From contig CALQCC020000032.1 in the NCBI GenBank assembly GCA_943328975.2, positions 1-54,353 of the forward strand: a DNA stretch of 54,353 nucleotides, written 5' to 3'. The stretch comes from Bordetella parapertussis (GTDB taxonomy: Bacteria; Acidobacteriota; Terriglobia; Bryobacterales; Bryobacteraceae). The notes under the pieces were generated by a model, which did no database searches, had not been told where the DNA came from, and was given only the letters and a program-made list of their open reading frames with translations. The position numbers were made by a program, and so were the translations under genes. Positions 1 to 54,353 of this stretch are shown piece by piece (position 1 is the stretch's first letter; each line of letters opens with the position of its first letter).

Positions 1-15
1 GGTATCTTTCCTTCA
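1..15 (-). CDS. start of an outward-reading gene in the repeated element (partial)
   Basis: Five codons (V-K-E-R-Y) from a GTG at 15-13 running off the left edge of the window. They are identical to the beginning of the gene at 54307 and preceded by the same AAAGGA ribosome-binding site. Too short to name; a transposase is the natural guess because the gene lies in a duplicated element. Confidence 0.4.
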
Positions 16-117
16 CGGCGGTTGGTGTCCTTTCAAGGATTAGGTTTGGCGACTCGATTCTATCGAATCGGTCACCCACCGCCGCACTAACCTTCAACTA
101 GGGTTGAGACACCATCC
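1..117 (-). repeat. left copy of a 117-bp perfect inverted terminal repeat (end of a probable mobile element)
   Basis: The reverse complement of 1-117 is identical to 54206-54322. Read on the minus strand the unit starts GGATGGTGTCTCAACC, supplies a short reading frame ending GWCLNPS-stop, contains a small palindrome (CGATTC-GATA-GAATCG), an AAAGGA ribosome site, and then a GTG start that runs off the left edge. The sharp boundary at 117/118 lies inside a coding region (the secreted protein at 94-822), as expected of an insertion. The element type is not recognised; an insertion sequence is inferred from identity, sharp borders and an outward gene about 100 bp from the border. Confidence 0.85.
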
Positions 118-822
118 GACAATCGCAAAATTAAAGGATGTCGAACCGGTTGCGCTACCTAACTGTGCTGTTCCTGAACAATCCGCCCCAATCGAGAAGG
201 TCCCGGATCCTGATGTTTGAGCGACATTGCCAGAGAAATTCGTGGCTGTTGCGGATGTGAGCACATTCGGAGCGGTTGCGGTTAGCCTTCCCGCGATCGA
301 AATAGCAAAACTTTGATTACCCACGGTAACCACACCCGAAGTCAAGAAGGCGTAAGAACCGCTAAAGGATGCTGCGGTACAAGATGGTGGCGAGCCGCTC
401 GGTGACTGCCTCCGTAACCGCCCGACTACAACTTCGGCTGTGGACGAAACTGCCAAAACAGCCGATTTCCCGCCGCGTTCGAGCTGGATGAGCACGGGGA
501 CCGGTGCCAATGAATTGACCCGCAGGCTTAGGGACCCGCTACAGTCACTGCTAATAGAATAAGTCCCGCTAAGTGTGGAAGTCTGAATGGCGCCGCCCGC
601 GTTGGCTGTCGCGCTGCCCGTGAAGTTACCTTGACCGTCGGCAACTATCTTCCCAAGCTCCGCCAAAGCAACGACGGAACTCCCAGAAACAAGACTACCT
701 GCAGTTCCGTAGTGGTAGAGTCCGCGCAATGTAGAATTGTTGCATGCCTGTCCATAGCTCACAACAGAGCTATTAACAGCAAGCATAAACAGAATCAGTT
801 GCCACATTCTTCGCGTGCGCAT
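94..822 (-). CDS. secreted two-repeat protein, 3' end replaced by a repeat element
   Basis: A 242-residue exported protein of unknown function. Residues 1-25 form a signal peptide ending in YGQA. The rest is two diverged copies of a roughly 100-residue module: a leading Cys, a G-x-Y segment, a GKI/GRL-x-A-D/T-x-x-G strand, then SGT(Y/F)SI-x-x-DCSG. Such Gly/Ser/Thr-rich modules occur in secreted acidobacterial proteins. The second module stops soon after its DCSG segment, in FAIV, at the exact point where the 117-bp element begins. The last seven residues (GWCLNPS) and the stop come from the element. Compared with module 1, about 25-30 residues are missing, so the gene is a truncated fusion that may no longer work. 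Confidence 0.75.
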   Translation of the reverse strand: MRTRRMWQLILFMLAVNSSVVSYGQACNNSTLRGLYHYGTAGSLVSGSSVVALAELGKIVADGQGNFTGSATANAGGAIQTSTLSGTYSISSDCSGSLSLRVNSLAPVPVLIQLERGGKSAVLAVSSTAEVVVGRLRRQSPSGSPPSCTAASFSGSYAFLTSGVVTVGNQSFAISIAGRLTATAPNVLTSATATNFSGNVAQTSGSGTFSIGADCSGTAQLGSATGSTSFNFAIVGWCLNPS

Positions 823-936
823 TCTTGCCTCCAGGTTGCCAACGGGGATTTAACAGTATCATAATCGCCAGGCTGATTTTACGCGTGACAACCCCGTCGT
901 GAGATTACGCAGTGGTGCTAAACTGCGGTCAGAGTC

Positions 937-1245
937 ATGACTGTCACCGTCAAAAACAATACGCTCGGCCTAGTCGTGCCCCAAAGCGTTCGCCGTCGAG
1001 CGGGCATCAAAGCGGGCGACCGGCTCGAGTTCAAAGTCTCGGGCGGGATCATCAGCATCATTCCGAAGTTGCCGTCCGCCGATGACGAGTACACTCCGGC
1101 GCAACGCCGTAACATTGATGCGCAACTCGAGGAAGCCCGCAAGGGTCCCTATCATGGACCTTTCGATACCGCCGACGCGGCGCTCAAATTCCTCAACCAG
1201 GAAATTCGCAAACGGAATTCAGGTAAGTCCAAGCCCGCAAAATGA
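937..1245 (+). CDS. AbrB/MazE-type antitoxin
   Basis: 102 residues. Residues 1-45 are a SpoVT-AbrB swapped-hairpin DNA-binding domain (TVTVKNNTLGLVVPQSVRRR, then AGIKAGDRLEFKV). The charged tail is typical of the toxin-binding part of such antitoxins. Its stop overlaps the ATG of the next gene by four bases (ATGA), the usual translational coupling of an antitoxin with its toxin. It is expected to neutralise that toxin and to repress its own promoter in the 115-bp upstream gap. The pair is convergent with the BrnT/CopG module. Confidence 0.85.
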   Translation: MTVTVKNNTLGLVVPQSVRRRAGIKAGDRLEFKVSGGIISIIPKLPSADDEYTPAQRRNIDAQLEEARKGPYHGPFDTADAALKFLNQEIRKRNSGKSKPAK

Positions 1246-1487
1246 AGATAGTCCTGTCTGACCGCGCGATTGAGTCATTGCGCGGTGCCCCGCCCGACGT
1301 GCGCAGGGCCTTTGCCAAACAGCTAGGGTTTCTGGTGAATAATCTGCTGCACCCGTCGCTTCACGCCAAGAAGTACGACGAGGCCGCTGATCTCTGGCAA
1401 GCCCGCATCACCCGCGACTGGCGATTCTATTTCACGATTGCGGATGACACTTACCGAATCGAGAGAGTCATTCCACACCCCAAGTGA
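1242..1487 (+). CDS. RelE/ParE-superfamily toxin
   Basis: 81 residues, the usual size of a RelE/ParE-fold toxin. Features seen are the N-terminal strand with an helix pair (DRAIESLRGAPPDVRRAFAKQL), then HPSLHAKKYDEA, the core strand LWQARITRDWRFYFTI, and a C-terminal strand. The R-x-x-x-x-W-R-F-Y-F core matches RelE-like mRNA interferases and HigB/ParE relatives. The start codon overlaps the AbrB antitoxin gene. Whether it cleaves mRNA or inhibits gyrase cannot be told from sequence alone. Confidence 0.82.
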   Translation: MKIVLSDRAIESLRGAPPDVRRAFAKQLGFLVNNLLHPSLHAKKYDEAADLWQARITRDWRFYFTIADDTYRIERVIPHPK

Positions 1488-1506
1488 TCTCTAACCCGAA
1501 TACGCT

Positions 1507-1671
1507 TCATTGACCTCGCAATCGTCGCAATCCGCGCTCGTGAATCTCGCGCGCAAGTTGACTGAGAGTGCTTTCTTCGTATTCGGCGTATTGCCCCGCA
1601 TCGATCTCCCGCTCGCCGATTTGAATGCGGCGGCGGATGGCGTCATTCATCTCCACTTCCTCCGCAGTCAT
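1507..1671 (-). CDS. small antitoxin-tail-like protein, third gene of the BrnT/CopG module
   Basis: A 54-residue reading frame starting with ATG at 1671 behind a CGAGG ribosome site, 21 bp after the CopG gene on the same strand. It begins MTAEEVEMNDAIRRRIQIGE and ends in an amphipathic part (LSQLAREIHERGLRRL). The pattern I-x-x-G-x-x-x-x-x-x-G-x-Y-x-E-Y followed by a helix and R-G resembles the C-terminal tails of ParD-type antitoxins, without the ribbon-helix-helix half. It may be a remnant antitoxin or a real accessory gene. Codon usage and spacing look natural. Confidence 0.55.
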   Translation of the reverse strand: MTAEEVEMNDAIRRRIQIGEREIDAGQYAEYEESTLSQLAREIHERGLRRLRGQ

Positions 1672-1692
1672 CTTGTTCGCCTCGATCCCATT

Positions 1693-2016
1693 CTATCTCC
1701 GCTGGAGAAGAAGGCCCACGCTGTTCTCCTCCGAATCCAGAGCCTGATGCAGCAACATCTTGAGATACGTCTGATACCGCAGCCCCTTCTCCGCCGCGAA
1801 CGCCCGCGCCCGCGTAAGATCTTCTTCCGCAAAACGAATCGTGATCGTCGGAGACGCCCCGCTCTGCCGTTCCCGAGCCAACTGCGCCACGGTTCCGCGG
1901 CTCACCTTGCCTGCGGCAATCGTTTTCTCAAGACGCTCGGCAAGGGAATCTTGGTGTTTGATCCACCACGCCGCCTCTTCCTCGTCACTCTTAAAGGAAA
2001 GCTTCTTCTTGGCCAT
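1693..2016 (-). CDS. CopG/BrnA-like antitoxin
   Basis: 107 residues from the ATG at 2016. The N-terminal half (SFKSDEEEAAWWIKHQDSL) is the leader seen in CopG-family antitoxins partnered with BrnT. The C-terminal half carries a ribbon-helix-helix (TITIRFAEEDLTRARAFAAE, then YQTYLKMLLHQAL). The ATG overlaps the BrnT stop codon by one base (TGATG), so translation is coupled. Expected roles are to bind BrnT and to repress the operon. A longer frame up to 2103 exists but only overlaps brnT. Confidence 0.82.
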   Translation of the reverse strand: MAKKKLSFKSDEEEAAWWIKHQDSLAERLEKTIAAGKVSRGTVAQLARERQSGASPTITIRFAEEDLTRARAFAAEKGLRYQTYLKMLLHQALDSEENSVGLLLQRR

Positions 2017-2294
2017 CACCGGTCCCGCCCCAGGTAGTAAAGCTGAACGAGATTCCTGTTTGGCTCGAACGCCGTTACCACTCGTATCCGATCGTTTCGC
2101 CATGTCGTCACCACCAGTACGCGGCCCTTCGCGGTTGCTCTCAGACTCGCGTAGCGTTCCTCTCCGTCTACGATCTCCGTCCCCAAATCGATTGCTTCGC
2201 GGAGAACCACATACTCAGCCTCGCGAGGCAGCACTTGATGACGCGCCAAATGTTTGACATTCGCATCGTCCCAATCGAACTCAAGACGCTCCAC
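2016..2294 (-). CDS. brnT: BrnT-type ribonuclease toxin
   Basis: 92 residues. It starts EFDWDDANVKHLARH and contains REAE and GEERYASLRATAKGRVLVV, followed by the R-N-D-R-I-R-V-V-T strand, the hallmarks of BrnT (RelE fold). The GTG at 2294 is chosen because AAAGGAGGT sits seven bases upstream and BrnT proteins begin at this point; upstream codons up to 2351 would be an unsupported extension. It is followed directly by the CopG antitoxin, the normal toxin-first order for BrnT/BrnA. Confidence 0.85.
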   Translation of the reverse strand: MERLEFDWDDANVKHLARHQVLPREAEYVVLREAIDLGTEIVDGEERYASLRATAKGRVLVVTTWRNDRIRVVTAFEPNRNLVQLYYLGRDR

Positions 2295-2295
2295 T

Positions 2296-2322
2296 AAGTG
2301 TACCTCCTTTGTAGGTACACTT
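2296..2322 (-). promoter_or_regulatory. 10-bp inverted repeat overlapping the brnT ribosome-binding site
   Basis: AAGTGTACCT and AGGTACACTT are exact inverse complements separated by seven bases. The repeat lies immediately upstream of the brnT GTG, and the arm nearest the gene contains part of the AGGAGG. It could be the operator bound by the CopG antitoxin, or an mRNA hairpin that hides the ribosome site. Both roles are inference; the symmetry is directly visible. Confidence 0.6.
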
Positions 2323-2847
2323 GTCCCTGCGTCTGCGCTTCGATGTTCCATCCATCACGAAGTGGGTACCCTGGAGCGAATTTCTCTCGCAATCTGTCGC
2401 CGAAGGCCTCAAGGCACGGTCACCCCAGGTTCGAAGCCAGATCCCTTTTAACTGCGCCACTTCCTGCAATAGCCTCTCCGCTGTCGCGGCCCCGCAAGTC
2501 ATCCTCTATCGAAGGCCCCGACTTCAACGAGGAGGTAATGGAATGAAAACATACAAAAATACCAAACGAACCCATTTTCGGAGCCCAACTGAATGAATCT
2601 CCAGCCACTTCCACGCCAAAAAACGAACCCATTTCGCGACCTCCGATATAATGAACCCAATCCAAATGACCACCCCGATGCGAGCCCTCACCGCTGCCGT
2701 CGCTCTGCTGCTCACGGACTCACCAAGGAGGACAATCAACAGAATAGGCTGTGCAATAAAACCAGCCCAGCGATGTTGTTGACCAAACTGATGCTCCTTT
2801 GCGCAAAACCAGACCGTTTGTGCACACAATAGAATTCACCCTTTCCC
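2323..2847. other. intergenic region with degenerate short repeats, no convincing gene
   Basis: No open frame here has gene-like composition. A strong AGGAGG lies before an ATG at 2544 but opens only a 17-codon frame (MKTYKNTKRTHFRSPTE). Two direct copies of AAACGAACCCATTT follow, with a weaker third trace (ATGAACCCAA) near 2651. A minus-strand frame around 2380-2500 (TAERLLQEVAQLKG) might be the remnant of a gene but is too short to assign. Confidence 0.5.
2564..2634 (+). repeat. short direct repeats AAACGAACCCATTT(T)CG
   Basis: Two copies start at 2564 and 2621, 57 bp apart, and both continue into TTTCG or TTTTCG. They lie in a non-coding stretch upstream of larC. They look like members of a dispersed non-coding repeat family; that is inference. 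Confidence 0.55.
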
Positions 2848-4005
2848 ATGACCCGCATCGCCTACTTCGACGCCTTTTCCGGAATCTCCGGCGACATGAC
2901 CGTCGGAGCGCTTGTCGACGCGGGTGCGCCAGCGGAAGCCTTGATTGAAGCCCTGAACGCGCTCGCCACCGGAGCCCGTTACGAAATCGAGAAAACGATC
3001 CGCGCCGGTATCACAGCCAAGAAGTTCCGCGTCCACCCCGACCCCACGCCCTCCAGGCACCGCCACCTGCAGACCATCCTGGAACTGATCGATCGGGCGA
3101 CTATCGCACCGCGTGCGAAGACCAACGCCTCGGCCATCTTCCAGCAACTGGGCGAGGCCGAAGCCAGCGTCCACGGCGTCGACATCAAGCAGGTCCACTT
3201 CCACGAAGTCGGAGCCGCCGACTCTATCGCCGACATAGTGGGAGCCTGCATCGCCCTCGACCTGCTCAATATTGATGAAGTGCACTGCTCCGCCATCAAC
3301 GTCGGCAGCGGCACGGTTAACACCGACCATGGCCTGCTCCCCGTGCCAGCCCCCGCTACCGCGCGATTGCTCGAAGGCAAGCCCGTCTACGCGCGCGGAC
3401 CCGAGATGGAATTGACCACGCCCACCGGAGCCGCCATCGCCTCCACCCTCGGCCTCACATTCGGCCCCCTGCCCGCCATGCGCATTCTGTCGACGGGCTA
3501 CGGCGCAGGCGACCGCGATTTCAAACAGCACGCCAACGTCCTGCGTGTTCTCATCGGCGAACGCAGCACCGCGCCCGAGTCCACGCTGGTCAGCGTCATC
3601 GAAGCCAACATCGACGACAGCAGCCCGCAAGTCCTCGGCTACGCGATGGAGAAGTTGATGTCCGCCGGAGCGCTCGATGCCACGCTATCTCCGCTTCAAA
3701 TGAAGAAGAACCGCCCGGGCTCCCTGCTGCGCGTCATCGCCAAACCCGAGGACCAAGAGCGCCTGGCCCAAATCCTCTTCGCCGAAACATCCACGCTAGG
3801 CCTGCGCATCCACACCGCCGAACGCCGAGTGCAGGAGCGCCGCATCGTGACAGTAGAAACCCCCTACGGCCCCGTGCGCGCCAAGCTGTCTCCCCAAGGA
3901 GCCTTCGCCCCCGAATACGACGACTGCCGAGCCATCGCAGAGAAGACCGGCACGCCCCTGCCCCAAGTAATTTCAGCAGCCGCTGCGGCCTACCTAAAGA
4001 CATAA
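2848..4005 (+). CDS. larC: LarC: nickel insertion protein for the lactate racemase-type cofactor
   Basis: 385 residues, full length for LarC/DUF111. LarC is a CTP-dependent cyclometallase that places nickel into pyridinium-3,5-bisthiocarboxylic acid mononucleotide, the cofactor of lactate racemase (LarA) and relatives. Visible signatures are the N-terminal IAYFDAFSGISGDM, VHFHEVGAADSIADIVG, a central PTGAAIA segment, and the C-terminal VIEANIDDSSPQ...MKKNRPG portion. Here both halves form one continuous frame, with no need for the ribosomal slippage known in Lactobacillus. larA, larB and larE are not in this window. metG begins 48 bp downstream on the same strand. Confidence 0.92.
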   Translation: MTRIAYFDAFSGISGDMTVGALVDAGAPAEALIEALNALATGARYEIEKTIRAGITAKKFRVHPDPTPSRHRHLQTILELIDRATIAPRAKTNASAIFQQLGEAEASVHGVDIKQVHFHEVGAADSIADIVGACIALDLLNIDEVHCSAINVGSGTVNTDHGLLPVPAPATARLLEGKPVYARGPEMELTTPTGAAIASTLGLTFGPLPAMRILSTGYGAGDRDFKQHANVLRVLIGERSTAPESTLVSVIEANIDDSSPQVLGYAMEKLMSAGALDATLSPLQMKKNRPGSLLRVIAKPEDQERLAQILFAETSTLGLRIHTAERRVQERRIVTVETPYGPVRAKLSPQGAFAPEYDDCRAIAEKTGTPLPQVISAAAAAYLKT

Positions 4006-4053
4006 TGCTCTGCGGTCTTTGCGCCTTTGCGCGACACTAGAATAATCCACTCG

Positions 4054-6012
4054 ATGAAATACTTCCTCACCACACCGATCTACTACGTCAACGCCGCGCC
4101 GCACATCGGGCACACTTACACGACCATTGCGGCCGACGCGATCAAGCGCTTGAAGCGCATCCAGGGCTACGACGTCACGCTGGTTACCGGCACGGACGAA
4201 CACGGGCAGAAGATCGAACGCGCTGCTGCTGCTGCGAACAAAACTCCGCAGGAGTTCACCGACGTGGTCTCGGCCGAATTCCGCAAGCAGTGGGTGGACC
4301 TCGATCTCGCCATCGATCGCTTTCAACGCACCACCGATCCGCACCATGCGAAGGTGGTGCAAGAGTTCTTTGAAGCCTGCCTCAAGAGTGGCTACGTCTA
4401 TAAGAGCCAGTACACCGGCCAATACTGCGTTTCGTGTGAACTCTACGTCACCGATGCGAAGCCCGGCGACCCGTGCCCCGATTGCGGTCGCGCCACTGAG
4501 ACTGTCACCGAAGAGAACTTCTACTTCAAGCTTTCCGCGTTTCAAGACCGCCTGCTGAAGCTCTATGAAGATCAGCCCGACTTCATCCAACCGGAATCGA
4601 AACGCAACGAAGTCCTGGCTTTCATCAAGCAAGGGCTCAAGGATGTTTCGATCAGCCGCACGACGATCAAGTGGGGCATCCCGGTTCCGAATGAAGCGCC
4701 GCATGTCTTCTACGTTTGGTTCGACGCGCTCAACACCTACCGCAGCGCCGTCAGCCCCGAAGACTGGCCCGCCGACCTCCACCTGATCGGCAAAGAGATC
4801 GTCCGCTTCCACGCCATCTTCTGGCCCGCGTTCCTATGGGCGGCAGGCTTGCCGCTGCCGAAGAAGATTTTCGCCCACGGCTGGCTGCTGTTTGAGAACG
4901 ACAAGATGTCGAAGTCGAAGGGCAACATCGTCCGCGCGACACCTATCAAGAATGTCATCGGAGCCGATGCCCTGCGCTACTTCCTGTTGCGCGAAATCCC
5001 CTTCGGCAGCGATGGCAGCTTCAGCTACGACGCGCTGATCTCGCGCTACAACTCGGACCTGGCCAACGGGCTCGGCAACCTTGCGAGCCGCACGCTCGCG
5101 TTGATCCAACAGAACTGCGACAGCAAAATCCCCGAGAGCTCCAGTGATCCCGAGATCGTAGCGGCAGCCGCCATCGCCATCGATAGCGCGCTCGACTCTT
5201 ACGAACAACTCAACTTCTCAAAGGCGCTCGAAACCATCTGGGGCTTCATCGGAGCCCTGGACAAATTCATCGTCGAACGCGCGCCGTGGAAGCTGGCGAA
5301 GTCGGGCGAGACCGCGAAGCTCCACGACACTCTCTACACCGCGGCCGAAGCGTTGCGCATCATCACCGCGCTGGTATCGCCCGTGATCCCCGAATCGGCC
5401 GCCAAGATCTGGGCGCACCTCGGCTTCACGACATCCATCGACACCCTGCGCACCGCAGACCTGCAATGGGGCCACCTCAAGGCAGGCCAAGTCATCAATA
5501 TCCCTACCGGCGTGTTCCCACGCGCGGACCTCAAACTTATGACCGAACAAATGAAAGAAGGCGAAGCCGCTGAGCTGGCTCGTCAAAAAGAACTTCTAGG
5601 ACAGGCGCCCGCCGCCGCACCTGAAACCGCTGCTGAAGCCGCGCAAGTGATCGCGATGGCCGAAGGTGTCTCGCCGATCTCGCCGGAGATCACCATCGAC
5701 GACTTTATTAAGGTCGACCTGCGCGTCGGCTTGGTCAAGACGGCTGAGAAGGTGAAGGGCGCGGACAAGCTGCTGCATCTTTCCATCGACATTGGCGAGC
5801 CCGAACCGCGCTCCATCGTCGCCGGCATCGCCCTCGCGTATCAACCTGAGCAACTGGTGAATCGCAAGGTCGTCATCGTGGCGAACTTGGCTCCCCGCAA
5901 GTTGCGCGGACTGACCTCGCAAGGCATGATCGTAGCCGCGTCGCTTGAAGGCGGCAGCCCCGCGCTCGCCGCGTTCATAGAAGACGTACCCGTAGGCGCT
6001 CGACTGAAGTGA
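4054..6012 (+). CDS. metG: methionyl-tRNA synthetase with fused tRNA-binding domain
   Basis: 652 residues from the ATG at 4054 (MKYFLTTPIYYVN); an upstream alternative at 4027 adds nine residues without homology. It charges tRNA-Met in the cytoplasm. The HIGH motif is PHIGHTY, the CxxC pairs CVSC and CPDC form a zinc knuckle, and the KMSKS loop is DKMSKSKGN. An anticodon-binding helical domain follows. The last 110 or so residues (ITIDDFIKVDLRVGLV...) form a Trbp111/EMAPII-type OB fold that aids tRNA binding. tatD overlaps its stop by four bases, so the two are co-translated. Confidence 0.96.
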   Translation: MKYFLTTPIYYVNAAPHIGHTYTTIAADAIKRLKRIQGYDVTLVTGTDEHGQKIERAAAAANKTPQEFTDVVSAEFRKQWVDLDLAIDRFQRTTDPHHAKVVQEFFEACLKSGYVYKSQYTGQYCVSCELYVTDAKPGDPCPDCGRATETVTEENFYFKLSAFQDRLLKLYEDQPDFIQPESKRNEVLAFIKQGLKDVSISRTTIKWGIPVPNEAPHVFYVWFDALNTYRSAVSPEDWPADLHLIGKEIVRFHAIFWPAFLWAAGLPLPKKIFAHGWLLFENDKMSKSKGNIVRATPIKNVIGADALRYFLLREIPFGSDGSFSYDALISRYNSDLANGLGNLASRTLALIQQNCDSKIPESSSDPEIVAAAAIAIDSALDSYEQLNFSKALETIWGFIGALDKFIVERAPWKLAKSGETAKLHDTLYTAAEALRIITALVSPVIPESAAKIWAHLGFTTSIDTLRTADLQWGHLKAGQVINIPTGVFPRADLKLMTEQMKEGEAAELARQKELLGQAPAAAPETAAEAAQVIAMAEGVSPISPEITIDDFIKVDLRVGLVKTAEKVKGADKLLHLSIDIGEPEPRSIVAGIALAYQPEQLVNRKVVIVANLAPRKLRGLTSQGMIVAASLEGGSPALAAFIEDVPVGARLK

Positions 6013-6779
6013 TCGACAGCCACTGCCATCTTGATAGCGAGCGCTTCGTCGACGATCAAGCAGAAGTGATCGAACGAGCGTTCGCCGCCGGAGTCGAGCG
6101 TATGCTGAGCATCGGCACCGGCGACGGCCCTCCTGATATCGAAGGAGCCGTGCGCATCGCCGACCGCTATGACCGCATCTATGCGACGGTCGGCGTCCAC
6201 CCGCACGATGCATCGAAGTACGATGACGGCGTGGGCGTCCGTCTCGCGGACTTGTTGAAGCACCCCAAGGTTCTAGCGCTAGGCGAAATCGGCCTTGACT
6301 ACCACTACGACCACGCCCCGCGCGATGTGCAGCGAACCGCCTTTATCGAGCAGATGCGTATCGCCGCCGACGCCCGCATGCCCATCGTGATCCACACGCG
6401 CGAGGCTTGGGACGACACCTTCGCCTTGATTGAACAATACTGGAAACCGACGGGGCTCGGTGGCATCATGCACTGCTTCTCCGGCGGCCCAGTGGAAGCG
6501 CAACGTTCGCTCGACCTTGGCTTTCACCTCAGCTTCTCCGGCATCGTGACCTTCCCCAAGTCGCTCGACATCCAGGCCGCAGCGTACCTGTGTCCCGACG
6601 ATCGCCTACTGATCGAAACCGACGCCCCGTTCCTCGCGCCCGCCCCGCATCGCGGCAAACGCAACGAACCGGCCTTCGTCGCGCACACCGCCGCCAAGCT
6701 CGCGGAGTTGCGTGGCGTGGCACTGGAAGAGATCGCGCGCATCACCACAGCGAACTTCTGCGCGCTGACGGCCAGCTAG
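6009..6779 (+). CDS. tatD: TatD-family metal-dependent deoxyribonuclease
   Basis: 256 residues starting at a GTG that overlaps the metG stop (GTGA). It is a TIM-barrel metallohydrolase: DSHCHLD near the N-terminus gives the first two metal-binding histidines, LGEIGLDYHYD the catalytic Glu, PIVIHTREA and MHCFSGG further His ligands, and LLIETDAPFLAP the late Asp. The metG-tatD pairing is common in bacteria. Its stop overlaps the convergent YcxB-like gene by four bases. Confidence 0.93.
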   Translation: MIDSHCHLDSERFVDDQAEVIERAFAAGVERMLSIGTGDGPPDIEGAVRIADRYDRIYATVGVHPHDASKYDDGVGVRLADLLKHPKVLALGEIGLDYHYDHAPRDVQRTAFIEQMRIAADARMPIVIHTREAWDDTFALIEQYWKPTGLGGIMHCFSGGPVEAQRSLDLGFHLSFSGIVTFPKSLDIQAAAYLCPDDRLLIETDAPFLAPAPHRGKRNEPAFVAHTAAKLAELRGVALEEIARITTANFCALTAS

Positions 6780-7324
6780 AAATATCGACCCAGCCATCCG
6801 GACGATCGCATCCTGTCGGTCACAACATGTTCGTTAACTAATTTCCGCCACGCATCTAATTGTTCTGCCTTCTGAAAGAATCGTTTTGGGATCCGCATGG
6901 CCGCGACCGGCCCGATGTAGAGGAAGTAGAGAGTGCGGGTTTCATACACGCGTTCGACTTTGCTCCAATCGATGTGACTCGACGCACCGGGACCTTGCCA
7001 GTCGATTCCATTCTCGTCGAACACCATCCGCACGGCTTCGCCTGTAGCTGCGTTACTACCGAGTAGCTTCCTTGAATACTGGTAGGGCGACCATCCAAAC
7101 ACCCAACCCCAAAAGCCCAAGACAGCCAACAATGGCACACCGGCACTCCGTGCCAATCCTGCGTCTCCGGTCACGATCCACAGAAGCGCAATCAGGGACA
7201 ACATAGTGACGACGATCAGCAATAGGGGAATGAGGAACCACCATGAACGGCGCAAGTAGTGGAAGTACACGAACCGCGCCGTATCGCCCACAGTGATGGT
7301 TCCCTCTAGTTCAATCCGCCCCAT
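6776..7324 (-). CDS. YcxB-like membrane protein
   Basis: 182 residues. There are two membrane helices near residues 29-52 and 61-79 (WWFLIPLLLIVVTMLSLIAL; GVPLLAVLGFWGWVFGW), then a cytoplasmic domain. The latter half (MVFDENGIDWQGPGASSHIDWSKVERV, then a Y-F-x-Y strand and IPKRFF) fits the YcxB C-terminal domain family, whose function is unknown. It is transcribed alone, convergent with tatD and divergent from the prenyl synthase. Confidence 0.75.
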   Translation of the reverse strand: MGRIELEGTITVGDTARFVYFHYLRRSWWFLIPLLLIVVTMLSLIALLWIVTGDAGLARSAGVPLLAVLGFWGWVFGWSPYQYSRKLLGSNAATGEAVRMVFDENGIDWQGPGASSHIDWSKVERVYETRTLYFLYIGPVAAMRIPKRFFQKAEQLDAWRKLVNEHVVTDRMRSSGWLGRYF

Positions 7325-7380
7325 GATTTTCGCCAGAGTTTACGGTGTCACAGTCGATATTGCTACACTTTTAGGAACCC

Positions 7381-8382
7381 ATGGCATTCGGCAATTTAGG
7401 CCAGAAACTGACGGCCCTTGAAATTTACGACCTTGTCCGCAAGGACCTCGACAAAGTCGAGAAAGAGATCGGGCTCGAGTCCGTTTCTTCCGTTGAAGCG
7501 GTCACCTACATCAGCCAGTATCTGCAAACCGGTGGTGGCAAGCGCTTGCGCCCCATCCTTGTACTGCTGTGCGGCAAACTCTTTGGACCCACTGAACCCA
7601 CGCTGATCCGCATGGCCGCCGTGGTGGAGATGATCCACACCGCGACCCTGGTTCATGACGACGTTATCGATTTGGCGAAGACGCGCCGCGGGCGGCCGTC
7701 CATCAATGTTGTCTGGGGCAATCACACTTCGGTGCTCGCGGGCGACTGGCTGTACATGCAGGCGTTCCAGATTGCACTGCGGGAGCGCAAGTTCGCGCTG
7801 CTGGACATCTTGATCGAACTTACGCAGCGGATGGTCGAAGGCGAGTTGTTGCAGCTCGATCGCATTGGCAAGATCGCCGTCACCGAGACCGATTACATGG
7901 AGTTGATCGACCGCAAGACCGCGAGTTTGTTCGCAGCCTGCGCACGCTTGGGAGCTGTCTGCGGAAACGCCACGCCTGAGCAGGAAGCCAAGCTCGGCGA
8001 GTATGCGTGGAGCTTGGGCATCGCGTTCCAATTGATCGATGACATTCTCGATTTCACTTCGCGCGAGAAGATCCTAGGTAAGCCTGTCGGCAACGATCTG
8101 CGCGAGGGCAAGGTTACCCTGCCTTTGATCTATGCTCTCGAATCGGCCGAGCCGGAAGAACGCAAGCTGGTGGAGACTGTGCTCGCCGACGGCAACTACG
8201 ATCAGGTGCCGTTCGCGAAGATCCTGCAGATTCTGAAACGCTACAACGCGATCGAGCGGGCGGAAGAGCGCGCCCGTAGTTTCACGGAAAAAGCCCGCCA
8301 GATCATCGGAGAGTTTCCGGACTCTTCGTTCCAGAAGGCTCTCGTTAGCGTGACGGGCCTAGTTACCGATCGCGATCACTAA
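7381..8382 (+). CDS. trans-polyprenyl diphosphate synthase (octaprenyl/heptaprenyl type)
   Basis: 333 residues. It elongates FPP with isopentenyl diphosphate to the long prenyl tail of quinones. Seen are GGGKRLRP, the first Asp-rich motif LVHDDVID followed by RRGRPS, then ELLQL and KTASLFAACA, and the second Asp-rich motif FQLIDDILDF. The G-N-D-L-R-E-G-K-V-T-L-P segment follows. The overall pattern is IspB/HepT-like. Product chain length cannot be read from sequence with certainty; small residues before the first motif suggest a long product. It is a single gene, convergent with the PQQ dehydrogenase. Confidence 0.9.
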   Translation: MAFGNLGQKLTALEIYDLVRKDLDKVEKEIGLESVSSVEAVTYISQYLQTGGGKRLRPILVLLCGKLFGPTEPTLIRMAAVVEMIHTATLVHDDVIDLAKTRRGRPSINVVWGNHTSVLAGDWLYMQAFQIALRERKFALLDILIELTQRMVEGELLQLDRIGKIAVTETDYMELIDRKTASLFAACARLGAVCGNATPEQEAKLGEYAWSLGIAFQLIDDILDFTSREKILGKPVGNDLREGKVTLPLIYALESAEPEERKLVETVLADGNYDQVPFAKILQILKRYNAIERAEERARSFTEKARQIIGEFPDSSFQKALVSVTGLVTDRDH

Positions 8383-8387
8383 GCGCT

Positions 8388-10307
8388 CTACTGCAGCGCG
8401 AACACGTAGATCTGTTCGTTGTTGCTCGGGTTCGGATCGGTGATCCCTAAACCGCCTGCTGCCGTGATGGCGACATACTGCTTGCCGCTCTTGCCTTGAT
8501 ACGTCACGGGTGTTGCGATGCCGTCGTATTCCATACGCGTTTCCCACACTTGTTTGCCCGTGCGGGATTCAAAGGCGCGGAAGCGCTTGTCATTGGTCGC
8601 ACCGATGAAGACCAAGCCACCAGCAGTGGCAATGGAGCCGCCACCGTTGATGCGTCCGGTGTTCTTCTTGCCTTCCGGCAACTCATCTGTCACACCGAGC
8701 ACGATCTTCCATGCGAGTTGTCCGGTCTGCGCGTTGATCGCTTGCAGGTGGCCCCAGGGCGGACGTTGGCACGGCCAGCTCGACGAACCCATGAGAGCGC
8801 CGCTGGCATCAGTTTTACGATCCCAGAACTTCGACGGGACAGGAGCACCGTAGGCGCTGCGCTGATCGTAGGGGACGCGCGCGTTGGGCTGCGTCTTTTC
8901 GATCCAGCCAATGCTGGCGTAGTCGGACGTGTTCACGAAGATGAGTCCGAGGGTGGGATCGGCGGACATGCCACCCCAGTCGGTGCCGCCGATGGCTCCA
9001 GGAAAGATGATGCTCGACGTCGGCGGAGCGCCCGCAGCGCGATAGATCCAAGGGGTGAACGGCCCTTCGTTGTAGAGCGGTCCACTCTTGGCGACCAGGT
9101 CGGCGCAGGCTGCGGCGTGGGCGGGCGTGGTGTCTTCGGCGGTGACAAGATCCTTCGCAGGATCGAACTCATGCCGTCCGAGTTGCGCTGGTAAACGCGG
9201 GATGGGCTGCGTCGCGGACGTGAACTCACCGGGGACCTTACTCTGCGGGACGGGCTTCTCATCGATGCCAAACACAGGCTCGCCGGTGACGCGATTCAGA
9301 ATGTACATGTAGCCGACCTTGCCGGTCTGGGCGAGCAACGGCACGTCGCGACCGTTGATCTTCACGTCGAGCAGCGTGGGGCCGGGAGGCAAATCATAAT
9401 CCCAGATGTCGTGATGCACGGCTTGGAAATACCACAGCATCTTGCCGGTGGCGGCTTCAAGCGCGACCACGGAATTGCCGAACAAGTTGTTGCCCTTGCG
9501 ATCGCCGCCATAGTAATCGCTCGCGGGGCTGCCGAAGGTGGTGTAGATGATGCCGCGTGCTTCATCGACGGTCAACCAGAAGCCCCAGTTGTTGGCTCCC
9601 GTGCGACCTTCCGCCGCGCCTGCGGGCCACGTATCGCCGCCTGTGGTGCCAGGTTTCGCGACCGATTGAAACTCCCATAACTTCTCGCCTGTCTTGGCGC
9701 TGTAGGCTCGGGTGTTACCGGCAGGGCCTTTGTCGGGCTGCTCCGGAACGTTCGCGCCCACCAGCAGCGTGTCCTTGTAAAGCGTCGGCGGCGAGTTGTA
9801 GGGCACCACCAAGTTGACGACGCCTTCATTCCCGAAGCCTGGATCGATCTTGCCCGTGCCTGCGTTCAATGCGACCATGCGAGCGCCCTGCGTGTAGACG
9901 ATGCGCGGAGGGTTGGTTCCATCTCCAGGCCAGAAGGTGACACCTCGGGCGGAGGGATTGCCCTGCCCTGTGACTTCATGCTTCCAGAGTTCTTTGCCGG
10001 TGTCGGCATCGAGCGCGACCACTCGATTTCCTGCTGTGATATACATCGTGCCGCCGATGACCAAGGGCGTGACGACTGAGAAGCCGAAGCCTCCGCCGCC
10101 ACGGGACTTCTCCGCATCTGAGCGCAGACGATACGTCCATGCGGGGCCGAGCTTCGCGACGTTACTGGTGTTGATCTGCGTCAGCGGTGAGTATTTCGTG
10201 TTCGCCAGATCGCGTGTGTAGCGCGGCCAGTCGCCAGCGGGGATCGGCGTGGTCTGTGCGAAGGCCGTCGGTAACAGGACCGACAAGACAGCAAGACGAA
10301 AGTTCAT
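8388..10307 (-). CDS. PQQ-dependent dehydrogenase (quinoprotein, glucose/alcohol type), exported
   Basis: 639 residues with a signal peptide (MNFRLAVLSVLLPTAFAQ). An eight-bladed propeller follows, with typical tryptophan-docking repeats such as ALDADTGKELWKH, ALEAATGKMLWYFQ, AINAQTGQLAWKI and AFESRTGKQVWETR. The opening DWPRYTRDLANTKYSPL and the HHDIWDYDLPPGPTLLDV active-site region match membrane-associated quinoprotein glucose dehydrogenase-like enzymes. No cytochrome c domain (CxxCH) is present. The substrate is unknown. It begins nine bases after phzF on the same strand, at the end of a probable four-gene transcript. Confidence 0.9.
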   Translation of the reverse strand: MNFRLAVLSVLLPTAFAQTTPIPAGDWPRYTRDLANTKYSPLTQINTSNVAKLGPAWTYRLRSDAEKSRGGGGFGFSVVTPLVIGGTMYITAGNRVVALDADTGKELWKHEVTGQGNPSARGVTFWPGDGTNPPRIVYTQGARMVALNAGTGKIDPGFGNEGVVNLVVPYNSPPTLYKDTLLVGANVPEQPDKGPAGNTRAYSAKTGEKLWEFQSVAKPGTTGGDTWPAGAAEGRTGANNWGFWLTVDEARGIIYTTFGSPASDYYGGDRKGNNLFGNSVVALEAATGKMLWYFQAVHHDIWDYDLPPGPTLLDVKINGRDVPLLAQTGKVGYMYILNRVTGEPVFGIDEKPVPQSKVPGEFTSATQPIPRLPAQLGRHEFDPAKDLVTAEDTTPAHAAACADLVAKSGPLYNEGPFTPWIYRAAGAPPTSSIIFPGAIGGTDWGGMSADPTLGLIFVNTSDYASIGWIEKTQPNARVPYDQRSAYGAPVPSKFWDRKTDASGALMGSSSWPCQRPPWGHLQAINAQTGQLAWKIVLGVTDELPEGKKNTGRINGGGSIATAGGLVFIGATNDKRFRAFESRTGKQVWETRMEYDGIATPVTYQGKSGKQYVAITAAGGLGITDPNPSNNEQIYVFALQ

Positions 10308-10316
10308 TCGACTAGA

Positions 10317-11087
10317 CTACACTGAAATGCGGCCTTCGAGGTATCGCACCACTTGCCCGCCGATGCCGACGCGAGGGCCGCGATCTTCGCACCACAGTTC
10401 GCCGCCGCGCTTTGAGATTTGGCGGGCGAACAGGGTGGGCCTGCCGAGGCGCTTTGACCAATACGGGATCAGGGTGGAATGGGCGCTGCCGGTGACTGGG
10501 TCCTCTGGAATCCCGGCGCGGGGGGCGAAAAAGCGCGAGACGAAATCGCAGTCGTTGCCGGGCGCGGTGGCGATGACTGCGAAGTGGTCCACTGCGGCCA
10601 GCGCCAGCATGTTCGGCTGCAGCGCGCGGATCTGCGCTTCGTTCGCGAACACACACAGATGGTAGGTGGCTCGCATGAGTGCGTTCGGCACCGCACCAAG
10701 CGCGCTGAACAGGCCCGGCGGCACTTCACAGGGCCGAGCTGGCAAGGACGGGAAATCGAGCGTGTAGCGTTCCCCTTCGCGGTGGACCGCGAGTTCCCCG
10801 CTCCTCGAATGGAAGAGCACCCGAGAGTCGCCCGGTCGCATCGCCACCGATGCGGCTGCAAGCGTGCCGTGGCCGCACAGGTCCACTTCGACCGTGGGCG
10901 TGAACCAACGGATGCGGTAGCCTTCGCCTTCGGGAACATAGAATGCCGTCTCCGCGAGATTGTTTTCCTCTGCGATGGACTGCATCAGCGCGTCGGGCAA
11001 CCATGCGTCGAGAGGGCAGATGGCGGCGGGATTCCCGTGGAACGGACCACTTGCAAACGCGTCCACTTGATAGATGGGGAGCTGCAT
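10317..11087 (-). CDS. PhzF-family isomerase-like protein
   Basis: 256 residues of the PhzF/diaminopimelate-epimerase fold. Seen are the N-terminal YQVDAFASGPFHGNPAAI, the catalytic Glu region EENNLAETAFY, the TPTVEVDLCGHGTLAAA loop, and the late FAPRAGIPEDPVTGSAH signature. True PhzF isomerises DHHA in phenazine synthesis, but no other phenazine genes are here. Most such homologues are of unknown substrate. It lies 13 bp downstream of a glycosyltransferase gene and nine before the PQQ dehydrogenase. Confidence 0.9.
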   Translation of the reverse strand: MQLPIYQVDAFASGPFHGNPAAICPLDAWLPDALMQSIAEENNLAETAFYVPEGEGYRIRWFTPTVEVDLCGHGTLAAASVAMRPGDSRVLFHSRSGELAVHREGERYTLDFPSLPARPCEVPPGLFSALGAVPNALMRATYHLCVFANEAQIRALQPNMLALAAVDHFAVIATAPGNDCDFVSRFFAPRAGIPEDPVTGSAHSTLIPYWSKRLGRPTLFARQISKRGGELWCEDRGPRVGIGGQVVRYLEGRISV

Positions 11088-11100
11088 ATCCCCACATTAC

Positions 11101-12255
11101 CTACAGACCGCCCTGGTCGTCCAGTTGGCGCCACGCTGCTGGCCAGGTGAATTTCCTTAGATAGAGTTCGTGTCCGGCGCTGGCTAGTCGATGACGCAGG
11201 TCGGGATCGTTCCACAGCTGAACCACCGCATCGACGAACGCATTGGCATCGTCGGCGATTAATAGATGTTCGCCATCGCGGGCGCCCAGGCCTTCGGCAC
11301 CGATGGTGGTGGATACAACTGCGCGTTGGGCGGCCCAGGCTTCGAGGATCTTGAAGCGCGTGCCGCTGCCGGAAAGTAACGGCACTACGCACACTCTTCC
11401 GTGGGCCAGTGCTTCGATCGCGTCCTCTACTGGGCCGGTGAGGCTGACATGCGGAAGGGCCTGGACCAAGCCGGCGACGGCTTCGGGATTGCGGCCGATC
11501 AAGCGCCACTCCGCCTCGGATAGACGTTGGCTCAAGCGCGGCCACACCTCTTGCGCGAACCAACGGACGGCTTCTACGTTGGGGTGATACTCCAGGTTGC
11601 CGCTGAACACAACTGCGTTCTGCTCTTCGACTATTGGCGCTGGGACTTCGGGGATCGCGTTGGGGAAGACGCGGATGTCGTGGTGCTCCACGCGGGCTCG
11701 GTCTGCTTGGGATGCTACTAACAACGTGTCGAATTTAGGCAGCCATTCGCGCTCCAGCTCGGCGTACATGTTGGCGAATTGGCCGGCGGCCCACTTGGTG
11801 GGGCCGGTGACGGCTCGGGCGTGGGATCGGGCTAGTTCGCTTTCGATGTTGTGGAGGTCTACGACTAGGCGGTCGCACAGGGGGCGGAGGAGCGTCGCGT
11901 AGGAGGCGCACCAGAAGTGCTCGACTACTGCGACGTCGTAGTGCAAGGCTTGCAGGGAGCTTTGGATTTGATCTTCGTAGCCGGAGTAGCGGTCGAACAA
12001 TGGGGGTTTGCGGCGGACTAAGCGGGCTGCGTTGCGGGAGAGTTTGGCGGAGAAGCTCCTGGAATGTTCGCGGAGTTGGAAGGTTACTACTTCTACTTCG
12101 TAGGATTGTTGGAGGTATTTCAGGAGGCTTTGGGAGCGCAGGGCTCCGCCGCCTTGGGCTAGGGCGGGCTTCTCTGGGGTTAGGAAGAGGCAGGATTTTC
12201 GCGGCTGGCCGCTTGCTGACGCGCGCGGTTCAGTGTCGGGAGAGTGCTGCTTCAT
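11101..12255 (-). CDS. GT4-like glycosyltransferase
   Basis: 384 residues. It has a two-domain GT-B architecture: an N-terminal Rossmann part (CLFLTPEKPALAQGGGALRS, FDTLLVASQADRARVEHH) and a C-terminal donor-binding part starting VVFSGNLEYHPNVEAVRWF. PLLSGSGTRFKILEAWA carries the conserved E of the nucleotide-sugar site. The sequence resembles the group-1 transferases found with EpsH/exosortase polysaccharide loci. Donor and acceptor are not known. Its first 26 bases overlap the end of the upstream glycosyltransferase, so the two work in one operon, probably for exopolysaccharide or a surface glycan. Confidence 0.87.
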   Translation of the reverse strand: MKQHSPDTEPRASASGQPRKSCLFLTPEKPALAQGGGALRSQSLLKYLQQSYEVEVVTFQLREHSRSFSAKLSRNAARLVRRKPPLFDRYSGYEDQIQSSLQALHYDVAVVEHFWCASYATLLRPLCDRLVVDLHNIESELARSHARAVTGPTKWAAGQFANMYAELEREWLPKFDTLLVASQADRARVEHHDIRVFPNAIPEVPAPIVEEQNAVVFSGNLEYHPNVEAVRWFAQEVWPRLSQRLSEAEWRLIGRNPEAVAGLVQALPHVSLTGPVEDAIEALAHGRVCVVPLLSGSGTRFKILEAWAAQRAVVSTTIGAEGLGARDGEHLLIADDANAFVDAVVQLWNDPDLRHRLASAGHELYLRKFTWPAAWRQLDDQGGL

Positions 12256-13291
12256 AGACCTCCCTTGTTTGGCGGGCGGTCTCGCGCCAACTGAATTGAG
12301 TGGCGCGTTTTAGACCGGCTGCGCGTTGGGTTGACCGTTGATTCGGGTTATGGAGGATCGTGGTCATGGCGTCGGCTAGGGCTGCGACATCCATCGCGTC
12401 TATGTGGATGGCGGCGTCACCGGACACTTCTGTGATGGCTGGATCTTGCGACGTGATTACGGGGCAACCGCACTGCATCGCTTCCAGCACGGGGAGGCCG
12501 AAGCCTTCGTAGAGGGATGGATAGACGAAGGCGGTGGCTCCGGAATAGAGGGCCGGCAATTCGGCGTCGTCGACCGAGTGCAGATAGCGCAGACCTTCGT
12601 ATTCGGGTAGAGCGATGCCGTCGCGAACGCGGCCTACTAACCATAGCTCGACCGGAGTTTGGTGACGGACCCTGCGCCAGGCTTCGATCAAACGGGCTAT
12701 GTTCTTACGGGCCTCCAGGGTTCCTACAAATAAGAAATATGGAACCTCGACCGGTTCGGTCTCCACTGGGCGGAATAACTCGCGGGCTGCTAGGGGCACT
12801 GCCACTACGTTTTCCGGAGCAAGCTGAAAGTGTTCGATGGCAGCACTGCGTATGGCTTGGCTGGGCGTGATGATGGTTCGCGCCAAACCGAACTGCAGCA
12901 GACGCGGCGTGCGGCTGCGGACGCGCGATGATGCGTGATTCCACTCTTCGTTCAACCAGGGACTGAGATCGTGCACGGTCATGACGCTGGGGCGGCCTCG
13001 GGGCACGTAGGGGACGCTGAAGTCGGTGCCGTGGAATAACTGGACGCCGTGGCGCTGTATCTCATGTTGGAGTCCCCATAACCACCAGCGCTTATCGATG
13101 GCCGAATTGGGTCGCGTGCCGCTGTGCAGATTGGAGGGGCGGTCCACCGGCATGGCGAAGGTTTGATCGGAGAGCAGCCAGTATTGTTCGCCGGGAAACT
13201 GCTCGGCTAGACTGCGGGCTAACTCCCAGGTATAGCGCGCAACGCCGCCCGTGGGTTCGGTCAGCGGTGTTCCGTCAAGCGCGAAGGTCAC
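12230..13291 (-). CDS. GT4-family glycosyltransferase
   Basis: 353 residues from a GTG at 13291; the ATG at 13312 is an alternative. The protein begins VTFALDGTPLTEPTGGVARY, where the GGVARY glycine-rich loop is normally within 20 residues of the start, so the longer frame up to 13708 is not used. MTVHDLSPW, the hinge PYFLFVGTLEARKNIARLIEAW, and the donor site YPSLYEGFGLPVLEAMQCGCPVI are standard group-1 features. It is the first gene of the run to PhzF and PQQ dehydrogenase, and divergent from the PEGA-domain gene with practically no intergenic DNA. Confidence 0.88.
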   Translation of the reverse strand: MTFALDGTPLTEPTGGVARYTWELARSLAEQFPGEQYWLLSDQTFAMPVDRPSNLHSGTRPNSAIDKRWWLWGLQHEIQRHGVQLFHGTDFSVPYVPRGRPSVMTVHDLSPWLNEEWNHASSRVRSRTPRLLQFGLARTIITPSQAIRSAAIEHFQLAPENVVAVPLAARELFRPVETEPVEVPYFLFVGTLEARKNIARLIEAWRRVRHQTPVELWLVGRVRDGIALPEYEGLRYLHSVDDAELPALYSGATAFVYPSLYEGFGLPVLEAMQCGCPVITSQDPAITEVSGDAAIHIDAMDVAALADAMTTILHNPNQRSTQRAAGLKRATQFSWRETARQTREVYEAALSRH

Positions 13292-13310
13292 GGCGCTAGT
13301 GTACGATAGC

Positions 13311-15449
13311 ATGGTGGGTTCTGAAAACCTCAACCCGCTAGAAGAGCTGAAGCAGCTCGACCAGCAAATCGATTCCACGCATGCGCTGGCGGGCCTGCAG
13401 CCGCTTTTTGCCCGGCTGGAAGAGATCACCAAACAATTTTCGAGCGACTTCGAAGTGCAGCTGGTGGCGCATGACGTCAAGCAGCACATTCTGGCGCGCG
13501 GATCACGGATCAAGCAGTTGCAGCCGACGCCGGTGTTGGTCGCCCCGGCGGTCGCGCCAATTGCGGTAGCGCCCCCAGTAGCGGAAGCGCCGCTCGCGCC
13601 GCCTCCGCCTGCGGAAGAAGCTCCCCCCAAGAAGTCGCGAAAGGTCTTCGGCTGGGTGGCCGCGGCGGTATTGCTGGTGGGTGGAATCGCCGTCGGCGTG
13701 AATTTCATTCAAGAGCGGAACCTGAAGTTAGCCGCGACGACGCCGGTGGATGCCGGGATCACCACGGTTCCGTCGGGAGCTGCGATTTCGATCAATGGGC
13801 AGCAATCCTGTAAATCGGATTGTGTGGCGAAACTGGTGCCGGGAAATTATCAGGTGACGGCGCAGTTGGACGGGTACGAAGCGGCGAGTGCGCAACTCAC
13901 GGTCACGGCGAGCCAACCTGCGGCTTTGAAACTGACGTTGGCTCCGCAGGCTCCCAGCGTGCGCATCTTTGCCGATCTGACTACAGGACAAGTATTCCTG
14001 GACGACCAGCCAGCCGGGGAGTTGATGGACGGCCAGTTTACCTTCGAGCGCGTTGAACCGGGTCCGCATACGGTGCGCGTTACGGGCGGCACAAGTGAAG
14101 CGAAATTCATGTTCACTGCGGCAGCGGCGGGGATCCCTGCGGTGGAAGGTCCGATCACGACGAATAATCTGTTGGCGGTCCTAGTGGCGAACCTGGGTGG
14201 CAAGGCCCGGATGATGACCAGCAGCGGTCCTTTGAAGCTCACGGTGAACGGACAGGCGGAAGCGGACGCAACGCCTGATGGCATTGATCTGGCGAACTTC
14301 CATACGGGCGCGGGCGAGTTGCTCTTGGGCGAAGGGATCACGCAAAAGACGCTGACGGGAACCTTTACCGGTGCGCCCACGCTGACCGCGTTCTTGAAGA
14401 CGGACCAAAAGATCGGCACGATCATCATCACCACAGGGCAAGACGACGTGCGCATCTTCCTCAATAACAAGGAACACAAACGCCGCACGGTGAAGGGTCA
14501 GGCTCGGGTGCAGACTTTCGGGGATGTAACGGTTCGCGTGGAGAAGCCGGGGTTTGAACCGGTTCCTGCGCAGACGGTGAAAGTGGCGCAAGGTTCGGAG
14601 ACGAAGCTGAGCTTTACGATGAAGGCGGTGCCGCAGTTTGGCTCGCTCTCAATCAGCGGTGGGGCTTCGGGGACCGAGGTGCTGCTGAGCCAGCGACTCA
14701 TCGGCACGGTGGGAGCCGACGGAGCGTTCCGGAACAGTTCCATCGCGCCTGGGGAACACGTCATCGAACTGCGGCGCGATCAATTCGAGCCCAAGCGATT
14801 CACGCGGACGTTCCGCGCGGGCGAGACGGTGGTGATCGGTGTGGCCGAGTCGACGCTGACGGCGATCAAGGTTGTGCCCCCGCCGGTGGCTGCTCCTCCT
14901 CCGCCGCCTAAGGCTGAGCCTGCACCGGTGAAGGCTGCGGCTCCCAAGCCACGCTCGGGCGACATGTCGAATTTCGATAACCCCGCCGCATGGCAAGAGC
15001 TGCAGGGAGTCTGGAAGCACAAGGGTGCAGCGACGCTCACGTATGGGCTGCCTCCCAATGGGATCTTCACGTTCTCCATTTACATGCTGAAAGGCGGGAG
15101 CCTGCTGCGTGGGGGACGGGTCCGCTGGTTCCTGAACTACACCGACGCCAAGAACTACATCCTGTTTGAACTCGACGAGGAGAATTTCTGGTCCAAGGTA
15201 GTTTCCGGCGGCAAGACTCTGGAACGCAAGAAGGTACTGCACAAGCAGGACAAGAGCATGCGCGTTTGGAACATCCAGATCGATGCAAGTGCGGCCAAGT
15301 TGACGCACAAGATCCAAGGCGACAACGGCTGGGTGGACCTGGATTCGTGGACCGAACCGGGGCGCGACTTCACGCAGGGCAAATTCGGTATCCTGGTCAG
15401 CGGCACCGACGAAGTGGGTTTATCGAACTTTAGCTTCACCGGACGGTAG
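13311..15449 (+). CDS. membrane-anchored PEGA-domain protein with C-terminal beta-sandwich
   Basis: 712 residues from the ATG at 13311. Order: cytoplasmic helical segment (1-70), Pro/Ala-rich linker (71-108), one membrane helix (112-133), then extracellular PEGA-like modules (from about 148: TTVPSGAAISINGQ...VPGNYQVTAQLDGYE), further PEGA-like strands near 360-480, a second Pro/Ala linker, and a C-terminal jelly-roll of about 160 residues (GDMSNFDNPAAWQELQGVWK...). That end resembles the LamG/3-keto-disaccharide hydrolase type fold. The function is unknown; PEGA modules are usually extracytoplasmic binding domains. Confidence 0.75.
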   Translation: MVGSENLNPLEELKQLDQQIDSTHALAGLQPLFARLEEITKQFSSDFEVQLVAHDVKQHILARGSRIKQLQPTPVLVAPAVAPIAVAPPVAEAPLAPPPPAEEAPPKKSRKVFGWVAAAVLLVGGIAVGVNFIQERNLKLAATTPVDAGITTVPSGAAISINGQQSCKSDCVAKLVPGNYQVTAQLDGYEAASAQLTVTASQPAALKLTLAPQAPSVRIFADLTTGQVFLDDQPAGELMDGQFTFERVEPGPHTVRVTGGTSEAKFMFTAAAAGIPAVEGPITTNNLLAVLVANLGGKARMMTSSGPLKLTVNGQAEADATPDGIDLANFHTGAGELLLGEGITQKTLTGTFTGAPTLTAFLKTDQKIGTIIITTGQDDVRIFLNNKEHKRRTVKGQARVQTFGDVTVRVEKPGFEPVPAQTVKVAQGSETKLSFTMKAVPQFGSLSISGGASGTEVLLSQRLIGTVGADGAFRNSSIAPGEHVIELRRDQFEPKRFTRTFRAGETVVIGVAESTLTAIKVVPPPVAAPPPPPKAEPAPVKAAAPKPRSGDMSNFDNPAAWQELQGVWKHKGAATLTYGLPPNGIFTFSIYMLKGGSLLRGGRVRWFLNYTDAKNYILFELDEENFWSKVVSGGKTLERKKVLHKQDKSMRVWNIQIDASAAKLTHKIQGDNGWVDLDSWTEPGRDFTQGKFGILVSGTDEVGLSNFSFTGR

Positions 15450-15532
15450 GACTCGTAGTACGGACAGGGGGTTGGGATTTCCCCGTGTGTGCCATGATAA
15501 TGGCCTAGGGGATTCCTGAGAACGACCGCACC

Positions 15533-16270
15533 ATGTTGATCGACGCAACTACCATCACTGGATTGGCAACGGCAGGGGCCGCGTCGGCTGTTGGATTGAT
15601 GACGTATGCGGTCCGAGCGCGGTCGGCTGAGTTGCTGGCACCCTCCGTGTACCGGGGCGATCCGGATAAGAAGCAGATCGCACTGACGTTCGACGACGGG
15701 CCGACTCTGTCGACGCCGGCGTTACTGGAAGTCCTTGCGGAACATAATATTAAGGCAACGTTCTTCATGTGTGGCAAGAACGTCCGGCGGTTCCCGGAAA
15801 TCGCGCGCGACGTGGTGCTGGCGGGGCACGATCTGGGGAACCACACCGAATCGCACGACTACCTGCACTTCCGATCATCGGAGACGATTTATCGGGAATT
15901 GGCGATGGCCCAGCAGTCAATCCGGACGGTGACGGGTCAGAGACCACGCTGGTTCCGGCCACCCTACGGAGTCCGCTGGTTCGGCCTGCGGGGAGCGCAG
16001 CGCCGCCTTGGATTGACCGGGGTGACCTGGACGCTGATGGGTCGGGATTGGAAATGGTCCAGCTGCCGGATCGCGCGACTGATGCTGAGCAAAGCGAAAA
16101 ACGGGACCATCTTTTGCCTGCATGACGGACGCGGGACAGCTCCTGCTCCGGATATCCGGGCGACGATTGAAGCGGTGGAAGCGGTGGTCCCGCGGCTCAA
16201 GGCCGAGGGCTACGAATTCGTCACACTGACCGACATGTTGTGCCGCAATCACGCCGGCAGCTGGCGGTAG
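15533..16270 (+). CDS. polysaccharide deacetylase (NodB homology, CE4)
   Basis: 245 residues with a hydrophobic N-terminal stretch that may anchor it. The metal-dependent deacetylase motifs are all present: TFDDGP (52-57), NHTESH (103-108), FRPPYG (141-146) and LHDG (196-199), giving the Asp-His-His metal triad. It should remove acetyl groups from a surface polysaccharide or peptidoglycan-like N-acetylhexosamine. It stands downstream of the PEGA gene on the same strand, near two glycosyltransferases, which suits an envelope glycan role. Confidence 0.9.
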   Translation: MLIDATTITGLATAGAASAVGLMTYAVRARSAELLAPSVYRGDPDKKQIALTFDDGPTLSTPALLEVLAEHNIKATFFMCGKNVRRFPEIARDVVLAGHDLGNHTESHDYLHFRSSETIYRELAMAQQSIRTVTGQRPRWFRPPYGVRWFGLRGAQRRLGLTGVTWTLMGRDWKWSSCRIARLMLSKAKNGTIFCLHDGRGTAPAPDIRATIEAVEAVVPRLKAEGYEFVTLTDMLCRNHAGSWR

Positions 16271-16291
16271 TCTTCTACACTGGGTAGTGCC

Positions 16292-17032
16292 ATGCGCACC
16301 ATCCTATGTTTCCTGCTCGCACTGTCCCCTGCTTTCGGCCAAGGGGCTGCTATCGCCCAGGCTGAGGAGCGCGCGGCGAACGCGCCTAAGGGTAAGGCTC
16401 CCAGGACCGTAGACAATCGTCCGGACCTTTCGGGCATCTGGACGCCGGACCGAAACTTTATCTACAACATTGAGAGCGCGCTCGCTCCGGGCGAGAAGTT
16501 GCCGATCATGCCTTGGGCCGAAAAGCTGGCGGCTGAGCGCTTGTCGAAAGACGACCCTGAAGCGTTGTGCTTGCCCACGGGCGTGCCGCGACAGGCTCCG
16601 TATCCGTGGCGGATCGTGCAGACGCCGACGCATGTCTTCTTTCTGTTCGAGGGCAACATCCACACTTACCGGCAGATCCTCATGAATCGCGAACACGCGG
16701 CGGATCTGGATCCTACTTGGTACGGCGATTCCGTTGCGCGCTGGGATGGGGACACTCTCGTCGTGGACAGCATCGGCTTCAACGATTTGTTCTGGTTCGA
16801 TTTCGCGGGGCACCCGCATACGGAGAAGCTCCACATCGTCGAGCGCTTCCGGCGGCCCGACTTGGGGCACTTGGAATACGACGTCACGATTGAAGATCCG
16901 GGAACGTTTACGAGGCCGTTTGTCATGCACGGCAAGTCGGCGCTGGAGACCACTACGGAGCTGATGGAATACATCTGCAACGAGAACAACCAGGACGTCC
17001 CGCACATCACGGGCAAGGACGACCGGCGGTAG
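16292..17032 (+). CDS. conserved secreted protein of unknown function
   Basis: 246 residues with a signal peptide (MRTILCFLLALSPAFGQ). The mature part carries segments often seen in acidobacterial secreted proteins: RPDLSGIWTPD, RQILMNREH, a WYGDSVARWDGDTLVVDSIG segment, PHTEKLHIVERFRRPDLGHLEY and TIEDPGTFTRPF. No catalytic motif is recognised. It begins 21 bp after the deacetylase, so co-transcription is likely. Confidence 0.7.
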   Translation: MRTILCFLLALSPAFGQGAAIAQAEERAANAPKGKAPRTVDNRPDLSGIWTPDRNFIYNIESALAPGEKLPIMPWAEKLAAERLSKDDPEALCLPTGVPRQAPYPWRIVQTPTHVFFLFEGNIHTYRQILMNREHAADLDPTWYGDSVARWDGDTLVVDSIGFNDLFWFDFAGHPHTEKLHIVERFRRPDLGHLEYDVTIEDPGTFTRPFVMHGKSALETTTELMEYICNENNQDVPHITGKDDRR

Positions 17033-17061
17033 CGCGCAAGGCTCGACTATGATGAAAAGAC

Positions 17062-17829
17062 ATGCCTGAGACCTCTCCCGCGCTGGAGGTTCGTGATCTT
17101 CGCAAAGTCTATGGTGAAGGCGAGAGTACCAAAGCCGCCGTCGATGGATTGAACCTGACGGTTCCGCGCGGCTCCTTCTTCGGATTCCTGGGGCCCAACG
17201 GAGCCGGCAAAACGACCACGATCAAGATGTTGATGGGCCTCGCTGCGCCCACTGCGGGGACGATTCAATTGCTCGGGTTGCCGATGCCGGAGCGGGCACT
17301 GGAGATCAAGCAACAGATCGGGTTGGTGCCGGATGATACGCTGCTCTTCGACCATCTTACGGGCGGCGAGTTTCTGGAATTCACAGGGCGGATCTACGGA
17401 CTGAGCCGCGAGGTGGCACGTGAGCGCACGAAGGAATTGCTGGAGCTATTCGAACTTTCCGCCGCGCCACGCAAGACCATCAAGGAATATTCCAAGGGCA
17501 TGCGCAAGCGGACCGCGATGGCTGCGTCGCTGATCCACCGGCCGCAATTGTTCCTCATGGATGAACCTTTCGAAGGCGTCGACGCGGTGGGCGCTCGCAT
17601 GATGAAGGACCTTCTCGCCGATCAAGTCCGGCGCGGAGCCACCATCTTTCTCACCTCGCACGTGCTCGAAGTGGTGGAACGTTTGTGCGACCACATCGCC
17701 ATCATCAACGCGGGCAAGGTTGTCCTGGAAGGATCCACTGCGGAACTACGCGGCTCGGGGTCCCTGGAAGACGCCTTTGTGCGGGCCGTTGGAGTGGAGC
17801 ATCAGAGGGACGCGCTGGAGTGGTTGTGA
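17062..17829 (+). CDS. ABC transporter ATP-binding protein
   Basis: 255 residues. Walker A is GPNGAGKTTT (residues 44-53), signature YSKGMRKR, Walker B LFLMDEPFEG, with the switch histidine in FLTSHVLE. The pattern belongs to the ABC-2/export-type ATPases of the CcmA/NatA group. The permease starts 10 bp downstream, so the two form a transporter. Substrate unknown. Confidence 0.92.
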   Translation: MPETSPALEVRDLRKVYGEGESTKAAVDGLNLTVPRGSFFGFLGPNGAGKTTTIKMLMGLAAPTAGTIQLLGLPMPERALEIKQQIGLVPDDTLLFDHLTGGEFLEFTGRIYGLSREVARERTKELLELFELSAAPRKTIKEYSKGMRKRTAMAASLIHRPQLFLMDEPFEGVDAVGARMMKDLLADQVRRGATIFLTSHVLEVVERLCDHIAIINAGKVVLEGSTAELRGSGSLEDAFVRAVGVEHQRDALEWL

Positions 17830-17839
17830 GGCGCTTAGC

Positions 17840-19471
17840 GTGAACGGACTCGCCGTACATCAGGCTCGGGCCATCCTGTGGGCGCAGTGGCGGAGCTATC
17901 GCAACTACAGCCGCGCGAGCTGGGCGTGGCTTTCGTTCTTGATGGGAGCGCTGTGGTACGGGATATGGCTGATCGCAGGCTTGGCCGCGGGCGAATTGAT
18001 GGAGCGCGCGGAGGCTGTGGACCTGACGGTGCAAATCGCCGCCGTGCTGCTGCTGATGTCGCTCTACTGGCAATTCATCCCGATGATGATGGCGGCATCC
18101 GGCCTCTCACTCGATCTGCATAAACTCAAGATCTACCCGATCCCGGTCAGCCAGTTATTCACTATCGAAGTGCTGCTGCGGGTGAGCGCGGCATTGGAGA
18201 TGCTGTTGGTGTTGACGGGCGCGGCTTTGGGATTGGTGTTCAATCCGGTGCTCTCCGGATGGCGCGCGTTAGGAGTGATTCCGTTCGCGGCGTTTCACAT
18301 GTTGCTGGCCCTGGGCCTCCGCGACGTGGTGGTGCGGTTGCTGGGGCGGCGCAGAATTCGCGAAATTGCCGCGATCGGCTTCGTCGCGCTATTCACGTTG
18401 CCTCGTTTCCTCTTTGGGCCGCGCAGTGGCGTCGGGCGATGGCTGGCAACACAGTTCTCCGAGACGGCGCAGGGAGACACCATCCCGTGGCTGCCGTGGG
18501 TGGCGACGGCACACATCTTCACCGGGAAGGATCCTTGGATCGCAATGGCTGTGATGTTTGGTTGGTGCGGCATCGCCGGAGTATTTGCGTTGTGGCAATT
18601 CCAGCGGACCTTGCGATTCGATCCCGAGGCGGCGCAATCCGCAGGCAGCGGCGAGGTGACAACCACAAGGGTGGGATTGTTGGAACGCTTCTACCAGCTG
18701 CCTTCCACGCTTTTGCCTGACCCTTTGGGCATCCTGATCGAGAAGGAAATGCGCTATCTGCTGCGCGCAGCCCGCTTCCGTATGCTGTTCCTGGCGAGTT
18801 GCGCCATCGGGCTCGCGATGGCGCAGGCCTTCACACGCGGGGGGCCAAGCATCGGAAGCAGTTGGGGCGGACCCAGCTTCTTAACCGCAGCGAGCGCCTA
18901 TGCGCTGTTGATGTTGGGCGAGGTCTGTATCTGGAACGTTTTCGGTTTCGACCGCAGCGCGGCGCAGATGTACTTCGTTGCTCCTGTGCCCTTCGCGCGC
19001 GTGCTGCTGGCCAAGAATGTGGCTGCGGTGCTGTGGATTGGGATTGCGCAGACGACCACTACCCTGCTCTGCATCGCGTTTCGATTCCCTGTGACACTCG
19101 CCGTGGTGGCCGAATCGGCGGCGGTGACGGCGGTGGTAGCGTTGTACTTATTCAGCGCGGGCAACTATATGTCGATCAACAATGCGCGTCCGACCGATCC
19201 GGATTCCTCCATGCGCACCCGAAGCGCTGGCGGCGTGCAGGCCTTGATGATCTTCCTTTACCCGGTGGTATTTCTGCCTGCGGGCCTCGCGTATTTCGCA
19301 CGCTGGGCCTTCGATAGCCAGCTCGCGTTCTTTGGCGTGCTCGGGGTGATGGGGATGATTGGGGCGGCGCTCTACTATGTTGCGCTGGGGTCCACCGCAG
19401 AATGGGCCGAGGAGCGGAAAGAGGCCATGGTCACGGCTCTCTCCGCTGGACACGGGCCGATCTCCAGCTAG
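17840..19471 (+). CDS. ABC-type multi-pass membrane permease
   Basis: 543 residues from a GTG at 17840, ten bases after the ATPase; the longer frame from 17720 would overlap the ATPase gene by over 100 bp. Around ten to twelve hydrophobic helices are visible, arranged as two similar halves (helices near residues 35-55, 66-85, 110-165, then 315-500). The low-complexity linker QSAGSGEVTTTRVG separates them. It resembles ABC-2-like exporters of acidobacteria and planctomycetes. Cargo cannot be inferred. Confidence 0.78.
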   Translation: MNGLAVHQARAILWAQWRSYRNYSRASWAWLSFLMGALWYGIWLIAGLAAGELMERAEAVDLTVQIAAVLLLMSLYWQFIPMMMAASGLSLDLHKLKIYPIPVSQLFTIEVLLRVSAALEMLLVLTGAALGLVFNPVLSGWRALGVIPFAAFHMLLALGLRDVVVRLLGRRRIREIAAIGFVALFTLPRFLFGPRSGVGRWLATQFSETAQGDTIPWLPWVATAHIFTGKDPWIAMAVMFGWCGIAGVFALWQFQRTLRFDPEAAQSAGSGEVTTTRVGLLERFYQLPSTLLPDPLGILIEKEMRYLLRAARFRMLFLASCAIGLAMAQAFTRGGPSIGSSWGGPSFLTAASAYALLMLGEVCIWNVFGFDRSAAQMYFVAPVPFARVLLAKNVAAVLWIGIAQTTTTLLCIAFRFPVTLAVVAESAAVTAVVALYLFSAGNYMSINNARPTDPDSSMRTRSAGGVQALMIFLYPVVFLPAGLAYFARWAFDSQLAFFGVLGVMGMIGAALYYVALGSTAEWAEERKEAMVTALSAGHGPISS

Positions 19472-21412
19472 CTAGAAGTCGGCGTTCTCGATCAGGGTGT
19501 TCAGTTCGGTTTGCAGCGTGGTTGCTGCGCGCTGGAGCTGCGTTTGTTGATCGCGGAGTGCGGTCAGTTGGGCTTCCGATGTGGACAGCTGGCGCGCGTA
19601 TTGCTGCACCAACGCTTCCTGCCCGGCTACGTTGCGCAGGCTGTCGATGTTCTGGCGGAAGCGTTGCTGATCGCCGGTGAGATTGCCCTGGTTGGTCTGC
19701 GCGGTCTGCACTTGCGCTTGATTCGCGGCAATCTCGCGCTTCTTGGCGATGATGCGATCAAGTTGGGTGCGGCCCGCGGCGCTCAGCGGACGATTCTGCG
19801 TCATGCTCACCAAGAGGTCCGGCGTTGTGTTGCTGACGCTGGTGGTCTGATCGTAGACGCGCTCTTCGCGGACTATGAATGTCTCAATTGCTTTGCCACC
19901 GATGGCGACTTCGAAGCGCTGCGCGGTGGAGGTCAGTTCCTTCGGCTTCACGTCGCCCAACAGCGTGTAGCCACCGCGTAACGGATGTTCGATGATGAGC
20001 GTCTTGCGGTTCGCGTCGACGTTGTTGATCGTGTACGTCTTGGTCTCTTGGATCGCGTTGCGGGTGGTGAGCACGCCTCGGCGCATGTGGATCTCGCGCA
20101 CGTTGGCCGCGGCCGAATCGATCTTGGTGGTGATGCGGGCGCCCAGGTCGACTCCGTAACTGATGAGGCGCTTGTCGCCGGCCTTCACTGTTTCTACGAG
20201 GGCTTCGCCGGCGTAGGTGTTGGCATCGTAGACGGTGATGGGTCCGCCATCGAGGGTCTTGCCGGTGGAGTTCGTGAGCTCGGCTGCGTTCATTGGGTTG
20301 AGGCCGTAGCTTTCGGAGTAGATGAGGAGCTTGCGGGCTCCGAGCTTCTGTTGCAGGAACGGGAGCATGGCGGACTCGCCTTGCTTGACGGTGACGGGCG
20401 TAGCGAAGCGGTATTCGAAGAGATCGCCGAGGTCGCGGGCTACGGTATCGGGTACCACGGAGGATGCGAACTGCGCTCTGCTCTCCGTCTTGAGCATTTG
20501 AGCCGCGGCATTCACCGTAATCGAGTCTGCAACGCCGCCCAGCCTCCCCTCGAACACCTGCGGACCCACTGGACGATTCTCCGCTAGCTCCGCCGTCGGC
20601 CGATTCACGTACTTGGGCTCGTACAACTGTGTGATGAAGGAGATCGGTCGGCCTGAGACCACCGCCAAGTTGACGTTGGTCCAATCGTCGCCGGAGGTGT
20701 TGTCCACAATCGCCCAGCCTTCCAAGGTCGGATCACCGGTCGCACCGAAGATCAGACGGTAGCTCGACTTCCACACGGCGGACGGCGTCATGTAGTTTGC
20801 AGTCACGCGTCGCGCGCCTTGCTTCGAGGCGTCGATAAAGACGTTACGACGATCGCGCGAGCGGGCTCCACTGATGACGGTGAGATAGTCGCGCAGCATC
20901 GACTGCAGTTTGGGATCGCTCAGGCGCACTGCGGGAACGGTGCTCAGGTCGAAGGAGCGGATGTCGCCGGTGTCGGTCAACAACACCACGACCTCGCGTT
21001 CCGAGGGACGAGTCGCCTCGCCGGTCTGCACCACCCGCGCGCTGACAATCGCTCCGGCCACCGGGCCTAGTTCCAAACGAGCGCCTTTCATCTGGTCGAG
21101 GAATGCGGCGAGCGACGCGCCTTCCCTCACCTGGAACGGAAAGTTCGCAAGCCGCTGTTCGATGGGTTCGCTGGCGTCATAGCGGACGCCGGCAATGGGG
21201 GCTCCGCTGGCGTCGGTGATGGTGAGCGACTTCAGGACGTCGTTCATGTCGGACGCCTTGAAGGCAAGCTGTGCGGTCTCGCCCGCAGCCAGCTCGCCTG
21301 CCCGTGAGAAGTATCCGACGCCGTGTTTGAAGAGCACGACCTCGCGAATGGGCAGGTCGGCCGCGGAAATTATCGCGGCCAGGGGGAGAAAACAAAACAG
21401 ACGTTTGCGCAT
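19472..21412 (-). CDS. secreted DUF4139-like protein with C-terminal coiled coil
   Basis: 646 residues, signal peptide MRKRLFCFLPLAAIISAA. The N-terminal part (LPIREVVLFKHGVGYFSRAG) and the middle segment with TPSAVWKSSYRLI and TSGDDWTNVNLAVVSGRP resemble DUF4139 beta-rich domains. The last 110 residues form a heptad-rich coiled coil (RTQLDRIIAKKREI...QLQRAATTLQTELNTL). It probably acts in the periplasm or on the cell surface as a structural protein. A small hairpin lies over the ribosome site upstream (21426-21459). The gene is convergent with the ABC permease, with its stop directly after the permease stop. Confidence 0.7.
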   Translation of the reverse strand: MRKRLFCFLPLAAIISAADLPIREVVLFKHGVGYFSRAGELAAGETAQLAFKASDMNDVLKSLTITDASGAPIAGVRYDASEPIEQRLANFPFQVREGASLAAFLDQMKGARLELGPVAGAIVSARVVQTGEATRPSEREVVVLLTDTGDIRSFDLSTVPAVRLSDPKLQSMLRDYLTVISGARSRDRRNVFIDASKQGARRVTANYMTPSAVWKSSYRLIFGATGDPTLEGWAIVDNTSGDDWTNVNLAVVSGRPISFITQLYEPKYVNRPTAELAENRPVGPQVFEGRLGGVADSITVNAAAQMLKTESRAQFASSVVPDTVARDLGDLFEYRFATPVTVKQGESAMLPFLQQKLGARKLLIYSESYGLNPMNAAELTNSTGKTLDGGPITVYDANTYAGEALVETVKAGDKRLISYGVDLGARITTKIDSAAANVREIHMRRGVLTTRNAIQETKTYTINNVDANRKTLIIEHPLRGGYTLLGDVKPKELTSTAQRFEVAIGGKAIETFIVREERVYDQTTSVSNTTPDLLVSMTQNRPLSAAGRTQLDRIIAKKREIAANQAQVQTAQTNQGNLTGDQQRFRQNIDSLRNVAGQEALVQQYARQLSTSEAQLTALRDQQTQLQRAATTLQTELNTLIENADF

Positions 21413-21504
21413 GACTTCAAAATCCTCTCACTGAGGGAATGCTACCACTCAGAGGATCCTTGCAAGTCAAAGTGACCGGGCGCTGAGGAGCGGGGTCGGC
21501 GGAC

Positions 21505-21663
21505 TTATTTCTTGCGGCGACCGCGCAACACCAACAAGCCACCGGAAACCAGGGCTAGAGCGGTGGTGGCAGTGTTACCGTCGATTTCTGGCGCCGAGAC
21601 CTCCAGGGCGAAGGCAGTAACAGAGGTACCGAACAACAGAACGAAGGCTGCGATGGTTTTCAT
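21505..21663 (-). CDS. 52-residue secreted protein with PEID-type C-terminal sorting signal
   Basis: ATG at 21663. It consists of a signal peptide (MKTIAAFVLLFGTSVTAFA), a spacer of about eight residues, APEID, a hydrophobic helix TALALVSGGLLVL and a basic end RGRRKK. This three-part tail (PE-x-x motif, membrane helix, basic cluster) is the form of exosortase/PEP-CTERM sorting signals, here like the VPEID-CTERM variant of acidobacteria. After both processing steps almost nothing would remain. No exosortase gene is in the window. Longer frames upstream have no signal peptide at their start. Confidence 0.65.
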   Translation of the reverse strand: MKTIAAFVLLFGTSVTAFALEVSAPEIDGNTATTALALVSGGLLVLRGRRKK

Positions 21664-21707
21664 GCGATCAAGATTACCAAAACAGCTTAGTAAATAGATA
21701 GAACAAT

Positions 21708-22619
21708 TTACCCCGCGCCTTCCACCGGAGCTTCGCACAGCATGTCCAGGAACGCCTGCAGCGCCGGATGGAATTGCTTCTTCTTGCGATGGATGATCCC
21801 CAGCGGACGATACAGGTTCGAACCGGCGAGGCGGATCGCGGTGAGCCGCTTTTGCCGCAGGTCGTCGCGCATGACGCGGTGCGGCAGGATGCTGACTCCG
21901 GCCTTCTGTGCCACGGCTTCTTTGACCATCTCGATGTTGTCAAAGTGGAGCGTTTGGTTCACCTCCACGCCTTTCTCCTTGAAGAAGCGCTCGATGTGGT
22001 GGCGAATGGGGAGTTCTTCGTCGAAGCCGACGAAATCGACCCCGTCCAGGGCGGACGGGGGCAGCGGACCTTGGAATGCGGCAGCCAACTTGGCGATGGG
22101 GTGATCGGGCGCGGCGGCCAGGACCATTTCTTCGCGGCGCCAAGGGATGACGGTGAGTTCGCGGGATGGCTCGGGGTAACTGACTAGGCCGAGGTCGGCT
22201 TCATCATTGAGGACGGCGGAGTAGACTTTGGCCGGCTGCCGGTAGGTGACCGAAACCTCGGCGTGGGGGTGGGCTTGAGCGAAGCGCCGTTCCAGTTGGA
22301 TCAATTCGCTGACGCCGACCGAATAGATGGACGCCACGCGAATCACGCCTTCCACATGGTCGTGCAGGCGCTTCAGGGCGTCCTCCAATTCCTGGTGTCG
22401 GCGCAGGACGTCGCGGCAGTATTCGGCGTAGAGTTCGCCCTCCGGGGTCACGACTAAGGGCCGGCGGGTCCGGTCTAAGAGGTTCACCTTAAGGATTCGC
22501 TCTAGCTCCTGAACTTGTTGACTGGCAGCGCTTTGACTGACGCCGTTCATAGAAGCGGCTCGGCTAAAACTGCGGGTTTGGGCGATGTCTTTGAAAAGCT
22601 TGAGGGTCGCGTGGGCCAC
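21708..22619 (-). CDS. LysR-family regulator, probable regulator of gltBD
   Basis: 303 residues from a GTG at 22619. The N-terminal winged helix (LKLFKDIAQTRSFSRAASMN, SQSAASQQVQELERIL, LLDRTRRPLVVTPEGE) is followed by a linker helix and an effector-binding domain with the usual VxRxxxxY-like strands. It is divergent from gltB with 85 bp between the starts, the arrangement of GltC in Bacillus. Control of glutamate synthase is therefore likely but inferred from position. The inverted repeat at 22645-22667 is a candidate site. Confidence 0.88.
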   Translation of the reverse strand: MAHATLKLFKDIAQTRSFSRAASMNGVSQSAASQQVQELERILKVNLLDRTRRPLVVTPEGELYAEYCRDVLRRHQELEDALKRLHDHVEGVIRVASIYSVGVSELIQLERRFAQAHPHAEVSVTYRQPAKVYSAVLNDEADLGLVSYPEPSRELTVIPWRREEMVLAAAPDHPIAKLAAAFQGPLPPSALDGVDFVGFDEELPIRHHIERFFKEKGVEVNQTLHFDNIEMVKEAVAQKAGVSILPHRVMRDDLRQKRLTAIRLAGSNLYRPLGIIHRKKKQFHPALQAFLDMLCEAPVEGAG

Positions 22620-22622
22620 GGC

Positions 22623-22650
22623 TTGATTTTAAATCAGGCACGCTTATAAT
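22623..22650 (+). promoter_or_regulatory. candidate sigma-70 promoter of gltB
   Basis: TTGATT at 22623-22628 and TATAAT at 22645-22650, spaced by 16 bases, 55 bp before the gltB ATG. It is the best promoter-like match in the LysR/gltB gap. Confidence 0.55.
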
Positions 22651-22667
22651 ACAAGCTTCTTATTATA
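22645..22667. promoter_or_regulatory. inverted repeat, candidate LysR-type operator
   Basis: TATAATA and TATTATA are inverse complements separated by nine bases. The repeat overlaps the -10 hexamer of the candidate gltB promoter, between two divergent genes, one of which encodes a LysR regulator. Binding is inferred. Confidence 0.45.
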
Positions 22668-22704
22668 GTTGTCGTGATACTGAGGGTGCGCTATCCTGAG
22701 GACT

Positions 22705-25700
22705 ATGCAGTCCCCTCCTAAAAAGCAAGGCCTCTACGACCCCCAATTCGAGCATGACAATTGCGGCATGGGATTCATCGTCAACCTGGACGGTGCGAAG
22801 ACTCATGACGTGGTTAAGAAGGGCATCGAGATCCTCATCAACCTGACCCATCGCGGCGCATGTGGCTGCGATCCGGAGACGGGCGACGGCGCGGGCATCC
22901 TTATAGAGATTCCGCACGACTTCTTTGCGCGGGAGTGCGCCAAGACGGGCTTTAGCTTGCCGGATGCCGGCCAGTACGGCGTGGGCATGGTGTTCCTGCC
23001 GGTGGAACCTAAGCAGATGTTGGTCTGCCAGGGCATCGTGGAGCGCATTGCGGTGGAAGAGGGACTCACCGTATTGGGCTGGCGCGACACGCCGGTGGAC
23101 GCGAACGCGATCGGTCGGCATGCGCGGGCTTCGCAGCCCTACATTGAACAAGTTTTCATTCGCGCCGCTGCGGGTATGACGCAGGATGAACTCGAGCGCC
23201 GGTTGTTCGTGGTTCGGCGGCGGGCGGAGACGGAAGTTGCGGCAACGGATTTGCGGGAGAAGGAATTCTTCTACATGCCGTCGATGTCGTCGCGGACCAT
23301 CGTTTATAAGGGGCTGCTGCTGGCTCCGCAGATTTCGCAGTTCTACAAGGAACTGCGGGACCCGGAAACACGCAGCTCGATCTGCATGGTCCACCAGCGC
23401 TTTTCGACCAATACGTTCCCGGCTTGGCCTTTGGCGCATCCTTATCGTTACGTTTGCCACAACGGCGAAATCAACACCGTGCGCGGCAACGTGAACTGGA
23501 TGAACGCTCGGCAGAGTGTGTTGCGGTCGGACAAGTTTGGCGCGGATCTGGAAAAGACGTTCCCGGTGATTCGTCCCGGGTTGAGCGATACCGGTTCGTT
23601 GGACAACGCGGTTGAGATGTTGACCATGGCGGGTCGCGAACTGCCGCACGTGATGGCCATGCTGATTCCTGAAGCTTGGGATGCGGACACCACCATGCTG
23701 CCGGAGACGCGCGCGTTCTACGAATATCATGCTTCGCTGATGGAGCCTTGGGATGGACCCGCCGCTGTCGCGTTCACCGATGGCAAGTGGCTGGGTGCGA
23801 CGCTGGATCGCAACGGTCTGCGGCCCGCCCGTTACCTGGTCACCAAAGACAACCAAATGATCATGGCGTCCGAGACGGGCGTGCTGCCGGTGAAGCCGGA
23901 GAACGTCGCTTACAAGGGACGCTTGCAACCGGGCAAGATGCTGCTGGTGAATCTGCAAGAGCATCGCATTGTGCCGGACGAAGAGATCAAAGCAATCCTG
24001 AGTGCGCGGCAACCTTATGCGGATTGGCTGAAACAGAATCAGATTACGCTCGATTCCCTTCCCGAGCCTGCGCGTGTGCATGGCTTCGACAAAGAAAGCC
24101 TGTTGATGCGGCAACGGGCGTTCGGCTACAGCGAAGAAGAACTGAAGATGATCCTGACGCCGATGGCGGAGGACGGCATGGAGCCGATTGGGTCCATGGG
24201 CACGGATACGCCGCTGGCGTGTTTGTCGAATCGACCGCAGTCGTTGTTCAACTACTTCAAGCAGTTGTTCGCGCAGGTCACCAATCCGCCTATCGATCCG
24301 ATTCGCGAAGAGTTGGTGATGTCGCTCACCAGCTACGTGGGAACGGAACGGAACATTTTCGACGAGACGGCGCATCAGTGCCACTTGTTGAAATTGCCGC
24401 ATCCGATCTTGACGAACTACGATCTGGAAAAACTGCGGCGCGTGAGCCAGGGTGATTTCCTGGCAACGACGTTGCGTGCGATGTATCCGGTGGCGGATGG
24501 CGGCGAAGGCTTGGCGCGGTCGCTGGAAGGCTTGTGCAAACGCGCGGTCATGGCAGTGGATGATGGCTACAACGTCGTGATCCTGTCGGATCGCGGTATC
24601 GATCCTGCGCTGGCGCCGATCCCGAGTTTGCTGGCGTTGAGCGCCGTCCACAATTATCTGGTGCGCGAGAAGAAGCGCACGCAAGTCGCACTGATCATCG
24701 AATCCGGCGAACCGCGCGAGGTGCATCACTTCGCGGTTTTGGTGGGTTACGGAGCCAGTGCGGTGAACCCGTATCTGGCGATCGAAACGCTGGAAGACAT
24801 GGTGAACAAGGGGCGCCTCAAAGCCGACTTCCCCACTGCGCTGAAGAACTTCAAGAAGTCCATCAACAAGGGACTGCTGAAGGTCTTCTCCAAGATGGGC
24901 ATCTCTACGCTGCAGAGTTACCGTGGAGCGCAGATCTTTGAGGCCATCGGGCTCGATCAGAGTTTGATCGATCAATATTTCACCGGCACGGCTTCGCGCA
25001 TCAACGGCGTGGGTCTCGACGTTTTAGCCAAAGAAGCTGCGATGAAACATGCGCATGCCTTCGAGCCAGCGACGGAATCGCATACCGAGTTGAAGGCTGG
25101 TGGAACGTATCACTACCGCGTAGGCGGCGAGTTCCACATCATCAACCCGCAGACGGTTTCAAAGCTGCAGCACGCGGTGCATGACCAGAAGTACGAGACC
25201 TTTAAAGAGTTCTCGACGATGATCGACCAGCAGAGCAAAGATCTGGCGACGCTGCGTGGCCTGATGTCGTTCCGCGAGAACACGAAACCGCTGAAGATCG
25301 AAGAAGTTGAGCCTGCCAGCGAGATCGTGAAGCGGTTCGCAACGGGCGCCATGTCGTTCGGATCGATCAGCAAAGAAGCGCACGAGACGTTGGCGATTGC
25401 GATGAATCGCATGGGCGGACGTTCAAACACGGGCGAAGGCGGCGAAGATTCGGCGCGCTTTGAACCGGATCCCAACGGAGACTTGCGGCGTAGTTCGGTG
25501 AAGCAGGTGGCCTCGGGACGCTTCGGCGTGACCGCGCACTACTTGGTGAACGCGGACGAACTGCAGATCAAGATCGCGCAGGGTGCGAAGCCTGGTGAGG
25601 GCGGTCAGTTACCCGGTCACAAGGTGGACGAAGTGATCGCGCGGGTACGGTACTCGGTACCGGGCGTGGGTCTGATTTCCCCGCCCCCGCATCACGACAT

Positions 25701-27222
25701 TTACTCTATCGAAGATTTGGCGCAATTGATTTACGACTTGAAGAACGCCAATCCTCGCGCGCGCGTATCGGTGAAGTTGGTATCCGAAGCGGGCGTGGGA
25801 ACGGTTGCGGCGGGTGTCGCGAAGGCGCATGCCGACGTTATCCTCATCAGCGGTTACGATGGCGGCACGGGAGCTTCGCCGCTGACTTCGCTGAAGCATG
25901 CGGGCGGTCCGTGGGAGATCGGGCTCGCTGAGACGCAGCAGACGCTGGTCATGAACGACTTGCGTAGCCGCGTGATCCTGCAGACGGACGGCAAGTTGCA
26001 AACCGGTCGCGACGTTGCCATCGCCGCGCTGCTGGGCGCTGAGGAGTTCGGCTTCTCGACGGCTCCGCTGATCACGATGGGCTGCATCATGATGCGCAAG
26101 TGCCACTTGAACACTTGCCCGGTTGGCATCGCCACGCAGGACCCTGTGTTGCGTGCCAAGTTCACGGGTAAGCCGGAGCACGTCATCAACTACTTCTTCT
26201 TCGTTGCCGAAGAGCTGCGCGAGATCATGGCGAAGCTCGGCTTCCGGCGCGTGGATGACATGGTGGGCCGTTCGGACAAGTTAGAAATGAAGGCGGGCGT
26301 GGAGCACTGGAAGGCTCGCGGGCTCGACTTCTCGCAGTTGCTCTATCATCCTCAAGTGCCGTCGAGTGTCGGCAAACGCTGCACCATAGCCCAGGATCAT
26401 GGGCTGGAAGCGGCTCTGGATGCGAAGATGATTGACCACGCGCGACCTGCTTTGGAAGATCGCACTCCAGTGGAGTTCGTGTTGCCGATCCGCAACGTGG
26501 ACCGCACGGTGGGAGCGATGCTCTCTGGCGAGATCGCACGCAAGTATGGAGCCGAGGGTCTCGATCCCGGCACCGTGCACTTCCGCTTTAACGGCAGCGC
26601 CGGGCAGAGCTTCGGAGCGTTTCTGGCTCGCGGCGTCACGCTGGAGCTGGAAGGCGATTCGAACGACTACGTGGGCAAGGGACTCTCGGGCGGCAAGATC
26701 ATCGTCTACCCGCCACGCGACTCAACGTTCAAGCCGGACCAGAATATCTTGGTCGGCAACGTAGTGCTTTATGGAGCTACGTCGGGCGAGGCCTTCTTCA
26801 ACGGCCGCGCGGGCGAGCGCTTCGCGGTGCGTAACTCCGGTGCAACGGCAGTGGTCGAAGGCGTGGGTGACCACGGCTGCGAATACATGACCAAGGGCCT
26901 GGTCATCTGCTTAAGCGATACCGGCAAGAACTTCGCCGCCGGCATGTCGGGCGGCATCGCCTACGTGCTGGACGAATCGGGCGAGTTCAAGAAGACTCGC
27001 TGCAACATGGCCGGCGTGGATCTCGAAAAGGTCGAAGACGCGCAGGACATCGAAACACTGCGTTATTGGATCGCGCGCCATGCCGAGGAAACCGGCAGTG
27101 TACGCGGCAATTGGATCCTGGACAACTTCGAGGCTCTGTTGCCGAAGTTCGTCAAGGTTTTCCCGCACGAATATAAACGAGTGCTGGGCGTGGCCCGGCA
27201 GGAGGCCTCCAGCCGTGGGTAA
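22705..27222 (+). CDS. gltB: glutamate synthase (NADPH/NADH) large subunit
   Basis: 1505 residues, full length. Converts 2-oxoglutarate plus glutamine to two glutamates. The N-terminal glutaminase domain has its catalytic Cys at residue 20 (HDNCGMGF), so a 19-residue propeptide is expected to be removed. The central domain, the FMN-binding synthase domain ([46 protein letters not shown]) and the 3Fe-4S cysteines ([16 protein letters not shown]) are all present. The C-terminal beta-helix ([28 protein letters not shown]) is intact. gltD overlaps its end by eight bases. Confidence 0.97.
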
Positions 27223-28609
27223 GCACACTGGTTTTATCGAATTCGCGCGTCAGGTGCCCGAGCGGCGCCCGGTGGAAGAACGCGTCAAGGACTGGTTTGA
27301 GATCTACAAGCCGTTCCCCGTGGAAAGCGTTCGCACGCAAGGCGCGCGCTGCATGGATTGCGGCGTGCCGTTCTGCCATACCGGTTGCCCTTTGAACAAC
27401 ATCATTCCGGATTGGAATGACTTGGTCTATCGCGACCGTTGGCAAGACGCAATCCGCGTGTTGCATGCGACGAATAACTTCCCGGAGTTCACCGGCCGCA
27501 TCTGCCCCGCCCCGTGCGAGGCGGCTTGCGTGCTCGGCATCAATGAGCCTCCGGTGACCATCAAGGTGATCGAGCGTTCCATCATCGATCATGCGTGGGA
27601 ACAAGGCTGGATCTTACCGGAACCTCCGGCGGTCCGCAGCGGCAAGAGCGTCGCTGTAGTTGGATCGGGTCCCGCTGGCATGGCTGCGGCGCAGCAGTTG
27701 GCGCGAGCCGGTCACACGGTAACGTTGTTTGAAAAGTCCGATCGCATCGGCGGCTTGCTGCGTTACGGCATCCCCGATTTCAAGATGGAGAAACAAGGCA
27801 TCGATCGCCGCATGGAACAGATGGCGGCGGAAGGCGTCGAGTTCGTCACTAGCTTCAACGTCACCGATCTTGATGCGTTGCGCAAGGAACACAGCGCGGT
27901 GGTGCTCGCGATGGGTGCGGAGGCTCCGCGCGATCTTCCGATTCCGGGTCGCGAGTTGAAGGGCATCCATTATGCGATGGACTTCCTCACGCAGCAGAAC
28001 AAGCGCGTGGCGGGCGACAGCGAAGACACTTCGGAAGCAATTATGGCGACCGGCAAACACGTCATCATCATCGGTGGCGGCGATACGGGAGCCGACTGCT
28101 TGGGCACGTCGCATCGTCACAAGTGCGCCAGCGTGCATCAGTTCGAGATCATGCCGATGCCGCCCGCGGAACGGTCGCCGTCCACGCCGTGGCCTTTGTG
28201 GCCGCTGCAACTGCGTATCGAGAGCGCACACGAAGAAGGCGGCAAGCGCGAGTTCGCCGTGAACACAACGCACTTCGAAGGCGATGCGAACGGCAACGTC
28301 AAGAAGCTGCACGCGGTGCGCGTGGGCCCCGCGCCGAAGTTCGAGAAGATCAAGGGCAGCGAGTTCACGCTCGATGCCGACTTGGTATTGCTCGCGATGG
28401 GCTTTACGGGTCCGGTACAGGCTGGCTTCATCGAGAAGTCGGGCCTGGCGTTGACCTCGCGCGGCAACATTGAGACGGACAACTACCAGACGTCGATCCC
28501 AGGAGTCTTCGCAGCGGGCGATGCTCGACGGGGTCAGTCGTTGGTGGTGTGGGCGATTGCCGAAGGCCGGCAGGCGGCTGCGGCGGTCGACGAGTATTTA
28601 CGGGGCTAG
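27215..28609 (+). CDS. gltD: glutamate synthase small subunit
   Basis: 464 residues from a GTG at 27215, eight bases inside gltB and behind an AGGAGG. It supplies electrons from NAD(P)H to GltB. The N-terminal part has two cysteine clusters for 4Fe-4S centres ([17 protein letters not shown] and [12 protein letters not shown]). FAD binding is at [14 protein letters not shown], the second nucleotide site at [12 protein letters not shown], and a final FAD signature at [20 protein letters not shown] longer frame from 27080 runs within gltB and is not used. Confidence 0.95.
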
Positions 28610-28661
28610 CCTGAAATATTGAACCAGTCGGCCAGGCTGCTCGTAGTCTCTTGCGGTAGCC

Positions 28662-28979
28662 ATGGCCGACACGACTAAAACTTGTCCTAATTGCGGTTCT
28701 TGCTGCCCTCCGAGAACATCGTGGTGCGGTTGCGGCTGGGATTTCGACCGAATCGCGTGAGTCCATGGGCTCAACGATGGCGCACTCCTCAGCAACCATG
28801 GTTTGGGGCAGCAGATTAAAGACGCATTCTTCGGCGGAAGCTTTATCATCGTGATCCAGTTCGTTGTGGGATTGATAAAGTACAGTGCCACGGGGTCTTT
28901 TGACTTTCCCATCTGGGCAGAGATGGCCATCGGCTTGGGTGGCGCAGCCATTTATTATTCTTGGGTACGATCGCGCTAG
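28662..28979 (+). pseudogene. zinc-ribbon membrane protein interrupted by an in-frame TGA
   Basis: One reading frame of 106 codons broken by TGA at 28758-28760. The first 32 codons form a zinc ribbon (KTCPNCGSCC, then SWCGCGWDF) starting at ATG 28662. The same frame continues after the stop for 72 codons with a membrane helix (GGSFIIVIQFVVGLI) and a second hydrophobic part (EMAIGLGGAAIYYSWV) up to TAG at 28979. Zinc ribbon plus membrane helices is a common small-protein design, so this looks like a recently broken gene. No good start codon follows the TGA. A sequencing error would also explain it. Confidence 0.6.
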
Positions 28980-29009
28980 CTGCCACCCCGTGGTTCGACG
29001 ACTGACAAG

Positions 29010-29552
29010 GTGCAACGAATCATCATCATCGGCAGTGGCGGCGCTGGTAAGTCGACCCTGGCCCGACAGCTTGGGGCGGACCTAAGCATTCCAGTCCACC
29101 ATCTGGACCAGCTTTACTGGAAGCCCGGCTGGGTAGAGAGCGCTCCCCAGGAATTCGCGGCAAAGCAACAGGCCATCTTGGGCGAGCCGAGTTGGGTCAT
29201 CGACGGCAACTTCGGCACGACGATGGAGCTACGCCTTCGCGCCGCGGACACGATCCTCTTCCTCGACCTCCCGACTGCGGTGTGCCTGTGGGGCGCGATC
29301 CGACGCTACCTGAAGTATCGAAATCGAACCCGGCCGGACATGACTGAGGGTAATCCAGAGAAGCTCGACTGGGATTACCTGTGGTGGATCCTCAGTTACC
29401 GCAGCGTCCGCCGACCCGCAGTCATGGCTCGGCTGAAGAAACTGGGAGCTGAGAAGAAGGTGACCGTCCTCCGGTCGCGGGCCGCCGTGGATGAATTTCG
29501 AAAATCGTTGAAACCCGGGGAACCCCAGCCGCGTCTCCTACCCGAGGCTTGA
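29010..29552 (+). CDS. P-loop kinase-like protein (FlaR / DNA topology modulation protein family)
   Basis: 180 residues from a GTG. Walker A is IGSGGAGKST; VHHLDQLYWKPGW, the central WVIDGNFGTT with ADTILFLDLP, and a basic lid segment (YLKYRNRTRPDM) match the adenylate kinase-related FlaR family. The true reaction is unknown in this family. It follows the broken zinc-ribbon gene by 30 bp and precedes the FecR gene. Confidence 0.82.
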   Translation: MQRIIIIGSGGAGKSTLARQLGADLSIPVHHLDQLYWKPGWVESAPQEFAAKQQAILGEPSWVIDGNFGTTMELRLRAADTILFLDLPTAVCLWGAIRRYLKYRNRTRPDMTEGNPEKLDWDYLWWILSYRSVRRPAVMARLKKLGAEKKVTVLRSRAAVDEFRKSLKPGEPQPRLLPEA

Positions 29553-29597
29553 CCTTCACCTAGTAAGGGTGCAGACTTGAGTGGAAGAGGTAACTTC

Positions 29598-30596
29598 ATG
29601 CGCCACAATACGTTACTATCGATCGCCGTTCTTGCAATGTCCGCCGCCCATGCGCAGGACATTGTTTCCGCTCGCGCGGGGCTCATCCATCACATGGAAG
29701 GGTCGGTGCTCATCGATAACAAAGAGGTCACGCAAGTCGGCGACCAGTTTGTGAGCATGAAGCAAGGCGAGACGCTCTCCACCGAATTGGGACGCGCCGA
29801 GGTTCTGTTGAACGCAGGTACATATTTGCGCATCGGTGAAGACAGTTCCTTCAAGCTGGTATCGGCTGACCTGGAAAACACGCGCCTCACGCTACTCTCC
29901 GGCACGGTGTTGATCGAAGTCGCGGACCTTCCGAAAGACACGTCAGCAACGATCGAAGTTCTGGGATCGCAGATTGCGCTGAAGAAACGCGGGCTGTACG
30001 AATTCACCGCGAGCGCTCCGGGCAATGTGCGTGTCTACGATGGCGAGATCTCACTGACCGCGTCGGGTGCCACGCCGATCAAGATTTCGAAAGGCCGCGA
30101 GATCGCTTTCAACGCGCTTTCCTCAGGACCGGGTAAATTCGACGAGAAAGATACCAGCGAGTTGTACAACTGGGGTTCGCGCCGCGCGCTGTATATTGCG
30201 CAGGCCAACCAGGCCGCCGCCAAGTCCGCGTATACGGGGACTGGCTACAACAGCTTGAGCGCCATGGGGCTACTGGGTTCCTATCGCGGCATGTGGATCT
30301 TCAACCCCGCATACGGCATGTACACGTACCTGCCGATGACTGGCTTCGGCTACAGCCCCTACGGCATCCAGATTTACAGCCCGCAGACTGCTTACGTTCG
30401 CGTTGTGCAGCCGATTTCTTCCGGGTTTGACAACTCCGCGAACTCCGGACAACGGTCGGCTGTTTCGTCGCCGGCTTACTCGAATTCCGCAACTGCCAGC
30501 AGTTCGGCAGGAGCGGTTTCCCTGCCCGCCGCAACGGCCCCTGCGGTCGCTTCACCCAACACGGGTGGAGGCGGAGACGCCGGTCGTCGCCGCTAA
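29598..30596 (+). CDS. secreted FecR-domain protein
   Basis: 332 residues from the ATG at 29598, signal peptide MRHNTLLSIAVLAMSAAHA. Residues about 25-160 carry a FecR-like beta domain (EGSVLIDNKEVTQVGDQF, EVLLNAGTYLRIGEDSSFKL, LSGTVLIEV, VRVYDGEISL). The second half is Tyr/Gly/Ser-rich (GMYTYLPMTGFGYSPYG) and ends in a low-complexity Ser/Ala tail. It lacks the membrane helix of true FecR anti-sigma factors, so a structural envelope role is more likely. The convergent gene encodes an ECF-like sigma factor. Confidence 0.75.
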   Translation: MRHNTLLSIAVLAMSAAHAQDIVSARAGLIHHMEGSVLIDNKEVTQVGDQFVSMKQGETLSTELGRAEVLLNAGTYLRIGEDSSFKLVSADLENTRLTLLSGTVLIEVADLPKDTSATIEVLGSQIALKKRGLYEFTASAPGNVRVYDGEISLTASGATPIKISKGREIAFNALSSGPGKFDEKDTSELYNWGSRRALYIAQANQAAAKSAYTGTGYNSLSAMGLLGSYRGMWIFNPAYGMYTYLPMTGFGYSPYGIQIYSPQTAYVRVVQPISSGFDNSANSGQRSAVSSPAYSNSATASSSAGAVSLPAATAPAVASPNTGGGGDAGRRR

Positions 30597-30609
30597 TCGG
30601 ATTTGTCTG

Positions 30610-30662
30610 GAGATAGTGTGTCAGAGACCACAATTAAATTACGGTCCCTGACACCCTATCTC
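30610..30662. repeat. imperfect 20-bp inverted repeat between convergent genes
   Basis: GAGATAGTGTGTCAGAGACC and GGTCCCTGACACCCTATCTC pair with two mismatches around an AT-rich loop that is itself near-palindromic (AATTAAATT). No T-tract follows on either strand, so it is more like a REP-type element than a standard intrinsic terminator, though it separates two convergent genes and may act as one. Confidence 0.6.
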
Positions 30663-30668
30663 AGCAGC

Positions 30669-31130
30669 CTACGCGGCCAGTGCGAATTCCTGCCGCAGGT
30701 TCTGGCGAATCCGCAATAAGCGAACCCGGATACCGGTGGAACTGATTCCCTCGGTCTCCGCGATCTCTTCAGCAGAGTAGCCACTCAAGCTCTTCTCAAT
30801 CAGTGCTCGGTCTTTACCCGGGCAGCTATCTAGCATGCGCTTGAGGTCGATCTCTTTTTCCATGCCCATGCTGTAGGACGGATCGATGCCATCTAAGTTG
30901 GACATCGGCGCGTTCCGGAAGCGGGCACGGAACAGGTTGCGCGCAATCGAGTTCACCCAATAACTTACAAGCGACGGGTCCCGTAGCTGTTGGCGATATT
31001 CCCAGCCGCGTACCCATGCGGCTTGGGCGATTTCGTCCGCCTCATCTAGTCCTGCTCCTCGCGATAGTAGAAAGCGTCGGGTGGCCCCATAACCACTCTC
31101 GAACGCTACGGCGTATTCGGCTCGTTCCAT
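30669..31130 (-). CDS. ECF-like sigma-70 family factor
   Basis: 153 residues from the ATG at 31130; a GTG at 31151 would add seven residues and neither has a clear ribosome site. Region 2-like sequence (ESGYGATRRFLLSRGAG, DEADEIAQAAWVRGWEYR) is followed by a region 4 helix-turn-helix (LIEKSLSGYSAEEIAETEGI, then GIRVRLLRIRQNLRQ). No anti-sigma gene lies next to it. It is expected to direct RNA polymerase to a small set of promoters. Confidence 0.8.
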   Translation of the reverse strand: MERAEYAVAFESGYGATRRFLLSRGAGLDEADEIAQAAWVRGWEYRQQLRDPSLVSYWVNSIARNLFRARFRNAPMSNLDGIDPSYSMGMEKEIDLKRMLDSCPGKDRALIEKSLSGYSAEEIAETEGISSTGIRVRLLRIRQNLRQEFALAA

Positions 31131-31263
31131 ACAGGGCACAGAGCAATCCACGGGCCAGTACCGATGTACCGTTTTTTCAACACCTTAGAACCTTTAGGCT
31201 ACCCTGGTCAGCAAAATCTACCGGTAACTAATAAAGTAGCTCGGTACTTCCGATCTAGTAGAT

Positions 31264-32346
31264 GTGAAGTTACTTGTCATTCTTGCCGCCCTCGCCGGAC
31301 TCGTGCCGGCCCAGTCGAATCCGTCCTGGTGGAAATACGCGCCCCCGGAGGCTTCCGCGATCGTTGGCATTCAGTGGAAAGCGCTGCAGTCGTCTCTGTT
31401 TGCCTCGGCCATCGCCGCGGAGCTGGCACCGGGCGGGAGCTTTGGATTTCCGGACATGGAGATCCTGCGGAACCCCGAGCAGATCCTGGTCGGCTCGCCC
31501 AGTATGTTGGCGATTGAGTATGGGACCTTCCCCATCGCCAAACTGCGCGCGCAGGCCGAGGCGAAAGGATTGAAACGAGCGGCCTTCAAGAACGCCGAAC
31601 TGTGGGTTTCCAGCGAAGCCTCTGTAATGAGCGTCGCCTACATTCATGAGAAGTTGTTGTTGGTGGGCAGCCGCAAGAACCTGGAAGACACCATCACGCG
31701 CATCGCCAATCCGAAAGACCGCTCGTTCTCGCCTCTGTTGGCCCGCGCGGCGCGCTATTCCAAAGAAGACCTGTGGGTTGTGGCGTCTCGCCTGCCCGAT
31801 CCGTTAGCAAGCCTCTTTGTACCATTCGAAATCGAGGCGACCGCGTTTGAAGGCAGCGTTTCCGCTTGGGACGGACTGCATCTGGTGGCCTCGATTGAAC
31901 GCACCACTCCGATGAAGGCATTGGATTTGGCCGACTCGTTAGCCGAAAACCTGGCCAGCCGTCCGGCGATGGCGGAGGCAACGGAGATTACCACACGCGA
32001 ACGTTCGGTTCTGATCCGGATGGATCTGGACGAACAACAGCTCATCTCGAGCTTGAGAGTGCCGACGGCGCCGGTCCCCCAGAGTGCCGAGCCACACGAT
32101 CTTATATCGATGGCCGCCGCCCCGGTGAAGCCGCAACCACGGGCGTTTGTTCCGCCCACTGCGCTGCCCTCGGCGGCTGTTCAACCGGCTACCACGTTGT
32201 CCGCCTCGATCCCGGACGTTGCGGTTACGGAATTGATGCAACAGGGTGCCCCGCAGAGGAACCTTCCGCCCGCGCCCCCACACCCGAAGACGATCAAAAT
32301 AATCGGTCTTGATTCAGGGCCGCTGGAAATTCCGCTGGGACATTAA
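31264..32346 (+). CDS. secreted protein of unknown function
   Basis: 360 residues from a GTG, with a signal peptide (MKLLVILAALAGLVPAQ). The mature protein (PEASAIVGIQWKALQSSLFA, LVGSPSMLAIEYG, SVAYIHEKLLLVGSRKNLED) shows alternating strands and helices but no motif I recognise. Residues 260-340 are Pro/Ala-rich low complexity. The style, opening with an importance-of-state sentence like PPEASAIVGI, is seen in other acidobacterial lipoprotein-like proteins. It is convergent with the next gene, overlapping it by four bases. Confidence 0.6.
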   Translation: MKLLVILAALAGLVPAQSNPSWWKYAPPEASAIVGIQWKALQSSLFASAIAAELAPGGSFGFPDMEILRNPEQILVGSPSMLAIEYGTFPIAKLRAQAEAKGLKRAAFKNAELWVSSEASVMSVAYIHEKLLLVGSRKNLEDTITRIANPKDRSFSPLLARAARYSKEDLWVVASRLPDPLASLFVPFEIEATAFEGSVSAWDGLHLVASIERTTPMKALDLADSLAENLASRPAMAEATEITTRERSVLIRMDLDEQQLISSLRVPTAPVPQSAEPHDLISMAAAPVKPQPRAFVPPTALPSAAVQPATTLSASIPDVAVTELMQQGAPQRNLPPAPPHPKTIKIIGLDSGPLEIPLGH

Positions 32347-33422
32347 CGCGCCACTGCCGGCGAGTAAGCATTTGGAAGAAACAAGCGGGGTTCTCCCTTG
32401 CCGTTGGCCGGAGCCAACCACACATCTGTGGATGCCCCTGGCACCGTCTGGCTGTGCGGCAGTGAATACAGAACCTGATCGGCATCCAGCCACTCCAACT
32501 GGTCGTCTACGCTCCGTCGCTCTGCGAGGGACGTCTCTATTTGTGTCTTCAGATCCAAAACGTGCAGCTGCCAGATGACTCGGTCGCCGGGCATTCGCTT
32601 TTTGTAGGCCACCCTGGTGCCGTCCGGAGACATGGACGGACACTCAACATTTTCATGGATAACGCGGGCGGTCCGCGCCTTGATGCTGCCTTCGATGAGA
32701 TAGTGTTTGCGATTGCTCGACAGCGTGCAATAGAAACGATCGCTATCGGGTGCGAACGTCACTCCCCAGAAGTTAAAGTCCGCCGCCGTGAAAGGTTGAC
32801 CGTCTTTCATTACGGCAAATTTTTCCATGTCGGCAATCACCTTGCCGCTTGCCGTGTCGATCAGCGATGTTTGCGTGGTGAAGTCCACCGAATCGTAACC
32901 GTGGCCCGTTACAAATACCGTTACCGCGGCGAGCCGGCCATTGGGTGAAACGCGCGTCCGGCTGGGGATCCCATTGAGCGGAAGCGTAAACAGTCGACGG
33001 AACGTGGAGTCGAAGATATCCGCAGTGTAGGTGGTAAACACGCCCCGGTCCGCTGTCAGGCAACTCCCTTTGCCTCCCGCAAAATAGACGGCTTCGCAAT
33101 TCCACTGCTCCTGAAACTGCGGCGTCAATCGCCCTGGGTATTCCACAAACGCGAGCTGTCCGTAGTGTTGTTCTGGATTGGTGGAGCGGAAGAAGATCCT
33201 TTGTAGCGGCGTTTCGGCTTTCGTAGCCTCGATGGGCGGCGTTTCAGGAATCTGCACTGTTGGCGGAATGGTAGGCTGTACCGTCGGCGCGACCGTCTCC
33301 ACCGGTGGCGGGGATACCGGTGGGGGCGCATTTTGCCAGAACATCCAGCCCAAACCTACGATGCACACCACGCATAGTCCGGCAAATATCCGGATCGCGT
33401 TACGCTGCGGATTCATATCCAT
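32343..33422 (-). CDS. membrane-anchored beta-propeller-like protein
   Basis: 359 residues. One N-terminal membrane helix (IFAGLCVVCIVGLGWMFW, residues 9-28), a Pro/Val/Thr-rich linker (30-65), then a domain of repeated strands of the TolB/WD40 sort (GIPSRTRVSPNGRLAAVTVF, GVTFAPDSDRFYCTLSS, CPSMSPDGTRVAYKK). The S-P-D-G-T-R-V-A-Y segment is the clearest TolB-like signature. Its start overlaps the end of the MFS gene by 23 bp, so they are probably co-expressed. Function unknown. Confidence 0.68.
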   Translation of the reverse strand: MDMNPQRNAIRIFAGLCVVCIVGLGWMFWQNAPPPVSPPPVETVAPTVQPTIPPTVQIPETPPIEATKAETPLQRIFFRSTNPEQHYGQLAFVEYPGRLTPQFQEQWNCEAVYFAGGKGSCLTADRGVFTTYTADIFDSTFRRLFTLPLNGIPSRTRVSPNGRLAAVTVFVTGHGYDSVDFTTQTSLIDTASGKVIADMEKFAVMKDGQPFTAADFNFWGVTFAPDSDRFYCTLSSNRKHYLIEGSIKARTARVIHENVECPSMSPDGTRVAYKKRMPGDRVIWQLHVLDLKTQIETSLAERRSVDDQLEWLDADQVLYSLPHSQTVPGASTDVWLAPANGKGEPRLFLPNAYSPAVAR

Positions 33423-34668
33423 CCCCTATCGTTTGCAAGACCTTCCGGGAAAGCAGCAACACCATGACCAGAATCGCCAGAAATGCACCAGACGCCACTT
33501 GCCTCCCCTGCGTCTGCCAGAGCCAACCGAAGGCAACGGACGAAACCATTTTGCCCAGACCTATGGAAGTGGTCAACAGAGCCAAGCCGGTGGTCCGCAG
33601 GCGCGCGGGAATCACCGAACTGGCAATCGCCATCAGCACGCCCTCGGTAGCGGCGTAGTAGATTCCGAAGAACAGCAGTGGGATCACAGGGAAGCCTTGC
33701 GTCAGCGTTCCGGTGCCCAATAGAACGTAAATCACCGCCAAGAAAGCATAGCCGCCCAGCAGCACGGGTTTGCGTCCCAGGCGGTCCGCCAACCGGCCGG
33801 CGGGTATCGAAAGCAGCATATAGACGGTCGCGGTGGCGACGTAATAGAGCGGAAAGAACTGCGTCGCCATGCCGCTTTGTTCTTGCAGCAGCAGGTACAC
33901 AAATGCATCACTCACCGTGGCGAGACCGAGAATGGCGCCCAGGATCGCCAAAGCCCGGAACTCGCGCGAAGAACGCAAGAAGTCCATCGCACCGCGCAGA
34001 GACGCCCTAGCCGCTGACGCCGGCAGAGCCAGCGGATTCTCCACGAACAACATCAGCACCGCGACACCCAACAACGCAAAGACGAAGCTGGTCATCCACA
34101 AAGCGCCGTACGCCCCCGGAAGTCGCGACGCCAGAACGAATGCGGCGATGGGCCCCAACAGCGATCCGCCTGCATCCATAGCCCGATGCACCGCAAACGA
34201 GGTGGCGAGCATTCCCGGAGCGCTGTTCAAAGACAGCAGCGCATCTCGCGGGGCGGTGCGCATTCCTTTGCCCACACGGTCCACAGCCGTCACAGCACCG
34301 ATCCATCCCGTGGAGGCCCCCGCCGCGAGCAAGCCGAGCTTGCAGACACACGACAATCCGTAACCCGCCGCGGCCACTTCCCGATGACGGCGCCAACGGT
34401 CCGCCAGAATGCCGCCCGCCAGACCGAGCAGTGCAACGGCCATGCCGTTATAGATCCCGTCAATGGCTCCAAAAGCGAGGGGGCTGGCGTGAAGGTACAA
34501 CACCAGGTAAACGGGCAACATGCTGTTGACCATCTCGGCGGAAATATCGGTGAGTAAGCTGGTGAAACCCAAGCGCCAGACGACAGGGCTCACAGCGGAC
34601 GTTTGTCCAGGGGAAGGCAGCGAAGCCGCCCGCAGTTTCAGTTGTTCGATCCAGTCTAAACGGTACAT
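33400..34668 (-). CDS. major facilitator superfamily transporter
   Basis: 422 residues from the ATG at 34668; a TTG at 34695 would add nine. About twelve membrane helices in two sixfold halves can be traced. Between helices 2 and 3 is the MFS loop G-x-L-A-D-R-W-R-R (GGILADRWRRHREVAAAG), repeated in the second half as IPAGRLADRLGRKPVLLGG. Drug or metabolite efflux is plausible but not shown. The gene is divergent from the SprT-like protease gene. Confidence 0.9.
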   Translation of the reverse strand: MYRLDWIEQLKLRAASLPSPGQTSAVSPVVWRLGFTSLLTDISAEMVNSMLPVYLVLYLHASPLAFGAIDGIYNGMAVALLGLAGGILADRWRRHREVAAAGYGLSCVCKLGLLAAGASTGWIGAVTAVDRVGKGMRTAPRDALLSLNSAPGMLATSFAVHRAMDAGGSLLGPIAAFVLASRLPGAYGALWMTSFVFALLGVAVLMLFVENPLALPASAARASLRGAMDFLRSSREFRALAILGAILGLATVSDAFVYLLLQEQSGMATQFFPLYYVATATVYMLLSIPAGRLADRLGRKPVLLGGYAFLAVIYVLLGTGTLTQGFPVIPLLFFGIYYAATEGVLMAIASSVIPARLRTTGLALLTTSIGLGKMVSSVAFGWLWQTQGRQVASGAFLAILVMVLLLSRKVLQTIGDGYESAA

Positions 34669-34740
34669 CGGACAATTGATCCGGAGCGGGCTCAAAAAGA
34701 GCGCAATGGAGCCGCCAACCTGATGCTAGCATAGGAGACG

Positions 34741-35469
34741 ATGCATGCTTCGAGCGCCGCGCTCGCCCCGCAGCCCAATCTCAGCGCCACTCCGGAAGCC
34801 ATTTACACTCGACTCTTCCAAGTGATGAAGCCGCGTACCCCGTTGCCCGAAATTCGCGTGGAGTTTCGCCGCTACGCCAACGCGAACGCGCGCATTCGTC
34901 TGGAGTCCGGCCTGCTGTTGGTTCGCATGGCCGATACGCTCGCCTCCGCGCCGGAGGATATCCATGAGGCCTTGGCCGAGATCCTACTTTCCAAGCTGTT
35001 CCGCCGCCCGATCTCGGCCGGCATCAATGAACGCTACCGCCGTTATCTGAATCGCGGAGACGTGCGCAAGGACCTCGACCGTGTGCGCGGCGCCCGCGGG
35101 CGCAAACACGTCGAAGATCCGCGCGGGACCGCTTACGACCTGCTGCAAATCTTCGACGAGATCAACTTCCAATACTTCTTCGGCCTGATGGCGCGGCCGA
35201 CCGTCGGCTGGAGCCGCCAGGCGTCACGAACCTTGCTGGGCCATTACGATTCCTCACACAACACCATCGTGATCAGCCGAATCTTGGATCGAGTGGAAGT
35301 CCCCCGGTTGGCGGTGGAATACGTGATGTATCACGAAATGTTGCACCTGCGGCATCCGGTGGAACATGGGGGCGCGCGCCGTTGTGTCCACACGCGCTCA
35401 TTCAAAGAGGAAGAAAAACGTTTTGTGAACCTGCGAGAGGCAAAGCTTTTGCTCCGGAGGCTCATCTAA
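34741..35469 (+). CDS. SprT-like zinc metalloprotease
   Basis: 242 residues. The zinc-binding HEMLH lies at about residues 198-202 (YVMYHEMLHLRHP), followed by further histidines (EHGGARRCVHTRSF) as in the SprT/YgjP group. The domain before it (FDEINFQYFFGLMARPTVGW, RTLLGHYDSSHNTIVISRIL) matches SprT-like folds, which include DNA-protein crosslink proteases. There is no signal peptide, so it acts in the cytoplasm. ubiX begins five bases downstream. Confidence 0.83.
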   Translation: MHASSAALAPQPNLSATPEAIYTRLFQVMKPRTPLPEIRVEFRRYANANARIRLESGLLLVRMADTLASAPEDIHEALAEILLSKLFRRPISAGINERYRRYLNRGDVRKDLDRVRGARGRKHVEDPRGTAYDLLQIFDEINFQYFFGLMARPTVGWSRQASRTLLGHYDSSHNTIVISRILDRVEVPRLAVEYVMYHEMLHLRHPVEHGGARRCVHTRSFKEEEKRFVNLREAKLLLRRLI

Positions 35470-35474
35470 CTACC

Positions 35475-36050
35475 ATGAGTGAAAAACGAATCATCGTCGG
35501 CGTCAGCGGCGCGAGCGGCGCCGTCTACGGCTGGCGGTTGCTGGAAAAGCTGCGCGCACAGGCGGGCGTCGAAACGCATTTGATCCTGACGCGTTCCGGA
35601 GAGCGCACCGCATTCCTCGAAATGGGTAAGAATGCCGCGGACTTTCGCGCGCTGGCCGATCACTACTATCCGGTGGAAGACATCGGCAGCCGCTTGGCCA
35701 GTGGATCCGCCGCGATGGACGCCATGGTGATCGCGCCGTGTTCCATTCATTCCATGTCGGCCATTGCAGCCGGCATCAGTTCGAACTTATTGATCCGAGC
35801 CGCCGACGTGATGTTGAAGGAACGCAAGCGCCTCATCCTGATGGTCCGCGAAACGCCGTTTCACTTGGGTCACCTGCGTTCCATGACTGCGCTGGCGGAA
35901 ATGGGGGCGATTATTGCGCCTCCGGTCCCCGCGTTTTATCTCAACCCGACGACGGTCGCCGACATCGTCGAGCACAGCGTGGATCGTGCGTTGGACTTAC
36001 TGGCGCTTCCCACCCCCGATGCGCATCGATGGAACGGCGGCCGGGCGTAG
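35475..36050 (+). CDS. ubiX: flavin prenyltransferase UbiX
   Basis: 191 residues from the ATG at 35475. It joins dimethylallyl phosphate to FMN, making the prenyl-FMN cofactor of UbiD decarboxylases. The GVSGASGAVYG FMN loop, MVIAPCSIHSMSAIAAGIS, IRAADVMLKERKRLIL, VRETPFHLGHL and PPVPAFYLNP are all conserved, which separates it from LanD/EpiD cysteine decarboxylases. ubiD is not in the window. It is convergent with the YcaO gene, seven bases apart. Confidence 0.92.
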   Translation: MSEKRIIVGVSGASGAVYGWRLLEKLRAQAGVETHLILTRSGERTAFLEMGKNAADFRALADHYYPVEDIGSRLASGSAAMDAMVIAPCSIHSMSAIAAGISSNLLIRAADVMLKERKRLILMVRETPFHLGHLRSMTALAEMGAIIAPPVPAFYLNPTTVADIVEHSVDRALDLLALPTPDAHRWNGGRA

Positions 36051-36057
36051 CGCTCCG

Positions 36058-37890
36058 TCACCAAATCGGATGAACCTCGGGGATGTTCCAGTTGAGTCCC
36101 AACTTCCTCACGCGGGCAACGGGCAAGCGGTCTAGACCGTAGCCGTAAGTAATCGGCTGCAGATCTGGGCTGAGTGCTCGATAAACATGGAACGGAGTGG
36201 ACTCAAGATCGCGCGAAGTCACATCCAGCAGCGCGACGCGGATGCCCTTCCCTTTGAGACACAACGCCACGTTCTGTAGGGACCGCTTGGCACCGCCGCC
36301 CGCCAAATCGCGGAGGGCCACACCGGGGCTCTTCCCCCGCAACCAGTCAAATGCCCCTGCGCGTTCGGCGCGGAAGTAGTAGGCCGCGTGGTCCAGCATG
36401 GCTCGCACCCCGCCGGGCGAATCGGGACTCTTCACCAAGCCCATTTGCATGATGCGCCGCAGATAGGGGCCCGTCTGACCTAGCTCCAGAATCGCCTGCC
36501 GCAGCGCTCCCGCAACATCCAGATCCGCACCCAAGCCGATCGTCACTCCGGGGTAGCTGAGTCCATCGCCGAACGCCAGGGCCACCACAGCGCTGCCGAT
36601 GACAGTGGTCGGCAGCTGATACAACTCCACTCGCGCTCCGAACGATTCGATGCCCGCTAGAACAGTCGCAAGCCGAGGATCTAACGTAGCATCCAGTTCC
36701 ATCCGCAGCCCGGGCGATGCCGTCAGCCATGCGGCCATGAAGGCGTCCCGTTCAATCAATTCGAGAACGGCGCGCAACTTGGAATCGTCAGCGGAAGTGG
36801 AAGCCGCCAGCCCGTTGGAAGTTCCCTGGCAGATGACTTGTTCGCGACGAAGGTCCATTGAGAGGAATGCCAAACTGGAGGGGACCCACACAGGACCGCC
36901 ACCCTCCAGCCAACTCGCTTGGCTCCAGGGATACTCCTCGTTCACGTTGAACGGTGTGAACGGAAACTCCGCACGCTGGTATTGATCGTCGCTATACAGT
37001 GGAAGTTCGTGCGGATCCAGAACGTCTCCCGCCAGCTGTTCCATCCTGCACCAACGAATTCGCGCCGGGTCAGGGATCGAGGGAGCATAGCGTTCTACGG
37101 CTTCCCCAACCGCGGAAAGAATCGCGCCCGTCAGGGTCAAGCCTTTGCCCCATCCACTGGGCAGGGTGCGGACCTCGCAACCTTGCAGAACACGCGGCGG
37201 CGCGGCCGTGGCGACGATGGGCAAGTCGAGCCCTGTATCCTCGAAGGCCTCCACCACAATCTGCGACACGATCCCCATGCGACTGTCCAGGCAACAGGCC
37301 AAAGACGCCAGCACCATCCCCGGCTCGTCGTCCTCCGAAAATGAGACCTCGGGCTTGCGCTCGATACCGGTGGTCCCGGAGCCGCAGACCTCGCAGCGAG
37401 GCAACGCAAGAAACTGGCACACGGATACACCGTCGGCACCCGGGCGCACAAAGGCCGCACGGTCCAGCAGCGTGCAGCCCTTCAGCCCTTCACCGGAGTA
37501 GAGCAGCAATTCCCCTGCCACCAACTCGGCAGCCTCGCGGAAACAGGCGTCGTCGACCACATTCGCGGCACCGCTCGCGGAGCTGGCGCACTCCAAGCGA
37601 ACGGAGGCGCAGTGCGCACATCCCCGACGCCCAGGAACGCTGAACGGACCCACCTGGATCTCACCGTTGCGGAAACAGACCGTGATTGAAGGAAGCTTCG
37701 CGTCCCACGCCCATTGCGCCAGCTCCCGAATGCGACGGTCGGCCTCGTCGGACAACAACACGGCGGCAGTTACACCAGCAGGAACGGCCTTGTCGTCCGT
37801 ATCCGCATAGTGGGTTCCCTCTGGACCTAATATAGACTCCAATAGCCGCGTAAATTGGTCTTCTTTACTGCGTCCTTTTACCAAATACAC
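36058..37890 (-). CDS. YcaO cyclodehydratase fused to a TOMM-type leader-binding/zinc domain
   Basis: About 610 residues. A GTG at 37890 (AAGGG six bases upstream) is preferred; a TTG at 37896 adds two residues. With TTG numbering, residues 1-180 form a cyclodehydratase partner domain of the TOMM type: LPSITVCFRNGEIQVGPFSV then two zinc-like CxxC pairs (93/96 and 168/171). Residues 225-612 are YcaO, with the ATP/Mg motifs EAVERY (265-270), TSNGLAAST (359-367), LELIERDAF (378-386) and QAILELGQ (468-475). Such enzymes use ATP to cyclise Cys/Ser/Thr in precursor peptides. No SagB-like oxidase is nearby, and the C-terminus (IPEVHPIW) is not a typical PxPxP. A likely precursor gene lies upstream. 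Confidence 0.88.
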   Translation of the reverse strand: MYLVKGRSKEDQFTRLLESILGPEGTHYADTDDKAVPAGVTAAVLLSDEADRRIRELAQWAWDAKLPSITVCFRNGEIQVGPFSVPGRRGCAHCASVRLECASSASGAANVVDDACFREAAELVAGELLLYSGEGLKGCTLLDRAAFVRPGADGVSVCQFLALPRCEVCGSGTTGIERKPEVSFSEDDEPGMVLASLACCLDSRMGIVSQIVVEAFEDTGLDLPIVATAAPPRVLQGCEVRTLPSGWGKGLTLTGAILSAVGEAVERYAPSIPDPARIRWCRMEQLAGDVLDPHELPLYSDDQYQRAEFPFTPFNVNEEYPWSQASWLEGGGPVWVPSSLAFLSMDLRREQVICQGTSNGLAASTSADDSKLRAVLELIERDAFMAAWLTASPGLRMELDATLDPRLATVLAGIESFGARVELYQLPTTVIGSAVVALAFGDGLSYPGVTIGLGADLDVAGALRQAILELGQTGPYLRRIMQMGLVKSPDSPGGVRAMLDHAAYYFRAERAGAFDWLRGKSPGVALRDLAGGGAKRSLQNVALCLKGKGIRVALLDVTSRDLESTPFHVYRALSPDLQPITYGYGLDRLPVARVRKLGLNWNIPEVHPIW

Positions 37891-37918
37891 TGTCAACCCT
37901 TACGAACCTTCCACATAG

Positions 37919-37946
37919 AAAAAGGGCCTGCCAGCGGCAAGCCCTT
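37919..37946 (-). terminator. intrinsic terminator between the peptide gene and the YcaO gene
   Basis: On the minus strand an 11-bp stem (AAGGGCTTGCC, loop GCT, GGCAGGCCCTT, one G-T pair) runs into a T-rich end (CCCTTTTTC). It follows the peptide stop by 23 bases and precedes the YcaO start by about 30. Partial read-through would give much more peptide mRNA than enzyme mRNA, as is common for modified-peptide operons. Confidence 0.8.
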
Positions 37947-37969
37947 CACGCACCCCACAAGTTCTGGAG

Positions 37970-38206
37970 CTAGTGCTGCATTTTCCCGGCAAGACCTTCC
38001 AAGGTACCCAGATTCTTCTGCGCATCCTTCAAAGCATTGTTCAACCCGTCCAGTTGTGCACTCACCAAGCGAAATTCCGCCGGCGTCGTGATGCCTTTGA
38101 TGATCTCCCAAAAACGCAACTTGTCCTTCTCGCTACCGAGGAGCTTCAGCAGGCCTGCCGTATTCAGCTGTAGCGCCTGTACTTTTAGTTTCAGTTTTTC
38201 GTCCAT
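37970..38206 (-). CDS. 78-residue helical peptide, candidate precursor or partner of the YcaO enzyme
   Basis: ATG at 38206 behind a near-perfect Shine-Dalgarno (AGGAGGGATC-ATG); a longer frame from 38248 is not used. The protein (start MDEKLKLKVQALQLN) is rich in Leu, Lys and Gln, without Cys, signal peptide or membrane helix. It is predicted to be mostly alpha-helical, with a break near residues 38-43 (GITTPAE) and a tail GTLEGLAGKMQH. Thr/Ser are at 16, 25, 40, 41, 49 and 68 only. Position, strong translation and the terminator behind it suggest a RiPP precursor, but the lack of a Cys/Ser-rich core is odd. No family is recognised; a regulatory partner is the alternative. Confidence 0.7.
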   Translation of the reverse strand: MDEKLKLKVQALQLNTAGLLKLLGSEKDKLRFWEIIKGITTPAEFRLVSAQLDGLNNALKDAQKNLGTLEGLAGKMQH

Positions 38207-38281
38207 GATCCCTCCTGATTTCTCAACAACCTGGAGGAATAGTAGCACGCAATATAACTTCGTACTAGAACCAAAAGACTC

Positions 38282-38298
38282 TTATTACTAGGTAATAA
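38282..38298. promoter_or_regulatory. 7-bp palindrome in the AT-rich gap upstream of the peptide gene
   Basis: TTATTAC and GTAATAA are inverse complements separated by three bases, in the 108-bp AT-rich gap between thrC and the peptide gene. It lies about 80 bp upstream of the peptide ATG. An operator is possible; no regulator gene is adjacent. Confidence 0.35.
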
Positions 38299-38314
38299 TT
38301 GCTCTAATACTCTA

Positions 38315-39640
38315 TTACCGCAGCAGCTCCGCGATCTTGTCAGCGTCATTGGGAACGATGATCGCTTGATTGCCGTAGGTGCTCTGAATCATCGAGCCGT
38401 CGGGCGCTTCCAAGTGACCTGTGTGGTACTTGTAGATGTAATCCGGATCCTTCATGACGTTGCCGGTTAGGACGGCGACGACGTCGGCCCCGCGATCGAT
38501 CACTCCCTGCGCGACCAGTTTGCGGATTCCTGCCAGTGTGGCAGCGGACGCCGGTTCACAGCCGATGCCACACAGACCGATCTGAGCTTTCGCGTCGGCG
38601 ATTTCTTGCTCGGTCACCTTCTCTACGGTGCCGTTCGAGGTGCGGACTTCGTGCAGCGCTTTCGGCCACGAGACGGGATCGCCAATGCGGATCGCGGTCG
38701 CGAGCGTTTCGGGCTGACGCACCGCAGGAAATTCGCCGGTCGCTCCGCTCTTCCAAAACGCTTCGAAGGGAGCGGAATGCTCCGCCTGAATGACGGCAAG
38801 CCGAGGCAGCTTGTCGATCAACCCCGCGGCCTTCGCCTCGCGCAGGCCTTTGCCAAACGCCGAGACGTTGCCGAGGTTACCTCCCGGTAGCACGACCCAA
38901 TCGGGAACCTTCCAATCGCGCTGGTCGAGCATTTCGAACATGATCGTCTTCTGCCCTTCCACGCGGAACGGGTTCATCGAATTGAGCAGATAGATTCCCA
39001 AACGCGCCGCCAGCACGCGGACCAACGCCAGGATCTCATCAAAATTCGCTTCCACTTGTAGCGTCTTTGCACCGTATTCCAGCGCCTGCGCCAGCTTAGA
39101 GAACGCGATCTTGCCATTGGGAAGGAATATCAACGCTTCCATACCAGCAGCTGCCGCATAAGCCGCCATCGAAGCCGAGGTGTTGCCGGTGGAAACGCAC
39201 GCCACTCGCTTCATCCCCAGACGATGCGCCTGCGCTGCGCCCGCAGTCATGCCGTTGTCTTTGAACGATCCGGTCGGATTGAAACCTTGATGTTTGAAAA
39301 CCAAGCTATCCATTCCGCCGTACTTCGCCGCGATGGGAGCGTTCAGCAACGGAGTGTTGCCCTCGCGCAAAGTGACCACGTGTTTGTAGTCGTCCAGGAA
39401 CGGAAACAGTTCGCGATAGCGCCACACGCCGCTCTGGTTGATCGGAGCGTTGTCCATGCGCCGCTCGCGGAACATGCGCTTCATGTCGGTCGGGTCCATC
39501 GCCGCACCCGAGTACGTTGCCTCAATCAAACCGCCGCACTTGGGGCAGTTGTACAAAACTTCGGTGATCGCATAACGCGCGCGGCAGGAGGGTTCGAAAC
39601 ACACCAGTTCCGCCACGGCGGATTGCGTTGCAAGAGCCAT
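38315..39640 (-). CDS. thrC: threonine synthase
   Basis: 441 residues from the ATG at 39640; the frame extends further upstream but without homology. It converts O-phosphohomoserine to threonine with PLP. An N-terminal zinc ribbon (Cys 14, 19, 32 and 35) precedes the PLP-dependent fold. The PLP lysine is in FNPTGSFKDNGM. VSTGNTSASMAAYAAAAG and VVLPGGNLGNVSAFGKG follow as in family members. It may be transcribed together with the peptide and YcaO genes, though a 108-bp gap lies between. Confidence 0.93.
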   Translation of the reverse strand: MALATQSAVAELVCFEPSCRARYAITEVLYNCPKCGGLIEATYSGAAMDPTDMKRMFRERRMDNAPINQSGVWRYRELFPFLDDYKHVVTLREGNTPLLNAPIAAKYGGMDSLVFKHQGFNPTGSFKDNGMTAGAAQAHRLGMKRVACVSTGNTSASMAAYAAAAGMEALIFLPNGKIAFSKLAQALEYGAKTLQVEANFDEILALVRVLAARLGIYLLNSMNPFRVEGQKTIMFEMLDQRDWKVPDWVVLPGGNLGNVSAFGKGLREAKAAGLIDKLPRLAVIQAEHSAPFEAFWKSGATGEFPAVRQPETLATAIRIGDPVSWPKALHEVRTSNGTVEKVTEQEIADAKAQIGLCGIGCEPASAATLAGIRKLVAQGVIDRGADVVAVLTGNVMKDPDYIYKYHTGHLEAPDGSMIQSTYGNQAIIVPNDADKIAELLR

Positions 39641-39645
39641 ATACT
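39640..39645 (+). promoter_or_regulatory. candidate -10 element for the dehydrogenase gene
   Basis: TATACT lies 13 bases before the ATG at 39659, in an 18-bp gap between divergent starts. Transcription from it would start within about seven bases of the ATG, giving a leaderless or nearly leaderless mRNA. Neither divergent gene has a Shine-Dalgarno. Confidence 0.35.
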
Positions 39646-39658
39646 CTAACTTTAAACG

Positions 39659-40612
39659 ATGCTGGCTGTTCACTTGGAAAATGGTCGGGTCGAGGTGCGC
39701 AAGCAGCCCCTGCCGCGCATCCCCGAAGGCTTCGCGAGAATCCGATTGTTGGCCGCCGGCATCTGCTCGACGGACCTCGAATTGCAGCGCGGCTACTACG
39801 GTTTCGCCGGCACGCCCGGCCACGAATTCGTGGGCGAAGTGACCGACTGCGCGGATAAAACGTGGATCGGCAAGCGAGTCTGCGGCGAGATCAACCTGGC
39901 CTGCGGCGAGTGCGAATGGTGCAAACGAAAGCTCGGCCGGCATTGCCCGACCAGGACGGTGCTCGGCATCGTGAAGCACCCAGGTTCGTTCCGCGAGTTC
40001 CTGACGCTCCCGATCCGCAACCTGCACCGAGTGCCCGCTTCGATCTCCACCGAAGCCGCCGTCTTCATCGAACCCGTCGCCGCCGCGTGCGAAATTCTGG
40101 ACCAAGTGAAGATCCCCAAGGGGGAGCGTGTAGCGGTTCTGGGCGATGGAAAGCTCGGGCTACTGATCGCACAGGTGTTACAGGCGCACGGCGCGAAGGT
40201 GCACTTGTTCGGACGTCACAAAGACAAGCTGCGCTTGGTCGACGTGCATTCCGAAGTGGTAGGCAAGAAGATGCCGTCGCAGGAGTTCGCATTCACGGTC
40301 GATTCCACCGGCTCCGCCGAAGGACTCTCCACTGCGATTTCGATGACCCAGCCCCGAGGCACTGTGGTCATGAAGTCCACGGTCCACGGCTTGGTCTCGA
40401 TCAACACCGCGGTGCCGATCGTGAACGAGATCACGTTGGTCGGGTCGCGATGCGGGCGCATGGAGGCTGCGATCCCACTGCTAGCGTCGGGCAAGGTGAA
40501 GGTGGAGAACTTGATCTCGGATTCATTCCCGTTGGATCGTGCACCGGAGGCATTCGTTCGTGCGGCGACAAAGGGTGTATTGAAGGTGCTACTGCGTGGC
40601 GCTCTGTCATGA
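39659..40612 (+). CDS. zinc-dependent medium-chain alcohol/polyol dehydrogenase
   Basis: 317 residues. The catalytic zinc site is formed by Cys36 (GICSTD), His55 and Glu56 (GTPGHEFVGE). The structural zinc uses CGECEWCKRKLGRHC (Cys 82, 85, 88 and 96). The NAD(P) loop is VAVLGDGKLGLLIAQVL. It resembles sorbitol/threonine dehydrogenase-like enzymes; the substrate is unknown. It is shorter than usual (about 340). It faces thrC with only 18 bp between. Confidence 0.87.
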   Translation: MLAVHLENGRVEVRKQPLPRIPEGFARIRLLAAGICSTDLELQRGYYGFAGTPGHEFVGEVTDCADKTWIGKRVCGEINLACGECEWCKRKLGRHCPTRTVLGIVKHPGSFREFLTLPIRNLHRVPASISTEAAVFIEPVAAACEILDQVKIPKGERVAVLGDGKLGLLIAQVLQAHGAKVHLFGRHKDKLRLVDVHSEVVGKKMPSQEFAFTVDSTGSAEGLSTAISMTQPRGTVVMKSTVHGLVSINTAVPIVNEITLVGSRCGRMEAAIPLLASGKVKVENLISDSFPLDRAPEAFVRAATKGVLKVLLRGALS

Positions 40613-40625
40613 CAGTGTCCGACAC
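40604..40625. promoter_or_regulatory. two adjacent palindromes upstream of the DUF1778/GNAT pair
   Basis: CTGTCATGACAG (40604-40615, perfect 12-bp palindrome) is joined to GTGTC-C-GACAC (40615-40625). They lie just before the antitoxin gene, partly overlapping the end of the dehydrogenase gene. Type II antitoxins of the ribbon-helix-helix class bind such tandem palindromes to repress their own operon; here that is inferred. Confidence 0.5.
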
Positions 40626-40645
40626 CTCATGTTAAACTGAAACCA

Positions 40646-40936
40646 ATGGCCAACACCGAAACCCGCAACGAGAAGCTCGATCTCCGGCTCACCCCCTCGG
40701 CCAAACGAACCCTGCAAAACGCGGCCAAACTGTCGCATCGCTCGGTGAGCGAGTTCGTCCTGGAAAGTGCCCTGCAGCGGGCCGAGGAGACACTCCCGGA
40801 CCGCCAGTATTTCGGGTTGAATGCCAAGCAGTGGGCCGAATTCCAGTCCGCTCTCAATGCCCATCCGCGTCCGATGCCTCGGCTGGCGAAGATGCTCCGT
40901 GAGCCGAGCGTGTTTGAGCGCGGCGGCCTGAAGTGA
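40646..40936 (+). CDS. DUF1778/TacA-like antitoxin
   Basis: 96 residues. It has a ribbon-helix-helix N-terminus (KLDLRLTPSAKRTLQNAA, SVSEFVLESAL) and a tail that contacts the toxin, including the R-x-Y-F-x-L segment (DRQYFGLNAKQW) seen in TacA. The GNAT toxin gene overlaps its stop by four bases (GTGA). Confidence 0.87.
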   Translation: MANTETRNEKLDLRLTPSAKRTLQNAAKLSHRSVSEFVLESALQRAEETLPDRQYFGLNAKQWAEFQSALNAHPRPMPRLAKMLREPSVFERGGLK

Positions 40937-41445
40937 CTCCACTCCGCATCGAAAAGCTTCAGCGCACCCATTGCATTGACGACTTCGACTGCGGACAAGA
41001 AGCGCTCAATCGCTTCCTATTGCGCTACTCGCTCCAGAACCAGCAAGCTGGAGCTTCGCAGACCTACTTGGCCGTGGCGAACGAATCGCAAGTAGTCGGC
41101 TACTACACATTGGTTGTCGGACAGGTCAGTTACGAAGCCGCCCCGGTACGAGTCAAGAAGGGCTTGGCTGACCATCCAGTCCCAGTAATGCTGTTGGCTC
41201 GCTTGGCCATCGCCGTAGGATGGCAGGGGAAAGGCCTCGGTTCCGGCCTGCTCAAAGACGCGCTACGACGCACCCTGCAAGCCGCGAACATCGCGGGCAT
41301 CCGTGCCTTTGAGGTTCACGCCAAGGACGAGCAGGCGGTAGCGTTCTACCAGAGGTTCAATTTCATCCCCTCGCCGAGCGATCCGTGCCACCTTTACATC
41401 CTGCCGAAAGACATTCCCGCGCTGCTAGGGTCGACCTCGCTTTAA
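40933..41445 (+). CDS. GNAT-family acetyltransferase toxin (TacT-like)
   Basis: 170 residues from a GTG overlapping the antitoxin. The family acetylates aminoacyl-tRNA and stops translation. The sequence shows the opening FDCGQEALNRFL, an acetyl-CoA loop WQGKGLGSGLL (Q/R-x-x-G-x-G pattern), LLARLAIA before it, and the C-terminal AVAFYQRFNFIPSPSDPCHLYI. The operon order matches TacAT. Which tRNAs would be targeted is unknown. Confidence 0.87.
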   Translation: MTPLRIEKLQRTHCIDDFDCGQEALNRFLLRYSLQNQQAGASQTYLAVANESQVVGYYTLVVGQVSYEAAPVRVKKGLADHPVPVMLLARLAIAVGWQGKGLGSGLLKDALRRTLQAANIAGIRAFEVHAKDEQAVAFYQRFNFIPSPSDPCHLYILPKDIPALLGSTSL

Positions 41446-42033
41446 CTCAATCCGCAGAATCGCTCGCAGGAAGTACCTGACGTCGTCGCTTAGATCACGG
41501 CCAAATGCCGCACGACGGGCACCGACAAGCACGACTTCCCGTTCAACGGGTCCTTCACCGGCCGCCGCAGTCATTTCATGGACGGACGTTAGTTCTGCCC
41601 AATCATAAACACGGCGTCGACCTATCGACCCCACGCCACTAAAGACAAAGAACTCGGACCCGTCGCGGGTCAGCCGAACAGTCCCGAATAATGCCATCAC
41701 GCACTTCCACAGCGAGGTGAGCAAGGCCCAGGAGAGTAGAACGATAACAAAAGTGTCCGGCGATCCGCCCACTCGGATCATGATTCCGATGAAGATGACC
41801 ACCGAGGTAAGAGGGACGCATCCTTTCCAGGATCGAGTGCTTGCGCCCAGACGAAATCCGTCCGGCAACGGCTCATACCAAGTGCCAGGCACTGGCGCAG
41901 GCATTTGAAGGGGCGCGGAATCCTCTGCCGCTTGTCGGATCCGGCATCCCGAGCAAAGTGTACCTTCCCGAAATACGCTGACATCGTAAATCGGGACCCC
42001 ACACATTGTACATGTCTCGTCCAATATCGCCAT
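41425..42033 (-). CDS. zinc-ribbon membrane protein of unknown function
   Basis: 202 residues from the ATG at 42033, which overlaps the pilD stop by one base (TAATG); MAEVM at 42045 lies inside pilD and is less likely. The N-terminus has CTMC and CSGC (two CxxC). Then come a Pro-rich linker, two hydrophobic helices near residues 76-95 and 100-118 (LTSVVIFIGIMIRV; TFVIVLLSWALLTSLW), and a PH-like or GRAM-like beta domain (TVRLTRDGSEFFVFSGVG). Function unknown; it is the last gene of a five-gene operon. Its end overlaps the GNAT toxin's end by 21 bp, tail to tail. Confidence 0.66.
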   Translation of the reverse strand: MAILDETCTMCGVPIYDVSVFREGTLCSGCRIRQAAEDSAPLQMPAPVPGTWYEPLPDGFRLGASTRSWKGCVPLTSVVIFIGIMIRVGGSPDTFVIVLLSWALLTSLWKCVMALFGTVRLTRDGSEFFVFSGVGSIGRRRVYDWAELTSVHEMTAAAGEGPVEREVVLVGARRAAFGRDLSDDVRYFLRAILRIELKRGRP

Positions 42034-42827
42034 TACCTCAGCCAAAACGCCACGACCAACGCAGTCGCTCCAAGGAAGCTCCCGAACGGCAACTCATAAC
42101 TACTAGCCTGCTTCCGAGCCAGCCAGATAAATACCATCCCCAGCACCGACCCCACCACCGACGCGAGAAAGAACGTGAACAGCGCGGGTCGCAGGCCGAG
42201 GAACGCGCCGATTAGGGCCATCATCTTGATGTCGCCGAAGCCCATGCCTTCTTTGTGGCGGATCTTTTCGAACGACCAGGCCACGAACCACAGCAGTCCG
42301 CTGCCGATGGCCGCTCCCACTGCCGCCTCGATCACGTTTGCGACGCGCAGGTCCGGCTGCATTGCCACCAGGTAGAACAAAATCGACGCGACGTCGAGTT
42401 CGATGGGCACCCACCATGCCAGCACTAGACCGACCAGCGTTCCGCCAAGCGTGAATTCGTCGGGCAGAATGCGCTCCTCGAAATCCGTCGCGATCAAGTC
42501 GATCATGATGGCCGAGAACAAGCAGAACTTCAGACCGTGCAGCGTCGCTCCGAACATCGCCACGCTGACGGCGAACGCGAGGGCGGTCACCAGTTCCACG
42601 ATGGGATAACGGATCGGAATGCGCTCCTTGCAATGTCGGCACTTGCCGCCGAGCAGTGCGTAGCTGACGAGCGGAATATTGTCGTACCAGGCGATCATGA
42701 CCTCGCAGCCGGGGCAGAACGACCGCGCGGGGCTCGCCACGGAAAGGTCGCGCGGCAGGCGGAAGATACACACGTTCAGGAAACTGCCGATCAGAAGTCC
42801 AGCCAAAAACGCCAGGGCGATCTCCAC
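42033..42827 (-). CDS. prepilin peptidase / leader methyltransferase
   Basis: 264 residues from a GTG at 42827. An A24-family aspartic protease of the inner membrane, which cuts and N-methylates type IV pilin-like proteins. The two CxxC pairs (CPGC 38-41, CRHC 63-66) are the zinc site of the methyltransferase half. The two catalytic aspartates are in IATDFEERILPDE and GMGFGDIKMM. Around seven membrane helices are visible. It is preceded by two bases and then by a glycosyltransferase gene; no pilin genes are close. Confidence 0.92.
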   Translation of the reverse strand: MEIALAFLAGLLIGSFLNVCIFRLPRDLSVASPARSFCPGCEVMIAWYDNIPLVSYALLGGKCRHCKERIPIRYPIVELVTALAFAVSVAMFGATLHGLKFCLFSAIMIDLIATDFEERILPDEFTLGGTLVGLVLAWWVPIELDVASILFYLVAMQPDLRVANVIEAAVGAAIGSGLLWFVAWSFEKIRHKEGMGFGDIKMMALIGAFLGLRPALFTFFLASVVGSVLGMVFIWLARKQASSYELPFGSFLGATALVVAFWLR

Positions 42828-42829
42828 GC

Positions 42830-43579
42830 CTATTCTCTCCCCGGCGCCATGAAGCGCGCCTTCGCGTATTTCAAGAAATTGTACAGCGCCGCCATGTTGG
42901 CGATCGCCAGGCCTTCCACGCCATCGAGGAAGCCCGCCTTCAAGACGTAGGTATTGAAGAACGTCCACGGCGGCTCAAAGATCAGCCGTCCCCAAGTCAC
43001 CTTGCGACCCGAGCCCACCAGTTGCTCCGCCGCGAGCGTGGTGTAGCGGTCCATCGTCTTGATGTGTTCGGAAAGCGAGTCGCAGGTGAAGTGCAGCAGG
43101 TTCCCATCCAGGTGGCCCACCGTTCCCTCCACCTTCACTGACTCATGCACGAAGTCGCCCTTCCACGTCGCCTTGGTGCGATTGTAGAGCCGAACCTTGC
43201 GGTCGGGATACCAGCCGGAATGCTTGATCCATCGACCCAGGTAGCGAGCGAGCCTGGGCATCGTATACGCGTCGAACTGCGCGCCGTTCTTCTTGATGTG
43301 CCAGATCTCAGCCTCCAGCGCCTCGCTCAAGGACTCGTCGGCATCGAGCGACAGGATCCAGTCGTTCTCCGCGCGCTCCGCCGCCAGGTTCTTCTGCTTG
43401 GCGTAACCCGGCCACGGACTATCGATCACCTTCGCCCCCAGCTTCTCCGCGATCTCCAGCGTGCGGTCCGAAGACCCGCTATCCACCACCAGAATTTCAT
43501 CCGCGCAGCGCAGGCTCTCGATGGCGCGCGGCAGGTTGCGCTCCTCGTTGTGCGTGATGATGGTGGCGGAGATCTTCAT
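42830..43579 (-). CDS. family 2 glycosyltransferase (KdtX/WaaE-like)
   Basis: 249 residues from the ATG at 43579, overlapping the site-2 protease stop by four bases. It starts KISATIITHNEERNLPRAIE, has EILVVDSGSSDRTLEIA and the DxD-like ILSLDADESLS, all of GT-A enzymes. The C-terminal TWGRLIFEPPWTFFNTYVLK and GVEGLAIANMAALYNFLKYAK match the LPS core glycosyltransferase group. It probably adds a sugar to a lipid-linked or LPS core acceptor. Confidence 0.9.
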   Translation of the reverse strand: MKISATIITHNEERNLPRAIESLRCADEILVVDSGSSDRTLEIAEKLGAKVIDSPWPGYAKQKNLAAERAENDWILSLDADESLSEALEAEIWHIKKNGAQFDAYTMPRLARYLGRWIKHSGWYPDRKVRLYNRTKATWKGDFVHESVKVEGTVGHLDGNLLHFTCDSLSEHIKTMDRYTTLAAEQLVGSGRKVTWGRLIFEPPWTFFNTYVLKAGFLDGVEGLAIANMAALYNFLKYAKARFMAPGRE

Positions 43580-44490
43580 CGGATCGGTGACGGCGTGAAA
43601 CAGAGTATGAAGATGAACAGTGCCAAGATGGCCAGCTTCGTGCGGCCGGAACCAATCGGCATGGGATCCACCAAGCTGGGGTGCTTCATGCCGAAGAAGA
43701 ACAACACCGCGGCCCAGAACAACCAGCTGTAAGCGAAGTAGAATCCCATCGGCACAAACACCGCGACCAGGAACCACGAGAAGTATTTCATGCGCTCGCC
43801 CAGGAACGTGTAGAGGATGTGGCCGCCATCCAACTGGCCGATCGGCAAGAGGTTCAGTGCCGTCGCCAACACGCCGACCCAGGCCCCCCGAGCAATCGGA
43901 TGCAGGTAGATGTTCTCCACCGGAACCCCTGGGAACTGCGCCCACTCAATGAGGCGGATCAGCAACGGCGTGCCGAAGACAACATCTCCAGTATTCGCGA
44001 TGCCCGGAACCACCTTCGAAAGCGACACGCCCACGATCAGGGGCAGGATCAACGCGGCGAAGCCGGCTAGCGGTCCACCGATACCAACGTCGAACAGGAT
44101 GCGCTTCGACAAGATGGCCGACCGTATGCGAATGAAGGCCCCGAAGGTCCCAATCAACGTCGGTACCGGCAGGAAGTACGGCAAGCTGGCATCGACGCGG
44201 TAGTACCGAGCGGTCAGGAAGTGCCCCATCTCATGCGCCAGCAGCACGCCGACCAAGGTGAGTGAAAACGGCAGCCCCTGCAATAGATAGGAGGGCTGAG
44301 CCCAAGCAAGGTCGTAGCCGTAAATGTCGTCGATGTTGAACGGCTTGCCCTGAGCGAAGCCTTGCGCGAGTCCGGCGCCTACCACGCTGGTGGTAAATAG
44401 CGTCAGCGCCAACAGCAACAGATGCAGCCAGTACCGATGTTGCGGCCTGGACCGTTCCACGTATTCGTAGAAAGTGACGTTGCTGGACAC
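43576..44490 (-). CDS. site-2 protease family membrane metalloprotease (M50)
   Basis: 304 residues. Zinc motif HEMGH at 86-90 in a membrane helix and the later NLLPIGQLDGGHI motif are the hallmarks of S2P proteases. About six to eight membrane helices can be followed. It may act on membrane-bound regulators; no target is evident. It lies 17 bp after the HU gene and overlaps the glycosyltransferase gene. Confidence 0.9.
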   Translation of the reverse strand: MSSNVTFYEYVERSRPQHRYWLHLLLLALTLFTTSVVGAGLAQGFAQGKPFNIDDIYGYDLAWAQPSYLLQGLPFSLTLVGVLLAHEMGHFLTARYYRVDASLPYFLPVPTLIGTFGAFIRIRSAILSKRILFDVGIGGPLAGFAALILPLIVGVSLSKVVPGIANTGDVVFGTPLLIRLIEWAQFPGVPVENIYLHPIARGAWVGVLATALNLLPIGQLDGGHILYTFLGERMKYFSWFLVAVFVPMGFYFAYSWLFWAAVLFFFGMKHPSLVDPMPIGSGRTKLAILALFIFILCFTPSPIR

Positions 44491-44507
44491 GGGGGCGTCC
44501 GCGCGGG

Positions 44508-44777
44508 TTACTGCAGCGCCTGCAGTTCTTTGCCGGGCTTGAAGCGTACGGCTTTGCCAGGAGGAATGGCCACTTCGGCTCCGGTGCGCGGATTGCGCCC
44601 GATGCCGGTCTTGCGCGGGCGTACGTTGAAGATTCCAAAGCCCCGCAGCTCAATGCGTTCGCCGCGTTCCAGGGAGCGCTTCATGCTCTCGAACACGGTC
44701 TCCACGGCCATCTCTGCCTTGGTCTTAGTGATCCCGGTTTTGTTGACCACTTCGTTGATGATGTCGAGTTTAATCAC
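44508..44777 (-). CDS. HU/IHF-family DNA-binding protein
   Basis: 89 residues from a GTG with GGGAGG upstream. The pattern MIKLDIINEVVNKTGITKTK, ELRGFGIFNVRPRKTGIGRN and IPPGKAVRFKPGKEL matches HU-beta/IHF proteins. It bends and compacts DNA. Presence at the head of a membrane-protein operon suggests co-transcription. Confidence 0.93.
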   Translation of the reverse strand: MIKLDIINEVVNKTGITKTKAEMAVETVFESMKRSLERGERIELRGFGIFNVRPRKTGIGRNPRTGAEVAIPPGKAVRFKPGKELQALQ

Positions 44778-44820
44778 GCGCTGCCTCCCGAAACCTCATG
44801 ATAGGATTAGGGTTAGCTCC

Positions 44821-45213
44821 ATGTCAAGCACTGTGTCGGGCGCTCCCTGCCTTTTCGTCTACGGGACCTTACAGAGCAGTTGCCGGAAAAACCGCTTTTC
44901 ACGCTATCTGGCTGACAATGCGGATCTTGTCGGCCGCGCACGGATGCCGGGCCGATTGTACGGATTGAAGCGCTATCCGTGCCTGCGCCCTCCGCAATCA
45001 GAGCAAGACTGGGTCACAGGCGAGGTGTACCGGTTGCGGCAACCAGTACTAACGCTTCGCACCTTGGACGCCTACGAAGCCAGCGACTATCGACGCGTGC
45101 GCCTACTCGCAACCCTAGAAGACGGCGGTGAAGTGCGGTGTTGGGTGTATCTCTTTGCGCATCCCCTGCCCCGCCATCGAAGAATCCTGTCAGGCACGTG
45201 GCGACTCTGCTAG
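44821..45213 (+). CDS. gamma-glutamylcyclotransferase-like (AIG2/GGCT fold) protein
   Basis: 130 residues from the ATG at 44821. The opening CLFVYGTLQSSC is the substrate-binding YGTL motif; the middle LVGRARMPGRLYGLKRYPCL and the late LDAYEASDYRRVRLL (catalytic-type Glu in the Y-E-x-x-x-Y motif) match the family. Reactions range from gamma-glutamylamine cyclotransfer to unknown. The gene is divergent from the HU gene. Confidence 0.85.
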   Translation: MSSTVSGAPCLFVYGTLQSSCRKNRFSRYLADNADLVGRARMPGRLYGLKRYPCLRPPQSEQDWVTGEVYRLRQPVLTLRTLDAYEASDYRRVRLLATLEDGGEVRCWVYLFAHPLPRHRRILSGTWRLC

Positions 45214-45225
45214 ACTGTTCGGTTT

Positions 45226-45699
45226 GTGACGCCTGAACTCTTCAAACAAATCGCCGGCCACTGGCTCACCGGCGTAGCCATCGTGACAGCCACTGCCGCC
45301 GACGGCGAACTGTGCGGCATGACCATGAGCGCGGTGACTTCGCTATCGCTCAATCCGCCGCAGTTCCTGGTTTGCATGGACAAACGCGCGAAGACGCTGG
45401 CCGCCATCGCCCACAGCAAAGCGTTCTGTATCCACTTCTTGAGCGAGCATCAGCGCGATCTCTCCAACCACTTCGCCCGTCCCGGCGGCGACCGCTTCAC
45501 CGGCATCCCGTATAGCATTGGTGAAACTGGTGCACCCATCCTTGAGGGCGTCATCGCGTTGGTCGAATGCCGCCTTGCCGAACTGCTCCCGGGCGGCGAT
45601 CACTCCATTGTCATCGGCGATGCCGTGACCGGTGCGGTCCCCGGCGGACATCCCCTCGCCTATTTCCACGGCGGCTATCACAAGATCGATCAGAGCTGA
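45226..45699 (+). CDS. flavin reductase-like FMN-binding protein
   Basis: 157 residues from a GTG 12 bases after the previous gene. The fold signature starts GVAIVTATAADGELCGMTMSAVTSLSLNPPQFLVC and has FCIHFLSEHQRDLSNHFA. Such proteins supply reduced flavin to monooxygenases or act as oxidoreductases themselves. The last 10 bases overlap the convergent exonuclease gene. Confidence 0.88.
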   Translation: MTPELFKQIAGHWLTGVAIVTATAADGELCGMTMSAVTSLSLNPPQFLVCMDKRAKTLAAIAHSKAFCIHFLSEHQRDLSNHFARPGGDRFTGIPYSIGETGAPILEGVIALVECRLAELLPGGDHSIVIGDAVTGAVPGGHPLAYFHGGYHKIDQS

Positions 45700-46343
45700 G
45701 ATGCCTGCGGACGGGGCTGCTGGCACAACTGCCCCAGCGTTTTGCGATCCACCTTTGCAGCCAGCCGCAGCAATCGAAGAAACACCTGAGCCGTCATAAA
45801 AGCATCGCCAGGAGCAGTATGCCGATCATGCGGGATCACACCGAAGCGATCGCACAACGCGTCCAGTGAAAAACTGCGGAACGGCTCCTGACCTTCAAAG
45901 GCTCCGTCTTCTTCTAGCACCAACGCCAGCGCCATCGTATCCAGACTCCGGTTGGAGAGTTGAAACCCAAAGTGGCGTTCGTAGCCCGCGTTGAACGTAT
46001 CCACGTCGTGCCCGATGTGGTGGCCGACGATGATGCCATCTCTCGCGTAGTCCAGAAACTGTTCCAACGCCTCGGGTTCGTCGAGCCCGCTGAGACTGTC
46101 ATCGCGCGTGATGCCGTGAACGGTAACAGCACTGGTGTTGTACTGGACCTTGAGCAAGGCTTCGTAAGCATCATCCAGCAAGATCTCGCCGTTGATCACC
46201 GACACAGCCCCGATGGTGATCAGTCGGTCTTTGCGCGGATCGAGGCCGGTGGTCTCCGAATCGAGCACCACGAAGCGGACCTGCTCCACAGGCGTCGCAT
46301 CCGTCCAGGTGTTCTGGAAGTATTGAAGATGGCGCTCCTTCAC
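45690..46343 (-). CDS. DnaQ-like 3'-5' exonuclease
   Basis: 217 residues from a GTG overlapping the DUF294 gene by four bases. The DEDD motifs are visible: ExoI VLDSETTGLD, ExoII IIVGHHIGHDVDTFN, and ExoIII PHDRHTAPGDAFMT with a histidine (DEDDh type). Similar exonucleases sit next to cNMP/CBS/DUF294 proteins in other bacteria, pointing to a common task in nucleic-acid or nucleotide-signal processing, still undefined. Confidence 0.9.
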   Translation of the reverse strand: MKERHLQYFQNTWTDATPVEQVRFVVLDSETTGLDPRKDRLITIGAVSVINGEILLDDAYEALLKVQYNTSAVTVHGITRDDSLSGLDEPEALEQFLDYARDGIIVGHHIGHDVDTFNAGYERHFGFQLSNRSLDTMALALVLEEDGAFEGQEPFRSFSLDALCDRFGVIPHDRHTAPGDAFMTAQVFLRLLRLAAKVDRKTLGQLCQQPRPQASQL

Positions 46344-48178
46344 GCGGCCTCCAGCCAGTCACCATCGGCGGTGAACTCCAGCAGTCGCAGGATGGAGCGG
46401 AACCCACTTTTCAAAACCTGACGATCATAGTGACTCAGCAGCGAAGGCATCAAGTCCGAGCCGCTGTTTTGCTGCCGAATGCCAGACCGAGCCTGCTGCA
46501 GCAACGCCACACGCAGCGTCTCCGCAGCCTCACGGAAGATGGACTCCTGTTCCGGCAACAGCGTGCGAGCCAAACGGAAACGCTCTTGCGTAGAGCATCC
46601 CAGCACCCGTCCGGAGGCGATCCCGAAGACGCGCCCCACGTCCGCCAGTGGACGGATGGCGGTCTTTTCCAGATGGAACGTCGCACTTCCCTCGCCTGAC
46701 TCATCGATCACCGCATCGCGGAAGAAGGTCAGCGGCGGCAAACTCGACAGGCAATCGTTGGCCAGGATGCGCACGAATGCGGGATTCGCGCGAGCGGCTT
46801 CCTTGAGCACGTCGTCGAGTTCACTCACATACCCGAAGTTGCCCAGCACCGGGCACAAATCAAAGAGATGGCGAGCGTGATGGGCCGAGTTGACGATGGG
46901 ATTCTGAATCCAACCGACATAACGTTGCTTCCATTCCTCAAACGGAGCGCAGGAATAGGCGTCATCGAAATGCTCTGTGCGAGAGATGTAGCCGCACTGC
47001 ACCAACCCATCTTGCATCTGGCCATACCAAGCAGCAAAAGCTTCGGGCTGGGCATCTGGACCAAGCAGGACGATCGCGCGTTGCATCACAGGAGTCAGCG
47101 CCTCGGAACGGCCTGCCGCGCCATACACAGACCAACAGAAGGTACCCGGCGGCGGCGGTAACAGTTTCGCGACACGTTTCAAAATCGCAACATCGACGAA
47201 GTGCAGAAACTCAGAGAGCCAGTCGACAGTAGCGGGCGATGTGAGGTGTTCCAGTGTGAAGGCCCGCGCACGTTGTTGAATGCGACGCAGAGCGTCCGTC
47301 GAAGTGGCGCGCGGAATTTCCAGTAGGATCTCCGAAGGATGATCGCCGAACGCAGGGCCCAGATCGGCAACGGTGATGAGCCCTTGCAGGCGGCTTCGCG
47401 ATCCCCCGTTCTGCGTGACCGCAACCACTCCGGTCGCGCCCAGAGCGAGAGCGGCGTGACTCACCGTCACATCGGGAGCAACGATTACCGGAGTCGGATC
47501 CATCAGATGCTCGACGGATCGGGTCGGATCAAATGTGTCGCCGGCAACCGCCTGCAGAATTTCGCTCGCAGTCAGGACGCCCGCGACATGCCCATCCCCA
47601 TCCACAACCGCGATCGCTTGCGTCCCGGCCTGCATCATGCGGCGCGCAGCCTGGCGGATCGAGTTTCCCGGAGCGCAGGTCGGTGGATTGGTCGGTCGAA
47701 CCGCGTCATAAAGAAGCGTCTCATGGTGCCCTTTGCGCTGATCGACGGGCGCGAAGTTCGCGGTGACGGAGCTATGCGCCGAGACATAACGCTGCGCTTG
47801 CGGGTACTTTTCGAGCAAGCGAGCAAAGACATCCGCAGGCAGCGCATAGATCACGACATCGCTAGCCGACTTCGCGGACTGCGCGCTGACCGGCGACCCG
47901 TGGAAACGATCGATCCCAAGCAAGTCCCCCGGTCCACGCATGTCGCACAACTCGTCGCCATGTTCGGAGGTTTGCCACAAAGAGACAGTTCCCTGCTGGA
48001 TGACGAAGACGTAAGGTCCATGCGCAGCACCCTGCCAAATAATAAGTTCGTCGATCTCGTGGAACTTAACGCGACCGTGTGCGGCCAACTCCAACAAATC
48101 CTCAAGTTCCATGGCTTGGAAGGGCGGATACTGCTTGAGAAAGTCAGCGACGCGGTAGTTGATGGCGGAAGTCTGCAC
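46340..48178 (-). CDS. cNMP-binding, CBS-pair and DUF294 nucleotidyltransferase-like protein, catalytic Asp missing
   Basis: 612 residues. Order: cyclic-nucleotide-binding domain (about 10-130), two CBS domains (about 160-285), DUF294 nucleotidyltransferase-like domain (from about 300) and a DUF294 C-terminal domain. The nucleotidyltransferase motif reads YGAAGRSEALTPVMQRAIVL; the G-x-x-G-R-x-E part is kept, but the usual D-x-D (as in TPASDQDN of relatives) is replaced by V-M-Q-R-A. Catalysis is therefore doubtful, and the protein may act as a ligand-sensing scaffold. It precedes the exonuclease with a four-base overlap. Confidence 0.85.
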   Translation of the reverse strand: MQTSAINYRVADFLKQYPPFQAMELEDLLELAAHGRVKFHEIDELIIWQGAAHGPYVFVIQQGTVSLWQTSEHGDELCDMRGPGDLLGIDRFHGSPVSAQSAKSASDVVIYALPADVFARLLEKYPQAQRYVSAHSSVTANFAPVDQRKGHHETLLYDAVRPTNPPTCAPGNSIRQAARRMMQAGTQAIAVVDGDGHVAGVLTASEILQAVAGDTFDPTRSVEHLMDPTPVIVAPDVTVSHAALALGATGVVAVTQNGGSRSRLQGLITVADLGPAFGDHPSEILLEIPRATSTDALRRIQQRARAFTLEHLTSPATVDWLSEFLHFVDVAILKRVAKLLPPPPGTFCWSVYGAAGRSEALTPVMQRAIVLLGPDAQPEAFAAWYGQMQDGLVQCGYISRTEHFDDAYSCAPFEEWKQRYVGWIQNPIVNSAHHARHLFDLCPVLGNFGYVSELDDVLKEAARANPAFVRILANDCLSSLPPLTFFRDAVIDESGEGSATFHLEKTAIRPLADVGRVFGIASGRVLGCSTQERFRLARTLLPEQESIFREAAETLRVALLQQARSGIRQQNSGSDLMPSLLSHYDRQVLKSGFRSILRLLEFTADGDWLEAA

Positions 48179-48257
48179 CCATGGCTCCTTGTGTACTGGA
48201 GAGCATACGGGGCTCAGCGGAAAGACTCAGTTTACCGCAACCTTGGAGTTCAGCCTA

Positions 48258-49631
48258 CTAGCGCCCGAAACCACCGGGCATCCCGGGGAGTCCCAACTTG
48301 GCGAGTTTCTTGCCCAGGAATCCGGCTCCGCTGGTTAGGCCAGAGAAGCTCTTCATCATCTTGCGAGCCTGCGCGTATTGCTTGAGCAGCACGTTCACTT
48401 CCTGGACCGTTGTGCCGGATCCCTTGGCGATACGGCGGCGGCGCACGCCGTTGATGATTTCGTAGTTGTTACGTTCTTTTTCCGTCATCGAATCGACGAT
48501 AGCGATCAGGCGCGTGACTTCCTTCTCATCGACCTTCATGTTCTTGAGGTCCTTGAGGCCGCCCATTTGCGGCATCATGCCGAGGATATTTTCCAGCGGC
48601 CCCAGCTTGCGGACCGCCTTCATCTGATCGCGGAAGTCGCCCAGCGAGAATTCGTTATCGAGCAGCTTCTGCTGCATCTTCTCGGCTTCTTTGACGTCAA
48701 TCGAGCCCTGCACCTTTTCGATCAGGCTCAGCATGTCGCCCATGCCGAGAATACGTTCGGCCACGCGGTCAGGATGGAACGGCTCCATCGCGTCCATCTT
48801 TTCGCCGACGCCGACAAACTTCAGCGGTTGACCCGTTACACTTCGGATCGACAGAGCCGCACCACCACGCGCGTCGCCGTCCATCTTGGTGAGGATGATG
48901 CCGGTGATACCCAGGCGCTTGTGGAACTCGTCGGCGGACTTCACCGCGTCCTGGCCGGTCATGGCGTCGGCCACAAACAGGATCTCCGTCGGGTTGAGCA
49001 ACTCCTTCAGCTGCTGCAACTCGGTCATGAGATCGTCGTCGATGTGGAGGCGACCAGCCGTATCCACCATCAGAATGTTGCGACCGGTTTGAATCGCTTC
49101 CTTGCGAGCGCTGCGGGCCAAGTCGATCGGCTTGGTCTCTTCAGGCGTGCCTTCGTAGATCGGAATCTTCAGTTGTTGCGCCAGGACGCTAAGCTGCTTG
49201 CGGGCAGCGGGGCGATACACGTCGACCGAGACCATCATCGGCGTGAAGTTATCTTTGACCAACAGGCGCGCAAGTTTGCCCGTTGATGTAGTCTTGCCCG
49301 AGCCTTGCAGGCCGACAATCATATAGACGGTAGGCGGCTCGTTCGCAGTGCGCAGTCGCGACTGATGCTGCCCCAGCATCTTGACCATTTCGTCGCGCAC
49401 GATCTTGACGACCTGCTGCGTGGGCGATAGCGCGGTGAGAACTTCCTCGCCCATGGCCTTCTCTTTGACTGCGGCGATGAACTCCTTGGCGACCTTGAAG
49501 TGGACGTCGGCTTCCAGCAGCGCGACGCGGATCTCCTTCAGTGCGGCGTCCATGTTCTCGGCAGTGAGCTTGCCTTCGCCACGGAGGTTCTTGAAGACGC
49601 GTTGGAGTTTATCGCTTAGATTGTCAAACAT
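48258..49631 (-). CDS. ffh: signal recognition particle protein
   Basis: 457 residues. The N domain is followed by the G domain with MIVGLQGSGKTTSTGKLA, DTAGRLHID and TKMDGDARGGAALSI, then the methionine-rich M domain (MLSLIEKVQGSIDVKEAEKM, GSGTTVQEVNVLLKQYAQAR). It binds 4.5S RNA and delivers nascent membrane proteins to FtsY. No SRP RNA gene is seen here. It is a single gene upstream of the cNMP/CBS gene. Confidence 0.97.
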   Translation of the reverse strand: MFDNLSDKLQRVFKNLRGEGKLTAENMDAALKEIRVALLEADVHFKVAKEFIAAVKEKAMGEEVLTALSPTQQVVKIVRDEMVKMLGQHQSRLRTANEPPTVYMIVGLQGSGKTTSTGKLARLLVKDNFTPMMVSVDVYRPAARKQLSVLAQQLKIPIYEGTPEETKPIDLARSARKEAIQTGRNILMVDTAGRLHIDDDLMTELQQLKELLNPTEILFVADAMTGQDAVKSADEFHKRLGITGIILTKMDGDARGGAALSIRSVTGQPLKFVGVGEKMDAMEPFHPDRVAERILGMGDMLSLIEKVQGSIDVKEAEKMQQKLLDNEFSLGDFRDQMKAVRKLGPLENILGMMPQMGGLKDLKNMKVDEKEVTRLIAIVDSMTEKERNNYEIINGVRRRRIAKGSGTTVQEVNVLLKQYAQARKMMKSFSGLTSGAGFLGKKLAKLGLPGMPGGFGR

Positions 49632-49815
49632 GAGGGAACTGCGTCTATTTTAGCAGTGACGCGCACCCCATCAAGGTTGGGCAGCCAAGTTGCGCTGAAT
49701 CACGCAAACTCTACCGACCCGGCAAATTGTAAACGCCGCTCAGAAGCGCTAAACTTCTGATAAATAGGGTGCAACCGATGGTCATCCAATTGCATCCTGT
49801 TTAGTAGAGGCTTTT

Positions 49816-50196
49816 ATGACGACACCTTCAGGAATCTCGCAAATCTCCGGCATCCACGCCGAGCTTGCCAGCGACGCTTCCGTGGACGTCAGCAAGCTCG
49901 CGGCAGGTACTTTGATCGACGTCGTGACGAAGAGTCGGACCTACCACGTGGAATGCTTGGGTGGAAATTCGGTCCGGATTTCCGGACACCCCGACCTCTG
50001 CCCGTCCCCGACGCCCGCGCAGTTGCAGGGTTCCGTCAGTAAAACGGGCGGCCTGGAATTCGGTCGGATTGAACGCGGCAGCCGCCTGATGTTTTTTTTG
50101 AACGGCAACCGCCCGGTCAACACTTCTGCGGTTGTGAGCATTCGCGTCGATGCGTCCAAGGTTGATCAGCCTCTGTCCTCCAGCAGCATCCACTAA
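49816..50196 (+). CDS. small conserved-looking protein of unknown function
   Basis: 126 residues with a GAGG six bases before the ATG. It has no signal peptide or membrane helix. The core alternates strands (GTLIDVVTKSRTYHVECLGG, VRISGHPDLCPSP, GGLEFGRIERGSRLMFFLNG, SAVVSIRVD), so a small beta-barrel like PilZ or SH3-type folds is plausible. I have seen this pattern in other acidobacterial small proteins but know no function. The upstream gap (49632-49815) has an imperfect hairpin (GGGTGCAACC against GGATGCAATT) near 49768-49798. Confidence 0.6.
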   Translation: MTTPSGISQISGIHAELASDASVDVSKLAAGTLIDVVTKSRTYHVECLGGNSVRISGHPDLCPSPTPAQLQGSVSKTGGLEFGRIERGSRLMFFLNGNRPVNTSAVVSIRVDASKVDQPLSSSSIH

Positions 50197-50213
50197 GCTT
50201 GAATGCTCTGGCC

Positions 50214-53200
50214 CTATCGATGCACGGCCAGCAACAGACCGCTCTGAGTGGTCTGTCCCCTGTAGGTCGCACTGATCGACTGCTCGCCATCCGCCGTGGA
50301 TTCCGGCACCAGGACATTGAATTGATACAGCCCTGGCGACACGAGTCCCGCGAACGATACCGTCGCCACTGAAGAACCGATGCGGACCTCGGGCATCGTT
50401 GGCAACGTTCCTGACTGTGTGGAAGATCCGCTGACCACGGGCACCGAAGTAGGTCCGAAGCCATTGAGATAGAGCGTCACCACTTCGCCAGGACGGGCGG
50501 GAGTGCTGACACCGGGGTAGAGCGTGGACGGGCCGAGGAGGCTGCCGTCCTGGTGAATGCCGGTAACGTACGCAGTGCCACCGAGTGTAAAGAAAGCGGG
50601 CGCGTATTGCCCGACCTGCACCGCGAAGGGAGCACTGAGGACTCCGTCGCTGGTGACTTGCACTTGCACCGGCCCAGGCGCGAGGTCCGGCGGCGTGAGG
50701 ATGTTCAATTGGGTCGCGCTGATGTAGTAGACGTATGCTTTCTTCCCGTTCATGGTCACACTGACGCCGTCGAGCGAGGTGGGCATGAGGTTGTTAACGA
50801 AGTCGGCTCCAGCCCACGTGCGCGCCTGTTTCGCGAGGTTCAAACCTGTGATGACAACCCACGTATTGGGAGCAATGCCGGCACCCGTGCCGAACGCGTT
50901 GACGACGGCGCTGATCGTCGGAGCCGTGGCGCGACTGTTCCAGATACGCACCGTCGCCTGCGTCGAAGTCTGACTCAGGATCTCGACATTCCAGCCATAT
51001 TCGCCCCCGACGTCGCGAGGGTTGCCGCTGCCTCCATTGAGATCGACCGTGCTGGTCAGACCGAAGCGATCGCAATTGAGATTGCCGTGGGTGGTATCGT
51101 TGGCGCAATTAAAGAGCAGATCTTGACCCGCCAGGAATCCAGGCGCCTTCATCCCATAGGGCACCTTAGAGGGCAGCACCACGCTCGAATCCCATTGCTT
51201 GGTGACCCACTGCGGAGTGGTAGAACTGGGTCCGGCGCCAACAAGTTCCGCACCGGGGTAGTAACTGACGGCATCGCTGAACGCTTTCACGCTCGTTCGC
51301 GCGGGAAACGTCTCGTCGCGCGAGGTGTAGCCTAGCGAACGCCGCATGGTGAATGCGACTCCATCGGACTGGCTGAACGGAGCATCCCGCATTTGCATCC
51401 GGCTCAGCAGATTTGCGCCTTCGTTGTGGAAGCCCTTCGCTTCGTCGTCCGGATCGCGATAGGGCTCAGGGTGGGACTCTACGAGCAGCAACTTTCCTTT
51501 CGGCCCGAAACTGGGCGGATCAAAAAGGTGCTTCTGAATCTCGTTATCCGAATAGTAGTTATTGTTGTACCAAACCAGCAGGCCGGAGTCCGTTGGACCG
51601 AAGCGCCAGTTGGGGTTGGCCAGGCCCTTATCGGTGCCCGCGCCCGTGTTTCGCCACTGCAAAAAATAGGAATGAGTGAAGGCAAGGGTTCCATCGCCCC
51701 ACTCCCAGGGACGCTGATAGGTCCACTTCACTTCCCCCGTTTCCGCATCGTCGTCAAACAAAGACTGCGTCCCGGCCGCAATCTGAATGTTGTCTAGAAA
51801 GACGCCGGCATCGGTGGTGTTCCAATCCGTCATGTACCAGAAGCGAACCAGGATCTGCTTGCCCGCGAACGCGGTTAGATCGAAGGCTTCGGTGGTGAAA
51901 TTCGGCCACCCGGAACTCTTTCCCGTGAAGCCGCCCATCTTCGCTGCGCACAGGTCAACTGGAAAAGCATAGAGACCTCCGATCCAGCCAGGATCGTGTG
52001 TGCAGGTGGTGTGGTCGTTCGTAAGCGTTGTCCAGTTATTGCCGTTGTCTGAGGAAACTTGGATCCAGGCGAAGTCCCACGATGCCTCGGTCGCGTATGC
52101 CGCGCTAAAACTCAACGTCAGTGGACCGGACGCGGGCAGTTGCACAGGCTTCGCCAACGTCATCTTCGCGTTAAGCAAATTGTCTCGCCCGCTCCACCAG
52201 TCGTGTGCTCCGAGGGGCTGGACAGGTAAAGGAGTTCGTCCGTCTTGCAGTTGAATCCGGACTCCGCGATACATTCCGCTACCACCCGGAAACTGACTCG
52301 TCTGCCCAATCGTGGTGACGTACTCCTTGGACGGGTCTGAGATCACCAGCGGATTGAGCCAGCCCCAGAAGTCCAAGTGCCAGGGGTCGATGGCCGGCGG
52401 CTGTGCGGTGATGGGGTTGCCCACCCAATCGTCGCTCTGAACCGCCCAAAAACCGGGCGACGGAGTGCCTCCTCCATAGGAATAGAGATCGACGGCACCC
52501 AGATCATGGCCGTATTCGTGGACGAAGGTGCCCATCCCCACCGCCTCCGTCATCATGATGTAATGCCCCGCGCTAATATTCGAAGTTACTTGGTACGCGG
52601 GGGTCACACTCGCGGAGTGATCCCAGATCGCGCCCTCGCCGTAGGCGGTCCGGTTGGACAGCACCAGTGATGACTCACTTACCCCCGCCGCCACGATCCA
52701 CAGATGATCGATCATGCCGTCGTGGTCTGCATCATATTCGTTCCAGTTGATAGCTGGAAACTGTTTCTTGGTGGCGTCCAACGCATCCTTGACCAGTGTA
52801 CGTGCCGACCCAGCACCAGGGATTCCTCCGTTATGCGCCGCTTCTAAGTGAGGGGATGAGTTACGCCCGGGGCATGGATCGGCTCCGTACCACATGACCG
52901 AATGCGGCACTTGGACCCAACCATAGACTTTACCGTCCAGATCATACTGGCCAAATGACATGTCCTGGAAATACTGGCGGACCGAAGTGCCCCGCAAGTC
53001 TTCATTCTCGGAAGTGCCGTCCTGCCGCGTGTACTTATATTGGACGCCTGAACCAAAGATCATGTTCTGGTAGTAGTCGGCGTTGAAATCTTCTGCCCAG
53101 ACGCTCGAACTGGAGGCATCCGTAGCCGACAGCGGACGGTCGATCTGGTTGTGCAACGGTCCGCTGTAGGTGTAGGTCGTTGGGCCGGTAATCTTGTTCT

Positions 53201-53555
53201 TGCTTGCGACCACCGAGCAATCGCCTACTTTACCGGCCCACTCTGATTTGTCGGCCTTGCCGATAGGATCCCAAGTGGACGCATTGGGTCCGCTGGGAGT
53301 GAACGTGAACTGATCCGTGCCGCCGAATTCGACGAGGATCACCAGAATCTTGCCGGTCCCCGAAAGGGCCGCCCGGACTGCGGCTGCCGGCCTGCCCTCC
53401 AGCTGAGCTTGTCGGGCACGATCCATCTCCAGCTGCCGTTGGACCCAGCGCTGGTGCTCGATAGGATTCGGCAGGTCTTGCCCCACATCCGCGGACTGCA
53501 GCGGACCCAGCAGGGAAAGAAACACCATCGCCCTCGCGCCATGTCGATACCTCAT
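50214..53555 (-). CDS. secreted M6-family metalloprotease with Solibacter-type C-terminal domain
   Basis: 1113 residues from the ATG at 53555, followed by a signal peptide (RHGARAMVFLSLLGPLQSA); an upstream frame to 53660 lacks one. The catalytic HEYGHD (around 344-349, TFVHEYGHDLGAVDLYSYGG) is of the immune-inhibitor-A M6 type. ALDATKKQFPAINWNEYDAD and further M6 segments precede it. MAM/jelly-roll-like parts lie in the middle (two copies of D-x-A/E-x-G-x-W type strands). The last 240 residues (from about 875, PTISAVVNAFGTGAGIAPNT) match the Solibacter-type TIGR03437 domain. It likely acts in protein breakdown outside the cell. Confidence 0.9.
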   Translation of the reverse strand: MRYRHGARAMVFLSLLGPLQSADVGQDLPNPIEHQRWVQRQLEMDRARQAQLEGRPAAAVRAALSGTGKILVILVEFGGTDQFTFTPSGPNASTWDPIGKADKSEWAGKVGDCSVVASKNKITGPTTYTYSGPLHNQIDRPLSATDASSSSVWAEDFNADYYQNMIFGSGVQYKYTRQDGTSENEDLRGTSVRQYFQDMSFGQYDLDGKVYGWVQVPHSVMWYGADPCPGRNSSPHLEAAHNGGIPGAGSARTLVKDALDATKKQFPAINWNEYDADHDGMIDHLWIVAAGVSESSLVLSNRTAYGEGAIWDHSASVTPAYQVTSNISAGHYIMMTEAVGMGTFVHEYGHDLGAVDLYSYGGGTPSPGFWAVQSDDWVGNPITAQPPAIDPWHLDFWGWLNPLVISDPSKEYVTTIGQTSQFPGGSGMYRGVRIQLQDGRTPLPVQPLGAHDWWSGRDNLLNAKMTLAKPVQLPASGPLTLSFSAAYATEASWDFAWIQVSSDNGNNWTTLTNDHTTCTHDPGWIGGLYAFPVDLCAAKMGGFTGKSSGWPNFTTEAFDLTAFAGKQILVRFWYMTDWNTTDAGVFLDNIQIAAGTQSLFDDDAETGEVKWTYQRPWEWGDGTLAFTHSYFLQWRNTGAGTDKGLANPNWRFGPTDSGLLVWYNNNYYSDNEIQKHLFDPPSFGPKGKLLLVESHPEPYRDPDDEAKGFHNEGANLLSRMQMRDAPFSQSDGVAFTMRRSLGYTSRDETFPARTSVKAFSDAVSYYPGAELVGAGPSSTTPQWVTKQWDSSVVLPSKVPYGMKAPGFLAGQDLLFNCANDTTHGNLNCDRFGLTSTVDLNGGSGNPRDVGGEYGWNVEILSQTSTQATVRIWNSRATAPTISAVVNAFGTGAGIAPNTWVVITGLNLAKQARTWAGADFVNNLMPTSLDGVSVTMNGKKAYVYYISATQLNILTPPDLAPGPVQVQVTSDGVLSAPFAVQVGQYAPAFFTLGGTAYVTGIHQDGSLLGPSTLYPGVSTPARPGEVVTLYLNGFGPTSVPVVSGSSTQSGTLPTMPEVRIGSSVATVSFAGLVSPGLYQFNVLVPESTADGEQSISATYRGQTTQSGLLLAVHR

Positions 53556-53738
53556 CGTAAGAGCAGCCTCCAGACTCGCAGGTGCACGTCGCGGACCATG
53601 GACGATTTGCACCGATTCGGCGAGAATCAAAGGACCTCCCCGCGGAGAGAAGGGGTCCACCTGAGCGAGATCACCCTACGCAAGCGCGGGGGTGAGCACA
53701 GATTCACCGTTCCGGACACTGCGGCTATTTTTGCTGCT

Positions 53739-53760
53739 GTCAGAAATTTTGCGATCTGAC
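53739..53760. repeat. 6-bp inverted repeat overlapping the tRNA promoter
   Basis: GTCAGA and TCTGAC are inverse complements, ten bases apart, and enclose the candidate -35 hexamer of the tRNA gene. It may be chance. Confidence 0.3.
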
Positions 53761-53777
53761 ACCGACCGTTGTACAAT
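53749..53777 (+). promoter_or_regulatory. candidate promoter of tRNA-Asn
   Basis: TTGCGA at 53749-53754 and TACAAT at 53772-53777 with a 17-base spacer, ending 31 bp before the tRNA start. Confidence 0.6.
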
Positions 53778-53808
53778 GGCTTTACCGCTAGTGGTTGTCC
53801 ACCCTTGC

Positions 53809-53883
53809 TCCTCGGTAGCTCAATGGTAGAGCACTCGGCTGTTAACCGAGTTGTTGCAGGTTCGAGTCCTGCCCGGGGAGCCA
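53809..53883 (+). tRNA. tRNA-Asn(GTT)
   Basis: 75 bases including an encoded CCA. The acceptor stem TCCTCGG pairs with CCGGGGA (one G-T pair); the D arm GCTCAATGGTAGAGC, anticodon stem CTCGG/CCGAG around CTGTTAA with anticodon GTT at 53841-53843, and TTCGAGTC T loop are standard. It is followed by a short T run (ACTTTTTT) that may terminate transcription. The minus-strand reading frame over it (LEPATTRLTAECSTIELP) is the well-known tRNA antisense artefact. Confidence 0.96.
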
Positions 53884-54205
53884 AACTTTTTTAGTCTTCT
53901 CCGCTTCCCCAAAGATCCGATATTTGACCGCTGTATATTCCACATTCCACGGCACTGTGTCGCCCGTTCCATTCGTTGTACCCCGCCCTGCCCGGAATGT
54001 TCCTCAAATCTCCCACGTTCTGGCACAAGGTCCTCGATCCAATTCTCATGAGAGAGATTCGGCCAAGCTGCATAACTTTGGGTCGATGGCTTCCACCGAA
54101 TTGCTGTTGATCAACAACATTGCAGCCTACCTTTGAGAGTTGCTTTACTGCGCGCCTAGAGCGTTCATGAATGTGCGGTTAACAAAAGACACCGCGCCCC
54201 GAAAA
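53884..54205. other. intergenic region between tRNA-Asn and the right repeat
   Basis: No gene-like frame. A 20-codon frame from ATG 54167 runs into the repeat and ends in the same GWCLNPS-stop as the gene truncated at the left end. There is no coding context for it here. Nothing else is recognised. Confidence 0.5.
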
Positions 54206-54322
54206 GGATGGTGTCTCAACCCTAGTTGAAGGTTAGTGCGGCGGTGGGTGACCGATTCGATAGAATCGAGTCGCCAAACCTAATCCTTGAAAGGACACCA
54301 ACCGCCGTGAAGGAAAGATACC
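54206..54322 (+). repeat. right copy of the 117-bp inverted repeat (end of a probable mobile element)
   Basis: Identical over 117 bases to the reverse complement of 1-117. The border at 54205/54206 is abrupt: flanking sequences on the outer side of GGATGG are different in the two copies (GATTGTC against CCGAAAA). The element reads rightwards out of the window. Its true length is hidden because both copies run off the ends. Confidence 0.85.
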
Positions 54323-54353
54323 AGATTGTAGGACGCCAAGGGCGCCGGAATGA
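54307..54353 (+). CDS. start of an element-encoded gene (partial, possible transposase)
   Basis: GTG at 54307 nine bases behind AAAGGA opens a frame VKERYQIVGRQGRRN that runs off the window end. A basic N-terminus with R-x-x-R-R pattern suits a DNA-binding protein, but 15 residues are not enough to name a family. The first five codons are also present in the left copy. Confidence 0.45.
   Translation, partial: MKERYQIVGRQGRRN

Follow-up and report, generated by a model that had tools for sequence, protein, structure and literature searches.

A Cys-free small protein tied to a YcaO enzyme: a candidate two-gene modification cassette in Acidobacteriota and Verrucomicrobiota

The YcaO enzyme that thioamidates a glycine of McrA (TIGR03266) modifies a protein permanently, and it is unusual for a natural-product precursor to be more conserved than its enzyme. 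TOMM systems of the heterocycloanthracin and thiopeptide kind employ a fused C-D cyclodehydratase with a shortened N-terminus that lacks the portion recognising the peptide; the heterocycloanthracin enzymes lack ~100 N-terminal residues and are F-protein-dependent, as described in PMC4603692. Also reported there are mobilisin TOMMs, in which a fused cyclodehydratase lies near a short peptide with few Cys, Ser or Thr residues and whose clusters have B, C and D proteins, as well as Nif11/NHLP precursors, which are long, with a small proportion of Cys, Ser and Thr, and carry a hypervariable core. The streptamidine family, in which a YcaO makes an amidine, has precursors of 31-89 residues without Ser/Thr/Cys-rich regions, encoded with a stand-alone YcaO in a typically larger cluster that includes a hydrolase, a dehydrogenase and ABC transporters (PMC8442711). 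A PxPxP C-terminus is linked with azoline-forming YcaOs (PMC12338566).

The locus analysed here lies in a 54,353-nucleotide stretch of DNA, hereafter the window, and comprises a YcaO gene preceded by a gene for a small peptide. In common with the heterocycloanthracin and thiopeptide enzymes, the window YcaO is a C-D fusion with a shortened N-terminus, although it differs from these systems in having no F protein, no linked dehydrogenase, a Cys-free peptide and scores below both curated cut-offs. Going by their description, it resembles the mobilisins in pairing a fused cyclodehydratase with a short peptide that contains little Cys, Ser or Thr, and differs in having no linked B protein. The streptamidine family offers a similar combination of YcaO and small precursor and is distinguished by its stand-alone enzyme, larger cluster and other peptide motifs. 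Compared with McrA thioamidation, a small neighbouring protein takes the place of McrA, and the window enzyme scores 66.3 bits on TIGR03266, far under the cut-off of 365. The features of the locus preceding the enzyme are as follows.

37970..38206, minus strand: peptide gene, 78 amino acids, Cys-free, presumed substrate (open reading frame, AGGAGG ribosome site and upstream homologues).
38081..38116, minus strand: codons RFWEIIKGITTP for R31-P42, within the most conserved peptide stretch, about residues 28-42 (alignment of seven peptides, per-column conservation).
37921..37947, minus strand: terminator-like hairpin, 12 pairs then a T-rich tail, between the peptide and YcaO genes.

The original prediction of a short gene with a strong ribosome site ahead of the YcaO gene, flanked by thrC and ubiX and encoding a peptide with no Cys and few Ser/Thr, was borne out: both reading frames are present, the ATG start of the peptide is preceded by the ribosome site AGGAGGGATC, and the product contains 0 Cys, 2 Ser and 4 Thr with a net charge of +3. 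The neighbours are ordinary, namely a thrC-like PALP enzyme and a ubiX-like flavoprotein, with SprT-like and MFS genes further out. The accompanying claim that no transporter surrounds the pair needs amendment, as an MFS transporter gene occupies 33400-34695, although there is no sign that it belongs to the pair. No linked protease, oxidase/dehydrogenase, B protein or conserved exporter was seen beside the window pair. Elsewhere in the window (40646-41445, plus strand), a gene for a TacA-like antitoxin is followed by an overlapping GNAT acetyltransferase gene, a layout that we take to be a toxin-antitoxin pair of the TacA-TacT type. A double nitroreductase/SagB-like protein is encoded at L126:7992-9962 (minus strand; G000 contig 1), on a contig that differs from that of the only YcaO.

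The 73-nt gap between the two minus-strand genes holds the hairpin, which folds as a 12-bp stem (91 nt, z -2.27; 3 of 200 shuffles as good). Terminator-like sites number 3 in the region against 2.7 expected from shuffles, and therefore stem length alone supports the hairpin, its stem being the longest (12 pairs versus 5). Such an element, judged from its sequence, would yield peptide in excess of enzyme, which counts in favour of the peptide being the substrate. The other loci, with gaps of 20 nt, 0 nt or an overlap, have no room for it.

Homologues of the window peptide (46-61% identity) are encoded just 5' of YcaO in five other genomes, all six peptide genes of this clade possess a clear ribosome site, and peptide dN/dS in three close pairs is ~0.11-0.13; the open reading frame is therefore a real gene, chance being excluded. 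Eight positions are invariant in all seven aligned peptides (M1, L19, F32, I35, G38, T40, T41 and L52, with GTG starts read as Met). The helical character that had been proposed for the peptide was upheld in part: helical periodicity is significant for residues 41-77 (p 0.006), whereas residues 4-24 (p 0.08) and 27-38 (p 0.71) fall short of significance. The window peptide gene is AT-richer than its surroundings (51% GC versus 60% for the whole window), and base composition is otherwise not odd. Searches of Pfam, NCBIfam, PHROGs (two peptides), PADLOC (window pair only) and solved structures returned no credible known family. An EspC-like match (E 0.007, one of seven peptides), a PHROG match to the peptide of locus L004 (0.0074) and an Atg16 profile match (0.0019, with no single stretch passing the limit) were dismissed as helix/coiled-coil chance. 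Plasmid, phage and viral origins were likewise rejected, the window peptide having no match in plasmids, the L111 peptide none in phages, and four-peptide and two-YcaO alignments none in viral contigs; the PADLOC scan of the window pair gave no match that would indicate a defence role. The peptide family is new and conserved, and is linked to a YcaO whose front domain is reduced; no description of such a pair was found in a literature search judged on titles and abstract openings.

The nearest YcaOs were taken from among the best 80 loci listed by a scan of a genome collection described as covering 84,980 species, and further clade members came from separate genome searches. The six full-length members found are the window enzyme, L027 (Pyrinomonadaceae), L028 (Verrucomicrobiales), L029 (an Acidobacteria MAG), and L111 and L112, whose two genomes share the order of L029. 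Loci L029, L109, L113 and L119 are one locus, as are L004, L020, L038 and L114, and each was counted once. The five other enzymes are 44-48% identical to the window YcaO, the pair spans Acidobacteriota and Verrucomicrobiota, and a homologous peptide gene lies directly 5' of all six, with gaps of 73, 20, -4, -11, -11 and -11 nt for the window, L027, L028, L029, L111 and L112, respectively. A seventh linked locus is L004, where an 88-codon reading frame ends right at the start of a 37% identical YcaO without the E1-like domain. When 23,853 six-frame segments were ranked with a profile of the other six peptides, this frame came next (E 0.017, against 1.9 for the hit after it), and its score of 15.9 bits was reached by none of 5000 shuffles (best 13.3). 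As L004 retains the peptide and the YcaO domain although the E1-like domain is absent, the pair presumably functions without that domain. The predicted co-occurrence of the two genes thus stood in the six clade members, two phyla and L004, and failed in L030 (Actinokineospora), whose full-length, 38% identical orthologue has no peptide 5' of YcaO nor elsewhere in the genome. The L030 enzyme (L030:7836-9818) is sister to the peptide clade and carries a repeat insertion in its front domain. In a further relative, L115 (39%), the YcaO gene is preceded by a run of N; the L004 (1444-2715) and L115 (934-2067) genes are same-group YcaOs lacking the E1-like domain in the alignment. The actinobacterial YcaO loci included in the analysis yielded no match to the peptide at E <= 1.

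No peptide was detected away from YcaO: among 61 family genomes searched with the window peptide, and among 396 Acidobacteriota genomes searched with a four-peptide profile, the single match was in each case the query's own genome. Within the main clade the peptide was therefore found beside orthologous YcaOs and, in these searches, never without YcaO, so that the proposed association survives there. Three of four genomes carry one copy each, the fourth being that of L030 with none. Small open reading frames around eight loci (window, L027, L028, L119, L117, L118, L020 and L030; 623 frames of 25-150 amino acids, <= 5 kb from YcaO, the downstream flank being limited to 108 nt at L027 and 1551 nt at L020) were compared by BLASTP, and those common to lineages at E <= 1e-3 were only the peptide and overlying antisense frames; the divergent L020 (= L004) peptide was not connected by BLASTP and needed the profile. 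The surroundings of the pair vary, with five different settings among the seven linked loci (from gene lists, with Pfam for some): dnaN precedes the L027 pair, a hydrolase gene precedes and a DUF3016 gene follows the L028 pair, and truA follows L119 and, going by the listed start, L117 and L118.

The pair is rare and patchy. With YcaO query P0001, at least 3 of 396 phylum genomes matched at E <= 1e-30 (own included), and at E <= 1e-45 there were at least 6 of 256 genomes in the order of G457 and 2 of 119 in that of G455, both counts including the centre genome and more distant YcaOs, and at least 1 of 320 in that of G456, centre genome included. Apart from the count for the order of G455, these are lower bounds, as the searches scored the first few candidates of a loose initial screen. 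In the one same-genus genome searched (G024), neither peptide nor YcaO was matched. Such patchiness with differing neighbours gives the pair the look of what may be a horizontally moving two-gene unit. A same-family relative, L025 (G049 contig 385), has at least two YcaO genes, with ThiF-like and nitroreductase-like frames adjoining by eye. One explanation for the window arrangement is that the genes lie side by side without being related, the peptide being a housekeeping protein or a chance frame. The solitary YcaO of L030 is in keeping with this; nevertheless, linkage in seven loci with five surroundings, purifying selection and the lack, in the searches made, of any peptide without YcaO contradict it, and it is considered very improbable. 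The tie of peptide to enzyme, without known exceptions other than L030, was counted for a substrate role.

The constraint on the peptide's amino acids is stronger than that on the enzyme. In a close trio, peptide dS is 0.43-0.67 and dN 0.05-0.09, compared with a YcaO dN of 0.16-0.23; in three distant pairs, where synonymous sites are mostly saturated, peptide dN up to QLD is 0.23-0.28 versus 0.52-0.58 for YcaO. This lower dN of the peptide was also counted in favour of its being the substrate. The C-terminal part behaves differently with distance, which bears on a model in which the first ~55 residues form a leader and the C-terminal tail is a RiPP core modified at Ser/Thr, perhaps cut out by an unlinked protease. 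In support of this model, and in line with the earlier expectation of a faster-varying C-terminus, that part diverges faster in the distant pairs (dN 0.58-1.45), its length differs, and a precedent exists in the Nif11/NHLP precursors (PMC4603692). However, the tail of the close trio is conserved about as much as the rest of the peptide, a KAL pattern recurs in the tails of five of the seven peptides (L027, L029, L111, L112 and L004), and the expected hypervariable core is absent from the seven aligned peptides. Moreover, the window tail has one Thr and no Ser or Cys, and Nif11/NHLP models in Pfam and NCBIfam gave no match at E <= 1 for the seven peptides. A leader-core arrangement is thus distinctly improbable.

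The enzyme itself has the following features.

36058..37896, minus strand: YcaO cyclodehydratase gene, 612 amino acids, with a truncated E1-like (C) domain fused to a YcaO (D) domain (Pfam and TIGR03604).
37357..37896, minus strand: degenerate E1-like domain, residues 1-180 (approximate boundary), with CxxC at 93/96 and CxxC at 168/171 (TIGR03882, TruD alignment).
36103..37149, minus strand: YcaO catalytic domain, residues 250-598, ATP-site motifs retained.
36061..36081, minus strand: C-terminus PEVHPIW, a PxPxP variant (YcaO alignment).

The annotated start is TTG, and an alternative GTG at 37890, 6 nt behind AAGGG, may be the true start. Pfam YcaO matches no other protein of the 4.34 Mb genome, which is 99.66% complete; this one scores 177.8 bits (4.6e-52) on PF02624, above the gathering cut-off of 25.7. 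On TIGR03604 (SagD) it reaches 197.8 bits, below the curated cut-off of 219.25. In the 13-member YcaO alignment, TIGR03604 is matched by all 13 and TIGR03882 by 11 at E <= 0.001. The GKG, ExxER, SNG, ExxERD and ExxQ motifs, which we take to constitute the ATP site, align with those of TruD and LynD. At the C-terminus, PEVHP retains the first and last Pro of PxPxP, and Px(V/I)xP replaces PxPxP in five of the six peptide-clade enzymes, L028 also being without the first Pro, whereas the four myxobacterial relatives in the alignment keep PxPxP (PDPHP).

The front of the enzyme did not conform to the original prediction of its own N-terminal leader-binding domain of TOMM type. The match to the E1-like C domain model TIGR03882 is weak (24.2 bits versus a cut-off of 36.9) and covers residues 70-109 only, and the usual leader-binding part is missing. 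Window residue 20 aligns, weakly, with TruD residue 131, and ~110 front residues are therefore missing; the winged-helix recognition element of TruD and LynD presumably sits in these. On this alignment the N-terminus is too short to hold a recognition element of the TruD/LynD type. No F protein (TIGR03693) was found in the genome at E <= 1, and no PqqD-like domain exceeded its cut-off there (best 17.2 bits versus 23.4).

What related enzymes act on can be gauged from the wider YcaO group. This group has 17 members (support 100/100): the six clade members, L030, L004, L115 and eight myxobacterial proteins. A peptide with Cys-rich repeats is encoded 21-250 nt 5' of the longest YcaO frame at seven of the eight loci from myxobacteria; at the eighth, L033, the contig starts 395 nt before that frame. 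The precursors at L031, L032, L034, L035, L036, L037 and L039 consist of a leader and long Cys-rich repeats, with a KDL-type helix motif in six of the seven; gene calls around three of these loci are unreliable at their GC. Since the same slot holds an evident heterocycle precursor in related loci, position argues for the window peptide being a substrate. When the peptide was compared with the leaders of six Cys-rich precursors from myxobacteria, homology was rejected (hhalign 9.7, with 60 column-shuffled controls reaching 12.4). In a smaller tree (28 of 93 YcaO rows), with seven peptide and seven Cys-rich rows counted, one change separates both peptide kinds; in a larger one (76 of 93, omitting one duplicate, some distant rows and some redundant cyanobacteria), the peptide label needs three changes, with N-masked L115 scored as peptide-bearing. 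A clade of the seven peptide rows against all other rows is rejected (p-AU 1e-13), and a nine-row clade that adds L030 and L115 is weakly rejected (p-AU 0.028). L004 branches off basally to the myxobacterial enzymes (91/95, not starred), which would make the Cys-free peptide the older kind in the group, replaced in myxobacteria and lost in L030.

These data also bear on the second of the two roles originally proposed for the peptide, that of a partner rather than an unusual substrate. Such a partner would serve in recognition or activation, standing in for the missing recognition element or F protein, the true substrate being encoded elsewhere in the genome. The short enzyme front and the lack of an F protein or PqqD-like domain by the thresholds above fit this role, a partner could be more conserved than its enzyme, and L030 carries an enzyme without the peptide. 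Conversely, related myxobacterial enzymes have a Cys-rich precursor in the same position, and the hairpin would reduce enzyme relative to peptide. Furthermore, the lineages have no other small gene in common within 5 kb, so that any distinct substrate would need an unlinked gene. A partner role is therefore regarded as unlikely.

The gene pair, its co-occurrence, its constraint and the ATP-site motifs are demonstrated, and position and linkage favour reading the pair as a two-gene post-translational modification cassette in which the Cys-free protein is probably the dedicated substrate of the YcaO. The recognition, modified site and chemistry might be as follows. The YcaO domain would activate a backbone amide of the peptide using ATP, whereupon a nucleophile would attack. 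As the enzyme's own recognition element is missing, it presumably binds the peptide through the YcaO domain itself, perhaps gripping the conserved RFWEIx(K/R)GITTP stretch together with the helix that comes after it. The best-guess site is the invariant Gly-(Ile/Trp)-Thr-Thr, which could give one or two methyloxazolines with a loss of 18 Da each. The TTPxE/Q of the peptide presumably also fits an ordinary helix-capping box, and T40-T41 may therefore be kept for folding. Counting against the cassette are the peptide-free L030, the few Ser/Thr, the lack of a hypervariable core, linked protease or conserved exporter, the altered PxPxP, a conservation of the peptide above that of its enzyme, scores under the TOMM cut-offs and the lack of profile kinship with myxobacterial leaders.

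A more specific and tentative version, possible rather than probable, is that the YcaO permanently modifies the backbone of an intracellular protein that is small, folded and Cys-free, with no secreted natural product, as a self-contained bacterial two-gene module. This would be comparable in kind to McrA thioamidation, whereas the myxobacterial members of the group apparently act on Cys-rich repeats. If the peptide is the substrate, the pair would be about the smallest possible YcaO system, without a leader-binding module, F protein, linked oxidase, protease or exporter, and would show how a YcaO can find its substrate without a recognition element. With Cys-rich repeats in some members and a conserved Cys-free protein in others encoded before one group of enzymes, the evolution of substrate choice becomes testable.
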